Shown: piece by piece, positions 1 to 64,000 of the stretch
Layout of the letters: every line of letters begins with the position of its first letter
How positions within the stretch are numbered: position 1 is the stretch's first letter
Assembly: GCA_023078555.1 (NCBI GenBank)
Contig: CM041198.1
Location: 9,719,836-9,783,835 of the forward strand
Origin: Ulva prolifera
Taxonomy: Eukaryota > Chlorophyta > Ulvophyceae > Ulvales > Ulvaceae
DNA length: 64,000 nucleotides
Reading direction: 5' to 3'
Program-made: the position numbers and the translations under genes
Notes under the pieces: generated by a model
Databases searched by the model: none
The model's input: the letters and a program-made list of their open reading frames with translations, nothing else
Told to the model about the DNA's origin: nothing

Positions 1-2
1 TG

Positions 3-2011
<2,009 letters not shown>

Positions 2012-3534
2012 GGCCTTGACTTTGCACTGTGCAACATGATCTGCATCACACTATAAGCTATTTTTTTTGCAAATTAAATTTATTTGCTCGCCTGATCCTC
2101 TGCCATGCTTCACCATTGTGAGCGCTACAGGTGGAGGTGCCACGCCAATGTAAATCTTTGTTTCAGACACGTTGGATCATGGAAAGATCTACATAGTTGC
2201 CGTTACATGGCAGAATACTGACTACACGCAAGATGTATGTATGTGTACTTGGTCCAGTGCTTTGGAACAGGCTCACATGGCCTCGTGACTGGCAGAACAT
2301 CTATCTGCAAAGCTGTCAGCAAAGCTGTCCAAGACAGTGTTGAGCAATACCCATCTTGCATAAATGGTCAGGAGATCAGCAAATTCTGGAATTGTTCAAT
2401 TCATAGAACATAGAGCGTTACATACATACACACATGGCATAGGAAGCGCGAATTCTGAAGATCAGTGCAGAATAATCAGGGCAGGCTCTGCAAAACGGCT
2501 CCACTGGATCTTCCATGCGGCCGTGCCATTCACAGCAGATACGGCCTCTGAAGATTGCAGTCACACAGAGGCACGGCTGGGAACCACCACACTGATGTAT
2601 CGAGCTCACAATGGATGGAAATCTACAGGGACATTCATGTGATCAAGCTTGTGATCAAGCTTGTTAGGGATTATACATGTTCCGGTCAAAAGCGGCTGTC
2701 TTTGCCAAGAAATCTCGTCCAGCGCCAGCAGGTCTATGAAATGATACACAGGCTTGCGCACCCTTTCAATGCGATGCAAATACCTTTCCGTCAATGGCCT
2801 TGTTGTCAAATTCCCAAGGGCGGGTCTACCATCGCGTCAGCGCATTAAGGCCTGTATACCATGCATCTTCACGGAGCCAGACACGGCCATGTCAGGATGA
2901 AGCTTATACCATATTAGCTTCTGGGCAATTGTCCCGGACGTTGTTCACATACTGCAGTGGAGCACTGATACTACTCGGGCATACACTAACAGGGAATCAC
3001 CTACAGCCGATGCCGGCGATAACAATCAGGTTTTGTATCTGGTAGCGCTCAGTCCAGGATGTGTCAACACTAAGAAACCGACCAAAGTTCCGTTCAGGCT
3101 GTTGGAACCTTTTTGTCATCACTGCGCCTCTTGAGACATATAAACAACGTTGTATAGGGCGGTCCACGGCTTAAGCGCCACACTGACTCATCCAAATGCA
3201 GCACAAGAGATCCAGTTGACATGCAGCATACCAATGATTAGCCTGCACACCAATGATCTGCCTGCCCTGTTGTCGCCGTTCGTCACAACTTTGCACGAAC
3301 ATCCAACCTGCAAAAACATGTTCACTGCGGCACTTCCAAGTGGCTGCAACAGTATAGCATGTTGTGGGAATATGATGATGACCGTGCTTTCGGAAACCCT
3401 GAAATGTCAGAACCAAGCTCATGGCATTGTTTGACAGCTGAGCATACACCACAGAAGCTTCACCACAAAGCCATCTGTGTTCGTACCTCTGCTCACCGTC
3501 TACAGGAAGTCTACCACAGCCCAATTTGGGTTAC
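2012..3534. other. Intergenic region between VPS4 and the pseudouridine synthase
   Basis: No convincing gene was found on either strand; open frames here are short and lack recognisable motifs. A TGTAA motif about 140 bases after the VPS4 stop is a candidate algal polyadenylation signal. A 12-bp direct duplication (TGATCAAGCTTG) lies near 2639-2662. The two flanking genes are convergent, so the region should contain both 3' UTRs. Confidence 0.5.
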
Positions 3535-4649
3535 TCAGATTGATATGTCCAGCGCAAGATGTACCCACGAACCTTCGGCAATCTCCAGGGTGGCCAGATC
3601 TAAGACACCCAGGGAAGCTCTGTGCAACGCATTGACCTTGGTGCCACAGGCAGCAAACATGCGCCTGACCTGATGATACCTGCCTTCCGAAATGCACACA
3701 ACAGCATTCATCTCATCGACAAACTTAATATCTGCGGGCCTGCATGCTTTGGATTCTCCATGGAGCATCATTTCTCCTGACTTAAACGCTAACACCTGCA
3801 AACGCTATGCCTGAAAGGCCTGCGGTATCACTGTCATGATCGGAAGGGGACTTCTGATATTTCGATGTATATCATACGATTCGCACCATGTCTTCCTGTT
3901 GTTGCAAATCAACTGCCGTTTCAAGGGCAACATCATAGCGCTTCGGTACATGACGGTTTGGAGAGGTGAGCTTGTGTACGTAGTCAGTTAGGGTTGTGAC
4001 CAACAGCAATCCACTGGTGTCTTTGTCCAGCCTATATCACGAATATTGGCGTAGTCAGCATGCGTTACCGGGACACGGTGTCGTAGGTACGTGGTAAAGG
4101 TGGCTGCCCCGCAATGTTCGGCAACAACATATGCACACCTCCCAATTGATGTGACTGCTGGCCGCCTCCTCGACCACTGTTGCGGCAACAAATCATAGAC
4201 TAGAGGCCCTTCTTTTGGATCATGCGAGCACGTGTATCCGACTGGCTTGTGGAGCACGGCTAAGATGCCATGTGGACAGTCAACAGGCTGATCGCCGACC
4301 ACCAATCCCTCAATATTCACCTGCAAGCGAGATACAGACCCCTGCGGCACTGACAGCAGACCCTATGCATCGGCATAATTTGAAGGGCACCCGCAGATCT
4401 CGGACCCTACCGCACCTTGGCTGATGGCTTCACGATGGTCGAGCCGTTCACACTGACACTGTGAGTTTTGAGAAAGGACGAGCACTCACTGCGCGTGCAG
4501 TAGCCGAGATTGGATAATGCTCGATCAACACGGACAACCGTGGCTTTTGCGTTCGCTGTGACTGCACGCCTTGGCAGAAGAGCGGGCCCTCTGCATGAAA
4601 GTCGAAAATTGTGTGAATAAATTTCGAAGACGCCGAATTGAGCACACAT
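3535..4649 (-). CDS. RsuA/RluB-family 16S/23S rRNA pseudouridine synthase, probably plastid-targeted
   Basis: Isomerises a uridine in ribosomal RNA to pseudouridine. Phase-consistent exons, read 5' to 3' on the minus strand, are 4649-4416, 4320-4139, 4031-3887 and 3795-3535, giving 273 residues, normal for the family. Residues 1 to about 36 look like a transit peptide (Arg/Ala/Ser, almost no acid). An S4 RNA-binding domain follows (about 39-80, VRVDRALSNLG...VSVNG). Catalytic motif II is SIGRLDKDTSG, with the predicted catalytic Asp at 141; an intron splits the Arg codon two residues before it. The C-terminal EGRYHQVRRMF motif (about 224-234) is diagnostic of the RsuA/RluB/E/F branch. The start is the ATG that gives the leader plus a complete S4 domain. 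In plants the comparable plastid protein is SVR1; a mitochondrial target cannot be excluded. Confidence 0.9.
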
Positions 4650-4818
4650 GCGTCCTTATTATGGGGCTATGATGAACATCGCTGCCTTGGCAGCTGTGCG
4701 CAAGGACTTTGGGGCGAGAAGCTTGAAGCAGGACACTGGGCCGACAGCGCATTCACGGCTTCTCACAGGCGGAATCTTTTTACGCAAGAATTTATTCCAT
4801 TACGTGGCTGAGCAGGCC

Positions 4819-5012
4819 GTGTGTTTTACAAAAACAACGGTGGCGAGGCGGGCAGCAACGCGAAAACGGCGGCAGCCCCAGAACACGTACAGCAGCACAA
4901 TGCACCCACGCCACGGCCAGTACAAGCGCCTCTATACCGACGCACGCAAACACCAAAATCGCTGCACTCGCGTGCTGCCCGCGTCGCCACATTTGCCCTT
5001 GTGACAGACACC
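4819..5012. repeat. Family-1 element, short head-to-head unit
   Basis: About 43 bp at 4819-4861 (starting TGTGTTTTACAAAAACAAC, then GGTGGCGAGGCGGGCAGC) are a degenerate inverted match to 4968-5010 (CGTGCTGCCCGCGTCGCCAC, ending TTTGCCCTTGTGACAGA). These match the better-preserved ends near 22.5 kb and 62-63 kb. The spacer is CA-rich. No coding potential was recognised. Confidence 0.6.
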
Positions 5013-5370
5013 CCCACACACAGGAGCACAAACATATACCAACCCCTGCCCATACATGCGGGTCTGCGACGCAGACGCGCCCGAGGCGGCCCAACACGAG
5101 GCTGCCCGGCTGGACCACCAGACTGCGAGGGTTCCCTGCCCCAAACTTTGGCCTCCCCACACATCCGCAGCGTAGCAGACGCAGTGCTGCGCTGCCCATC
5201 CCAACGGAAGCCCGTACCAAACGATGTCAGCGACATGGCGGCCGCGCCACAAACATGCCAGACTATGGATCTGCCATTCACCTCGCGTGCTGAGCTGAAT
5301 CAGGCAGCCCAAACGCAAAGGCCAGTAGGCCATCGCACCCAGGCCTGATGGACAACACTGCCAGCTGAGC

Positions 5371-5532
5371 AGGCTGTGTGACAAGGGCAACGTTCGTGAG
5401 GCAGATTGCACAACAGCCACACAGATCCACCCCCATGCGGCCCCCTCACGTGTATACAACACACACGTACACTCACCTTTGTCCCTGTAACACACGTATG
5501 CCCTACCTCTCCGCCGTTATTCTTGCAACATA
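5371..5532. repeat. Family-1 element ends, second degenerate unit
   Basis: The left end (5371-5415) resembles the family-1 inverted end (TGTGTGACAAGGGCAACG, then GTGAGGCAG). A right end occurs at about 5477-5494 (CACCTTTGTCCCTGTAACAC). A further copy-like end sits at 5500-5530 (CCCTACCTCTCCGCCGTT, then TTCTTGCAACATAC). This is the most decayed member of the family. Confidence 0.5.
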
Positions 5533-5584
5533 CTCACACCCACCCGTGACCTGCCTCCTCGTCTTTGTTCTTGCACGTATTTAC

Positions 5585-5929
5585 AACGGACAGAGGGCGG
5601 GCATGCAACCAGTTCTCAGAATCCACTCGCAAACCCACTCACTCATCCATGGCGCTGGGCCGGGCACGAGCTCGCACCACAGCCCGACCAGCAATACCTG
5701 CCAAAGATTGAAGCCCCATACGGAGCACATAAACAGTCCCTTCGCACAATGCCACACTCAATCGGCGTAAAGCATTCGTCACAACAACACCATGGTCCAA
5801 CACACCACACCGAGATGCAACCTCAGCCAGTCGATTCATTTGCGCGATAGCAGGCCGCCCCGACCTACCATGCGTCTCATGTGAGAAAACGCAGGCATCC
5901 AGCTTCACAAGGAAGCGGCCAGTCATCAC
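5585..5929 (-). mobile_element. 5'-truncated LINE 3' end (family 2), minus strand
   Basis: On the minus strand this reads an 80-residue C-terminal peptide (HGRSGRPAI...NRLAEVASRCG...ALRRLSVALC...GLQSLAGIAGRA...RPSAMDE, stop). It is followed by a short 3' UTR ending GCCCGCCCTCTGTCC then GTTGTAAATACG. The same peptide, stop and tail occur in the copies at 49.1-51.1 kb. By recall, the R-LSVALC-GN and GRLG-PA segments resemble the C-terminus of green-algal non-LTR reverse transcriptases; that assignment is inference. It is 5'-truncated, as expected for target-primed insertion. Confidence 0.7.
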
Positions 5930-6059
5930 TCACGCAGCCCATCTTAGCATGATCGTCAAAGCCGTTGCAGCAGACAGCGCTGGCGTACACCCAGCAGGAA
6001 ACCACCTCCTCACGCACCGCCAACGCTCAGAGAGAGTGGGATCGTAGCGGATGAACATG

Positions 6060-6775
6060 GGATCATAACTTCCACACTGGGAACCTTTTTTTTTTTTGCC
6101 GCAGCAGCTGGGTGCCGACAGAATTGGCTGTACGCACACTCCCACACGTACCCGCCCCCACACGCACCTCCACACGCACCCACCCCCAAACGCACCTACA
6201 CACCGACACCGTGTGCCCCGACCCCCCGGACGGCGTGTGCTGCCTCTGCCGTGTGCCCCAACCCCCCGGACACAGTGCGCCTCGGGCGTGCTCCGTTCCG
6301 GGTGGGTCGGCGGATGGGGGCGCCCCCATGTGTATTGTTACGGCGCTCTGGGCTGGCCTGGTCGGGGCATTGGGGCGGGGGTCCTGGGGGCCCCCGGCGG
6401 CTTCCGCATGGGGCAGGCGCCGGCCGGGCCGCTGCATGGGGCTGCCGCTGCCGCGCAGGCGGCGGGGTCGTGTCCGTATTGGCGTGTGGGTGTGTGTGTT
6501 GGGGGTTGGGTCTGGGCCGCATGCGGGTGCGTGGGTGCGTGGGTCGGGTGTCAGTGTGTCGGTGCGTTTGGGGGTGGGTGCGTGTGGATGTGCGTGTGGG
6601 AGTTGGTTCGTGTGGTCGTGTGTAGGAGTGTGGGGGTGCGTGGGTGCTTGTTGTGCCTTGGCGTTGGCTGTTGGTCTCCTGTTGCGTGCGCGTCGCGTTG
6701 TTCGTGCTCTCCCTTTTGGTCCTGGCGGTGCTACCGGCCCCTCCGGCTTTTCCTTTGTAACACACTGACACCCGA
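6060..6775. repeat. Family-1 element with GT-rich body and internal inverted repeat
   Basis: It starts with a T run (about 6089-6100). The CA-rich strand at 6133-6210 is an imperfect inverted copy of the GT-rich strand at about 6545-6630. The 3' part (about 6411-6775) is closely similar over roughly 350 bp to 22704-23040, including a block reading CTGCATGGGGCTGCCGCTGC, and ends CCTCCGGCTTTTCC then TTTGTAACACAC. Long open frames here on both strands come from biased composition rather than a gene. Confidence 0.7.
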
Positions 6776-6929
6776 CCCACGCACCCCCCCGCGGCCCAGA
6801 CCCCACCCCAACACAAACATCCACACGCCAACACGCTACACTGAGAAGTCTGTGTATGTTGCAGTGGAGAGCGATGCAACGCATCGCGTCGTACATCATA
6901 CTGGAGATCACCCTGTAGCCACTGTACAC

Positions 6930-8122
6930 TGTAGGTCAACAGATTAATTGTTCAGTCGATGGCAGGGTCACTTCGGAAACACCAAGCACCGAGCATCACG
7001 CCTCACACAAATGGGCATTGGCATCAGCTCCTCAAGGGGTGGATAGATCAAAGTACCACACAAGATCAATCTGGCACCTTTGCCCCTCCGGCCCCCCTCG
7101 CCGATGGAACGAATGACAATCGGAGTAGCTACCATGCCATGTCTGTCAGGGCATTGGTCTGGACAACCCCATGACCGCCTGATCACAGGCACACTAGTGC
7201 TGCCGCGACTAAAGTGATGCTCGTCTGATAATCTTCTTTGGCTTGATTCAGAGCTTGTCATCGATATCACCTATCCACACGAAACCCTCCTAGTGGAGCG
7301 TTCGTCGTCTTGAGCACCGTACACAATGTAATGTGACATTCACATGCACATTGGCTGGACACAGCAACATGGCAGCGCAGGGATACAGATGCTACTCTCG
7401 GTGACTGTGCCCGACTTGTTGCCACTGTTGTGCAGCTGCTTCAAAAGTGGCTTGGCATGTTTGTATATAAATGAATTTTTACATATTTGTCAAGCTAGGC
7501 AATTTCATTACCGCACGGTGATCCTGATCACTAAGCATCAATGTTAGAAACGAAGCAAACACATGCGACATGCCCGACGTGAACAAGCAACCAATGTTGT
7601 CTGGTCTCCTTACCGAATCGCGCCGGGGCCTCTCATGAAGGAGCCAGCCTGGCAGTGGTCTAGGTGCTATGTCGTGGGCAATGTATGCGGGGCGGGGGTG
7701 CCGGATCGATCAACGAGTGTTGCTACGAGACTGCATTTCCCCTTTCATCCCAGCCGATCCGGCATGGTCACAATGAGGCTGGATTTCGACGTCTCATTGC
7801 TTGCGTTGACCTCGCCATCTTGGCTGGCAAGATCGACATTACAGGCTGCAGTCGAGTTAGTGCCACTTGACCTAGCGACCCCCACATAGCCCAGTGATAC
7901 CTCGTGCTCACAGCCTTGCAGATCGACATGCATGGATGTTACTGACACAATTAGTTTTGCATGCGGAGAACTCACGAGCTGTAGCTTTGGTTTAACATCG
8001 CCATTAGTCGGAGACCGGCGTCTGTATGTATGAGTTGCATCCAGAAATTGTTTGCTGATTGCTGGTCTGCCAGATAGTTAGGGCCCTCCTTCTACGACAG
8101 CGGAAACGTACGGGAAGCGATC
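6930..8122. other. Unassigned region
   Basis: No gene was recognised. Open frames are under about 110 codons on both strands without motifs. An AT-richer stretch lies around 7455-7560. It probably includes the upstream region of the gene that begins near 8123. Confidence 0.4.
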
Positions 8123-11100
8123 ATGAGCAACGGCCAAACGGACGCAAGACCGCTTCTTTCAGATTTCCTCTACCATGAACTTTGCGACATTCAGTACGCT
8201 CGCAAACTTATTTCTCGGGTAACATCGAGGCCGCGTCTGCGACCTTGAAATCGTGTCCATGCCGGTGCGTGTGCTGAGCGATGACGCAATCAGGCACGGC
8301 ACTGCAGACGAGCATGGCCTCATACGCGCCTCGCTCGGTACCGATGTGGATGCTTGCAAGAGCTATCCCGTGTACAGGGCAGCCTGGATGGACACTGCGG
8401 TGGCGGACGTCAGCCGACAGTACAGAACATGTTTTGTCCATCAGCGGTGGCCACAAGTGACACCAGAGTTCCTGAGCCAACTGTTGGAGTCTCAAGCAGC
8501 TGGAGCCGAAGTGGCATTCGGCGACTCGCAGAATGCTCCAAGGACGCCGGATTCATGGTACATGTCATCTCGACCTGGTCAATAATTGACCCATAGTCTG
8601 TACATTTCCTTAGGGTGCTGTGGCTGTCGATGCCATCGTCGGTATGGCATGTGTGCAGTCGGGGTACGTATCTTTGGTGCGTAATGACATGGCAGCAACA
8701 CAGCCATGCGCAGTACGTAGGCTTTCCACATGCCATAACAGGTTCCTGCATGTTGTTGACCGCGAGAATACGGCTTGTTTGCCATCGTGAATGCAACGTC
8801 TTATGCAATGGTGCGCAGGGAAGCCACCACAAAGCCACATGTGTGCGTTGCCCACCCCACTCCAGGCATACCAAGCGTCAAGCAACGGGCATCTAATGCA
8901 GTGCTCGATCCACTTTCGGGCGAACTGCCAGTCCTTCCTCAGTTGTCGGATCGGGCGATATTCAAGAAGTCCGCTCTCGTTGACAAGATTGTGCCAGGCC
9001 ACAGCCAGCATACCATGAGCGCTGGCCCTCCCACCGCACCTGAGCTGCAAGAATTTGCAGCACGCATGCATCAAACTCAGTTTCTGAAATGCCTGATGAC
9101 CGATCATGACAAAGCTTTGGGTCAAGCGGAGGTTGATCATGTACACGTCAAGGAGGTGCACTCTGCCATATCCAAGAGCGTGTGTTTCGTCCTACCACTG
9201 ACCGGTGTACATCCCGGTCGCCAGCTCGATGTATCTTCAAGTGCCTACACATTTGGTGCAGGCACGCCAGCAGCAGCAATGTGATTGCGGTGATGTTGTG
9301 TGCTGAAGCCATTTTTTTTCATCACAGCCACAACGCCATCCATCGGTTGATCAGGACGCTTCTGTCAGTGGGTCAGTTGCTGCAGGTAGCTCGTCGAGTC
9401 CAGCCTGCACAGAACGCGCTGCAAGATCTGTTCTGTGTTCTGCTGGACCGATCGCGAGCTGCTCAGGCCACCCGCCAGGCTCAACAGATGCAACCACACG
9501 ATCGCCAGCACACACCTCGTTCGGCGCCCTCACCGATAGCAGCGAAGCACATCTCGCCCAGCCTCCAGCACGAGCGTGACATAGAGGCTGCTCTTGCCGT
9601 TGCAGATCGTGCAACCTCTGACACCCTTCAACCCGAAAGTGAGATGGGGGGCCCGGGTGCTGATGCTCCCAATTTGCTTGCGGATGTAGCAGCGGAGGTC
9701 GAAAGGTACCATGTGGCCGAGGCGACCACAAATCTTGCCGCCTTGATGATCAACCACGTCCTGGCGCAGGTGTGGGTGCTTGCATATGCAACTCACTGCC
9801 ACTGTCGGCAGGAATTTTGCACGATGGCATGCTTATTTTCTCGATGGTCGAGGCCAGTTATGGATCTGATGAAATATGCTTATGAGATATGCTTATCACT
9901 GCGATGCTCTAGTTGACACGGGCGCGGTGAGGCTTGTCTGACCCGATTTCATGCCTGCAGTGTAAAAACCCTGTTGCCAGTATGTGGACATACAACCGCC
10001 TGGTGAGCAATCCTCCAAAGGCACCGAAGCCTCTGGTGCCGCCACCTCCGGCGTCGCCGTCGGATCCTCAAGCGCAGCCTGCTGCCCAGAGCAGCTGTGT
10101 TTCTCCATATCTTCTGGCACCCGGCCACGGCCTGCTCAGCCACCAAGCACCGTTTTTTGATGTCTGCACAGCTGATGTGGAAGCAAGGCCGGGTCTGACG
10201 TCATCCAACTGTCTGCCTTGATAATGCCACATGATTGTCACTGGCGTCCTATCGCCAGCTCATCCGCCTTCATTTGTGCACCTTCCACAGCAGTTCTGTG
10301 CATGCTCACCAAGGCTGGTAGGTGCTGGCACTGCTGGAACGTTTGGCTGTGTTGCAGTAGCAGTGGCTGGACAGCTTGGTCCCGGCCCCCATCCTCTCGA
10401 GTCGCCAGCAGAGCGCGCTATACGCACCGCTGAAGACATGGCGGCTATCATGCCGGTGACTCTCAGCAAGGTCCCGATCGAGTGGAACCCGGTACCAAGC
10501 GCCGCACCATGGGCTCATGAGGTCCGACACTGGCCCACTCAAAAGGCAATTTGCATGGTGATATATGTATTGTAAACACGATGGCCACCGCTTTGCCGCT
10601 GACGGCACCCCATCACTTGCAGGATATGACAAAGGCCGCAAAGATTGCATCCAAGCTGAAGCAGATGATGCAGCAGGCCTGGGGCCCCCGCCTAGAGCCG
10701 CCCCAGCTTGCCCCCGCGCCTCTGCAAACCGCAGCTGCAGCTCACAAACGAAATGATGCAGCCTTGCATGGTGCTACAACATTTGCGAGACTAGCCGGAC
10801 AAGCCAACGGCTCCTCAACGAGCGCAGATGCACCTGCAGTGCTGCGTTGTCCGGCAGGCGACTGTGGCGTGGACGCAGCGACAGCGCTTCGTCCGCAACC
10901 GGTGTGGCGCCCGCTTCCAGAGGGGAGCGTGGCCGCGCTGATGGCTTCTGTGCATGATAATTGCACAGAGTTTGTGGCTGTGGTCGAGGTGGAGAGGCTG
11001 GGGCTGCCACAAGGGCAACGAAATTCTAGTCAAGCAGCTGGTCCTGCAGCAGGTACAGGTGCACGCAGTCACCGGACTTTGCCCAGGAGAGGCGCTGCAT

Positions 11101-13451
11101 CACAATTGGGGGATGGGGCAGCCAGGAGCGGGCAGGCTAGCACGTCCAAGCATGGCGATGCGGCTGCAGGGCGATACTGTGCGTTTGAGGTGGGCTGCTG
11201 TCCTGATCACTTCAAGCCACCTGGCTGTGGCATCATGAGCCGACTGCAAGGCATGCATGGACATGTGAATATTTAGATGGTGTCATGTGCACGACCTTAA
11301 CAGAACCGCTGTTCCAGCTTTGCAGCAATTAGCGATCCCCTAGGGCCAGCATCACCCCCTGCAGCGTCGTCGAGGGATCAACTACGACTCCGCCGCGAAT
11401 ACATACGTGACAGACACGGCATCTCACCGAGTCCAGCAAGCGTGATGATCCATCCCATGCATGCAGTTGGAGCTCTGCAGCTGGCTGATTGACCTGTTCC
11501 AGCGCTGGCCAGCTGGTATGGGCCCGCCAGCACTGTTTGATCAGTCGTGCACACGAATACTGCGTCTATATTTGAAGCGGAGGTCGGTCCAAGTGACAGA
11601 AGGTGGCAGCCAGCAATCTGTTAGTCCGCGGTTAGCCTCAGCCGGCGTCCCTCCGACTCCATCCGCATTCTCGCCATTTGCAGTACCACATGCTCAGTCC
11701 AATGGTGAGCCTCTGCCTTCCTGACGGCACACTTCCTGGCGGCGCAATGCACTGCACCGGATGCCCGGCAGAAAGAGATGCCGCACAACTGAATCCTCAC
11801 ATGCGCAACTTCTTCGCGATAATGTGCAGGAAGCACACCAGCTTACATCCAGCCGTGTCAAGATGAACCGATTGCACCAGTGCAATTGGTGTATCCTACG
11901 GCCGACGATGCGGGTCTGTTTTTTCCTGTGAAGTGTTCACCTGAGAGAGTCAGCTACAGCATCGCCCGGTACTGGAGTGCGCGTCCTCTGTGCATCGGAC
12001 GGTACACAGCCGTCGCCGCCAGTGTGCATCAGGAGCACACGCAGCACACAGCCCAGAGACCTGTACGTCACCGTGCACAGTTGGTTGGTCATCTGGTACA
12101 GGCCGGCTCTTTGCAGACCATGATGCGCAGCTTGCAAGACCAGGCATGCTTCAGGCAGCATGCCGCAGTTTTGCCACTCGAAGCTGACGTATGTTTGGAA
12201 CCTGTGCAAAGCAGCCTGCCAGCCGCACACACTGGTGCAGGCATCGCTTCCCAGAGCAGCCAGCGACCTGTATCCTTAGCTGCATGCAAAGCTGCGTGTC
12301 TGCGCGCAGCCGGCTTCTCGGGTCCTAGGTTGCATGAATTGATGGCGGTAAAGCCGGGATCTGCCGCGGTACAAATCACATCGCAAGTCAAGTGTTTGGC
12401 TGATGATGTGGACAGTGAAGTTGCGTCAGGATGCCTCATGCGGCACTGCCTGTCCAACGGCCAACAAGGCGCGGTGGCCATCAGTGCGGCGCCCATCGGG
12501 GCAGCCATGGTCCCCCCTGGAAGTGGGCCGCACACCGTACATCGCCAAAGCACAGAGATCTGTGAGTTTTTACGTTGCCGACTGCTTCGGTGTGCAGCAG
12601 CTCCGATTTCTGGCAGTGGTAGGGGTGCCCACAATGTCAGCACCAGAGATGCTCCTATTCACGGGAAGAGGCGCCGATCTGATGATGATTTGCAGTATGT
12701 GCCTTACGGCAAACGGGCGCGTATGGAAGACGCGACGTCGTCCGATGCGTCGGACGCCAGTGAGGTGCTGCCGCGCCGAGTACCCGGGAGGACCAAAAGG
12801 GTGGTGCCACCCCCTGGCCCCGACGCAGATCCCGCATCGCTCCGCAGGCGCGGGCGCCTGAAGAAGGTGGCGCCACCCCCCGACGCCGGCGCAGGAGCTG
12901 CGCCGCCCCGCAGGCCCGGGCGGCCGAAGAAGGTGGTGCCACCCCTTGACCCCAACGCCAAGCCTTCCCCGCGCCGCAAGCTTGGGGGGCACAAGAAGCC
13001 TGTGCCATCGCCCGCTCTAGCCATAGGTAGTGTAGGTCCTCCTGAGGAGTATATTGATGGATTTCATCGGAAGAGCCTGGAGAACTCTGATCGTCCGGAA
13101 GCAAGGATACATCGTCTGCTGTCCAGCGTAAGCCCCAGCCTGTATGCATGTCTGCCAAAATGCCGCCGACACTGGGTCCCTGTCAACTGGTCTTCACTGG
13201 CAGCCGCTTTTGACACAGGTCTCATGCGCTCAGTTCCTGCAGCCTGCTTATAGCATGGCCACAGAATGATCACATTGTATGTTCAGATTCCCAAACTGGA
13301 GATGGACGCGCAGTTAGAGGGCGATCATATGGCAAATGATGTGAAGCTAGTCTTTCGAAGTGGACAGGCTGCGGGCGTGTCTCATGCTGCCCTGCAAAGG
13401 GCAGCGGCCAGGTTCAAATGCATTATGCAAGAACGCTTGTTGAACAGGTAG
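8123..13451 (+). CDS. Hypothetical multi-exon protein with AT-hook-like array (model approximate)
   Basis: I do not recognise this gene as a whole. A candidate first exon starts at ATG 8123 (MSNGQTDARPLL...) and ends at a GT at 8219. Plus-strand coding segments follow at about 8290-8550, 8890-9180, 9340-9770 (Gln/Ala-rich helices), 10621-11230, 11461-11700 and 11880-13250. A last exon begins near 13290 (IPKLEMDAQLEGD...) and ends at TAG 13449-13451. The long exon ends with four basic repeats (see 12771). Composition is Ala/Gln/Pro-rich and low in complexity, typical of algal nuclear proteins. A chromatin or transcription role is suggested only by the AT-hook-like repeats. I could not prove phase between most segments, so it may be two genes. 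Confidence 0.4.
12771..13012 (+). repeat. Four tandem AT-hook-like repeats of 21-23 codons
   Basis: The units read RRVPGRTKRVVPPP, RRRGRLKKVAPPP, RRPGRPKKVVPPL and RRKLGGHKKPVPSP, separated by short Asp/Ala/Pro linkers. The third unit contains a textbook AT-hook core (RPGRPKK), which binds the minor groove of AT-rich DNA in HMGA-type proteins. The others are degenerate, and the fourth has lost the GRP core. It is preceded by an acidic Ser/Asp stretch (TSSDASDASE). Confidence 0.75.
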
Positions 13452-13484
13452 TCATTGCAACGGGTTCTGAGAGTCTTCCCAGCA

Positions 13485-13528
13485 GACACGGGAACGAACT
13501 GTCCGCAAACAGTTCGCAATCCCGTGTC
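13485..13528. terminator. Strong stem-loop just downstream of the AT-hook gene
   Basis: GACACGGGA-A-CGAACTG pairs with CAGTTCG-CAA-TCCCGTGTC across an 8-base loop, giving a 16-bp stem with one small internal bulge. It lies about 35 bases after the TAG of the upstream gene, so it would fall in the 3' UTR. A terminator or RNA-stability role is a guess. The loop word TCCGCAAACAG is repeated about 10 bases after the stem. Confidence 0.45.
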
Positions 13529-13981
13529 TGCACTGTCCGCAAACAGCATGTATTATTCTTGTGAGTTCTCGTGGAACGAGTGTCACTTCCCAAGCGGTAG
13601 TTGGAATCCTTGGCACTACAGGATTCTCATACCTGACATAAATGTGTAGTCTTGTCCAGGGCCAGCCATCCCGAAAGCGAAGCACAATGTATGAGGGAAT
13701 TCGTGTGCAACTTTGCAATCAAATCATGACAAGGTTAGTGGACATTCTCTGTACCCTGATGCGCGCACAGGGCACAGTGCCTGTTTGTCTGGAAGTGGCC
13801 ACTGTTACATTGGCCTCAGACAGTTCTGGAATCATGTTGATGTGATCTTCGGCATATGTACGGAGCACCAGCAAATGCTGTCGTGCATCGCGGATGCAGG
13901 TGGTGAAGGTTTGACGCCCGAGGCAGTGAGCCTGTCTCACTATGCTGTCTTGCCCCGCTGCCCATGCCAGGACATCCTTAT
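13529..13981. other. Convergent intergenic region
   Basis: Separates the AT-hook gene (+) from the transporter (-). Only short, featureless open frames were seen. Confidence 0.5.
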
Positions 13982-15654
13982 TCACTGCGACTTGGCCCTT
14001 GGCTGACCACTGCTTGCATTGATCAGGAACCGATACCATGCAAATCCAATCATGCTGGTGATGTAGCCCAGCATCTGCCTTACATTGACAGTTTCACCCA
14101 TAAAAACAACAGATATCCCCACCATTGCTATAGTCTTGACAGATCCCAGGACTTTCTGGGTCATCGGTCCAGTCAGCTTGATGACACCATAAGTCGTGCA
14201 ATTCAATAAGAATCCGAGAGACGCTGCACAGCAACACAAATATGTTGATTCACCTCATGTTTGAGAAAGGAACACTGCTCCAGCATTCAGCTGTCTGAAG
14301 ACATGGAAGTTGCAGCAAACAGGTGCCCGATCAACTGGTTCAAATATCAAATGACGGACTAGCCACATGTTGCGCAGAGCCTCTAGGTACGAACATTCGT
14401 TGGCGCATTTCTGTTCTTCTGCTGAACTAGTGACAACATTTGAAAGCCACTACAGCGGCGAACTCGGTTGCTTGTAGGCGTTCAAGAAATGCCAGCGCTG
14501 CAGCTGCTGCTTTGCTATCTGAGTCTGCTACTGCTGATTCTGTGGCCATGGTTACAGCAAGTACTGGTATTTCGTCAATTGCTGTTGACACACGTAGCCA
14601 TGTGCTGCCATTGTCCAGACCAAAAATGAGACGAGACCAGTCCAGATAGCATACAATACGCATCATCTGCCATGCTGCCAGTGTTCAATCGATTATATTC
14701 TCTTGTCAAATTTTCGAACCGGTATATTTGTAGAAGCACACCTGCTGCAAGATACCAGTGAGGGTGAGCAAGTAGCTGTTTCCAAGCATGACGATCATGA
14801 AAGCGCTCCCACTCGAAGAGCCATGCGGCCAAACCCAAGCTTAGCACACATGCTGAACTCATCTGACGTAGTGCTTCAAACTGGTGCAGCCTCATATTGC
14901 ACATAAGCACCTGAGCTAGACACAGCCTAAGCGCTTCCACCACCTGTGATCCAAGGTGCAGTGCCAGTCCCACCCTGGAAACATGCCGTGCGCCACAGGC
15001 TGTCGTGAACGCGATTCCTCCAGCAATAAGACCTGCAGAGCCCAACTCAACAGTCAAGGAGAAAGCTTTTACAGTACAGACACAACAAAACATCAGTGCA
15101 GGATAGAAAGGAATCTTACATGTAGAAAGTGCCCGAAACCAGGAAAACTTCTCCAGCTTCATGGCAACAGATACCAGAAAAACAAACACTGGACAGCACG
15201 ATTTCAACATTTCCAGTACTGCGACGTCCAGATATTGGTATGCCATGTTTCCCAAGCCCATTGTCCCCGCACTGCACAGTCCTAGAGGAAGAATTCTAGT
15301 CAAGTAAGTTGACCTGCTTAATTCCTGCACGCACACTGATGTATGCTGGGGATTCATGCCATAGATGTAATCATAGTACTGTTCCCTTAGGAGTTCGGTG
15401 ATTGACCCGTGTAATGCAACTACGGGTCTGTGTTTGTGCCTTGCACGTGCGTGCCCTACACTCACCTGTTGCCGTGGGACCACCGATTCAAATTGCACAA
15501 GCACACTTGTTGCAGCCCAAGTGAAAACCATCCCCATCCCTGCGAGCGTGAAGGGGAACCCGAATCCATCTTCGATCATGAGGAAGCGATTCACTATGAT
15601 CAACCACCAGCTTGCTCCCATGTACATTGAACAAGTGACTGCCATAAGAAGTAC
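13982..15654 (-). CDS. TPT/nucleotide-sugar transporter family protein, copy A (N-terminal exon not resolved)
   Basis: A drug/metabolite-superfamily carrier of the triose-phosphate/nucleotide-sugar branch; plant and algal relatives exchange phosphorylated sugars or nucleotide sugars across Golgi or plastid membranes. Exons, 5' to 3' on the minus strand, are 15654-15466, 15324-15120, 15032-14742 and 14223-13982, all phase-consistent: 308 residues without the start. Visible features are the opening helix with VNRFLM then GFGFPFTL, the LGNMAY-YLDVAVLEMLK helix, the SCCPVF helix, and the C-terminal GVIKLTGPMTQKVLGSVK motif typical of TPT proteins, followed by LGYITSMIGFAWY. The tail is short (SGQPRAKSQ). 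The first exon should lie upstream of 15654; I found no certain start. Substrate cannot be told. See copy B at 31.5 kb. Confidence 0.85.
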
Positions 15655-16572
15655 CTGCAACGCCACCTTGCAACGGTGCCATTTCGAGTAAATGAAAGAT
15701 TGTAGTAAAGGCCGTGAAGTAAAGCAGGATCGACTCACTGGTCCCAGAGGTTGGGACCAGGCATCGATCACACGTTGGGAACCAGCATGGAATGGCTGAT
15801 CTGGCAGCTTACACAGATCAACAGGAGCAAAACCACTGCATAAAGACCAGACAATGCATGACTGTGCCTTGTGTGCGTGTTGTGACAACATGACCATATC
15901 TGTAACTGTGGCATAAGATTTGTTCTCAACCGGTACGTTCTGGAGCACCGAATCGAGCCTCTGCAGAGTCCAGGTCACATAGCTGAAATGCATGCACCAA
16001 GCCATGTGTAGCTCGGTGATTTGAATCTCTTTATCCTTTTGTACTGCTTGCCAACGCAAGTGGGCCAGTGAAGCCGCTGTGACGTCGGCAGCAATGTCAG
16101 GTTACGTTCCAGCCACGGTGCACAGCAGTCCATTTCAGCAAGCAATATTTACCGCAGGTCTTGAAGGCCGTGCTGTGCCTTGGCTTTGGCCAGTTGCTTT
16201 GCTGGACCAGCCAGCAGGCGCGCTTGGCATTCAAAACACGGACCATTCCTGGAAGTCCCGTTGACCTCGAAGCAACCAGTTCACGACATGCCAGGTATTC
16301 ACGATAGATGCAAAGATCAGGTTACGGAGTGCATACTTTCCCGGCACGATATCTGTGCTTGCCATCTGAAGTTCGGCGTTCCAGATTTCGCATGTTCCTG
16401 TCCCTGCCGTCGGCCACTGTGCGCAGCTGCACGTGAAAGCGGAACAGAGCAGGCTCAGGCAGTCATCCTACAGTTCATGTCAGGGATGTATCAAGAAGAC
16501 TTGAGAAGCACTTCTGCATATGAAAAAGCTTGAGCGTGACGTGTGTGTCGCGTCGACAGTTCCGTCCTGCTC
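15655..16572. promoter_or_regulatory. Divergent upstream region of transporter A and the TPR gene
   Basis: The transporter (-) and the TPR protein (+) are transcribed away from each other from this interval. It must also hold the missing first exon of the transporter. No clear TATA box or repeated operator was recognised. Confidence 0.35.
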
Positions 16573-19500
16573 ATGGACGGGACAATAGGCTACTTGCTGG
16601 TTGCTGTAATTGCGCCTGCGGTCATCCTCGCATCAGCCAGCGTACTTCGCAGGCGGAATGCATCCCCCTTACAGCATGCAGGGCCGGAGACTGATCAGGG
16701 CATGCTTGAACAGCCCAAACGAGCAGGATACACGTACACCTCCTGGCTCATAGTCGTCTTGCTCATGGTGACAGCAGGAGCTACCTATGCAACACTTCGT
16801 CTATATGAGTCTCCAAGACGGCAGTGCACAAGGCCTGCCGGCATAGGGACCGTCGTGCTGGAGCGCTTCAAGCAGCAGTCTCGAAATTTCAATTCCACAT
16901 TCAACGCAAGCGACAACCAAGCAGTTCAGGCCTTATTTGATGCTGGAATGTTCTACGCATATGGCTTCGACCACATAGAAGCAAGTGCGATGTTCGCGAG
17001 GGCTTGCGAGGAAGATGGCAAGTCCAAATGCAGCTTGTGCACATGGGGTAAGGCGTATGCTCTGGGACCGTTTGTAAATCGGGTAGGCTTTCAAAGAGCA
17101 TTCTGTAGATAATAAACCGATTGTACTTGATGCCTTCACACGTTTTAAGCAGTATCAGTGCAGGTTATGAGGGGCCAACCTGCTTCAAGCTACCCCTCGT
17201 TCACATGCACAGATCAGAAAGCAGCACACACGGTCGCAGAACAAGCGAGAACGCAAGCAGTAAACGGTGCTACTACTCCGCTAGTCGTCGACCTCACAAA
17301 TGCCATGGTGCAGCGATATTTGCCTCAGGTAGTATGCAACACAACTACTCTGCGGAATGCTGAGCTGGAGTTCGCTCAACAGCTGGCATACATAGCCCAC
17401 CGGCACCAGGTGTGTGGCGTGAGACCTTGTTATGCTGGTCTGCGGTTCATTGCGTTGTCAGCAGTTACTGTACACTTTGAAACGTACAGCTGTCAAACAT
17501 CTATCATTGTGTCGCCGCTAACGAACTCGAGGGGCGGATCGCAGAGAACTGTGCAGAAATTTCATCGTAGGAGTTGTTCTTAAGGTCGAACGGTCAAGAG
17601 TGATGGCTGACACATGTGCAGGATGCCTCTGTGGCCGCACTGGCGGCGGAAGCGTATATGAATGTGTATGCATGGAAGTACACTCTGAGCGAAGAGCAGC
17701 ATCGGTTACGAAAAGATGCCCAAGCTGCCCTCGACTTGCTCAACTACTCACTGCACCTAGAGCCCAGGCAAGTGCTGGCTCTGCATCTGAAGGTTCACCT
17801 GCTGGAAACGCAGCCCTCACGTGCGATTCACCATGACGGTGACGCAACGCTGGCAGAAGGCGAGGCTGCAGCGTTTGCTCTTGCCCAGCTATCAGCCTTG
17901 CCAGAGGTGCCAGGGCATTTAGTTCACATGCCGTGCCACATCTACATCAGGACGGGTCGCTGGGCAGAAGCCGTCGCAGTGCGACCTCCTCTGCGTCTCA
18001 CCTATGCGCTGCAACCAGGCGATATGATAAAGCAAAAGCATTCTGAAACAATGCTGTCTCGATTATCCGGCCACACCTTCTTGTTTCAACATACATGTGG
18101 GCCGGCATCCGGTGAACATCTGATACCTGCGGATTTCTATGCCAGGACGGCCCGATCTACACACTCAGGTTCCAACTGTGAAGACTGTGAAGACTGGATA
18201 TGTGGAGAACAGACAAGTGTCCTCTCGCAAATCCAACATCCTGCACTTTAGTGGCATGTTCAAAGCGATGAGTACTCGTTGGGGGTCCTCGGAGGTGGCG
18301 TCACGGTGCAGCCGGAGGGAGCGTCTGCCCTATGTGTGGCCAGGCAGGCCAGCGTGGTGTTGCTGCTGTTGTTGGCTCGTTGAAGTGGAACTGCCCTTCC
18401 ACCCACACAGTTGAATGCTTGCAGCCCTGACGAAAGCATCTGTGCAGGCGAGCAAGGCCTCTGCGGAGCGTGATCGCCAAGACAGTGATGCATGCCAGGT
18501 CGCCTACGCCCCAGAGCACAACCTCGACATGGGGCAGTTTGCAGCGATGATGGCTGGTGACTATGAGGCCGCTCAGTGGTCAGCTCAGCAACTGGCTCTC
18601 ACCCCAAGAATACACACCCCTGGCTACATCAGTCAGGGCACCAACACTGCTGCTGCTGTGGAAGTAGCTCTTTACTTTGGCAGGTGCTGGCTCTCGTGAC
18701 ATCATTGCCGGTCCCCACTACTGCCTGGATCAGACGCGTGTGTGTTCCTGCATGGACATGACATCTGCAATTGAGAGACACAAAGACTTGAAAGTCATCT
18801 ACAGCTATCTGCAGCTCTGGTGTGCATTCCAGGCTTCTTTCATGTGAACAGTCTTCAATATATCCCAAATGCTGGCTCTCAAGTCAAACACAAATAAACG
18901 AACTCTTCCGAGGAGTGGGCTGAATTCCAAGACATTAGCTGTATGGCTTCACAGGCAAGACCTGCCTGTGCATGGTACCTTGTAATGACAATGGAGTGGG
19001 GCTGCAGGTGTGCTGATGTGCATGTGAGCCTGAGGCGGGGGTCAAGGGGGCGAAGTGGCACAAGCAGCGGCCCCTACATGGCAGCCTTGGCTGCTTTCAG
19101 AGATGCCATGTGTGCAGTGCAGTCGTACTATGAAGAGAGCAGGGCCCATGGCTCGTCAGAGATGTCCTCAGCGCAGGCTCTGAAATTGGCTCGGCTTGTG
19201 GCAAATGTAGAGCAGTCTGCTGGCAAGGTGCGACACTCTGGCAAGATAGATGCAGGATACCTGTTGAGGCTCCATGTGTATGTCGATGCATTGTAGCCAT
19301 GGGACGTTCGTCCTGTCCAGCGAATTTGTGTAGCAGATGCAGCAAGTGTGCGTTACATACATTGCACACATTGTACTGGTGTTGCTTGCGGTGCTACCTG
19401 CCTTGCTTACTTTGTCCTTGTAACACATTGTACTGGTGTTGAGGGGCACGCGTGGTGGCGGAATGCTGGAAGGCAGGACTATCCCTGTGTAGAATGCGCT

Positions 19501-20389
19501 TCACAGGTGCATCGTCTCCTGCATCATCAGCAAACGACGTTTCATGTACGATTTTGTCCATCGTCGGTCGCTTTCTGCATCGGTGCATGCTTGCATGCCG
19601 CTAGTGTGCGGCCCCAGTGCATGCCGGTGCCGGCAGAGGTTGATTGACGCGCTATGGTCCTTATTTAGCCAGTCAATTAATGAATGCATTTGGCACGTTT
19701 TGGGTGTTCTGAATTTTCCTTGGTCATCGTGGTCAATCCGGTGCAGCCGTAGGTGGCGCACAGTGGCGATGTGTGCGGATGTATGAGTGTGCTGGTCCGT
19801 GTTGCGTGGGTGTGTTTGTGCCCTGCAGTGGTACCTCCCTCTCTGGCTTTGTCCTTGTAACACAGTGGCGATGCAGGCGCAGACGTTGCCTAGGTCCTCA
19901 TGTTAACGCCCGCACGGCACTCACTGGAAGAACGTTGCGCAGGTCAGAAAGGATGAGGCCACGAAGCCTGGCTATGGCCTCGGCCTGTATTCTGCAGGCT
20001 ACCACAGCCTTGCTGAGATGTATGTATTGGTTGCAAAAGCAGCACAGGCATGTGTTCAGCAGAGGTGGGACGAAGCCGTCAGGCACCTGGCGCGAGCAGC
20101 GAAGGTCGAGACTGGCATGGGCTACATTGAGCCTCCACGCATGGTTATGACGCTGCAGCCGTGCCTGGCGTCGGTGCTTGCCATCAGTGGGGACTATGTG
20201 GCCGGCCACAAGATCGTGACAGAGAGCTTGGAGCGGTTCCCAGGGACGGTGTGGGGAAAGCAAGCTGCCACTGCAGTCGATCTTGCGTCTGCAGAGAAGC
20301 ATGAGAAAGAGATACACAAGGCTGCACATGCTGCCTGTCAGCTCATTTTTGGATCTGCACATTTAGGAGGGGGTGTCCCTGGAGGTTGA
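16573..20389 (+). CDS. Membrane-anchored tetratricopeptide-repeat (TPR) protein
   Basis: Start ATG at 16573. Well-supported exons are 16573-17082, 17164-17409, 17622-17978 and from 18448, all joining in phase 0. Later coding blocks lie at about 19020-19230 and about 19940-20389 (stop at 20387-20389). Residues about 6-25 and 57-74 are hydrophobic segments, suggesting a double anchor before a soluble TPR domain. Family hallmarks are FDAGMFYAYGFDHIEA, WGKAYALGPFVN, and GHLVHMPCHIYIRTGRWAEA, the signature of a broad bacterial/eukaryotic TPR family of unknown biochemical role. The C-terminal YIEPPRMVMTLQPCLASVLAISGDY block matches the last repeats of that family. Two short retroelement ends lie in the intron before the last exon. 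The region 18.6-19.0 kb is not resolved. Confidence 0.75.
19366..19441 (+). mobile_element. 38-bp family-1 3' end with a perfect 19-bp target-site duplication
   Basis: The 19-bp direct repeat ACACATTGTACTGGTGTTG occurs at 19366-19384 and 19423-19441. Between them is only the family-1 terminus (CTTGCGGTGCTACCTGCC, then TTGCTTACTTTGTCCTTGTA). This is a severely 5'-truncated target-primed insertion. It lies in an intron of the TPR gene. Confidence 0.85.
19759..19873 (+). mobile_element. 89-bp family-1 3' end with a perfect 13-bp target-site duplication
   Basis: CACAGTGGCGATG at 19759-19771 is repeated exactly at 19861-19873. The 89 bp between end GGTACCTCCCTCTCTGGC then TTTGTCCTTGTAA, matching the other family-1 ends. 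It is the second insertion in the same TPR intron, same orientation. Confidence 0.85.
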
Positions 20390-22535
20390 TCGTATGGTGT
20401 GTAGAGCAGGAAGTTGCAGTGGTGCTCATCCGGCAGATGCGTGATCTGAGCAGCTCTGTATGAAACACGCTTTGATGCATGATACATATGTGGCCTGCTG
20501 CTCCCATGCAGCATGCAGGTGTAGGGTAGGTCGCTGCTGAATGGTGTAGGCGCCGAGGGCGATAAGCAAGCTCACAGTGAGATGGGAGGCAGCCGCATCA
20601 GCTCGTGAGGGGGCTCCAACGAGACGATGTCGCCCAGAGCTCAGCTGTGCAGACATGCCCGAGCGTGCTCTATTGCAGGGGTGCTGATGGTGTTACCAGC
20701 ATGCAGTCTGGCTCCATGCCGCAGCCTTGCTGGCGTCGTGCCGCACACCACAGAGCACGTCAGCAATGAGCTTGTGGTAGGGCAGGCGATGTGTAAACTA
20801 CATTCAATTTTATGCAGCCGTATCCTGCAGAGGACATTGAAGACTTCGAATGCATGGCATCAGATGCCGAAGGAGTAAACCACCTGGAAAGCCCCCCTCA
20901 GACAACCGTACACAACTCGCAGGGCCTCCTCCTGTGCTAAAGACTACCTCCTGTGCTAAAGACTACCTTGCAACAATACGCACCGTGATCGAAACACCGC
21001 AGGACATTACATAAGGTCTCTAATAATCACACATAACGTAGACGTGCAATTTGGAAGCGTTTAGACGGCTCGTTGCTTTCGCGGGGCTGTGCGTCCCGCC
21101 GGCACTACTCGCCACTGAACACGGCGCCTCTGTAGACCCGGTCGAACAGTCCGCGTCCACGCTGTGCGCCCACCGCCACTGAACACGGCCTAAGCGAGGT
21201 GGCCGTGCACAACTGTGTTGATTCTTCAACGCGCACGCAGAATCGAGCCCACGACCTCCCGAAAAGGATGGAGTGGCATTTACACCGTGCTCAACCCATT
21301 GGACATGCTGGGTACCGCCAAAACAAAGCAGTTGCCGCGATCGAGGTTGTGCAATGATGACCCGGAGGATACGCATCCAGAACTGGGCAACACGTCCGCA
21401 AGGCCTATCCTGAACTACTTGTGCTCCCGCTTGAACAATGCTCGAATGTACTTTTTGAATTCGCTCAGCTGCGGTGACGCATTCCGTGGCGTACGGAGAA
21501 ACTCACGGTTTGGACGTGACGCCTGAAAAGATACTTTATGCAATAAGATCCACCTGCAGCCGCAAGGCAGCCTTGACTGCGGCGTGAAACCTGATCAACC
21601 TCGACTACGTGATCGTGTCAGCCGCACTTGAGCTGCCGTGGTGATAACATGGCTGCTCACTACATGTGGCATGCATGCGCTACCAGCGGTGTGCTCAGGG
21701 AAACCAATATGGTCACCACTACAGATTGGCAGTCAGCATGCCAGTTCCCGAGACATCAGTAATGTGTGTTGGCACTTCGCTGACGTAGTGGGAGGCAGGG
21801 CAGGGCTGGCATGCCTCACCCATGGCCGTGACCAAGGGCTACCTTTGAGTGGTTGTAGTGTGATCGTGTGTGTATGTGTTGCGGTTGATTCGGATGAGAT
21901 TCGGTTTTGGTGTTTGTCTTCTCCCGTTCACTCTTTTGTAAAGCCTTTGAGTGGCTGTATCTCTCTGCTGGAGCCTGCAATGACGAAAATGCAGTTTTTT
22001 AAGCCTACACAACGCCTGGTACCTGTCCTTCAGCACAAACACCCCGGGAGGACTGTTGCGGATCCAGGGAACCGAACATTACCGCAATCCGAGAAGTACG
22101 CACTGAGATATGGATTGTTGAGCGCACTTGGTTTTGGGCCCCACTTGGAGCTGCACCGAAAGCCAGACTACACGAGCTTGCAGATCTGCGGCTGCGTCGC
22201 GACGAGGGGCGCTACTGCGCAGATGAGTAGACCTTGATCTATATATGCTCTGCGATCAGTCTTGTCTCTTGTGCGTGTGGATGTGTTACGTGCTGCCTGT
22301 CCTTCCGTGACCCATGCATGTGGGGACCTTCAGTCCGGTTGAGACACACCACGTCAGCTCGACAGTGAGACTCGGAAGTCCACCGCTACGCCGACAAATT
22401 TCCCAGCATGGATTCCTGACACTGTTGTCAGTTTCCTCGGGGCGCTGGTAGTATAGTCTGTGCCGCCCGCTGTAAGGGCGTATCTGCGACGAGGCTGCTG
22501 ATTCACGTGCTATGTTTTTGCAGGAGCCGGTGTGT
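20390..22535. other. Gene-poor region with small repeats
   Basis: No gene was recognised. A 19-bp unit (CTCCTGTGCTAAAGACTAC) is tandemly doubled near 20929-20966. CGCCACTGAACACGGC occurs twice near 21108 and 21172. A tRNA-like segment lies on the minus strand near 21214-21330 (separate entry). Confidence 0.45.
21214..21330 (-). other. tRNA-like segment, possibly a tRNA-derived SINE remnant
   Basis: Read on the minus strand, TGGGTTGAGCACGG followed about 45 bases later by GGTCGTGGGCTCGATTC resembles the A- and B-box (D- and T-arm) spacing of a tRNA. The T-stem does not pair well and no clean acceptor stem was found, so it is not a functional tRNA. A SINE remnant or chance similarity are both possible. 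Confidence 0.25.
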
Positions 22536-23045
22536 TGCAAGGACAAAGCAAGGCAGGCAGCACCGCGATCGCTCGAGCAACAACCAGGGGAATCGCACAC
22601 CCACGAAACCAGCCACACGCGGCACACACTAACACACCCACGCAACGTCAGCACCCGCGCTGACCACAGCCACACACCCCCACACATACACACAAGTGTG
22701 GGGCAGGCGCCGGCCAGGCCGCTGCATGGGGCTGCCGCTGCCGCGCGGGTGGCGAGGTCGTGTAGCGTATTGGCGCGTGGGTGTGTGTGTTGGGGGTTGG
22801 GTCTGGGCCGCGTGCGGGTGCTTGGGCGCGTGGGTCGGGTGTCAGTGTGTCGGGGCGTGTGGAGGTGCGTGTGGGGGTTGGTTCGTGTGGTAGTGTGTAG
22901 GAGTGTGGGGTGTGTGGGTGCTTGTTGTGCCTTGGCGTTGGCTGTTGCTCTCCTGCTACGTGCGCATTGCGTTTCTCGTGCTCTCCCTTTTGGTCCTGGC
23001 GGTGCTACCGGCCCCTCCGGCTTTTTCCTTTGTAACACATACACA
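22536..23045. mobile_element. Family-1 element pair, head-to-head
   Basis: The left part begins GTGTGTTGCAAGGACAAAGC, an inverted family-1 3' terminus, and continues through a CA-rich arm matching (inverted) the right arm of the 62-63 kb copy for about 150 bp. The right part (about 22704-23040) matches 6411-6775 and ends CCTCCGGCTTTTTCC then TTTGTAACACA. Either two copies abut head-to-head or this is one unit with long inverted ends. Open frames inside are compositional. Confidence 0.7.
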
Positions 23046-24457
23046 CAAGCCCCCCTACCCCACACCCACAATTACACCCGCCCACCAGCCAGGCTCCAGA
23101 GCCCCGAAAGCACACGCAGCCGAGGCTGCAAAGCCAAAAACACCGAGACACCAACAACAACTCTCCCACCGGGGAGGCCCCTGCATTGGACATGTGTGAC
23201 CGGTCAGCTACAGGCCCGCAGGTGTTCCTCGAGATCTTGGTGCCTGCACAACGCCCTGAGACACACATGCCCTCGGGGGAGAGCTGTTTGGGACAGCAGC
23301 TGCTGCGGCGGCCAGGTGTGCGGCTGCCGCAGCCAGGACCGCTGCATGCAACTGCGGCCGCGGTTGCATGCGGGCTGCTGTGACGGTCGCCTGGCCTCCG
23401 CCATGGCGCGCCACTGGGTTTCAGCCGAACTCGGGGTGTTGGAATCTCGCATGCAGCATGCGTCACGCGACACCACTCACCACATGTGCAACATCGCCAT
23501 GCCATGCACTCCACGAGAGCATTGTTGCCAACTGGATTGCAGCTTCGCGATGCACGGGAAAAAGCTGCCGGTGAATGCATTTGATTTGTGAGACTGAGTG
23601 CACAGCAACTTTCAGCACAGAAAATGGTGAAGCACACGCATGTTCAGGGTCAATACGGAAAACAGCTGTTGTGCAAGTTTTGTGACCTGGTGTGCAAGGA
23701 GTGAAGCTCAGATTCGAACAGGAGATCACTTGAGGTATATGTGAAGTGCTAATCGGGCGTTTTTTGGAGGAACTGCATATTGGCTGTTTGACCTCGAGGC
23801 TGCCAGTTTTCACAACACACCTACAGTGGTAATGCACTCTGGGGTGTCTCAATGGCCTGCCACAAGAAGCCTTCCACTGAGGATTGAAAATGTAAACTTT
23901 GGGACCATTTTGGAGGCGTACAGCACCACACATGGATCCCATCTGCCAAACAAATTACATCTGCAACTCCTACAAGTGCCAAACAGGCCAACAAGCTTGC
24001 CAAACAAGCCAACAAGCTGCTGGAAATGGGGGCTGGCATGGCGGGCTCGCTCGCACTCAGTCTGCTGAGTCATGCTGACCTTGCACGTGAACACAACGAG
24101 TTTGGCTGACAACCAGAGCCGCGTATGCAGGCGTGCGGTGGGGCCCATCTGGTCTGCTGCCAGGCTGTAACTGGGCGGGCCGCGCGTAGTCTGACTCACT
24201 GCAGACCGGGAACTGCGTATACAGCATGATGTTGCGTTCGTACTCGAAGCACCGCTGGAGTTCACCATTGTCAACAGTTGATGGCCTGCGATGCTCGTAG
24301 CCAGGAGGCTCCATGGTGAACGAGGTCTTGAGCATGCCCTGGGCGACCAACTATGACCGCTCGATCCATAATGAAGGTTTCAGCTATATCCAGATCGGTC
24401 GAGGCATGAGGTAGGGTTCAACACGAGGGCTGCGAGAGGAGCTGCCATGTACGTGTG
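23046..24457. other. Unassigned region with a palindrome and a short tandem repeat
   Basis: No gene was recognised. A 28-bp palindrome with one mismatched pair lies at 23344-23371 (arms GCATGCAAC and GTTGCATGC around GCGGCCGC). A 21-bp unit (CCAAACAGGCCAACAAGCTTG) is imperfectly doubled at about 23979-24020. Confidence 0.45.
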
Positions 24458-24608
24458 CAGTTATGTTTCGCGTTAAAAGGGGCCCAGCAGCATGCCCGCA
24501 TCCCCCTATCGCACCCAGACCACCACGCTGCCAGCCTGCCAAGTCCGGTGGCCAAACTCAGGCCTGAAACTCGCGTGTGCCATCATGCACCACACAGCCT
24601 CAAACTTG
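24458..24608 (+). repeat. 151-bp dispersed repeat, copy 1 (family 3)
   Basis: It begins CAGTTATGTTTCGCG, contains GGGGCCCAGCAGC and GGTGGCCAAACTC, and ends CACACAGCCTCAAACTT. It matches the reverse complement of 30617-30767 over its whole length with about 85-90 percent identity by eye and equal length. Function unknown. Confidence 0.8.
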
Positions 24609-25356
24609 ACACAAGTACCACTCTATGTCTCAATATTGTTACTGCATAGTTTCAGCCGCATCGAGCGTCTATGAGTGATCTCGCCACTGGTAGGAATAGG
24701 CCCCGCTCGCCAGCGTGGGGGTGCCCGTGCAACCTGTCTCTCCACAAGCTTGTGCTGGTGATGACACAGCATAGATTAGTTTGATTCGCTGCTACACCTG
24801 ATGCTTTTTGTACGCGACGTAAATGGTCAAAGGTGTAGTGATCGCCAGGCAACACCGTTGCTGCACCGCTGCCGCTCACTGAACGTCCCAAGGACACCAG
24901 TATGTACAAAACTTCATGTGTATGGCTAATCTGGTCCTGCAAGTGGCATCGCTGCATCTGTACTTCAGCACGTAGATTCCATCGTTCATATGTGGAGTAT
25001 GCAGTTCCAGCTGAGTGCAGAGCAAAAGGAATGCAGTTGCCTCCGATCTGCATTCGGTGAGAAAATCTCTAGCCTATCCTACCATGCAATAGAAATTCAT
25101 GATATCCTCCAGTGGTGGAGGTCCATCCAGAACTGTTTCTGCCTGATCGGTGTCCAGCCTATCATTGCGGGCTGCAGTTTGTATATTAGTTTACAGAATA
25201 TATTTACATTTGCGTAGACTTCTTTGGCTTGATGCAATGGATGTGCTGCGACGACTGTTTCAAGAAGAACTCAGCACAACTCAGCAACCCGCTTGCAGAC
25301 ACCAGCTGACATGCACCGTCTACAAAGCTACAGGAGCAGCTGTTGTATAATTTCGA

Positions 25357-26403
25357 ATGGACAAAGAGTGCAGCTGCTGTCTTTCAGCCGGATCAGGAGG
25401 CACTGGTGCTGAGCAATGCAGTTCAGCTCTACAGAGCCCAGAATCATGTACCGCCTGTCCATTCTTGCTTCCATCAATAGAGGCCCAAGATTTTCTGCAC
25501 ATGACAAGGACTGTGACGACTAACCTGCAGCTTCAGCTGCACATTGAGTGCAGTATGTTGGTATATGCCTGTGCCGGCACACAGATCGGCACATCTGCGG
25601 CACTCATACAGCACACCCAAGGTCACCGTTCTAGAACTGGAGATCACACAGCTCTGAAATCTGAATATGTGGATGCACCTATCTCAAGGACTATGGATGC
25701 CAATATTCAGTTACAGCTGCTGCACATTGCGTGCATGGAGATGGTCTGCGCTTGTGCTGGCACACAATACGGCAAATTTACGGCACTCGCACAGCACACC
25801 CCAGCTCACCACTGTGGAACTGGAGGTCGCACAGCTCTTAAATTTGAATATGTTGATGCACCTGTCTCAAGGAGTATGGCCGCCAATATTCAGCTCCAGC
25901 TGCTGCACATTGCGTGCATGGAGATGGTCTGTGCCTGTGCTGGCACACAATACGGCAAATTTACGGCACTCGCACAGCACACCCCAGCTCACTGCTCTGG
26001 AACTGGAGATCACACATCTCTGACATTTGAATATGTAGATGCACCTGTATCAAGGAGTATGGCTGCCAATATTCAGCTGCAGCTGCTGCACATTGCGTGC
26101 ATGTTGATGGGCCGTGCTTGTGCTGTGCGCACCAGACTCTCGCACAGCGCACCCGTGTTGACATGTACTCATTCCATTGCAGAGGTTACATACTCCGGTA
26201 CCTATGCATGTACATTAAGACCTCGCTCAAGTTTCAATGGTGGGCATGTTGCACTTGCTCTGCTGATGACTGCCAGTTTGTTGCAGAGGCATGTTCTTGC
26301 TCTGCAACGATGTCTGAGCGATGATCGAATTGGACCTCTTGTTTTGGTGGATTGTGTCGAGCTATGTGTAGCGAGGTGCAGCTGTATGCAGCGAGGTGGA
26401 TAG
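25357..26403 (+). CDS. Hypothetical 348-residue open frame built on a 183-bp tandem repeat
   Basis: An uninterrupted frame from ATG 25357 to TAG 26401-26403. Most of it is a tandem array of 61-residue units (containing FEYVDAPVSRSMAANIQLQL and CACAGTQYGKFTALAQHTP), as described for the DNA repeat. The N-terminal 50 residues are Ser/Cys/Gly-rich, with no signal peptide I would trust. Nothing resembles a known domain. A second frame is also open across part of the array, so openness may simply reflect a repeat unit without stops. Translation is unproven. Confidence 0.3.
   Translation: MDKECSCCLSAGSGGTGAEQCSSALQSPESCTACPFLLPSIEAQDFLHMTRTVTTNLQLQLHIECSMLVYACAGTQIGTSAALIQHTQGHRSRTGDHTALKSEYVDAPISRTMDANIQLQLLHIACMEMVCACAGTQYGKFTALAQHTPAHHCGTGGRTALKFEYVDAPVSRSMAANIQLQLLHIACMEMVCACAGTQYGKFTALAQHTPAHCSGTGDHTSLTFEYVDAPVSRSMAANIQLQLLHIACMLMGRACAVRTRLSHSAPVLTCTHSIAEVTYSGTYACTLRPRSSFNGGHVALALLMTASLLQRHVLALQRCLSDDRIGPLVLVDCVELCVARCSCMQRGG
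25517..26120 (+). repeat. 183-bp tandem repeat, about 3.3 units
   Basis: The landmark GAATATGTNGATGCACCT starts at 25663, 25846 and 26029, an exact 183-bp period twice over (61 codons, so frame is kept). A more diverged partial unit precedes at about 25517. Units 2 and 3 are the most alike. Each contains CAGCTGCTGCACATTGCGTG and ACAATACGGCAAATTTACGG blocks. Confidence 0.9.
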
Positions 26404-29400
26404 GCAGCCATGTTTGCAATGTTTCTGCAGATCTGCAGCCCTTGATGTGGAGCAGTTATGTTAAGACAGCGTGCTGGCACGGTCTTTCGCGATCAGTACA
26501 TTAATTCCCGCAACGAGGCAGCGATGCATCCATTGAAACAAGTGCAATCAAGCGTGGGGACCAATGCTGCTGCAGCAGTTGGGCTGTAAGGCACACACCG
26601 CCTGTACGGCAACTGTGGTGGTGTTCCGTTTGGCAACAAAATATCCCGTGTTCCTGATCCACGCTTACAGCTACAGCTTCGGACAGACATCGGCTGCAGC
26701 CTCCTTCGCATGTGTGTTCAAAGACGGGCTGCGATCCTTCACCCACACGACATGCACGTTTTTGTAGGACCTGTGTGCGCACGCAGCGCGGCATTGACAT
26801 GGCATCCATGAGCACCGCTGTAAGGCACCTGTTGGAAGCTTTCATGTAGCCGGCAATGCGACGGTACGGTTTCTTGCGCGTTACTTGCGCTCTGAAGAAG
26901 CCGTAATCGACACGAGGATACAGGTGCTGTACGTCAGACACAGCACGTTGCTATGATATAATTCGTATGGTACAGCAGCTAGTCAAATGAAGCCATACTG
27001 TCATCACAGGCACAGAATTTGCGAGAGAACGGTGGCACGGACACAATCACGCTGGGCCGACAGCTACCAGAGCCGAGGTCACGCAGAGGTGTTCGATACA
27101 GCTGAAAATGAGTAGAAATAATCTGCAGATATAGAGTGGTACTTGTGTCAAGCACTACAAGAACGACTTCACCCGTGACAGGCGCCCGTGACGCTTTTTG
27201 GACCCTTTATCACGGGCCCTTTTACTCGACTTCGGTGCTTCGTGATCGACTCTTGTGGGCTGGCAATTGCACCCCGTCACGTGCAGAAATATTAAATGAT
27301 GTTATAGGTTGCATACCGTTTGTCCTCGGAAATAAGCGGGCTGGCATGTCGACCGTGTCCAGCGTGTTTCGGTGAGTACATGCCCAACAGGCGGGTACCG
27401 TAGATGCGATCCAAGACGCTCTTGTCAGCTTGAATGCCACTAAAGCCGTTGAATCAATCGATCGGTCTATTACTGGTGAGCAGGTGGTGGTTCAGTAAAC
27501 GTTGGCGTTGACCTGCAGATATGGTGCCTGCCTTGATCGCGACTGCCGGGCTGCGTACTGGCGAGAACGACACGTTCTTAGCCGCCTAATGTCAAGTTGG
27601 GCAGGTATGTAATCGTTTTGGAATGTCTGCTGCGCCATGGCGTGTGCGGTCCGTAGCGGGCGTCCAGTTAAGGCCTGCTCGCCAATAGCTATGTGGTTCG
27701 TTTGCAATACAGCTGGGTCGTTGATGCGGCCGCGATTGTTCACATTCACCAACGTCTGTATCAAGATTATAATTCCGGCGATCTGCCTGCATGTTAATAG
27801 TGTCACCTGCGACGATCAGGTGCGTAAGTAGGTGTGCAGGCCAAGCTCCATTTTCGATGCGGCTTGGCCTGGAGGCTCGATCCAGGGGGATATTGGTCTA
27901 TAGATGCCGTGGTTACTTTCAGGCTCGGTATAGCTGTACTGGGGCTCTGGTGGACCTGATTTTACATCTGTGAGTAGCTACTCTGCTCACTCGTGAACCG
28001 CGCCTGGTCGATGCCCAGACCTGGAAACAAGCCCACTCGATACGGACATTCAACAAATAGTTGACTCGTCTATCGGAATGCATCGTTCCGCGCGCGTACA
28101 TTGGTTGACGCCTGCCCGTGATAAGCTGTTACGGGCACGTCAACCTGTAATGGCGTTGTGTAACGGGCGACGCGTGTCACGGGTGCACTACCGCCAGGCC
28201 AGTACCAGCGCATGCGCAGCGATGCGACGCCATCAATCAGCAAGTAACATATTACAGTATTGTACATCACATTCGATTGTCCATGGCGTGCCCAGCCACA
28301 TTCACGCATGCTCGGTACCAGCGCTAGACCGCCAGCGCTGACATCATGTCGTCCCTACTCCCACGAAACCACTGGGCTGGCCAGGTCACATCTCCTTAAG
28401 CATAAGCTGCAACCTGGCTCCTACGCCCCGGCAGTGCAGACCGGGCGCCATTGAGCGTGCATCCGACAAACACTGTTGGGGACTCGATTCCGTCCTCTAC
28501 TTGACTTCTGCTTGACTTCCTTGACTTCTGTGAACCATAGTGGATTTGCTCGTTAGTGTCACGACTCTATGCTGTTGTGCCGTTTCTAGCTGTTGCCTGC
28601 AATTGGGACAACTTCAGAGGCGAAGCGGCCAGCACAGCAGTCTAGCATGCTCATCTTCGTGCACAGACACTGACAGCACAGAGAAGAACAGTGCCCACCT
28701 TGTGCTTCTTGTGGCAGGTCAGTGTTGGCTGCATTTGCGAATCTGCAGCCCTCTCAATTGCCACAAGCAGCACAACTGCTGTAACAATCCGCTCCTAGCC
28801 CTGAAATCATGCTCATGTGTCGAAATTGCCATGCAATGTCAGGCTCAGGTGTCAAACCTGTTGAATGTGCACAAATCAGCACCTTTGTAGAAGCATGCCT
28901 CGTGTGGCAGATCTACTGTAGGCTTGGGCTTTGTCTCAGGCTCTGTTGTGGTGAGGCAGAAGCTGATCAATCATGGGTTTACCTGTATGAATCGGTATGT
29001 ATGACTGCTTGTCTTGCTCATAAATCTGGCTAGGTGATCTTGTGCATGTTCCGGCATCGCTGAGGCAGTTGCGAGGTCTGCTGTTGATGTGAAAGCACAT
29101 ATCGATACATCATTTCGAGATATATGCTACAGCATCAGCAACTGCAGTGCTGAAGTATCTTGAACGGAAGGTTCAATCTGTGTGCTTGTCCCCCCTGCAC
29201 ATTGACTTGATGCTGACAGATGTAGCCTGATCTATTTGCGACCTTTGTCAGACCGTAGAACGCACAGACGCTGCCATGGGCGCAGTTGACCAGGCCTAGG
29301 ACCAGTGCAATGAAAACGACAAGGCAACCGCCGCACCCCCCAGACACACCTCTTCCAAAAGACAGCATGCAGGGACTCGATGTCAAATGGGGAGGCCTGC

Positions 29401-30579
29401 ACATCGATCTGCGTGTTGCCCTGCTGAGGCTGAAGTCGCCGATGATTGCTGCGACACTACTCCGCAACAAAAATGAAATATGTCAAGCGACGACAGAGAC
29501 AGCTGATCAGCAGTACACAATTTCTGTTGGTAGACACCGACATCGTGTTGGCTAGACTGTTCGCGGTTCGGGAAGTTGCAGTACGATTGCAGCGTGAACG
29601 GACGTCTGCACGCAGCCTCCAATCATTTGCAGGCCACATCACATCATAAACTTCACCTGTCGACATAACTTCTACTCCCCCAATGTGAGGTATATCTCCA
29701 ATGTAATGTGCAGGCGACATGTTCGCTTCTACTTGTGGCGACAAGGCCTTGCGGGACGAACGGCTATATGTTGAGACCGACTAGACATCCCGTCAACGCG
29801 CAGCTCAGATCGGCAACCTCGATATATGTATGATGATTGCGGAGTGCTATGCAGTATCAAATCCAGTGCAGGGGCGCCTGTACTGTCTCAGAGTGTTGAC
29901 ACACACTCGTAACTCTTGCAGTGGTACCAAATGTCTGTCATCTGGTGAACATTTACGAGTGCTTCCGCACTCCTGTCTAATCAATTCCGAAGTCAGGCTG
30001 GCATCATTGGTGATAAGTTCGCAGATTCACAAACGGCACATTCAGGCGTATGCTACGCTCCCGAATGCGGCGTCCCGCGGAGCAAGACAATACGTTATGC
30101 TGCCAGCGCGATCCATTCTTATTGAGTAATGCCTGGCTGAGCATACTCCAAATCCAGTATACGCCGAAGACATCAGAACGCTGAACCTGTGTGCTTTCAG
30201 CTGCCTCACCTCTGCAGCCAACACACCACCTGTTGCTTGATATGTAGCATCGGTTGGCTGGAAGTTGGACGTTTAAATTCGATGCAGTTGTCGCGTAGAT
30301 AGCACCACGATAGTTTAGTCGTTCAGCGCGCGCAGTATTGGCCACAATGCACAAGCGTCTTGCAAAGAGCATTCGAACACTAACAGGCTTCCAAGCAGCT
30401 TTCAGACCCAGTCACCCGAAACTGCTGCAGTCCGCTGTCTCGGGCGGGCGATGGCCGACCGCCCACGACAACGCACCCGATACACACACGCCAGCTTGTA
30501 ACGGGCAGCCACCGGCAAAGGTGCGAGCCGCAGGCCCGTAATTGCACACCCGTGACAATGTCTCGGGCGAGATCGACAG
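26404..30579. other. Long gene-poor stretch, nothing convincingly coding
   Basis: Open frames of up to 146 codons occur on both strands, but none shows a recognisable domain or a phase-consistent exon chain. Words of the type CCCGTGAC/GTCACGGG/TAACGGGC recur at about 27170-27215, 28112-28190 and 30497-30600. A minus-strand frame at 29135-29470 has one hydrophobic segment but no family resemblance. Confidence 0.35.
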
Positions 30580-30597
30580 CCCGTGACATGTCACGGG
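30580..30597. promoter_or_regulatory. 18-bp perfect palindrome CCCGTGACATGTCACGGG
   Basis: Exact dyad symmetry, surrounded by further CCCGTGAC and GCCCGTAA words within 100 bases. It could be a protein-binding dyad or part of a repeat; there is no gene close by to regulate. Confidence 0.4.
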
Positions 30598-30616
30598 TGA
30601 AAGTCGTCCTTGTAGT

Positions 30617-30767
30617 GAAGTTTGAGGCTGTGTGGTGCATGATGGCACATGCGAGTTTCAGGCTGGAGTTTGGCCACCGGAGTTGGCAGGCTGGCAGCCT
30701 GGTGGTTTGGGTGCGATTGGGGGCTGCTGGCAGGCTGCTGGGCCCCTTTCGACGCGAAACATAACTG
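30617..30767 (-). repeat. 151-bp dispersed repeat, copy 2 (family 3), inverted
   Basis: Inverted counterpart of 24458-24608; both are 151 bp. The flanks are unrelated, and no target-site duplication was evident. Confidence 0.8.
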
Positions 30768-31497
30768 ACGTGTCGGGCCAGATACCCATTGTTGATTCAA
30801 CAACGCGCTGCAATGTTCGTGTGGATACGGATCCACGCGCGGATATTCGTTCATGCATTGCCATGCGATGTCGATTGCGCGACTTCAAGCTTTGACTTCA
30901 TGCATGATGGGGGCACTGCAGTGACTGGACCACGTTTCACCCACCCCTTTCCACCTGTATACGATACAGGCGATATGCCCTTTTGCAGCCAAGTCTCGGT
31001 CACCTGTGCTGGCGGCATGCCATGTACAGCTTCGCCACTGCCATGTAGAGCACTTGCTCAATACGCTACCTCAACACGCAGCGTATGCGTGACCTGGAAA
31101 CCTGTGGCGTCCTCGCTGCGGTCACCATAAGCACAAATTTGGACCAAAGGTCAATAAGCTGCGTTGATCTGGGTCGTTGGGCATGGGGGAGACGCGAGAT
31201 GGGCCCTGGCCTATGGCACATCCAGCCAATATGTTCGGCCAAAGCCTTCAGGAGGTAGACGATCACAAACTACACGCCCCAGCAAATGCTCTGCAGATGA
31301 TATTCTCGCGAAACGTGCGCTCACCTGCGCATGCAAAGACGCCTGCAGGGAAGACTGGCATGGGAGCAAAGAGCCATTGGTGCACCTGGAGGTGATCACC
31401 CAGATGCTTCGTTCGTCAAGAAGTAGCTGCTGTTCAATATGTGAATGCTGATCTGATCCATGTGTATCTATGCCTGAATATCAGGTCGTGTTTGCAG

Positions 31498-33234
31498 GCT
31501 ATTCTGGTGGTTGGCACATGCATTGGCTACCTGTCAGCCAGCTCTTTGCTGATCCTCCTGAACAAGTTCTTGATGTCTAAGGATGGATTTGATTATCCGC
31601 TTATGCTGTCGGGTAGCGGGATGGTCGTCACGTGTATCGGATCCTCCATTATTGTGAACGTTCCAGCAATAGTTCCTGAACGACAGGTAATCCCCGCCTA
31701 AATGCTACACCTGCGACCAAATGGATGTGTGTGAAACTGTCATGATGTAGCTGTATCTGATGGCAATGGTGTCACTTTCTCCAAAGAGTATCCAACTGGC
31801 AGAATGATCACTGAGAAAAGCTTCCCTGTGATTTGCCCAGGCACAAATTCTTGTGCAGGTAGTTACTCAGGGGACCTACCTTCGAAAGATTTTGCCTTTG
31901 GGATTCTGTAGTGCAGGGACACTTGCGCTGGGAAACATGGCATACTTGTACCTTGAAGTGGGCTTGGTGCAGATGCTTAAATCCAGCTGCCCGGTTTTTG
32001 TCCTTGTTGTTGCCTTAACATTACGATTAGAATATTTTTCTCTTCCTTTGATTGCTTCGGTGGCACTCATTGCAGGAGGAACTGCTACTACTGCTGCTAC
32101 AGGTGCAATGACTTGTTACTGCTTGCATCTTTAATTGCGATTCTCAGTAGCATCTGTGTGTCACTGTGGCTCCTCACACATGTTCTCCCAAAGATCGTGG
32201 TCGCTCACTGCAAGTGTGCATAGATAGCATACATGACACTGCCTGTCTGAATCCACGCATGTATATCACTTATCATCAATGGCATTGCATAGCAAGGCCG
32301 CGGCAGATCATTTCCATGGCATCATATCTATGGAGGAGCCGGGTCGCTTCATATTTTTAATGGGGTCGTCACGCACTTGAAGAAGTGTTGCCGCAGGTGT
32401 TACCGCTATCTCTGGAATTGGCCTGATGATCCAGCTGCTTTCCGAGATGGCTGAAGCATTCCGGCTGTGCTTAGCGCAGATGCTGATGTGCAATATGCGG
32501 CTGCATCAGTTCGAGGCCTTGCGCCAGATGAGTTCTGCGTGTGTAATATTTCTGGCAGTTGGCGTGTGGCTGCTTGAGTGGAGACGATTCTGCGAGCATC
32601 AAGCCTGGCAGCATGTGCTGGTACACCCGCACTGGTACTTGGCAGCAGGTGTGCCGTGCACTCTCCCGCCGGCCTGCAGCTTCGTTCACAATGCTCTCGG
32701 GTGTATGTCAGATGGGCATCAACTAAACTCCGCTGACAGAGAGTACGTTGTGTGTGCAGCCTCCCTGGGATTTGTTTTAAACTTGCTTGCCTTTGCCGTC
32801 ATCAAGCTCACTGGGTCTGTGACCCAGAAGGTTTTGGGCACTGTCAAAAATGTACTCCTCGTAGTTTTCTCAGTTCTATTCATGGGTGAGCAGGTGACTT
32901 GGCATCAGTGGCTTGGTGCGCATCTTGTTCTTTTGGCCGACAATTATCATCACTGCCATCTCTTGTATATGCGTCCTCAACAACAGCAAGTTCGCTAGGT
33001 GGATCTCCTTATTTACCATGATGCATTCCTCACGACTGCGCAGGTTACCAGGCTAGCATGGCTGGGTTTGTGTGGTATCAGCAACAAAAGATGGCCATGG
33101 CTGCACGCGCTGCAGAGTCCAGCAACAGCAAGACTGCAGGGAAGCAGAAGATGGACCCGGATGCAGCTCTTGGACACGCAGTGGATCTGAACCATCGGCT
33201 GCGGCCTCGGTCAGGGTTAGAAACGTCGCAATAG
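31498..33234 (+). CDS. TPT/nucleotide-sugar transporter family protein, copy B (N-terminal exon not resolved)
   Basis: Paralogue of copy A. Exons are 31498-31686, 31859-32102, 32397-32648, 32760-32915 and 33044-33234, all phase-consistent, giving 343 residues without the start. Features in order: the LLILLNKFLM then GFDYPLML helix; YLRKILPLGFCSAGTLALGN; SSCPVFVLVV; the conserved MCNMRLHQFEALRQMSSAC block shared with copy A; and the family motif AFAVIKLTGSVTQKVLG-VKN, then LGYQASMAGFVWY. The C-terminal tail is longer than in A (about 50 residues, Gln/Lys/Ala-rich, cytosolic). A candidate first exon near 31183-31390 (METRDG-like start) could not be joined in phase. AAATAAAA follows the stop by about 40 bases. 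Transport activity is inferred; the substrate is unknown. Confidence 0.87.
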
Positions 33235-33629
33235 GTCACAGATTTGACCTGCCAGGACACGGACTGATGTTGAAATAAAATGTTAAGGTTGTCGCCATGA
33301 TGGGTTTGTATTGAGATGCTTTCCTTGCATGTGTCCCTAACCAGTCTTGGCTCAGCCGGCTGACACACAGGGGGATGCCAATCTGACCGATTAAATGAAG
33401 TGCATTTAACATCGCATGATACCGGGCAAGGCCAACCATGTGCCACAAAAAACAACACAGAGCGCGAACATCGAAACATATTCAAAGGTCCCACATCATC
33501 GCGATGTGGTCAGCAACATTGCCACTGGTATGCCATGCTGGCACAGCTGCAGGAATGCTCGTGCATGGACGGCAGCATGCATGCCACAAACGCCCCACAC
33601 GAGACACTGCACCCCTGAACTCCAGAAGC

Positions 33630-35532
33630 CTACAGCTCCGGCTTTTCAGGCAGCTGCAGCGGCACGCCATTCTGGATCTGCCCCCACCCAATCAGCCGCC
33701 AGTGCTTGTCCACGCGCCGAGATAGTGCCACCTTCTCCCCAACCTTTGTGCACACCGGGCTGGTAAGCGAGAGCTTCGCGAGATCGCCTTTCACGGCCGC
33801 GACGCGCGCTCCCGTGCACATCGATCCGATGTTGAGCATCAGCACCTCGTTCTTGGTGAGCTTGGACACCTTGCTCTGCTTCTCGCCCTCCTTGCTCCGG
33901 ACACCAAGCAGCCGCCGCAGCAGGAAGAAGTTGACTTCCAGCTCCACAAAGACGTCCGGCAGCTTGCCAACCTCCCCCAGCACCTGCCCGACCAGTCTAT
34001 CCGCCCGTGTGAGTGCCGGGTCCATTGTCGTGCCCACACCGATGAGGCCCCCGGGGACTGCGTACTGCAGCTCATTGAATTCCGCATACAGGGACACGAT
34101 GCGGCTGAAGATCGGTGCGCAGTGGATGTTGCCGCTCTGGTCTTTGTTGACAATGCCCGGCCGCACCTCGACCTCCTGCCCCAGGCGCAGCACGCCCTGC
34201 AGGATACTGCCGCCGGCCACACCGCCCTTGATGTCGTCAACCTCGCTACCCGGCCGGTTGACATCGAACGACCGGATCACGATCATCTGAGGGGGGGCCG
34301 TGAAGTCACGCACTGGCACGGGGATGCGGCGGGTGAGGTACTCACACACGACATCGACGTTGTATCGCAGCTGCGCTGACACGGGGATCACCGGCGCCTC
34401 ACCGGCGACGGTGCCTTGAACAAAGCGGCGGATGCTGTCATGCTGCGTTGCTGCGCTGGGCTCATCGATGAGGTCAATCTTGTTCTGGATGATGAGGAGG
34501 TGCTTGAGTTTCATGATCTCGACGGCTGCAAGATGCTCGGACGTCTGGGGCTGAGGACACGATTCGTTTGCGGCAACGATGAGAAGGGCGCCGTCCATGA
34601 CAGCGGCGCCGTTGAGCATGGTAGCCATGAGAATGTCATGGCCTGGGCAGTCGACGAAGGAGATGTGGCGGCGGAGCGCCATGGGGCTGCCGCACTTCTC
34701 ACATGGGAAGTTGTCCTCCTTGTTTGAGCCGTGTGCTGCCCATGACATCGGCCGCTCGCAGGCCTACGGATGAGTTACTTTCAGGGATAATATCAGATGT
34801 TCTGTGTGCGTCATCGAGCTTTGCAGACTTTGAGCACAGTGGCTGAATGTGCTGCAGAACGGCCAGACGATGTGTAGCAGCAGGGGCTCACCGTGTTAGA
34901 ACATTCGTATATCTTGGCGTTGGCATATCCCAGTTTGATGGTAATGTTCCGCTCGAGTTCATTCTTGAACCGAACAGTCTGTACACCCGAGATGGCCTTG
35001 ACTAGAGTGGACTTTCCATGGGCCACATGTCCGATGGTTCCTGCAGCTCTGGCACGAGGTGAGTTCAAGGCCTAGGCTCATGAAATCTCATACTGATGTG
35101 GTGTGATCTCAACAAGCGAACTTTCTTTCTTTTGTCACAGCGGCAGCTGCGGAGGTGCTGCACCGTCAGACTGTTTTGGGAGGTGCATCGAGGGGTATTT
35201 ACCGCCCCCGATGGACATAAAAATCCAAAAACACAGCGATTGATTTAGAGTAAAAATCAGTGATCGCAGTTGGAGGGCGCCGAATGGCAAGAAATCGCGT
35301 CCAGGCTTACGCGTGCTGGCCAATGGCGGCAGGCGTACCAATGTTGATCGTGGCTTGTCTACTGATGACTTCTGGAGTTAGCGGAGTCAGCTCCTCAATC
35401 TTAAGAGTGGCCAGGTCCTACATAACCACAATTTCGAGACGTGAACCACAACATCACGCCAGTCAAGAACTCCGCACTCTCGTGACGTACCTGAACGGCC
35501 AGGCCTTTGCCTGAAGTTTTTCCTTTCAACAT
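33630..35532 (-). CDS. EIF2G: Translation initiation factor eIF2 subunit gamma
   Basis: The GTPase subunit of eIF2, which delivers initiator Met-tRNA to the 40S ribosome in the cytosol. Complete phase-consistent exons, 5' to 3', are 35532-35491, 35417-35339, 35040-34892 and 34763-33630: 467 residues, the usual length. The start is an ATG encoding a 14-residue Lys/Gly leader before the conserved [19 protein letters not shown] block. GTP-binding motifs are AHGKST (47-52), DCPGH (128-132), NKID (184-187) and an SAQ in G5. A zinc-ribbon-like insert has Cys 87, 92, 111 and 114. Domains II and III follow through [10 protein letters not shown] and the C-terminal [13 protein letters not shown]. The first intron comes 14 codons in and the second splits a Gly codon just before the G1 loop. 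SelB or EF-Tu are excluded by these eIF2-specific blocks. Confidence 0.97.
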
Positions 35533-36079
35533 CAAAGCAATATGTACACCCTTTGGCTACTTCTTGAACAAATCAACTCCTCGCCACGCAGAGTCGGGAC
35601 CGAATGAACTTACATGTAGCCCATCTTGGTTGAATACATAACGTTGACAAGAGCTGCAAGAGTACGTCAATAGAACATCCAGAACAAGCCGTGGAATCGT
35701 ATACTGACAGTCTCGCTGCTTCGCCTGTTCCGTGCACACTGTCGCAGAGACCTGAAGACGCATGCGCGCACCAGCCATGTCTTGAGGGTGTACGGGCTCT
35801 TGCAGCCCGGAGCTGCAGGCAGTATGCCACCCGCAATCACACCGCTTATTCTTGCATCTTGTTCAGAGTCTGATAGGTCAATGTGGCACGCCGCGATATC
35901 GCGTGCTCTGGTCATCTGTGAACTATGCAGCATTTTGGGCACGAGCGATCACCTCAGTTCGCAGATACAGTCGACGCAATATTGGCACCGGATTGTACTG
36001 TTTGGCTCCTTTCGGCGTAGATTCTACATGTTGACGTATTCAGAACTACCGCTACAGTGACCGTGGACGGCACGGACAG

Positions 36080-36634
36080 ATGCGTTTCGTTCTTGCTCTC
36101 GGAGCGCAGCAGGGAATTGCACTGCGTCATATCAGCTTTGATAATATTGCTGTGTCCCCTGTACCCCGGAACAACCCACCAGGATCCATGCTTCACCTTG
36201 GCACTATGCGTGACACCAAGAACCAGGCTCCCACAGCGGTTGGCCTCTGCACGGACGCTAGCTTCTGTAGCTGCAGATCCCTGAGCAGTCATGATGTGGT
36301 CGGTGCGTATCTGGACACGCGGATTACATGCAGCTATAATTACGACCAACCACAACTTAATGCCAATCCGAAAAACCGGAATTGGTGCAACGCTGTGGTA
36401 GCTCTCACAAGTTTCGCCAGTTTCGCCTTACGTGCCGATCCTATGTTCGTAAACTATGCCATGAGGACCATTGTCATGCTCGCGGTGTCCACATTGCTTC
36501 ACGGCATACTCAACCTGCACAGCATAGCACAACTCAAAAAATATTTAGAGACCCTTCCGAGCTGTAAGTTCTTGCACGGGACCACCAGATCATCATGGTT
36601 GCACCAACGACTCATTGATGATGTATTGGCCTAG
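36080..36634 (+). CDS. Hypothetical 184-codon open frame
   Basis: ATG at 36080, stop at 36632-36634. It contains a hydrophobic stretch (about residues 108-140, VVALTSFASFAL and MRTIVMLAVSTLLHGIL) that could span a membrane. There is no known motif. It lies between the eIF2 gamma start and the WRAP53-like stop on the opposite strand. It may be chance. Confidence 0.2.
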   Translation: MRFVLALGAQQGIALRHISFDNIAVSPVPRNNPPGSMLHLGTMRDTKNQAPTAVGLCTDASFCSCRSLSSHDVVGAYLDTRITCSYNYDQPQLNANPKNRNWCNAVVALTSFASFALRADPMFVNYAMRTIVMLAVSTLLHGILNLHSIAQLKKYLETLPSCKFLHGTTRSSWLHQRLIDDVLA

Positions 36635-36847
36635 GCTGTGGGCGCTGCGGCTCGGCAGATTTCATGCTAGACAGAAACAATGCTGACACCGACATGGACC
36701 ATTGTGTACACGATCTGCACCATCTTGATTGCTGGTCGCACATTCGTTTCTTTATCTGATCGTTCGCAACAATCCTGTTCATGCCGAAACCTCTTGTTGC
36801 ATCTGCGGCCGAAGCCTGCCAAGGCCTCAGTATGCGATGTGAGACGT

Positions 36848-38279
36848 CTATTTATGCCCTGAGGCCGTGTCGTGCTGCTGTTCCTGTTCACTGCTGGCAG
36901 CAATGTTAGTTGACTGCAAGTGCCACATGCGCAACGAATTGCATCCATCTGTCAGGGCCCCATCACCCCATTCCCCCTCATCTTCCTCCCAGAATCGGCG
37001 ATGGCCAGATGTGGTGGCTAGGAGAGGCAGTGTGCTGTGCATGGCAACACTGCTGATGGTGTCGGGAGCAGCCCATATGGTCTCAGCAAGTTTGCCAGTA
37101 GAGAGTTCAAAGATGGCGACCTGGCCACTGCTTCCCCCCGCCAGGAGGTGCCTGCCGCACGGCTCAATGTCAAACCAGAGGCGCTGATTTGTCAGCGTGT
37201 CTGGCACGTGCATATCATACAGGCGGTCTCCCGTATACCTGATGTCCCAGCATGTAATATTGGGATCTTTGCGAGCCCTTGAATAGATAAAGTTCCCACA
37301 CCTGCAAAGGCACTTCATTGAATTTACGCTCTGATACAACATTGAGAGCCTGTCAAATGGCTGTCCACCTGTATGGAAGCGATGCCAGCCTAATGCAGTC
37401 ACATCACGAACAGGAGGTGGATAGCATGCAGGACAAACCTGGAGAATTTGAGTTGAACAATCCCATGGGCATGACCCAGCATAGAGCTGACTTGCTCGAA
37501 TGAACGTAGGTCAAACATTGCGATCAGAGCAGTGAACGTCCCAGCTGCAAGCAGGTCTCCTTGCGGGGCACAGTCAATTGCTGAAACAATCCCAGCCTGC
37601 CTGCCCTGCAGCTGCACGGGCATTGTGTCGTGGTCTCTGCCAGGTCGTGTCAGACTCCACAGTGCCAGCCGACCTTTGAGACCACCGAGTATCCTGCGCA
37701 TACTCCAGAATGCCACAGAGTGACCAGCATACACAAAGCAGCCCCTGGTGGAGATACATTGAGACTGCTGATAGCATAGCATTTCCCTGAGGAAGCTCAC
37801 CGTTCGCAATCTTGGTGAAAGCATATGCTGTGACACGCTGTCACTTCATCTGCACCATCATATGTGCGGTATGTGCAGCGTACAGTGCCAGTGTTTGCGT
37901 CCCACAGGCACACCGGCTTACCACGACTAGCCTCCGCGAAACACGCCGTCTGAGCAACTTGGAAGTTACATGCGGGATACCACTGCACGTCGTAATTGTT
38001 TTCGCCAGTGTGCACAGACAGAGATGGTGTCAAAGGGGTGCACGGAGAGGATGCAGCCTCTTGGCCGGCCAAGACAGCAGCTGCTGCATCAGACGGAACG
38101 GTGAAGATGTCAGCTCTGTTGTCATCCTGGACGGCCAGCAATGAGGTACCGTCTGGTGACCAGCTGCATGATCTCCAGAAATCAGAACAAGGGAAGCGCT
38201 TGGACGCCTTCTGGTCCTCCGGACGTCTGGACCACTCTGCCAGGCAGCGGAGGTTGACTGACCCTTCAATAGTCCACAT
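36848..38279 (-). CDS. WRAP53: WD40-repeat protein of the WRAP53/TCAB1 family
   Basis: In animals TCAB1 binds the CAB box of small Cajal-body RNAs and of telomerase RNA and brings them to Cajal bodies. Exons, 5' to 3', are 38279-37801, 37744-37439 and 37301-36848, phase-consistent, 412 residues. Family blocks seen in order: CSWSPDGTSLL, NNYDVQWYP, CLWDANTGTVRCTYRTYDGADEVTACHS, LTRPGRD, GIVSAIDCAPQGDLLAAGTF, GHAHGIVQLKFS, YSRARKDPNITCWDIR, and TNQR-WFDIEPCGRHLLAGG, with LLATTSGHRRF near the end. Together these identify the family rather than WD40 proteins in general. An in-frame stop lies upstream of the chosen ATG. The tail is acidic then Gln/His-rich. Introns are short (56 and 137 bp). A role in algal telomerase or scaRNA biology is inference by homology. 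Confidence 0.9.
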
Positions 38280-39000
38280 CGAAATGGCCGAGCTGGTCTC
38301 ACGAACGACTTATGTGGGAGCAACTGGTGCAGAGACAAATCACACCAGCAATGCCTATCACAATGACACCTAATTCCTGACGGTGTGCCAGCTGATCATT
38401 GCCCAGACTTTGCAAAGCCAGGTAATTGTTTCGTCTTAGTGTAGGCTACTTGGGTGCAACGCGGCCAGGTCCGACTAACCTATACAGGCATTTACAGGTA
38501 GTGCGTCAAAAGAATTCGAGACCCATGCAGCACACCGTATCGTGATGTTCTAATCCCAGCGATGACATACTTCAGAGGCCATGAGTAGAAATGCATTAAG
38601 AAGACGCTATTTGGTCATTGACCGTAGCGCACCGCGATGCGCGGCCTATACCATGGCTCGAGGCAACCCCATGGCCGCCTCGCGAGATGGAAGATGCCCT
38701 TCGCCACCCGGCTTGATGGCACCAATGACATTCCGATAGGCTGTGAACGAACGACAAAATTCATTGCAACAGCACAAGAGGCATTTCCCTTCAGTCAGAA
38801 TGGCGAAATGACGGTGTCGTAGAAACCATGGGGCGGCATTGATGACGCTTCTGCGGGGTTGGACGCCATGCTGTCGCAGTCATCCCCTCGCACTGGCACC
38901 GGAAGCGCATTGCATCAGTGCAGCGTGATGGCGTCAGGCGGGGGGTGGGGGGTGGTGTATCCCGCCGCTCTGTGGCGCGCAGGAATTTGGGTGCGACTGT
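38280..39000. other. Intergenic region upstream of the WRAP53-like gene
   Basis: No gene was recognised. It should contain the WRAP53-like promoter (read leftward). Confidence 0.4.
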
Positions 39001-39117
39001 GTGGCGCCGGAGCTGGTGTTTGTGCTTACAAAGGACAGAGGCCGGGCATGCTACCTGTTCTCGGAATCCATTCTTAAACCCATTCACGCTGCGTGGCGCG
39101 GGAGTTGGTGTTTGTGT
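39001..39117 (-). mobile_element. Short LINE (family 2) 3' end, minus strand, with imperfect target-site duplication
   Basis: TTACAAAGGACAGAGGCCGG, then GCATGCTACC...CGGAATCCATTC, is the reverse complement of the family-2 tail seen at 49-51 kb. It is flanked by about 25 bp starting GTGGCGCCGGAGCTGGTG (39001) and again, with a few changes, GTGGCGCGGGAGTTGGTG (about 39092). This is a roughly 65-bp, severely truncated insertion. Confidence 0.75.
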
Positions 39118-39179
39118 GCTGGTGTGGTGTTTATGCACTTGGATGTACTGTTGATGTACCGACAGGCTGCATCGGAGTG

Positions 39180-39290
39180 GTTGACCTGGGACTGTTCTTC
39201 GTTCGGGGGCAGTGCTTGTCTTATGGGGTTGCGAGGTACCAATGTGCAGTTCCCGCCGTACTACCTCTGTCACTTTGTCTTTGTAACATG
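39180..39290 (+). repeat. Family-1 3' end fragment
   Basis: Ends TACTACCTCTGTCACTTTG then TCTTTGTAACATG, a diverged version of the family-1 terminus. It is adjacent to the LINE fragment at 39001. Confidence 0.55.
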
Positions 39291-39678
39291 TCATGCGGAA
39301 CAGAACAATACATACGTCAGAAATGCAACCCATTGTATCTGCTTGGCCACAGTGTCTCCGACTCGCCTTGCAATGGCACAGCGCCCACAGGCACATGTTA
39401 CAACCTCATCACCAGGACCGTTGCCTCTACCATCTCATCATCCGCCACCATACCTTTCTACGCCCACCTCAGCGCATGTGTTAAACCTTACCTGCTCGCA
39501 CGCGTGGTGTTCAGGATGCCCTGCAGGCCCCTCTGGGATCGGAGGCGTATAACAACGTCTCCCCAACACACAAGAACGCACCTCCAGCTATCCAAGGGGA
39601 TTCTGCACAGAATTCACCGCCCGGCGCAGGTACAGCGGCCTGTCCAAACCTCCCACAGGATACAGCATGTCTCAGACA

Positions 39679-42600
39679 TTACTGCTCCAGGACAGCCCTG
39701 TACAGACTCAGATAGTCCTCCCCAGCTTTCCGCCAGCTCATGTCCGAGTCCATATTCCGCCGGCTGATCTTGTCCCACTGCGCCCGGTCATCCTTAAACA
39801 ACCGGAATGCACGGTCCAGCGCCGCGCTGCAGCTGCGCTCGTCCGTCCCATCAAACACGATGCCGTTGCCGTTGTTTGCATCCTCGTCAGTGTCCGCCAC
39901 GGTGTCGGCGAGGCCCCCGGTGCGACGCACGACCGGCAGGGCCCCATAGCGCATCGCGATCATCTGTGTCAGCCCGCACGGCTCAAAGAGGGAGGGCACG
40001 ATGACAAAATCGGCTGCAGCGTACAGCATGTGCGCCAGCGGCTCGCTGTACATGATCATCAGCCTACATGTGTCCATGTGCACGTGAGTCCTGGAGCTGC
40101 GAGATGCGAGCTGCATCCACCATGCCGAGATCCTGGCCGCGCCACGTGGCTGTGCGGAGCTACTTGACCAGAAGCACATGTTCCCAATTCAAGTCACTCT
40201 GCTGCCTACGCCCGTCACACTGCCCTTCAAGTCCGTGTGCACGTTGCTGGCCACAGTCACTCAACAATAGCACAAATCATCAGCGCATCGGCGAGCAGAC
40301 ACGCACAGGAAATTGCAATGTGCCGCCAGCGCCGATGAACCTGCTGCAGACGTCCACATGCCTGAGCGCAATCATGGGCTGGGTTTCACCTGTCGCATCT
40401 AATCGATCAGCGGTTCACAGGTCACACCCACACTGCAGGAGCATGCATGCAAAACCGGCTAGAGGCGTGCACTGCGCACCTGACCATGTCGCTGCCGCGG
40501 AACTCATTCTCCGCGAGCGCCCGAAAGTCCCCGTCCGCATGCCCTGAGCCGAGCAGCGCAAATTGCCCGCCGCAGCGGTGCGTATGGCCAATACTGTGGT
40601 GGATCAGGTGGATGCCCTTCTGCGGCACGAGGCGCGTGATGCACACGACGAGCGGCGCGTCCGCGTCCTCGCGCAGCCCGAGGCCCCGCTGCAGGAAGTG
40701 CTTGCACAGCGCCTTGCCCGCCGGCGCCGCCGAGTTGAAGGGCGCTGGGATGGTGGGGTCGTTGCTGGGGCACCAGAAGGTGGTGTCGATGCCGTTGAGG
40801 ACGCCCGAGAACTTGGACGAGATGCGGGGCTCGTTGATGAGCGTGCGCAGGTAGCCCGCGGCGCCGCCGCTGCGAGCCTCCTCCGCGTACGACGGCGACA
40901 CGGTCGTGACAGCGTTGGAGTACACGATGCCTCCCTTCATCAGGTTGAGCCGCTCCGGCTGCACGGCGGCCCCGGCTGTTGTGCATACACATGCCACACC
41001 CCACCAATGCCAGCTGCACCGGCCTGGGTTCGGCACCAGCCGCCATCACAGGGTGCATGCAACGCGGCCTAGTGATCGTGTGATCTTGAGATGTTCCGGA
41101 GATCTGTGCTAGCGCTGGGGAGCTGCAGGCGCGCGACGTGGCACCCGTGGGTGACAGGCGCGAGTATGGGGGACACCGACATACTTTTGGGACGTGAGCA
41201 CTGCAGCTGACGTACGGGCAGCGCCGGGTGCGAGATGCATGCGGAAGACTGACTGGAGAACTGACGCACTGTGGCCACGTGTGGGCGCCACCGTGGATGC
41301 AGCTGTGGGGGCGCACGTTGTGTCCGATGGTGCGCTCGTCCAGTGCCTTCTCGATGTCTGCAAAGATGTCACCTGCACCCGGCCCACCGCTCCAGACACA
41401 CACCCATTGGTCTTGCAGCCGGCCACCCACCACGACACCTCACGATCCCACATCATCCCCCCACCAAGCTGTTGCCCTCGCATCAGAGAACACTCGGCCT
41501 CCGCAGCACATTTGGCAATTTCAGTGGCCAGCACACACAAGGTCCCATGCATTACCGCACCGCTTTGGCAAGCAGCGCAGCACCGGCAGCAGAGACGTGC
41601 CATAGCTCTGAGGCAGCTGCAGGACAAGGAGGCGGAGGCAGAGGCGCACCAGAAACGCCGGTCGCTCCAAATTCGTCCTGACGGCACTCGCCTGAGTTGT
41701 CCATGTTGTGGATGGTGAGCACGATGCGGGCGGAGCGCAGGCCGGCATCGTGGTAGACCTCCCAGTACAGCATCGCTGCTGCGCTGCACTGCCACTCGTG
41801 CAGGTGCAGCACGTCAGGCTGTGAGCCCAGCACGCGCAGCGTCTCGAGGCCCGCCCTGCGCACAACCTCACGCCTTCAACACGTGAGCTGCGGTTGCGAC
41901 AGCTCACTGTGAATTCCAGCAGATTTTGTCATGGCTGAAGCGCAGATGCACCACGGATATCATGCAGGCTCTGGCGCCCTCGGCCGCCCTCAAATGCAGC
42001 CGGCGCGTGTGGCTAGGGTAGCACACGGTATGTCACCCATCTCGTTCATACATCCTCCGATAGCTGTGGCGCATCTGTTGACGAAGCAGCAGGAACTGCG
42101 GGGCCTGAGGTGACCGAGGATCATGGCGCTCCCACAATGCTGTTCTCGGCCCAGCAGCAGAGCGCATGCGGCCCTGGGGATGCCGCTGCGGTGCAGCACT
42201 TTCAGTATGTACCGCTGCGGAACATGCTTGAAGCGCTGCACCGCAGCAGCCACGGCCGCACTTTGCCCATTGCCGACGTAGCCACGAGGTGGCCATGCTG
42301 GACCTCCCCCGGAACACGCCTGATGCCTGTTTAGCTCCGCCATCCGATCATGCCATACCAAACCTCAGCCCCAGAGCACCGAGCCTCTGCCGCACGTGTG
42401 CCGATGAACACATAGCACACAAGATCAGGGGCCACTGCATCTAACCGCACGCGCGAACGAGCAGCCAAGCATTCCTGGCCTCATGCCACGGGCACCGTAG
42501 AATGCCTGTGGCGGCTGCACGGCGGGCTGTGGGGGGCAGGAAGTCCCGGTGCAAGGCGTCCTGGCGGACGCACCGGCTGAAGTACAGGTAGGCTTCGAGC

Positions 42601-43808
42601 TCGTTGTAGGAGCCGCCATAGATGCGGTCCCCCCGGAAGATGTTGCACTCGTTGCGGTTGGCGGGCGCGACGAGCAGCACGGGGATGCCGTCGATGCGGG
42701 CGCGATGCACGCTCGTGCGCAGCGTCATGTGCCGCATCTCCCCGTCCCACTCCTCCCCCTTTGGGCAGTCAAAGTCCACGACGTGCTCGAGGCCCTCTAG
42801 CGCCTCTGGCGGAAGGCTGGTGTAGTACGGGAGCATCACCTGCGTGCAGCTCACCATGGCTCAGCACATCTGGCTGTGCACGGCAGCAATACGAGCAACG
42901 TGGCGTGCGTTCGTAAGCACGAAGTCATGCATGCCCATTGCATTGTTTGAGAATGATACACAGTGGGATGGTGTTGGGAGTTTGCTTCAGGGCGAGCGTG
43001 CCAGTCTGGCCTGCAGTGATGTCTGGCCTGCACAGAGCCGGCCCTTGTGATGCAGCTCTGCTGCTAGGGTGTGAGAGCGACCAGAAGATTCAATGGCATC
43101 GGGCATGGTGGCACAGCTACAGTGATCGCCGGGGATTTTGCTGGCATGTAGTGGGGTCAGTGTGAACATGGCCGGCCTTGCTTCACATGATATGAATCAT
43201 ATTGTATGCGATGTGTGAAGCCGTGGCACCAGCATTCAAGCAGGCAGTACATCATGAGATTCAGGAGTAGCACAGAGTGTCGGCACCTCCACGTCGTGGC
43301 CTTTCTCGAGTGAGGCCTTCGCGAGACCTTGCACAACATCTCCAAGGCCTCCTACCTTGGCCACTGGCGCCATCTCTGCAGTCATATGGACGATGTGCAT
43401 GGGTGCCCCATCCTTTTGAACAGTTCCCTGCCCTGGAGGGGAGTTGTCTTCCAGTACGATGGTGGGATCACGTGGTGCATTGTCCCAGAACTGTGACCCA
43501 GCTTGTGGCCAGTTGATAGCTTGTTCCAGCACATCCAGGTCCGCTGGAGCAGTAGTAGGTGCTGGCGCAACTGTTGCTGATTTTCCCGCCTGTGGAGCAG
43601 ACTCGCTTGCCGTGTGGGGCGATGATGTGGTAGCTTCAGGGCTCCGCTGTTTCATACTGGCCAGCTCTGCCTTCAATGACGCCACCTGGTCTTGCAGCTT
43701 GATGACCAGAGCATGGAGCTCTTCCCGTGATGCCTCCTTCTCTGTCTTCTTTGTTTCACTAGGTGTTGTGGGTTCACTGGCCGTCGCCGCTCGTTCAGGA
43801 GAAGACGC
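39679..43808 (-). CDS. Soluble starch synthase (GT5, KVGGL type), N-terminal exon not resolved
   Basis: Transfers glucose from ADP-glucose to growing alpha-1,4-glucan chains in the plastid. Phase-consistent exons, 5' to 3', are 43808-43287, 42839-42574, 41855-41650, 41372-41317, 40958-40480 and 40063-39679: 637 residues. The first visible exon begins in phase 0 after an AG, so a transit-peptide exon must lie upstream. Residues about 28-55 form a coiled coil. The GT5 domain opens with HMTAEMAPVAKVGGLGD (KVGGL at 151-155, ADP-glucose site), then LHLHEWQ, LTIHNMDNSGECRQDEF, VTTVSPSYAEE, GVLNGID, TRLVPQKGIHL, and the GT-B C-lobe FEPCGLTQ (536-543) and TGGL (558-561). KVGGL and the N-terminal coiled coil point to the SSIII/SSIV clade rather than GBSS; assigning III or IV needs a tree. 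All key motifs are intact. Confidence 0.93.
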
Positions 43809-44988
43809 CTGCACAGGCGGTCATCGTTAGTCCGCTTCTCATGATGCCATCTCGTCGTCGTGGTGCAGAATCTATATGAGATCGACAGCCTGCCAGCACT
43901 CAGCCACATACGTGGCATATCATAGCTGTTGGTATGTTGTTTGCGATTCTGTGCGCCCGATGGATCGCACGTGGCCGTCCCTGTTGGCAGTGCTAGGCCG
44001 AGCGCGAGCACGGGAGGGTAGATCCACGAGTAGATACTTCCGTAGCGATACGCTTGGGTCATGCAAATAGGATTTGCTTGTAATGCACACGCATTTCTGT
44101 ATTCAAGGCTATGCAGGGCAGGGCGCGACTGGGAACAGCTGTGTAAGCATGCGGAGACGTGAATACCCTGCACCATCACAATTCATAGCCAATAAGAGCC
44201 TCAGCTCAATTCCCACACCTTAACTACGATACGAGTTTTGACATGCATTGCCGTTAGCCGTCTACAGGGCTGTACTTGAGCCGGGACACACAGCAGATTC
44301 TGACGTGGCGCAACCTTGGCGCCGACAGGGCCATGTCTACAGCTGAAAGTATTCATAGTCAAACTATATCATTTACACACGCAAGTGGGGCTGCCGCTCG
44401 CTGATGTATCTGATACACGACGTAGCGGTTCCGCGGCAATATGTAGCGGGTACTGTGTGTGAAACACAGCTGTGCATCCATGACCTGGCTTTCAGATCTC
44501 AGCGTTCTTCACTCGATCCGCCAGACTGCTAGACCACAGAATCCGTCAAGTCGCTGGTGTATCAAGTCAGCGGGGCTGATCCTGTGATCGATCGAACATG
44601 TGTGGCCACAGGGCAATGTAACACGTGTACTCACTGCATCTGAATTGGGCGTGGCACAACGCATGAGAGGGTTTCGAGAACACTCGTGTCCATTGTTGAG
44701 CTGCAAGACGTGGGTGCAGGTTGTGATCTGTCACAGAACGTTTGTCGCAGTACAACGGCACCTGAGCCAGCCTATGCATGCACACACGCTGCACAATGAT
44801 GTACACACGCCGAGGCACTCATGGATGGCACGCAGTACATGATAAGTGACAGTCAGTGCTGTGCAGTGAACAGAAGGCGAGGATACCCAGAATGCACGTG
44901 AGCATCCACCCATGGCACAACACGCACTGTTGTGTGCCCAGAACCCTGATGCAGCTCTCTATCAACTCAGCCGCCGGCGAAGCGCCCT
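43809..44988. other. Upstream region of starch synthase and 3' flank of the enoyl reductase gene
   Basis: The missing first exon of starch synthase is expected here. An open minus-strand stretch at about 43815-44179 with an Arg/Ser-rich part is a candidate, but it could not be joined in phase with confidence. From 44180 to 44988 nothing was recognised. Confidence 0.4.
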
Positions 44989-46256
44989 CTAATCCATTAT
45001 CAGCAGAAGCTTGCGTTGCCGTTTCTTGCCCTCTGCCAATTGTGTGAAAGCAGTCTTCCACTCGCTCAAAGGCACACGCTCGCAGTCCGCTTTCACCGTC
45101 CCCCCCTGAATCAGCTCTGCAACCCTGTCAATCGCCTGCCTCGCTGCGTCCGGGTTGCCCTCATCGGGGGCCCCTGACATCCAGAAGCCCCTGACCCTGA
45201 TGTCTTTGAAGATGAGCAGCGGGGCCGGGATCATCACCGGTTGCTTTGACATCGCGCCGTATGTGACCATTGTGCCACCCTTGCAGAGCATCTTGGCTAC
45301 CAGTGATGCCGTCTCCCCCCCCACGCAATCAAGCGCAAGCTTTGCAGCAGGCACGCCTTGATCTTTGCACACCTGGCGCACGGTCCCCGGGGTGGCCACC
45401 ACGTCCGCCCCGAGCGACCTTAGCTGCGCTGCCAGCTGTTCCAGGTCTGGGCGATCCCGAACCACATTCACGGTGTGAATGCCTCGCTGCTTTGCAATCC
45501 GGATAATCAGCTGACCGACGCTGCTATTTGCGCCATTCTGGACGACGACATCCCCTGGGCTAAGGTCAACAAAGTTCTCTAGCATCCCCAGAGCACTACG
45601 TGGGTTGACTGTCATCGTTGCTGCTGCCTCAATAGGCAGGTTTGCGGGGACCTTGTGCCAGTCAGCCGCATCAAAAACTCCATGCGTGCGCCACGTACCC
45701 ATGCCGGTAGCGATGGGTACGACGAGGTCGCCTGCTTTTAGGGGAGAGGCGCCCTGGCCTGCAGAGATCACCTTGGCCACGCCTTCGTGTCCGGGGACGT
45801 CGTCGTACTTGGGCTTCTTCGGGTACACACCTTGCACCGTGTTCACGTCGCTGCACCGATGTGGTCGTCATGTGTGGCCGTACGCGTATGCGTGTGCCGG
45901 AGGCACGCCGCGTTTCCATGAACTGCGACATGTGCAGATGACGGTCAGTTGTCTGGACAGCGCAGTATTGACACGCACCTGGGATTGATCGGAGCAGCCA
46001 GCATTTGAACTAAAATCTGGCCCGGTCCGGGATCGTTCACCTGTAAGTCTTTCAGAGTCAACACATCAAGCGGCTCGCCAGGTTGGGTCATCACCAGCGC
46101 CGTTGCTTTGGAGTACACTTGACGCGCCATAGCTCCGAAAGGCTTGAATAAATTACGACAGAAGGAATTTTTCAGGTTTACCGAGGCCATCACTGTGGTT
46201 GCGGGTCGACAGTGGCGCGCTGTTCGCGTGGGTGTCCGCATCCTCGTCATTTCCAT
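44989..46256 (-). CDS. MECR: Mitochondrial-type trans-2-enoyl-CoA/ACP reductase (MECR/ETR1 family)
   Basis: Catalyses the NADPH-dependent last step of type II fatty acid synthesis in mitochondria, needed for lipoate. Two exons, 46256-45979 and 45850-44989, join in phase within the Ser codon of NPSDVNTVQG: 379 residues, close to the human enzyme. The leader from ATG 46256 is rich in Arg/Thr and free of acids after Glu2, as in mitochondrial presequences; a second in-frame ATG at 46190 would give a shorter leader. The conserved Tyr of the QG-Y motif (about residue 102) is the presumed catalytic residue. The Rossmann motif NGANSSVGQ is at about 198-206, and CVGGETAS and GTMVTYGAMS follow. It belongs to the medium-chain dehydrogenase/reductase superfamily; quinone oxidoreductase is less likely because of the VQGVYPKKP and FWMSG blocks. 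Confidence 0.94.
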
Positions 46257-47055
46257 CAACAACAGAGCAAGATGCTGCAAGCACCCGCGCCCCCCTCACC
46301 GATATGCTAAATCATCTCTAACGGGGCATTGCTTGCATGCAGGGGGGTTTTGGTTGTCCGTACGGCCTCACAGCTACGCAATATCCAGTTCAACCTGTGG
46401 CCACGATCAGTACCCCTGTTCTGAGAGATACACGGCCAAAGCAACTGAACTCTTTAAAGTTCTAGTTGGTAGCCACCTGCCAGTGTGTGCATAATCTTTC
46501 TATGCTGGATCTCTCTCGCAGACTTGACAACGCAGATTGTGAGAGGACATGTACATGACATGTGTGACCTCGGGAAACCTCTGCCTTTGAAGCAGCAGCG
46601 CAGACAGGCCATGATAATGGCTGAACCGAGCAGTCGCACATCATGGTATTATCTCTGAGAAAGCCCTTGGTAGCACAGATGAGACGATGCAAACAAACAG
46701 TTGTGCGAACAGCTGTACACCGAACAGCTGTACACCATGTGCAGCCAAGCCGTCCTTGGCGAAGTCCTCACAAAACAGACTCTCAGGTGTCAGACAACAA
46801 GGTCGATCTCGATACATGCTTGCAGATGCAGACTTGAGTGCACAGAATGTTCAACACCAACCTGTCAATGCAGATGCACCTCACACTCGGCAGCCCGCAC
46901 GGAGAATCAGCACGTGCCTGCCCGGCCCTAACGTACGCCGCCTGGCACATGCGCCGCTGCTCCGGCGGCGTGCTATCTGCTTGCCGGTAAGGTGGAACTC
47001 ACGGTACAAAAGCGGCCAACCGATTCCCCACTACGCCATCTCTACACCATCTACC
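46257..47055. other. Intergenic region
   Basis: No gene was recognised. A 15-bp unit (CGAACAGCTGTACAC) is perfectly doubled at about 46707-46736. It should include the promoter of the enoyl reductase and the 3' end of the large gene. Confidence 0.45.
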
Positions 47056-50000
47056 CTACTCGATCAGGTCACTCGGTAGGCACAGCTCCTTGCTGCTCAT
47101 CCGTGCTGGCCTCCTGACTTGGAACTCTGCTGCATGCACATTGAACTCGGACGTCTTACGCTGCGCTTGCGATCCCTCAGACCACTGTGAACCAGCGGCG
47201 CTGCGGACCGACTCCTGCATGATGATGTCAGCCGCGGCAGGCATGCCTTGCGACCCCACCCCCCCCCCGCCCGGATCCATCGCTCCCAACGCCCCCTGGC
47301 CACCGTATGGCACATCCCGCTGCATGAAATTTGGCATGTCCATCAGCCGATAGCCGGCACCCTCGTCACTGCCCTGGCCCTGCCCGCGGTCCGCGATCGC
47401 TTGTGGCTCAGGCAAAGCACTCCACGACGATCCACCAGCGCCAAACACAGATGCTCCCGGCGCGCCAAACGCAAACAGCCCCTGCCCTCCTGCCCGGTCT
47501 AGCCCTGCCAAGCTCGCTGCCGGCGTGTTTGCAGCCGCGGCTGCATGCATGCGGGCGGCCGCAGCGCCGAGGCCGGACATTGTGTCGTGCTCTCGGCGGT
47601 CTGCGGCAGTGCTCGCGGGCGGCGCAAACACCCACAGCCCCCCTGGGTCCGTACCAATGGCCCTCCGTAGATCTTCAGGCCACCGTCCTGCGAGCTCCCC
47701 CACCTGCAGCATCCCGGCCTCCTCTGCTGGGCCCTCTTGCTGCGGCCGCCCCCAGACCGCCGCCTCATCCCCGGGTAGGAGGCCAACACCCCGGTCGCTC
47801 CCATACATGGCCTCATCCCCAACGGCGTAGGTGGCCTGGCTTCGCGGCGATGCCGCGTTGCCGAATGCACCTGGCCGCACATCGTGGCTGAGTCGAGAGG
47901 TGCGCCGAGCACCGTTCCCAGGCAGGCAGGCCCCCCAGTCGAGGCCCGCCCCCACACCCGCAGCCGCGGCGGGCTGCTGTCGAGGCCACAGGTCATCAGC
48001 GAGGGAGTGCCCGGGGCCACCAAGGCTGCGCCCACGCTGCGCGATGGACTCCGTTGCGCAACCGGTGACGGTGGCAGATGGACCATAGCTTGCCGAGCCA
48101 ATCGGAAGGTACTGTCGTGAATCTGGCTGCGCTGACGCGGTTCGCGGAGAGTCGCTATGCCTGGGCAGAAGCATCCCGGAACCCAGCGGAGAGGACGGGG
48201 TGAGCGGCCTTGCGAAGCTCCCTGCCACGGCGGAGGCCGATGGAGTGTGGAGGGAGGACAGCAGCGGGGGTTGCGGGTCGTACGTGGCTGCCTGGGCCGA
48301 ACACACTGGCGCATACGGGGCAGCGCTGGTGGTGAGTGCGTCAGCTGGCGCACCCAGACTAGAAGAGAACGGAAATCGCGCTTGCGAGGTTGCGAACAGG
48401 CTGGCAAGCGAGTCTGCAGCAGCCTGAGCGCCGGACTGGGCGCGGAGGAGCGGGTCGCTCGGACCCTCTGCCAGAGGGCCGGACAATAGGTCGTTTGGGA
48501 TAGCATGGAAGGGCTCTATGATGTCTCGATGACCACTAGCAGCCATCGCTGCGGGCTCGTTGCGCGTGCTAGGTGATAAAGGCTGCAAGGGGGCCAGCGA
48601 GTAGCGTCGGCTGCCGCCGAGCGGGCTGGTCGTGAAAGGGGAAGCGGACGAGGGCGCGGCAGTGGTTGAGGAGCCCCGCTCGGCAGAGGCTGCGGGATCG
48701 GTAGGGCTGGGGGGCGGCTGGCTGCGTGACCGTTCGGTTGCCGCGATCGCGGCAGCTGCGGCGGCGGCCGCCGATGCGGCGGCCTTGCGCGCACGCGCCG
48801 CGTCACGCTCAGCCTTGCGCTCCGCCTCCTGGCGTTCGCGCTCTGCCCGTTCTGCCTGCTCACGCTCCCGTCGCGCTGCCGCTTCCCGTTGCTGCGCCTC
48901 CCGCTTCTGCCTCACCTGCATAAGTCCAGATCGCAGTTCACGCCCAGTCAACCACAGGCCGGCCTGGCATGTTGACAAGGACTGGATTGTCCGAAACACA
49001 CTCAGCTGACTGGTCAAACGGCAGACACTGGTTCTTTGCCTCCATCATGCACACATGTTCAAATGGATATGGCTGTAATCATGCATACATACATACAGTT
49101 TTGTGCCGTTATCGCATGAGACGCATGGTCGCTTGGGACAGCCTGCCATGAATCACTTGAACCGGCTGGCGGAGGTTGCGTCTCGGTGTGGTAAGGTGAA
49201 CCGTGCTTTGTTTGTGACGAATGTTCTGCGCCGGTTGAGTGTGGCGTTGTGCAAGGGGAACGCTCTTGTGCTCCGTGCGGGGCTTCAATCTTTGGCTGGC
49301 ATCACCGGCCGAGCTGTGGTACGTGCTCGTACCCGGCCTAGTGCCATGACTGCGTGAGTGGATTTGCGTGTGTATTCCTGACAACGGCTCGCTGCCCGGC
49401 CTCTGTCCTTTATAACTACATACAGCACCTCTGTCCTTTGTAACTACATAGAGCCCCTCCCAATGCAGTCGGCTCGCGCTGCGGATGTGGCACATTCATA
49501 CAGCCGCATGACCTCGACCACACGATGAATTGCACACACAATGCGGGGACCTGGACTTCGCGCCACAATATCGTTGAAAAACTATGGCGCGAGATCGGGT
49601 CCCACGCATGTGTGGCATCCACGCGCATCCCGCGCACAGCGCCTTTCGTCCGCGCGCGGCTCGCAGCCGCTCCGAGGCAGATCCATGCTGGCCCGCCGTG
49701 TCCGCCCCCTGCTCCGCCCCAGCCCGCCTCCCAGATCGCCCGCCTCCCAGATCGCGGGCCATTTGTGCGGGGCGACCTTGCCCGCGGAGCCGATGCCTGC
49801 AGCCCCGCCGCCGCTGCCGGTCGCGCGTGCGGACGCGGCGCCGGGACCTGCGACTGCTCCGGCTGCCGACGCCGATGCTGGACGCCCAGATGGGGCGCCA
49901 CGCGCCAGACGCAGCGCAGGCTGCGGCCCTGGCGGCGGCAGCGGCGCCGGGTGGCTAGGATCCGGCAGGGCCTGGGGAGCAGGCCGCTGCCGCACAGGCG

Positions 50001-53000
50001 ACGGCGCTGGAGCGGGTGTTCAGGGCGGTGGCCCAGGAGAAACTGGGGGACATCATGTTTATGCCGCCGGATGACGCTTTGTGCATAGGAGATGTGTTGG
50101 ATGTGAACCCCTGTGCTGATTCCTATTGCGGCCGTGCGGCCCGAGAGGACGGGGGTGCTGCGGAGACGCAGGGACGTGCAGAAACTCACTGCTTATCGTT
50201 TGTACGACCCTGATGCGTATAGTTTTGTGCCGTTATCGCATGAGATGCATGGTCGCTTGGGACGGCCTGCCATGAATCACTTGAATCGGCTGGCGGAGGT
50301 TGCGTCTCGGTGTGGTAAGGTGAACCGTGCTTTGTTTGTGACGAATGATCTGCGCCGGTTGAGTGTGGCTTTGTGCAAAGGGAATGCTTTTGTGCTCCGT
50401 GCGGGGCTTCAATCCTTTGTTGGTATTACCGGCAGGGCGATGGTGCGCGCTCGTGCGCGGCCTAGTGCCATGACTGAGTGAGTGGATTTGCGAGTGGGTT
50501 CCGAGCAACGGCTCGATGCCCGGCCTCTGTCCTTTGTAACTACATACATACATGCGGGACATGCAGAAACGCAATGCATATCGTGCGTATGACCCTGATG
50601 CATATGACTTGGTGCCGTTGTCGCATGAGACGCATGGTCGCTTGGGACAGCCTGCCATGGATCATTTGAATCGGCTGGCGGAGGTTGCGTCTCGGTGTGG
50701 TGTGTTGGACCATGGTGTGTTTGTGACGAATGCTTTGCGCCGGTTGAGTGTGGCGTTGTGCATAGGGAATGCTTATGGGCTCCGTGCGGGGCTTCAATCT
50801 TTGACTGGAATGACCGGAAGGGATGTGGTAAGCGCTCGGGCCCGGCCTAGTGCCACGAATGAGTGAGTAGCTTTGCGAGTGGACTCCGAGAACCGGCTTC
50901 ATGCCCGGCCTCTGTCCTTTGTAACCAAATACATATGGTATGGCATGGCCGGTAGGGCTGTGGTGCGAGCTCGTGCCCGGCCTAGTGCCATGAATGTGCT
51001 TTGTAGATACATACATATGGCCTAGTGCCATGAATGAATAAGTAGGTTTGCGAATGGATTCCGAGGACCGGCAGCATGCCCGGCTTCTGTCCTTTGTCAG
51101 TACATATATACACAGCAAGGTCTGTGCGTGCCATTCGTATAGCCTGCAGCCGCCGCCCACGGCTGCGCTGCAGCCATAAATCTAACAGAGATTGCCTCCA
51201 TTAGGCACATTGCACGCGCTGTCCCTTGGAAGCTGCACACAGGGGTGCGCACCGCTTCCGCCTTCTCTGCCTCAATCCGCTTCACCTCCGCCTCCAACTT
51301 GGCCATGTCCGTCAGCGCACGTCCAACGAGCACCAGCAGCGCGTCACTGCGCTCCGCGAGGCTTGTCAGCTCCGCCATGTCCACTCCTGCCACCAGCGCC
51401 GATGCCTCCTCCTCAGCCATAGGCTGCCTGAACACCACTCCCGCCGCAATGGCGCGCCGCCGCAGCTCCCCATCCCCCGGCGCCGCCCCGCTCTCTGACA
51501 ACGCCCGCCCAGATGAGGACCCCTTGAGGCCGCCCTTGCTGCCTTTTCGCGCCTTCCCTGGAGCCCCCGCAGCCTCGTCCGTGCCCGAATCTCCCGCCGT
51601 CGAAGGCCTGCTGACCTCCTGCCCCCTTCCGACGTCTACCGCAGGCCCACTGCCGGCTGCTGCGCAGCTATTGCCCTGTGTCGGTGCCTCTGCCGCCGCA
51701 GCGGCGTCTTCGATGGCTTGAAACATCGGCAGCCCCGGAGGCGGCTGCTGCATGTGGCACGCGGTGACATACTGCACAAGCTCCCGACTCGCGAGCAGCT
51801 CCTGGGCACGTTCCAAGGACGATCGCAGCATCGACAGCTGCATTGCCACGGCCACAGATGTGTTCTGGTGATTGAGTGCGCTCTCCAGGCTCGCATGAGC
51901 GTCGGTCGCCTGCAGCATGCGCAGCCGCACTGCTGCCGCCCGCACGAGCGGGTAGCAGATGCCGGCGGCCTCCGCCGCGTTGATGCGCGCCTGCAGCGTT
52001 GACACCAGCGACGCCTGCTCCACGGAGCTGCTCTGGGGTGACAGTGCGGCCTCAAGGTTCTGCAGCACCTGCACAGCAAGCCCGCGGCGTGTGTGCTCTG
52101 CATCTTTGCAAGAACTTAGGCAATGCTGTGTGCACATGAAGCGGACGCGGGCGCTTTGCCTCCTGGATGCGTGTGCAGGTACCAGCTGACCACACTCCCG
52201 AAATGTGAGCTCGGCGAGAACGGCGTATGCTGTATGAGTTGGACGCACGCCGTAACTATTGCAAAGCAGGCTGAAAGAGTAGCAGCAGCATTGCCAGAAA
52301 AGCCACGACAGGCCTGTTCACGCCACACCTTGAGGGTCCGCTTGGCTGTGGCGACTTTCACGCCGGCTGTGGATGCCTCCTGGATGGCACGTGCGAGCTG
52401 TGCTGTGGACGCGCCGTCGCGCAGCACGCGCTGCAGCTTTGCATCGCTCGCTGTGAGCGCCTGCCACTGCTCCACGCGCTTGCGCGCTGCCTTCACTGCG
52501 TCTGCGAGTAGTTCCGTGGCGCCCTTGGAGGCCTCGACGGCGGCCAGCGCAGACTCCACCGCGTCCACGTCTTCCCGCCGCTGCCCGCGCTCCAGTGTGC
52601 GCATCGCCAGCTCCAACTGCGAGCGCAACTGCATGCAGCAGTGCGTCAGAGACAGCGTGCGCCACATAGGTTGCCGACGCACAGCCTCCACACAGCATGT
52701 GGTTCAATGAGGCCCACTTGGCCAGCCTCAAGTCATAGCAGGCGCAACGCATCGACAACTACAGTGACACGTTGCGGTATGCTCGACTGAGTGCAAACCA
52801 TGCATGGTAGCAGCTCTGACAAATATGCGACATAAGAGGACGCAAGAAGATATTGCGGGTTGTTGAAGGGGGTTCGCAGCACACATGACATATTGCGGAG
52901 CAGATTGCATACCCGAAATGCATGTGCGAGGCGCTCGCGCAACTCCGCCGCCGCTGCATAGCTTGCCGGGTCCAAGCTTTCGGCACCGACCTTCTTCGCT

Positions 53001-56000
53001 GCGAGGATAGCCGCCTCCAGCCGCTGCAGCTGGTCCACCCCCTTCACAGCCTTCACCTCCTTCGCCAGCGCCTCTGACGCCCTCTCAACATCCAGCCGCG
53101 ACCGCGCCGCCGACAACCGCTCTGCAAAAAGGCTCGGCCCGAACGGCAGGACGGGGTTTGTGGGGTGGCTGAGTGTGCTGGAGGCCTCCTCCAGGCGCGC
53201 AACGGCGGTGCGCAGCGGCGCGGCACCGCAGGGGGCCTTGGCGGTGACGTCATCGAGGTGGCGGATCGCGGCAGCGGCGGCGATGTAGGCCTGGAGCTCG
53301 CGCAGCAGCCGCTTGGCGCGGTTGGTGTTGACGCGGCGAGCGTCGGCGGCACGGATGGACGCCTGCAGCGCGGAGCGGTGCGCCTCCCAGTCGATCTCAA
53401 ACAGCGCCGACGGCGCTTGCACTGCACAACTGCGAGCCTCAGGGTGCAGCCTTCATGCTTGAAGGGGGCATGCCGACGACGGTGTGACCCTGGTCTGGGC
53501 AGCTGCAGTGGCTTTTGGGCATAGGGCAGAAGAGCACCAGCATTCAATTTGCACGATCGTCATCATAGCGCGCTACTGCATATTGGCTGTGCAGACGCAT
53601 GTGACTGCTGGCATATGCTGTGAACAACGTAGCATGTGCTTCATATTGTTGCATTGCTTTGCACCCACGCACCCCTTCGGAACATGTGACTTCGCTCCAT
53701 GTGGTGAGAGTCTGTGAGTGGCAGTCGGCCGGGCCTCAATGCCCAGATCAGCAGCATCGCAGCTGGCCACGAGCAGTCAGGAGCGGATCTAGGAGGAACA
53801 ATAGATATAATCCAGGATGACAGGGGCACACCTTCTGCCTTGGAGATTCCACGAACAGATGCCATCGTGTCCTCGAGCGCCTGTTGTGCCGCAACGCGCT
53901 GCTGCAGCGCCTCCCGTGCCGCAAACGCCGCCGCCCTCTCTGCCTCGACATCCGGCAGCGCGTCGAGGTCGTGCAGCGCCGTGTCCAATGCCACGAGTGA
54001 CGTCTCCAGGTCCGAGTCCTTCACCTCCAGCGTGTTGAGGCCCTGCATGATGGCCGCCAACTGCTCATTTGCCGAAGCTACGACGCACTTCGCATCACAC
54101 CTGTTTCACACGCAACGTCCCGGAACACAGATGGACAACTGGCTGTGTAGAGTGACGCAGGTATGCAGCTTAGTTGGGCACCCAAAGGTGGGCCTAGACA
54201 TGCGAGCATACATCCCCAATCTGCTGTGCGGATCTCAGCAGCCGATTCAAGAGCGTAGCAGGGATCCAAGATTTGTCTCAAGACAGATACAAGAGGGCAA
54301 GGCAAGCAATGGCACAGGCGGCACCTTGATACGGTCCAGAATCTCGACCCGGCGCTGCACCGTGTCAGCGATGCTGGTGCAGAGGGCACGCAGGCGCTGC
54401 GACGCGAGGTCCGTGTCACTGAGCGCTGCACGCATGCGCGTGACAAACTGCGCGCCGCGCGGCTGCTTCAGCTGCGGAGCGCCGGTCTCAGGGTGGAATG
54501 TGACGGTGCCCTCGGTGGCGCCTGCGACATCCTCGCCGTCCTGCAGCGGCCGCCCGGCCAGCACCTCGGCGAGGGTGATGTCGGCATGCGCCGAGCGTAC
54601 CCACTCCCGCAACAAGGTGACCTGCACACATGGACGGTGTGATCACACTTGCGCAGTCCAGTCAGTCAGACAGCGCCAAGGTGCCTGCGGTCTGCAGGTT
54701 GAAACAGAGGCTGCAGCCTCGGCCGCGCAGTACCTTCCCAATCGATTACAGCCAGTTGCATGCGTCTGGACACGCTCGGCATGCGGCTGGACATGCTTGA
54801 GGATCTCGGTGATGCCTGCTGGCACCCTGATGGCCGTGCTTGGAAGCAGCCCTGGCCCAAACCATCAAGAGATTGTGGCCACCGGCCTTGTCACAGCACG
54901 ACGTAGCAGTGCTGCTGCATTGTATCAGGGTCCAGTCCCAGCTGCCACATCAGCACCAGACCGAAACGCAAGCTATGCAGCATCAATGCACCCCCCCTTG
55001 CCAATCGCCGCCTCATGGGTGCGCACCAGGTGGTGGTCGTGCCGTGGGGCCTTCGCACGCAGGCCAGCATGCATGAGAACCTCCCACTGCTCCACGCACC
55101 CCATCGCGACCCGCAGCCGCGTCTTGTTCGGGCTCGCATGTGCGTGCGTGATGAGCAGCAGAGCCACATGCACCTTGAGCGTGCGCAGCAGCGCCAGCCC
55201 GACCGACTCGCGCTCCTCCAGCCACCGCAGCTCTAGCTGCCGGCTATCGACCTGGTTGTACAGCTCCGACACGAGGTCGTGGCAGGTGCGCACGGAGAGC
55301 AGCGCCGCGGCGGCGCAGCCCATGCAGCTGCACAGACGTAGCTTCATGAGTGCGGACTCAGCCCAGCCACGCAGCACTGTGGCCTGGATGCCGAGTTTCA
55401 TAAGCAGCGCGGGCGGCTGCGACAGCGGCGCGGCTGGCCCTGCTGCACCACCTGCCCCTGCATCAGCTCCACTTCCTTCTGCTTGGTCTGTACAGCAAGA
55501 GGCTGTTAAGCGATCAAATGGTGACTCTCACTTCCCTCCAGGAGAGTCATCAGGGGCTCGTCCACTGCACAGCAGCAGTGTGCAGAAGCAGTAGTATACG
55601 GAGGGTGTTGCGAAGCCACAAATGCTGCAGCAACACAGCCGCTTGGCACGCACACCCATCTACGCATTTACGTGCTGCCGTATGACAACCAAGCACCCGA
55701 TAGGAGGAGGAGGAGCGACGCATGCAATACAAACATCTCACAATAAGAGCAGATCAAGGCTCACAGCAGCGCAGCATGAGGCGGCTCACGCTGGCTGTCA
55801 TCAAGTGCTGCGGCCGGACGCGGGGCGGACGGGGGCACCATGCCTGCTCCTGGAGGAGCCCCAGCCCCCCTGCCACCATCAGCCGGCGCCATCGGCACTG
55901 CATGCAAGGCCGCAGCCGCATTCGCGTCATCATAGTCATACTCTGCCTGCTCCAGCTGTGCCGGCCGCATGAGGAATCCGCGCCGCGTGAGCTGCAGAAT

Positions 56001-58212
56001 TGTGTCACAAGCCTGTGCATACAACACTGCAGCCTTGCTCGCGTGCTCAAATGCCTCGAGATACAGAGCTGCAGCCTCGTCCGTCTGACTCAGGGTGAGC
56101 ATTGGCCGTGAGCCCCCGCTCCGGCACTCCCCGCACCCAAGCAGCCCGCTGCCGTGCTCCTGCCGGTGTGCCTTGAGTAGGATCGAGTCCGGTCCGCCCG
56201 CTGCGCCGTCTGGCGTCGGCTCTGCGGTAGACCGCGGCGGGTGCGTTGTGACCAGCCCCGGAGCGAGCGGCACCTCCACACCATCCGGCAGTAGCATTGC
56301 ACTGCCGTCCAGACTGCCTGTCACTGCTGCGCTGAGCACAACCTCGGTCGGTTCTGAGTCGCGGGCGGTCGGCTGTCCGGAGCCGGTGTACCCACCAAGT
56401 CCGAGCTGCGCTGCAGCGTCCGGCGGGATCGCCGACGACACGACATGGTTGCGCAGCAGCGTCTCGACCAGCTGATAGGCACGCACAAGCGCATTACCAC
56501 CCTGCTCTGCCTGCTGGCACGCTGCGCTGACCCCCGACAGCGCGTCTGAGCGCTCCTGCAGCGAGCTATGGTCGCGGCGGTGCGCCACAAACGACGCCAC
56601 CTGCGGCCGCGCCAGCGTCTTGCTCATGCCCCACAGTCCCAGCCAGCACCGGCACACCTGCACACGGCACGCCCCCGCTTGTTCCTGCCCTGAGCTGTCC
56701 CTGACAATGTTGCATGGCCGCAGAGCCGTAGGAGCAGTGTCTTTGCGTGCTGAAGCGATGTAACGGCCCACGAAAAAGCCGCTGACTGTTGATGCACACA
56801 CTTTATGTCCATCTTTCTATGTTCAGCGGGCAGAGATGCACCTGGACAGATAGCCGCATCCACTGGCGCAGGCCGATGCTGAAGCAAGTGAGCATGCGTT
56901 GCATGAGCATCTCACGAGCGACCCTCGACCGGCACTCCCAAATGTCAGAGTCTGCGGGGTGCATACATCGGCAGATACGACCGCCATCAGCATCGTGGTC
57001 GCCGCACAGCGGCACCAGCTCCAGCGGCAACAGGCCAGCAGCGGTCTTGAACGTCGGGTCTCCATTGCAGTAGATGAGGTGGTCCACCTGGGCGGGGTTG
57101 CCCCGGATCGCTGCAAAGTGTAGCGGCGTCGCACCCTCCACTGTAGCCTCTACAACCTGAGCATGCAGCAATGGCTGTTTGACAAACGGGGCACAGATGG
57201 CCGACTTGCATGCAGTCTGCTGCGTTGATTTCTGGGAATAGCAACAGCATGCACCAATATACTTGAAAAATGCAGCAATCAAGACAGGCCAGTTTCCCTA
57301 GAATATGAAACCACGAAAACTCAACTTTCTAGAGTGCATGAGTTGTCTGAGGACGGCAGTGTGGGCAGACGTGGCTATCAACGTCAGTGATCCGCACCGG
57401 TTTCGCTACTGGCGGCCACGACTGCACAGGAGTCGCCGGAGATTCCCCATTCGCAGGCGCCAACGGCTGCTGAGGCTGCGTTGTATTCCCTTGTTCATCA
57501 TGTGTAATGATCAACATTGGTGGCAGCGAGGCCAAGTGGCGATCCTGATATATGAAGTCCATCAGCACAGAAATCAGGTGTGATGCGAGCGGAGTGTTGA
57601 CGACCTGTGTACGCTGAGCTGTCGTGATGTCTACCACTCCCAGCAAGCTCTCCAGGTCTGATCCAGCTTGGATCAGGTCCATTTGGTGCCATGGTGTGCA
57701 GAGAAGGAACTCAATGAAGCCTGGGGGGGCGTTCAGCAGGCATGAAGCAGCCAGCGTAGCAGATGCAACCTGAACGTATGCATCTGGAGGCATACTACAA
57801 TGTGATCTGCTGTAGTGAGCATCAGCAGCAGTGAGGAGCGACGGGAGCAGGCTGTAAAGAATTCCCTCCGTGACCTGCACAGGACTCATTTTCGCCGTGG
57901 CCATGCGCAATGTATGTAGAGCGACTACATCCTGACCACACGTTGCAGCAGCTGTTAACGTGCGCGGGGGCAGTGATCGCAATCGCCCAATTGCGTGCAC
58001 GTGGAGAGCAGCACTCGTACCGACTTGACTCGGCTGTCTTCCCGATCCATGCACTTGTGTAGCTTGGCTTCCACAGCTTTGATCTTCTGCTTACTAATGC
58101 ACGACGAAGAGCTGACAACAATGGCGGGGTTGTTCGTCGATGTTTGCGTAGTGTGCCCATTGTCGTTGCCGGTGCCAGAATCAGGCTGAACGGTTACTGC
58201 GCCAGCAGACAT
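47056..58212 (-). CDS. Very large ankyrin-repeat / coiled-coil protein, function unknown
   Basis: One minus-strand gene of about 2,000 residues. Phase-consistent exons, 5' to 3': 58212-58021, 57931-57371, 57156-56842, 56600-55790, from 55487 (a middle part is unresolved to 54.6 kb), 54621-54325, 54060-53832, 53421-52913, 52628-52329, 52068-51253 and 48915-47056. The third exon has an ankyrin repeat (GATPLHFAAIRGNPAQVDHLI). Long helical Ala/Leu/Glu/Arg segments follow (54.6-51.2 kb), with repeated L--LEAAI and A--L--RL patterns. The join at the LINE-bearing intron reads through a coiled coil (AEVKRIEAEKAEA then VRQKREAQQREAAARRER), strong support for one gene. The C-terminal 550 residues are Ser/Pro/Gly/Ala low-complexity. 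I do not recognise the family; a scaffold role is only a guess. The start (ATG 58212) is uncertain. Confidence 0.7.
49100..51108 (+). mobile_element. Head-to-tail array of five or six truncated LINE (family 2) copies
   Basis: All copies face plus. Copy a: about 49107-49426. A solo tail (CACCTCTGTCCTTTGTAAC) follows at about 49429-49451. Copy b: about 49530-50545, the longest. Copy c: about 50551-50935. Copy d: about 50946-51010. Copy e: about 51018-51108. Copies a-c encode the same C-terminal peptide (GRLG-PAM-HLNRLAEVASRCG ... LRRLSVALC-GNA ... RPSAM) ending at a stop, then a tail CCCGGCCTCTGTCCTTTGTA plus ACTACATACATACA. Copies a and b are about 95 percent alike by eye. Copy b extends upstream through DVLDVNPCADSYCGRAARED, with frameshifts further up. 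The array fills the intron 48916-51252 of the ankyrin gene, antisense to it. No reverse-transcriptase core survives here. Confidence 0.85.
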
Positions 58213-58320
58213 TGATTCCAGCAAGCCAATCACATGGTATGATGTGACAGTCTCCAAGCGCTACTTGCGGCGCTCCACCGCCCAGATGACGGTGAATTTG
58301 AAGTAGTGCATCCACACCTA

Positions 58321-58572
58321 TTATTTCCGACGTTTGAAATCCAGACACGCACTGCAGACTCTTTCGAGCCGTTCTGGAATGCTTTCAGTGCGAAACATTC
58401 GTTGATCGAGTGACTGGAAACATATGGTAAGCTCGTTGCGAGTTGTCTTCGGGACTGCGGCCCCCTGTAGCCTCTGCGGCTCTTCGACTAGGCTGGAGAC
58501 AGCCAGCTGAAGGCGGGGTACATCCAACTGTGGAATAGACAGTCGTAAACACGGCTGACCCTGCATTGTCAT
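58321..58572 (-). CDS. Hypothetical 83-residue open frame
   Basis: ATG at 58572, stop at 58321-58323. It reads MTMQGQPCLRLSIPQ then LDVPRLQLAVSSLVEEP, ending in a basic FKRRK tail. The position just upstream of the large ankyrin gene, same strand, would suit a small gene or an upstream exon, but no phase-consistent join was found. No family was recognised. Confidence 0.25.
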   Translation of the reverse strand: MTMQGQPCLRLSIPQLDVPRLQLAVSSLVEEPQRLQGAAVPKTTRNELTICFQSLDQRMFRTESIPERLERVCSACLDFKRRK

Positions 58573-59900
58573 CACTTCCGTTTATATTGGGCGGCTTCAG
58601 TGCAGGCCGCTCTACAAAGTCACGGCCTTAAATCTACCACGCAGCGTTCGGCATGTACCGGTATTGAACCCCAGGTGATCAAAGCACGTGCTCAATTTGC
58701 TGACAGAGCCTTGGCACTTTCAAATAACCGATGCAACGCCGGTCAATGGCCTCCTTTGTACGCTTTCTGCTCACCATTTCTCTGTTTCAAATGGCCTCGG
58801 CTGGCCTGGGATACCTACACACCTTGCTGCTTGCACCAGCGAACACCTGGCCAAGGTGACTTCGCTGATTATATTCTAAAACAGGCGCACATGCAAGTCT
58901 GGAGGAAACAAAAAGGAATCACAGATCTTGGCAACTTGGTCAGCAGCTCGACCACCGCAAGAAACATGATGGCCAGTTATTATGGAGCTGTCCAGTGCAC
59001 CCAGTGGCCAAGCATTGTAGTGGATCACGAGGCACACAACTCCAGCCGATGTCCCGATCTGAATCATTGCGGCAACACAGTCAGGCTGACAAGGATCACA
59101 GCATCGTGCAAAGCGAGCATGGTTCGTCCGAAACTATGTGGGACAGGTAATTCTCATCACAGCGCAGTCAATATCATCCCAGCATCGAATCCTCACCACA
59201 GATGTAGTCACATCCTCTTATATAGTACATAGAGAAATCCATGTTTTGACCTGCTCACCATCAGCTGCCACCTTAATCAGAATAAAAACTGACAGTTTCT
59301 GAGCTGGGACGGGCTGGCGAACAAGCAGCTACACAAACTGGCTATTGATATTCCAGGAGCATCCTCGGATTTCAATCGATTGAATCAGAGGTTCCTGCAT
59401 GTACGCCTGGGTGCTGCAGCAATGCTGACACAGATCGCTCCGCCTAAACTTAACACTGTCTCAGCTTCTTGGAATGCGATTTACAAAGCCAGGCTTCCAT
59501 ATATCCGGTTTGAGTTGACTGCAGTGCCGGCATGCTGGCAGACCATGAGTGTGATTGATGCATAACTACCCCGGCCATCTCGCGATCGCCATCGAAGCCA
59601 TGCCAGAAGCGTAGGTGTAATGGTGTACTACCTATAAGAATAATAATTGTTGCATCTGAAAACCCATGCTCCTCGGCCCATGGTCTGTTGGTAGGAGTGC
59701 CATGGCATGTATGGTTGCCGACTATGCATCCTGGCATAGCGCCGGGCATCACACAGCTTCGATCGCTGAAGATAGATCACACACGGCATGACTTGATGTC
59801 CCTGACGGGATTTGGCCCTGCAGTGTCAGGCTTCAGTGTCGGCAGCTGATGTGGTGATGCAGGTGGTGTATGCGTGTCGGCATACAGCACGGTGCGCTGG
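58573..59900. other. Unassigned region
   Basis: A 210-codon plus-strand frame (58600-59232) and a 63-codon minus frame with hydrophobic stretches overlap here; neither has recognisable motifs. A weak tRNA-like pattern on the minus strand near 58655-58715 (GGGGTTCAATACC) does not fold cleanly. Confidence 0.35.
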
Positions 59901-59907
59901 ACCATGA

Positions 59908-61923
59908 TCATTCCATGTGCATCTGAATAGCCGAGAGTGATCCATCTACACGGTCTGCAATCTCTTTCAGCAAGGGAGGAATTGGTGTTGAGCCATTTGA
60001 AGATTTGCTGAGCCATATTGTCCTGCCGTTCAAAGGCTGGATCAGCCGGTTGTTGGTTCTGTAGATTTGCCTCTGACCCCCTTGAATCGTGTTTGATGTG
60101 GCACCGTACAGCCTTGACAGAGTCGATGGTGTGATTCTGAGGGGGTCTCGATGAACCAGCCAACGTACGCCTTCATTGCATCCAGGTGTGGTCTGCACAT
60201 TTCCAGCAGCTAGCACACCCAACAATGCCAAGGTGTTCACACATCAGGAAGTGATGCTGCAACTTTTACAGGTCGAAAGCGACACCAGCCCCTCCCAGGT
60301 TGCCAATGGCAACGGAACGCAGTAGCAAATCAGCACATTTCGATGATGATGCCCTGAAGCGATAAAGTTTAATGCCGAATACTTGCTGACAGGCGGCTTT
60401 CTGATGTGACTTTGCAAACATCTGATGCAGCAGGATAGTGCACAATTGATACGATGACAACCATGCACCTCGATTTTGGCATGCCGTTCGTAACACAGTC
60501 ATGCAAGTGCAAGTCCATATTTGCATATGGCAAGATGCTGGAGGATGACATAGCATCACATGCTGGGTGTAGCGGGAGCGAGAGGACCGTCGGTGACCAG
60601 GACATACCAGTGACCCGAAGTAGGCGAAGGCTGACCGCTGGGCGGGCAGGAATGCGTTCAAGTCCAGGATGCCAATGCCAGCCACTTCTGCAATCTCTCC
60701 AGCGGTGGATGGCATGTGATCAAGGAAGTTGTTGATCATCTCATCCTCGGACGAATGGTTCCCGATCTTGAACAAAGTGGCAAACACAGCTGCACAAGAG
60801 TCAAAATTGGCATTACCACCTTGCCAAAACTGGTCACATCCCCACTCAGGAGCTGAGCGATGTGCCACAAGCGTGACAATGTGCAATTCTGCAGCATGCT
60901 GCACGTGTGCACATCACCATCAGATGAGATGTCCATTGCCTTCGCTCAAGGAACGTATCGGAAAGTGTACACCGACTTGGACTTTCATGCAGAACTTGAT
61001 TTGAGAGACAGTCCAGGCATGAGGCGACAGTCCAAAGAGAGGCGCACAAATCGTCCTTCTATCATGTGCTCAGACCCAACATGGAAATGCATTTGAACCG
61101 GTATTAGGGAGACATTCTTAGTGGGATCTACTGCACTATGTTGTAGCACATCTGCAATGCCATTGCCACCTGCACAAAGTGCTGATAGGGCGGTATCTGG
61201 CTGTGAACAGTGCGTGTGGAGTGCTGCACAACAGCATGGGGGACCTTTTCATTGAAGGTTGATGCTGTCTCACCAACGGGAATCACGGGGAGAGTATTGC
61301 TGTTTTCCCAAGTGCGGATTGTCATGGCCCATTCAACCTGCACACAGACATGATACAAGCCGTGGAAGCCGATCGGTGCATGCCACAGGCAGCTGCCAAA
61401 GCACCTGCAGGGCATGCCCTGTATTCCTAGCTGTAATGTTGACGACAGATGGAAGGCGAATATCCGTATCAAGATCATCTGGAAGGTGACTAAAACGCGT
61501 TGTCTCTTCGAAATTGACTGGTGATTGCATCGATCCTGCGCATATAGGAACCGATGCTAAATGCTCCTGTCAACATTGTCATTCGCATTGGCGGTGTCGC
61601 ACGGCCGGCTTGATTCTACCTCTAGCGCATAAACCTGGCCAGGCGTCCGCATAGTACGTGCGAGTGCTGATTCCAGTTGCCATTTTGCTGTCATTCGAAG
61701 AACCGCGCTGGCATGCTTGTGCTGACTCCGCCACGGCCGCTATCAAGTTCGTCCATAACAAGCATGCGATGTAGAAGTTGGAACCACTGGTTCTTGAAGT
61801 GTCACCGCTGCGCACGTCGATCATTGCAAGGTTGTCGGCCTGCACAAATAACGCCGAACATGCGATCGATGAACCAAGCTCACCAGTAGGCATCGCGATG
61901 TGCTTCGACAGCATGTCCAGCAC
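59908..61923 (-). CDS. Unidentified multi-exon gene, boundaries approximate
   Basis: Several minus-strand segments look like exons. About 61830-61600: ADNLAMIDVRSGDTSRTSGS then NFYIACLLW, after a TTTGTGCAG acceptor. About 61530-61405: MQSPVNFEETTRFSH then DIRLPSVVNITARNTG, with donor CTGCAG/GTGC. About 61337-61250: VEWAMTIRTWENSNTLPVIP, with strong donor G/GTGAGA. About 60800-60600: SSEDEMINNFLDHMPSTAGE then IAEVAGIGILDLNAFLPAQR. About 60240-59910: PLRITPSTLSRLYG and IPPLLKEIADRVDG. Phase was not demonstrated across all of them, and I recognise no family. It may be two genes. Confidence 0.35.
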
Positions 61924-61968
61924 AAATAGCCTAGAGACTAGCAGACTCGATCAGATGACTCTGCATGC

Positions 61969-61997
61969 GGGGGGGGGGGGGGGGGGGGGGGGGGGGG
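61969..61997. repeat. 29-bp homopolymer G run
   Basis: Uninterrupted G tract immediately 5' of the family-1 element at 62.1 kb. It could form a G-quadruplex, and its length is likely to vary between reads. Confidence 0.9.
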
Positions 61998-62117
61998 CGT
62001 TGTTCAATGCACAACGTTGAAGCTCTCTCAAGATGTCGAAGCATCATAATTCAACCAGATGTCAACCATGTGCATGCCTCAAGTCTGCGCGCAGGGTCGA
62101 CCAGCACTTGCTTCTGC

Positions 62118-62958
62118 TTTGCAATATGTGAAAAGGACAAAGGGAGCGAGGCAGGTAGCACCGCGGGAACCAACTAGGCTGGCCCCCGGGGGACCTCGCA
62201 CCCACGCAACACGCAGCACAGACCAACACACCCACGCAACCGCACACGTCAGCACCCGCCCTGGCCGCAGCCACACACCCACACACCAGGTGGGCACACC
62301 CACACACCCGCCCCGACCGCTGCATGGGGCTGCCGCTGCCGCGCGGGCGGCGGGGTCGTGTAGCGTATTGGCGTGTGGGTGTGTGTGTTGGGGTTGGGTC
62401 TGGGCAGCGTGCGGGTGCGTGGGCCGGGTGTCAGTGTGTCGGTGCGTTTGGGGGTGGGTGCGTGTGGCGGTGCGTGTGGTAGTGTGGGGGTGTGTGGGGG
62501 GCCAATACGCTTCGCTGGTGTCTTCCCCGTGCGCCTGCGTGTGGCCCGCTGTTGGGGCGCGGCCGGGTGGGCTGGGCGGGCTGGGCTGGACTTTGGGGGT
62601 TCCGGGTGTGGGTTTGCGGGCGGGCGGGGTGGTGGGCGCGGGTTGGGCTTGGGGGGGGTTGAGGTGGGGGAGGCGGGGGCCTCCCCGGGCTGGGGGTTGT
62701 TGTTGCGGTCTCGCTGTTTGTTTGCTGGGCGGCCTTGGCTGCTTGTGCTTCCGGGGCTCGTGCGCCTGGCTGGTGGGCGGGGTTTGGGTGGGGATGGGCG
62801 TGTGGGCGTGGGCGTGAGTGTGGCTGTGTGGCTGTGTCCGGCGCAGGTGCTGCCATTGCGTGGGTGTTTTTGTGTGCGCTTCGTGTGGCTTGCTGCGTGG
62901 TGTGCGGTTCCCCTGGTTCTTGCTTGCGGTGCTACCTGCCTCGCTTGCTTTGTCCTTG

Positions 62959-62965
<7 letters not shown>
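62118..62965. mobile_element. Family-1 element with inverted ends of about 150 bp
   Basis: Left end 62118-62174 (GTGAAAAGGACAAAGGGAGC, then GAGGCAGGTAGCACCGC) is an inverted match to the right end 62912-62965 (GCGGTGCTACCTGCCTCGC, then TTGCTTTGTCCTTGAAACAC). The CA-rich left arm and GT-rich right arm extend the match to roughly 150 bp. The body shares a block with the 6.4-kb and 22.7-kb copies (CTGCATGGGGCTGCCGCTGC). Very long open frames on both strands are compositional. Confidence 0.75.

Positions 62966-63023
<58 letters not shown>
62960..63023. repeat. Dinucleotide (AC)n microsatellite, about 32 units
   Basis: Uninterrupted AC repeat starting directly at the 3' terminus of the family-1 element, where other copies have TAACACA. 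It may have grown from the element's own tail. Confidence 0.95.
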
Positions 63024-63025
<2 letters not shown>

Positions 63026-63580
63026 CCCCCACACCCACACTTGCACGCCCACCCCCGCTGGCACCCCGTCCCAAAGCCCAGACCCAGAGCCCTGACAGCA
63101 CACGCAGCCCACGCTGCAAAGCCAAACACACAGAGACACCCACAACAACCCCGGGGAGGCCCCAGCCTCTCCCAGCAAAACCCACCCCGCCCATCAGCTG
63201 GCCCCCACCCGCACACAACCCCGCTCACCTGTGCGCACGGACCCCCAATGACCAAACCCCCCGGTCGCGCTCCCGCGGCAGGCTACGCGGAAACGCACGG
63301 CAAGGACGTCGCCAACGTTTGCAGTTTCTGAACTGGAATATACAGCCTGTGATGTACTGTTGGCAGCCACTGCAGCGTGACTTGCATCGAACACAGGAGC
63401 AGCTCCAGTGCAGCTATCTCCTAATCGCATTTCTGCATCATGCTCTACTGAGCAAAAGCACAGGTTCACTTCATGTGCAGTTTTTGCTATCAATGATGAC
63501 CCTGAACGTGGAATTATCTATGTGCATACTATGCCATCTTACAGCACTGGAACCTAGCATCCTTGTGCAGCCGCAGCGGA
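63024..63580. other. Unassigned region, CA-rich then unique
   Basis: CA/C-rich sequence to about 63240, similar to the flank after the 22.5-kb element (both contain GAGGCTGCAAAGCCAAA-like blocks and CAACAACCC). From 63300 it is more ordinary. No gene was recognised. Confidence 0.4.
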
Positions 63581-64000
63581 TTATGCAGCCTCAGAGTCTT
63601 GCGGTGGAATTGCTGGTTCCGCTGCAGCTGGCTCTACTGCCACTGGCTCCTCGGCTGCAGCATCATTTTGTGCATCTGCCCCTGAAACATGGGCACAAGC
63701 TAATCTCCTCAATGCCGACTGTGATGTGGTTGCTGCTGCTTTCAACATCCCTGTGAATACGTGTCAGCACGATGCAATGCCATAAAGCACATGTGGGATT
63801 GCATTGCGTGAGAACACGCGATAGTATTTTTGTTTGAGGATCCTTCCACTGGCCCTGTGGCATTTTTACATGAACGAAGCATACCTTTGTGGCCAGAAGC
63901 ACTGTCCGAACCAACTGTGGCTTGAGAGCGTGTGCTGATCTCTGGCAACGCATCGTATCCTGCAGGTTCCGCCAATGTGCCTCCCAAATCCGCCGTAGAA
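63581..64000 (-). CDS. Last two exons of an unidentified gene, 5' part outside the window
   Basis: Exons 64000-63885 and 63750-63581 join in phase across a GT-AG intron (63884-63751), splitting a Gly codon. The peptide reads STADLGGTLAEPAGYDALPE, then STRSQATVGSDSASGHKG, MLKAAATTSQSALRRLAC, and an acidic Ala/Pro/Glu tail (AAAEEPVAVEPAAAEPAIPP) ending DSEAA and TAA at 63581-63583. The tail looks disordered. No domain can be named from this fragment. Confidence 0.55.

Follow-up and report, generated by a model that had tools for sequence, protein, structure and literature searches.

A LINE of Ulva prolifera with a probable preference for the CATA tails of earlier insertions

The window, a 64,000-nt stretch of contig C3 of Ulva prolifera, contains six 5′-truncated copies of a single LINE, here called Y, all facing one direction (49098–51112), in agreement with the initial annotation, which had counted five or six such copies. 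Unit boundaries are given to within ~10 nt, with one long genomic copy of Y (positions 1–4153) as the reference. Unit 1 (49098–49427, plus strand) covers reference 3821–4153 at 96% BLAST identity and ends in the tail ACTACATACAGCA. Unit 2 (49428–49451, plus) starts at ~4126 and consists of only the last bases of Y and a tail, its ~24–28 nt being insufficient for an identity rating. Unit 3 (49452–50553, plus; reference 3069–4153, 91% BLAST identity) and unit 4 (50554–50940, plus; reference 3777–4153, 85%) are each followed by a tail. Unit 5 (50941–51018, plus; reference 4029–4084, 86%) has an internal deletion and the tail GATACATACATAT, and unit 6 (51019–51112, plus; reference 4067–4153, 77%) leads into a tail and then the flank CAGCAAGG. 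For unit 3, an origin by internal deletion rather than 5′ truncation was rejected, as its start matches reference 3069 directly.

A CATA-like tail closes every unit, and the next unit starts within the preceding tail or at its edge. The earlier claim that each 5′ break lies in the CATA tail of the previous copy therefore holds for the later junctions but not for the first (CATACATACATACAG followed by TTTTGTGCCG), where the CATA tract is the end of a 42-nt stub of another element, X, and not of an earlier Y. This stub (49055–49096, plus) comprises approximately the last 28 nt of the X body and a CATA tail. Its alignment to the X 3′ end scores 67, whereas none of 1,000 shuffles exceeds 29; after removal of most of the CATA tract, the score is 35 and the highest shuffle score 24. 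Judging from this alignment, the X stub is the founding target of the window array.

The whole array is enclosed by a predicted host-gene intron on the minus strand (48916–51252; GT…AG, 2,337 nt, phase 0), with GT at 51252/51251 and AG at 48917/48916. Splicing would fuse two open frames, with KAEA/VRQK at the joint, and the product would be coiled-coil-like; the array is antisense to this predicted gene, for which a Pfam search gave no family name. The splice dinucleotides and joined frame support the earlier placement of the array as interstitial, in an intron of a large gene, and it lies at 9.77 of the 12.4 Mb of C3.

Y is a non-LTR retrotransposon (LINE) of ~4.15 kb, with a reverse transcriptase ORF, 5′-truncated copies, a 3′ tail and variable target-site duplications. 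Its 1,202-aa open frame matches RVT_1 (E = 8.4e-11), and in a phmmer comparison with solved chains that took in few LINE structures, the best matches of the reverse transcriptase are R2Tg (1.1e-5) and R2 (2.7e-5) versus 0.66 for human LINE-1 ORF2, making R2-type enzymes the most similar among the chains compared. At the N-terminus, a C2H2 match is weak and under the cut-off (E = 0.52), and the C-terminal 373 aa have no match in Pfam. By eye, the C-terminus contains CxC...H...C and D...DVSVV...QKR, which may correspond to the CCHC and PD-(D/E)XK endonuclease motifs. A single-sequence structure model reached a mean pLDDT of 38.9, a quality insufficient for a fold search. The genome contains 26 matches to the Y 5′ end versus 1,388 to its 3′-end 22-mer (at ≤2 mismatches; the reversed pattern gave 0), the latter being common to Y and a partner, Y′, which shares only the last 66 nt of Y. 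Short Y and Y′ units are indistinguishable because of this common end, while 15 units have clear Y′-specific sequence.

X could likewise be a LINE, as suggested by its truncated copies, its CATA tail and a reading of its protein by eye; this protein had no Pfam match, and a PDB search yielded nothing useful. We considered whether X is a part of Y and rejected this: X is absent from the 4,153-nt Y reference, its own frame ends at the tail, and at C1:11120299 it occurs without Y directly behind it. Moreover, the Y or Y′ copies behind 27 X tails all differ in start position, so X and Y do not form one composite element. The assembly contains 156 X ends. Of 17 on contig C1 (≤1 mismatch), 11 were classified by eye: Y is directly downstream in 10 (9 in retrieved DNA, 1 from positions) and none is in view in 1.

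Beyond the window, Y prefers CATA tails, and this preference is strongly supported. The only sample picked irrespective of neighbours consists of the first 100 exact Y 3′-end matches listed, all on C1, whereas loci L001–L030 are best matches and skewed to young copies. The 5′ junction is visible in 68 of the 100, and longer copies are more often among the 32 anchors lost for want of a visible 5′ end. Of these 68 junctions, 25 are in a Y tail, 5 in a Y′ tail and 11 in an X tail, while 14 adjoin other CATACATAC-like DNA (≥8 of 9 matching within 45 nt; background, 16/2,440 windows) and 13 adjoin none. A recognised tail or CATACATAC-like neighbour is thus present at 55/68 junctions, as for a microsatellite-targeting element, although the target is not strict, since 13/68 junctions are without CATA-like DNA. 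Random founder sites were also considered and rejected, the upstream flanks of many presumed solo Y copies being the X 3′ end. On the upstream side of X itself, we find a recognised tail in 0/32 cases and CATACATAC-like DNA in 0/32. Genome-wide, at least 14 of the 26 Y 5′ ends listed have a Y or X tail no more than 100 nt upstream of them (expected, 0.02), a lower bound because the tails were chosen by hand among the matches listed. The excess of tail junctions suspected from the window array is therefore seen in other copies as well, both in the C1 sample and among the 26 listed 5′ ends. As for the proposal that the element targets its own 3′ tail, the preference for CATA tails stands, but the wording is too narrow, as X and Y′ tails and other CATA-like sites are also used.

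The insertions are strongly oriented. Over 132 Y/Y′ junctions, the orientation is forward in 79 and reverse in 2, and among the 47 sites outside recognised tails, CATA-like sites are forward in 23 versus reverse in 2. Close Y neighbours on C1 (<1.5 kb, among the 100 listed exact matches) form 28 pairs, 27 of them on the same strand, where the expected fraction of neighbours within 1.5 kb is ~2.3%. These 100 anchors are spread along the 12.7-Mb contig between 0.43 and 11.19 Mb, and one telomere-type pattern that we tried gave no match. Runs of CATACATACATA on C1 are X or Y tails in 40/59 cases; the other 19/59 lie away from any recognised tail, and such sites on this contig are thus not confined to tails. 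Counting CATACATACATA offers no valid control, because the reversed pattern is the same repeat. The genome contains a single exact (CATA)6.

Target-site duplications vary across the 132 Y/Y′ junctions: 60 have no exact duplication of ≥9 nt, 47 have only the CATA match expected from the tail, and in 25 the duplication extends ≥3 nt beyond the CATA run (4 of these 25 only repeat element-end sequence). Past X tails, we observe the duplications CATACATACATACACCCTC at C1:1770866 and TACATACATGCCCGCCCCCCCCT at C1:11175859, the second of which takes in the start of the next Y, and at C1:1825800 a duplication of ~97 nt adjoins a degenerate X end. As some duplications extend into the flank or the start of the following copy, those represent insertions into existing DNA. 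Divergence gives no uniform order of insertion: comparing the two members of 17 adjacent Y pairs, we find the upstream one less diverged in 11, more diverged in 5 and tied in 1.

Our main reading, to which we assign a probability of roughly 0.77, is that Y favours CATA-like DNA for integration, and most of all the CATA tails that earlier insertions carry at their 3′ ends. We infer that the target is the CATA-like DNA carried by X, Y and Y′ tails, and that targeting could proceed as follows. An endonuclease would nick the strand opposite (T)ACATAC, and the freed 3′ end (...GTATGT) would pair with the CATA tail of the Y RNA. Reverse transcription would begin at this pairing and mostly halt early, after which the Y 5′ end would be joined at short homologies. 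Each insertion would then renew the target with a new CATA tail, allowing arrays to grow, while X would seed ordinary DNA with new founding sites. The window array would have begun with X entering the intron, followed by six Y copies into the X tail region. We also lean, with less confidence, towards regarding the whole as a two-tier mobile-element community, in which an R2-like LINE homes to X, Y′ and its own tails, so that the elements themselves would create and replenish most of the target.

Other processes could also yield head-to-tail units. R2 enzymes are capable of end-to-end jumping, and in template jumping the enzyme would switch templates, passing from one RNA onto another (that of X, Y or Y′) at its tail end, such that the units arrive in one event. 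Such a process fits head-to-tail arrays in which units can be very short and tails join bodies directly. It also fits, and may explain, the 47/132 junctions with CATA sequence alone. We nevertheless consider it improbable as the general explanation, because some junctions have duplicated flank, or the start of the following copy, between the upstream tail and the inserted copy, because neighbours differ in divergence (e.g., 0 versus 10 of 83 positions, and 12 versus 1 of 141), and because it leaves unexplained the 14/68 Y copies beside CATA-like DNA without a recognised upstream element. Tandem duplication or unequal exchange of a truncated 3′ end, which would require no new retrotransposition, is a quite unlikely general source. 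Adjacent Y pairs share a 5′ start (≤5 nt) in 0/17 distinct cases, the downstream copy is longer than the upstream in 7/17, and in 14/17 the downstream unit is closer to another copy than to its neighbour; nor can duplication create X–Y junctions. It may, however, account for equal-length units at some other loci, such as C3:2016222–2016829 (two 303-bp matches to the identical part of the query) and the equal-unit arrays at C1:5289748 and C1:4491261–4491345. Two pairs with no closer copy also fit it, one with 1 difference in 829 positions and 6 shared changes, the other with 2 differences in 108 positions and 2 shared changes. The view that the units are separate insertions is thus upheld insofar as the 17 tested pairs did not arise mainly by tandem duplication.

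Finally, Y might insert widely and persist mostly in harmless sites, such as old element tails. The 13/68 C1 junctions without CATA-like DNA are in line with such tolerance, but a filter of this kind would permit both orientations and any position within an element, whereas we observe tails in a single orientation (27/28 close pairs; 79 versus 2 junctions), making this very unlikely. If Y indeed favours CATA-like DNA, the system offers a natural, countable test of tail–target pairing in the guidance of LINE insertion, with the tails of a second family as frequent founding sites. One family landing in the insertions of another could divert new copies from undamaged genes.

Several known systems resemble this one in part. 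HeT-A/TART and the Giardia arrays are telomeric LINEs stacked head to tail, and Waldo targets ACAY repeats. Unlike HeT-A/TART and the Giardia arrays, those of Y are within chromosome arms, and their founders often belong to another family. A table of 3′ repeats includes (CATA)n among green algal L1 elements (Ohshima 2013, PMC3747384), and X could be such an element; one family inserting into the tail of another is not described there for the (CATA)n-tailed families. A limited literature search likewise found no account of a LINE entering another family's tail.

Zepp and ZeppL are L1 elements for which Craig et al. describe insertion into existing copies (PMC8226300). They form nested, same-direction, mostly 3′-end copies in Chlorella, Coccomyxa and Chlamydomonas and are found at centromeres, with one cluster per chromosome in Coccomyxa (PMC8226300; Blanc et al. 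PMC3446292). Y shares with them nested insertion into existing copies, and the likeness to Zepp drawn by the initial annotation is apt for array structure but less so for the enzyme, which best matches R2-type enzymes in a comparison made with human LINE-1. Y also differs in using the tails of another family and in its distribution, its anchors occurring all along C1 among the matches listed rather than being confined to telomeres or centromeres. Self-nesting LINEs of green algae have been linked to centromeres and telomeres; Y, which has an R2-like enzyme, behaves similarly at sites scattered along chromosome arms. In enzyme and target, Y is like the microsatellite-targeting RLE LINEs Dong, some HERO and Togen, which insert into simple repeats by means of enzymes of the R2 group or related to it (PMC4640811, PMC3636483); it differs from them in that its target is largely element-made, as seen in the proportion of CATACATACATA runs on C1 that are X or Y tails.

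Six units of Y, the ~4.15-kb R2-like LINE with a CATA-like 3' tail, lie on the plus strand of the window (49098–51112), all cut at the 5' end and all closing with a CATA-like tail, much as the initial annotation had described: 5'-truncated copies of one element facing the same way. Identity to one long genomic Y copy is 96% for unit 1, 91% for unit 3, 85% for unit 4, 86% for unit 5 and 77% for unit 6, the length of unit 2 allowing no rating; the units therefore differ in age or subfamily. The claimed intron location is also supported, with the whole array enclosed by a predicted minus-strand intron (48916–51252) whose GT-AG boundaries join two open frames in phase 0. Upstream of unit 1 is a 42-nt stub (49055–49096) of a second family with a CATA tail, X, which ends in TAATCATGCATACATACATAC. 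The window reads ...CATACATACATACAG at this X tail, and ATACACAGCAAGG follows the last Y unit; an ancestral site made of an X tail plus CAAGG or a similar sequence would fit this. Elsewhere in the window (25536–26125), a 183-nt unit is repeated in tandem (~3.2 copies, 87% matches).

The Y copy within C1:11123408–11129908 is 4,153 nt long and retains an intact 1,202-residue frame, which matches the Pfam reverse transcriptase (E = 8.4e-11); a C2H2 finger match (E = 0.52) falls under the Pfam cut-off. Among solved chains, R2 retrotransposon proteins rank best (1.1e-5 and 2.7e-5), with LINE-1 ORF2 at 0.66. The C-terminal region matches no family in a Pfam search, and its CxC...H...C and D...DVSVV...QKR pattern, as read by eye, may be like that of R2-group endonucleases. 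A 22-mer from the Y 3' end has 1,388 genome matches at ≤2 mismatches (reversed control, 0), a count that covers both Y and its partner unit Y' because the 3' end is common to both, while a 25-mer from the Y 5' end has 26 (control, 0). Most copies are therefore 5'-truncated, the exact share not being readable from 26 versus 1,388. The 100 exact 3'-end matches listed are spread over contig C1 from 0.43 to 11.19 Mb and include 28 neighbour pairs within 1.5 kb, 27 of them on the same strand.

The downstream side was fetched for all 100 of these C1 matches, and the 5' junction is in view for 68. A junction in the element's own tail, as first proposed, is seen at 25 of the 68, but another 11 lie in X tails, like the first unit in the window with its preceding X stub, and 5 in Y' tails. 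A further 14 adjoin some other stretch matching CATACATAC (≥8 of 9, within 45 nt), and 13 have none of these. Across 132 fetched Y/Y' junctions, which take in biased loci, the CATACATAC match is forward at 79 and reverse at 2, and the 47 outside recognised tails still give 23 and 2, respectively; the background in 2,440 element-free windows is 16 forward and 19 reverse. Of 26 Y 5' ends, at least 14 have one of the listed tails ≤100 nt upstream. The genome contains exact (CATA)6 a single time, and the 59 CATACATACATA runs on C1 fall in X tails (20), Y tails (20) or neither (19). One Y tail (C1:1731547) has turned into a long (TA)n run rather than CATA. At C1:9397533–9397663, the reverse complement of the X 3' end and short repeated filler separate a Y tail from a full-length Y start, and CATA-rich filler is also found at other full-length Y starts.

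A 34-mer from the X 3' end has 156 genome matches at ≤3 mismatches (control, 0), and X copies have many 5' truncation points and, in the 13 looked at, mutually unlike flanks. None of the 32 X copies with 5' context stands behind a recognised tail, and none has CATACATAC-like DNA within 45 nt upstream; X therefore enters ordinary DNA and Y enters the X tail, insertion of X into a Y tail not being seen among these 32. Among the 13, a minus-strand X copy (C9:3552791–3556172) has an inverted X fragment at its own 5' end, as in twin priming. At 71 nt from its start, contig C3 carries an X 3' end. A single telomere-type pattern (three CCCTAAA units, ≤1 extra base) was searched for across the whole genome and gave no match. 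The 935-nt Y' has only the last 66 nt of Y in common, at 94%, which resembles the SINE–LINE tail pairs treated in a review (PMC3747384). Y' is likely a non-autonomous partner of Y, whose enzyme would mobilise it. Complete or near-complete Y' units (~930 nt, 96–100% to the reference copy, itself one of them) lie in tails beside full-length Y at C1:10896646–10908423 and C1:11175859–11189514 (loci L062, L063, L069 and L070).

Such arrays could also grow by tandem duplication or template jumping. None of the 17 distinct adjacent Y pairs has a common 5' start, the downstream copy is the longer in 7, and the downstream unit of 14 pairs resembles some third copy more closely than it does its upstream neighbour. 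In the remaining three, the pairs at C1:11175859 and C4:1253635 are highly alike and possibly duplicated, while that at C1:4158900 differs at 10/83 positions; the equal-sized units at C3:2016222, C1:5289748 and C1:4491261 may be duplications as well. The upstream copy is less diverged in 11 pairs, more in 5 and tied in 1, so that divergence does not settle insertion order.

At 72 of the 132 junctions, the 5' flank has an exact match of ≥9 nt in the DNA that follows the tail, consisting of CATA only in 47. In the other 25, the match extends ≥3 nt past the CATA run; 17 have CAT in the first six bases, and 4 are mere element-end repeats. At C1:1770866, the order is X tail, ACCCTC, Y, tail and ACCCTC again, while at C1:4158900 and C1:11175859 the target duplication includes the first bases of the downstream Y already there. 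At C1:1825800–1826850 (around position 527), an unusually long duplication (~97 nt, one mismatch) has Y between its two copies and adjoins a degenerate X 3' end. These four require a tail already present in the DNA when Y arrived, and they are the clearest cases for reading the junctions as insertion rather than duplication or template jumping.

Insertion would be explained most simply by target-primed reverse transcription: a nick would be made opposite (T)ACATAC, and the resulting primer end could base-pair with the CATA tail of the Y RNA. This would predict the orientation, CATA at the duplication start, X, Y and Y' tails all serving as sites, and a target that is renewed. The DNA pattern alone is observed, and we infer the nick, the RNA–DNA pairing and the enzyme class. 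Microsatellite targets are reported for R2-group LINEs (PMC4640811, PMC3636483), and green algal L1s are listed with (CATA)n tails (PMC3747384). Y is also like Zepp and ZeppL, for which PMC8226300 and PMC3446292 report nested self-insertion, in that its copies are nested in this way. Regular seeding of one LINE family by the tails of another, as proposed here for Y and X, was not found in the literature searched.
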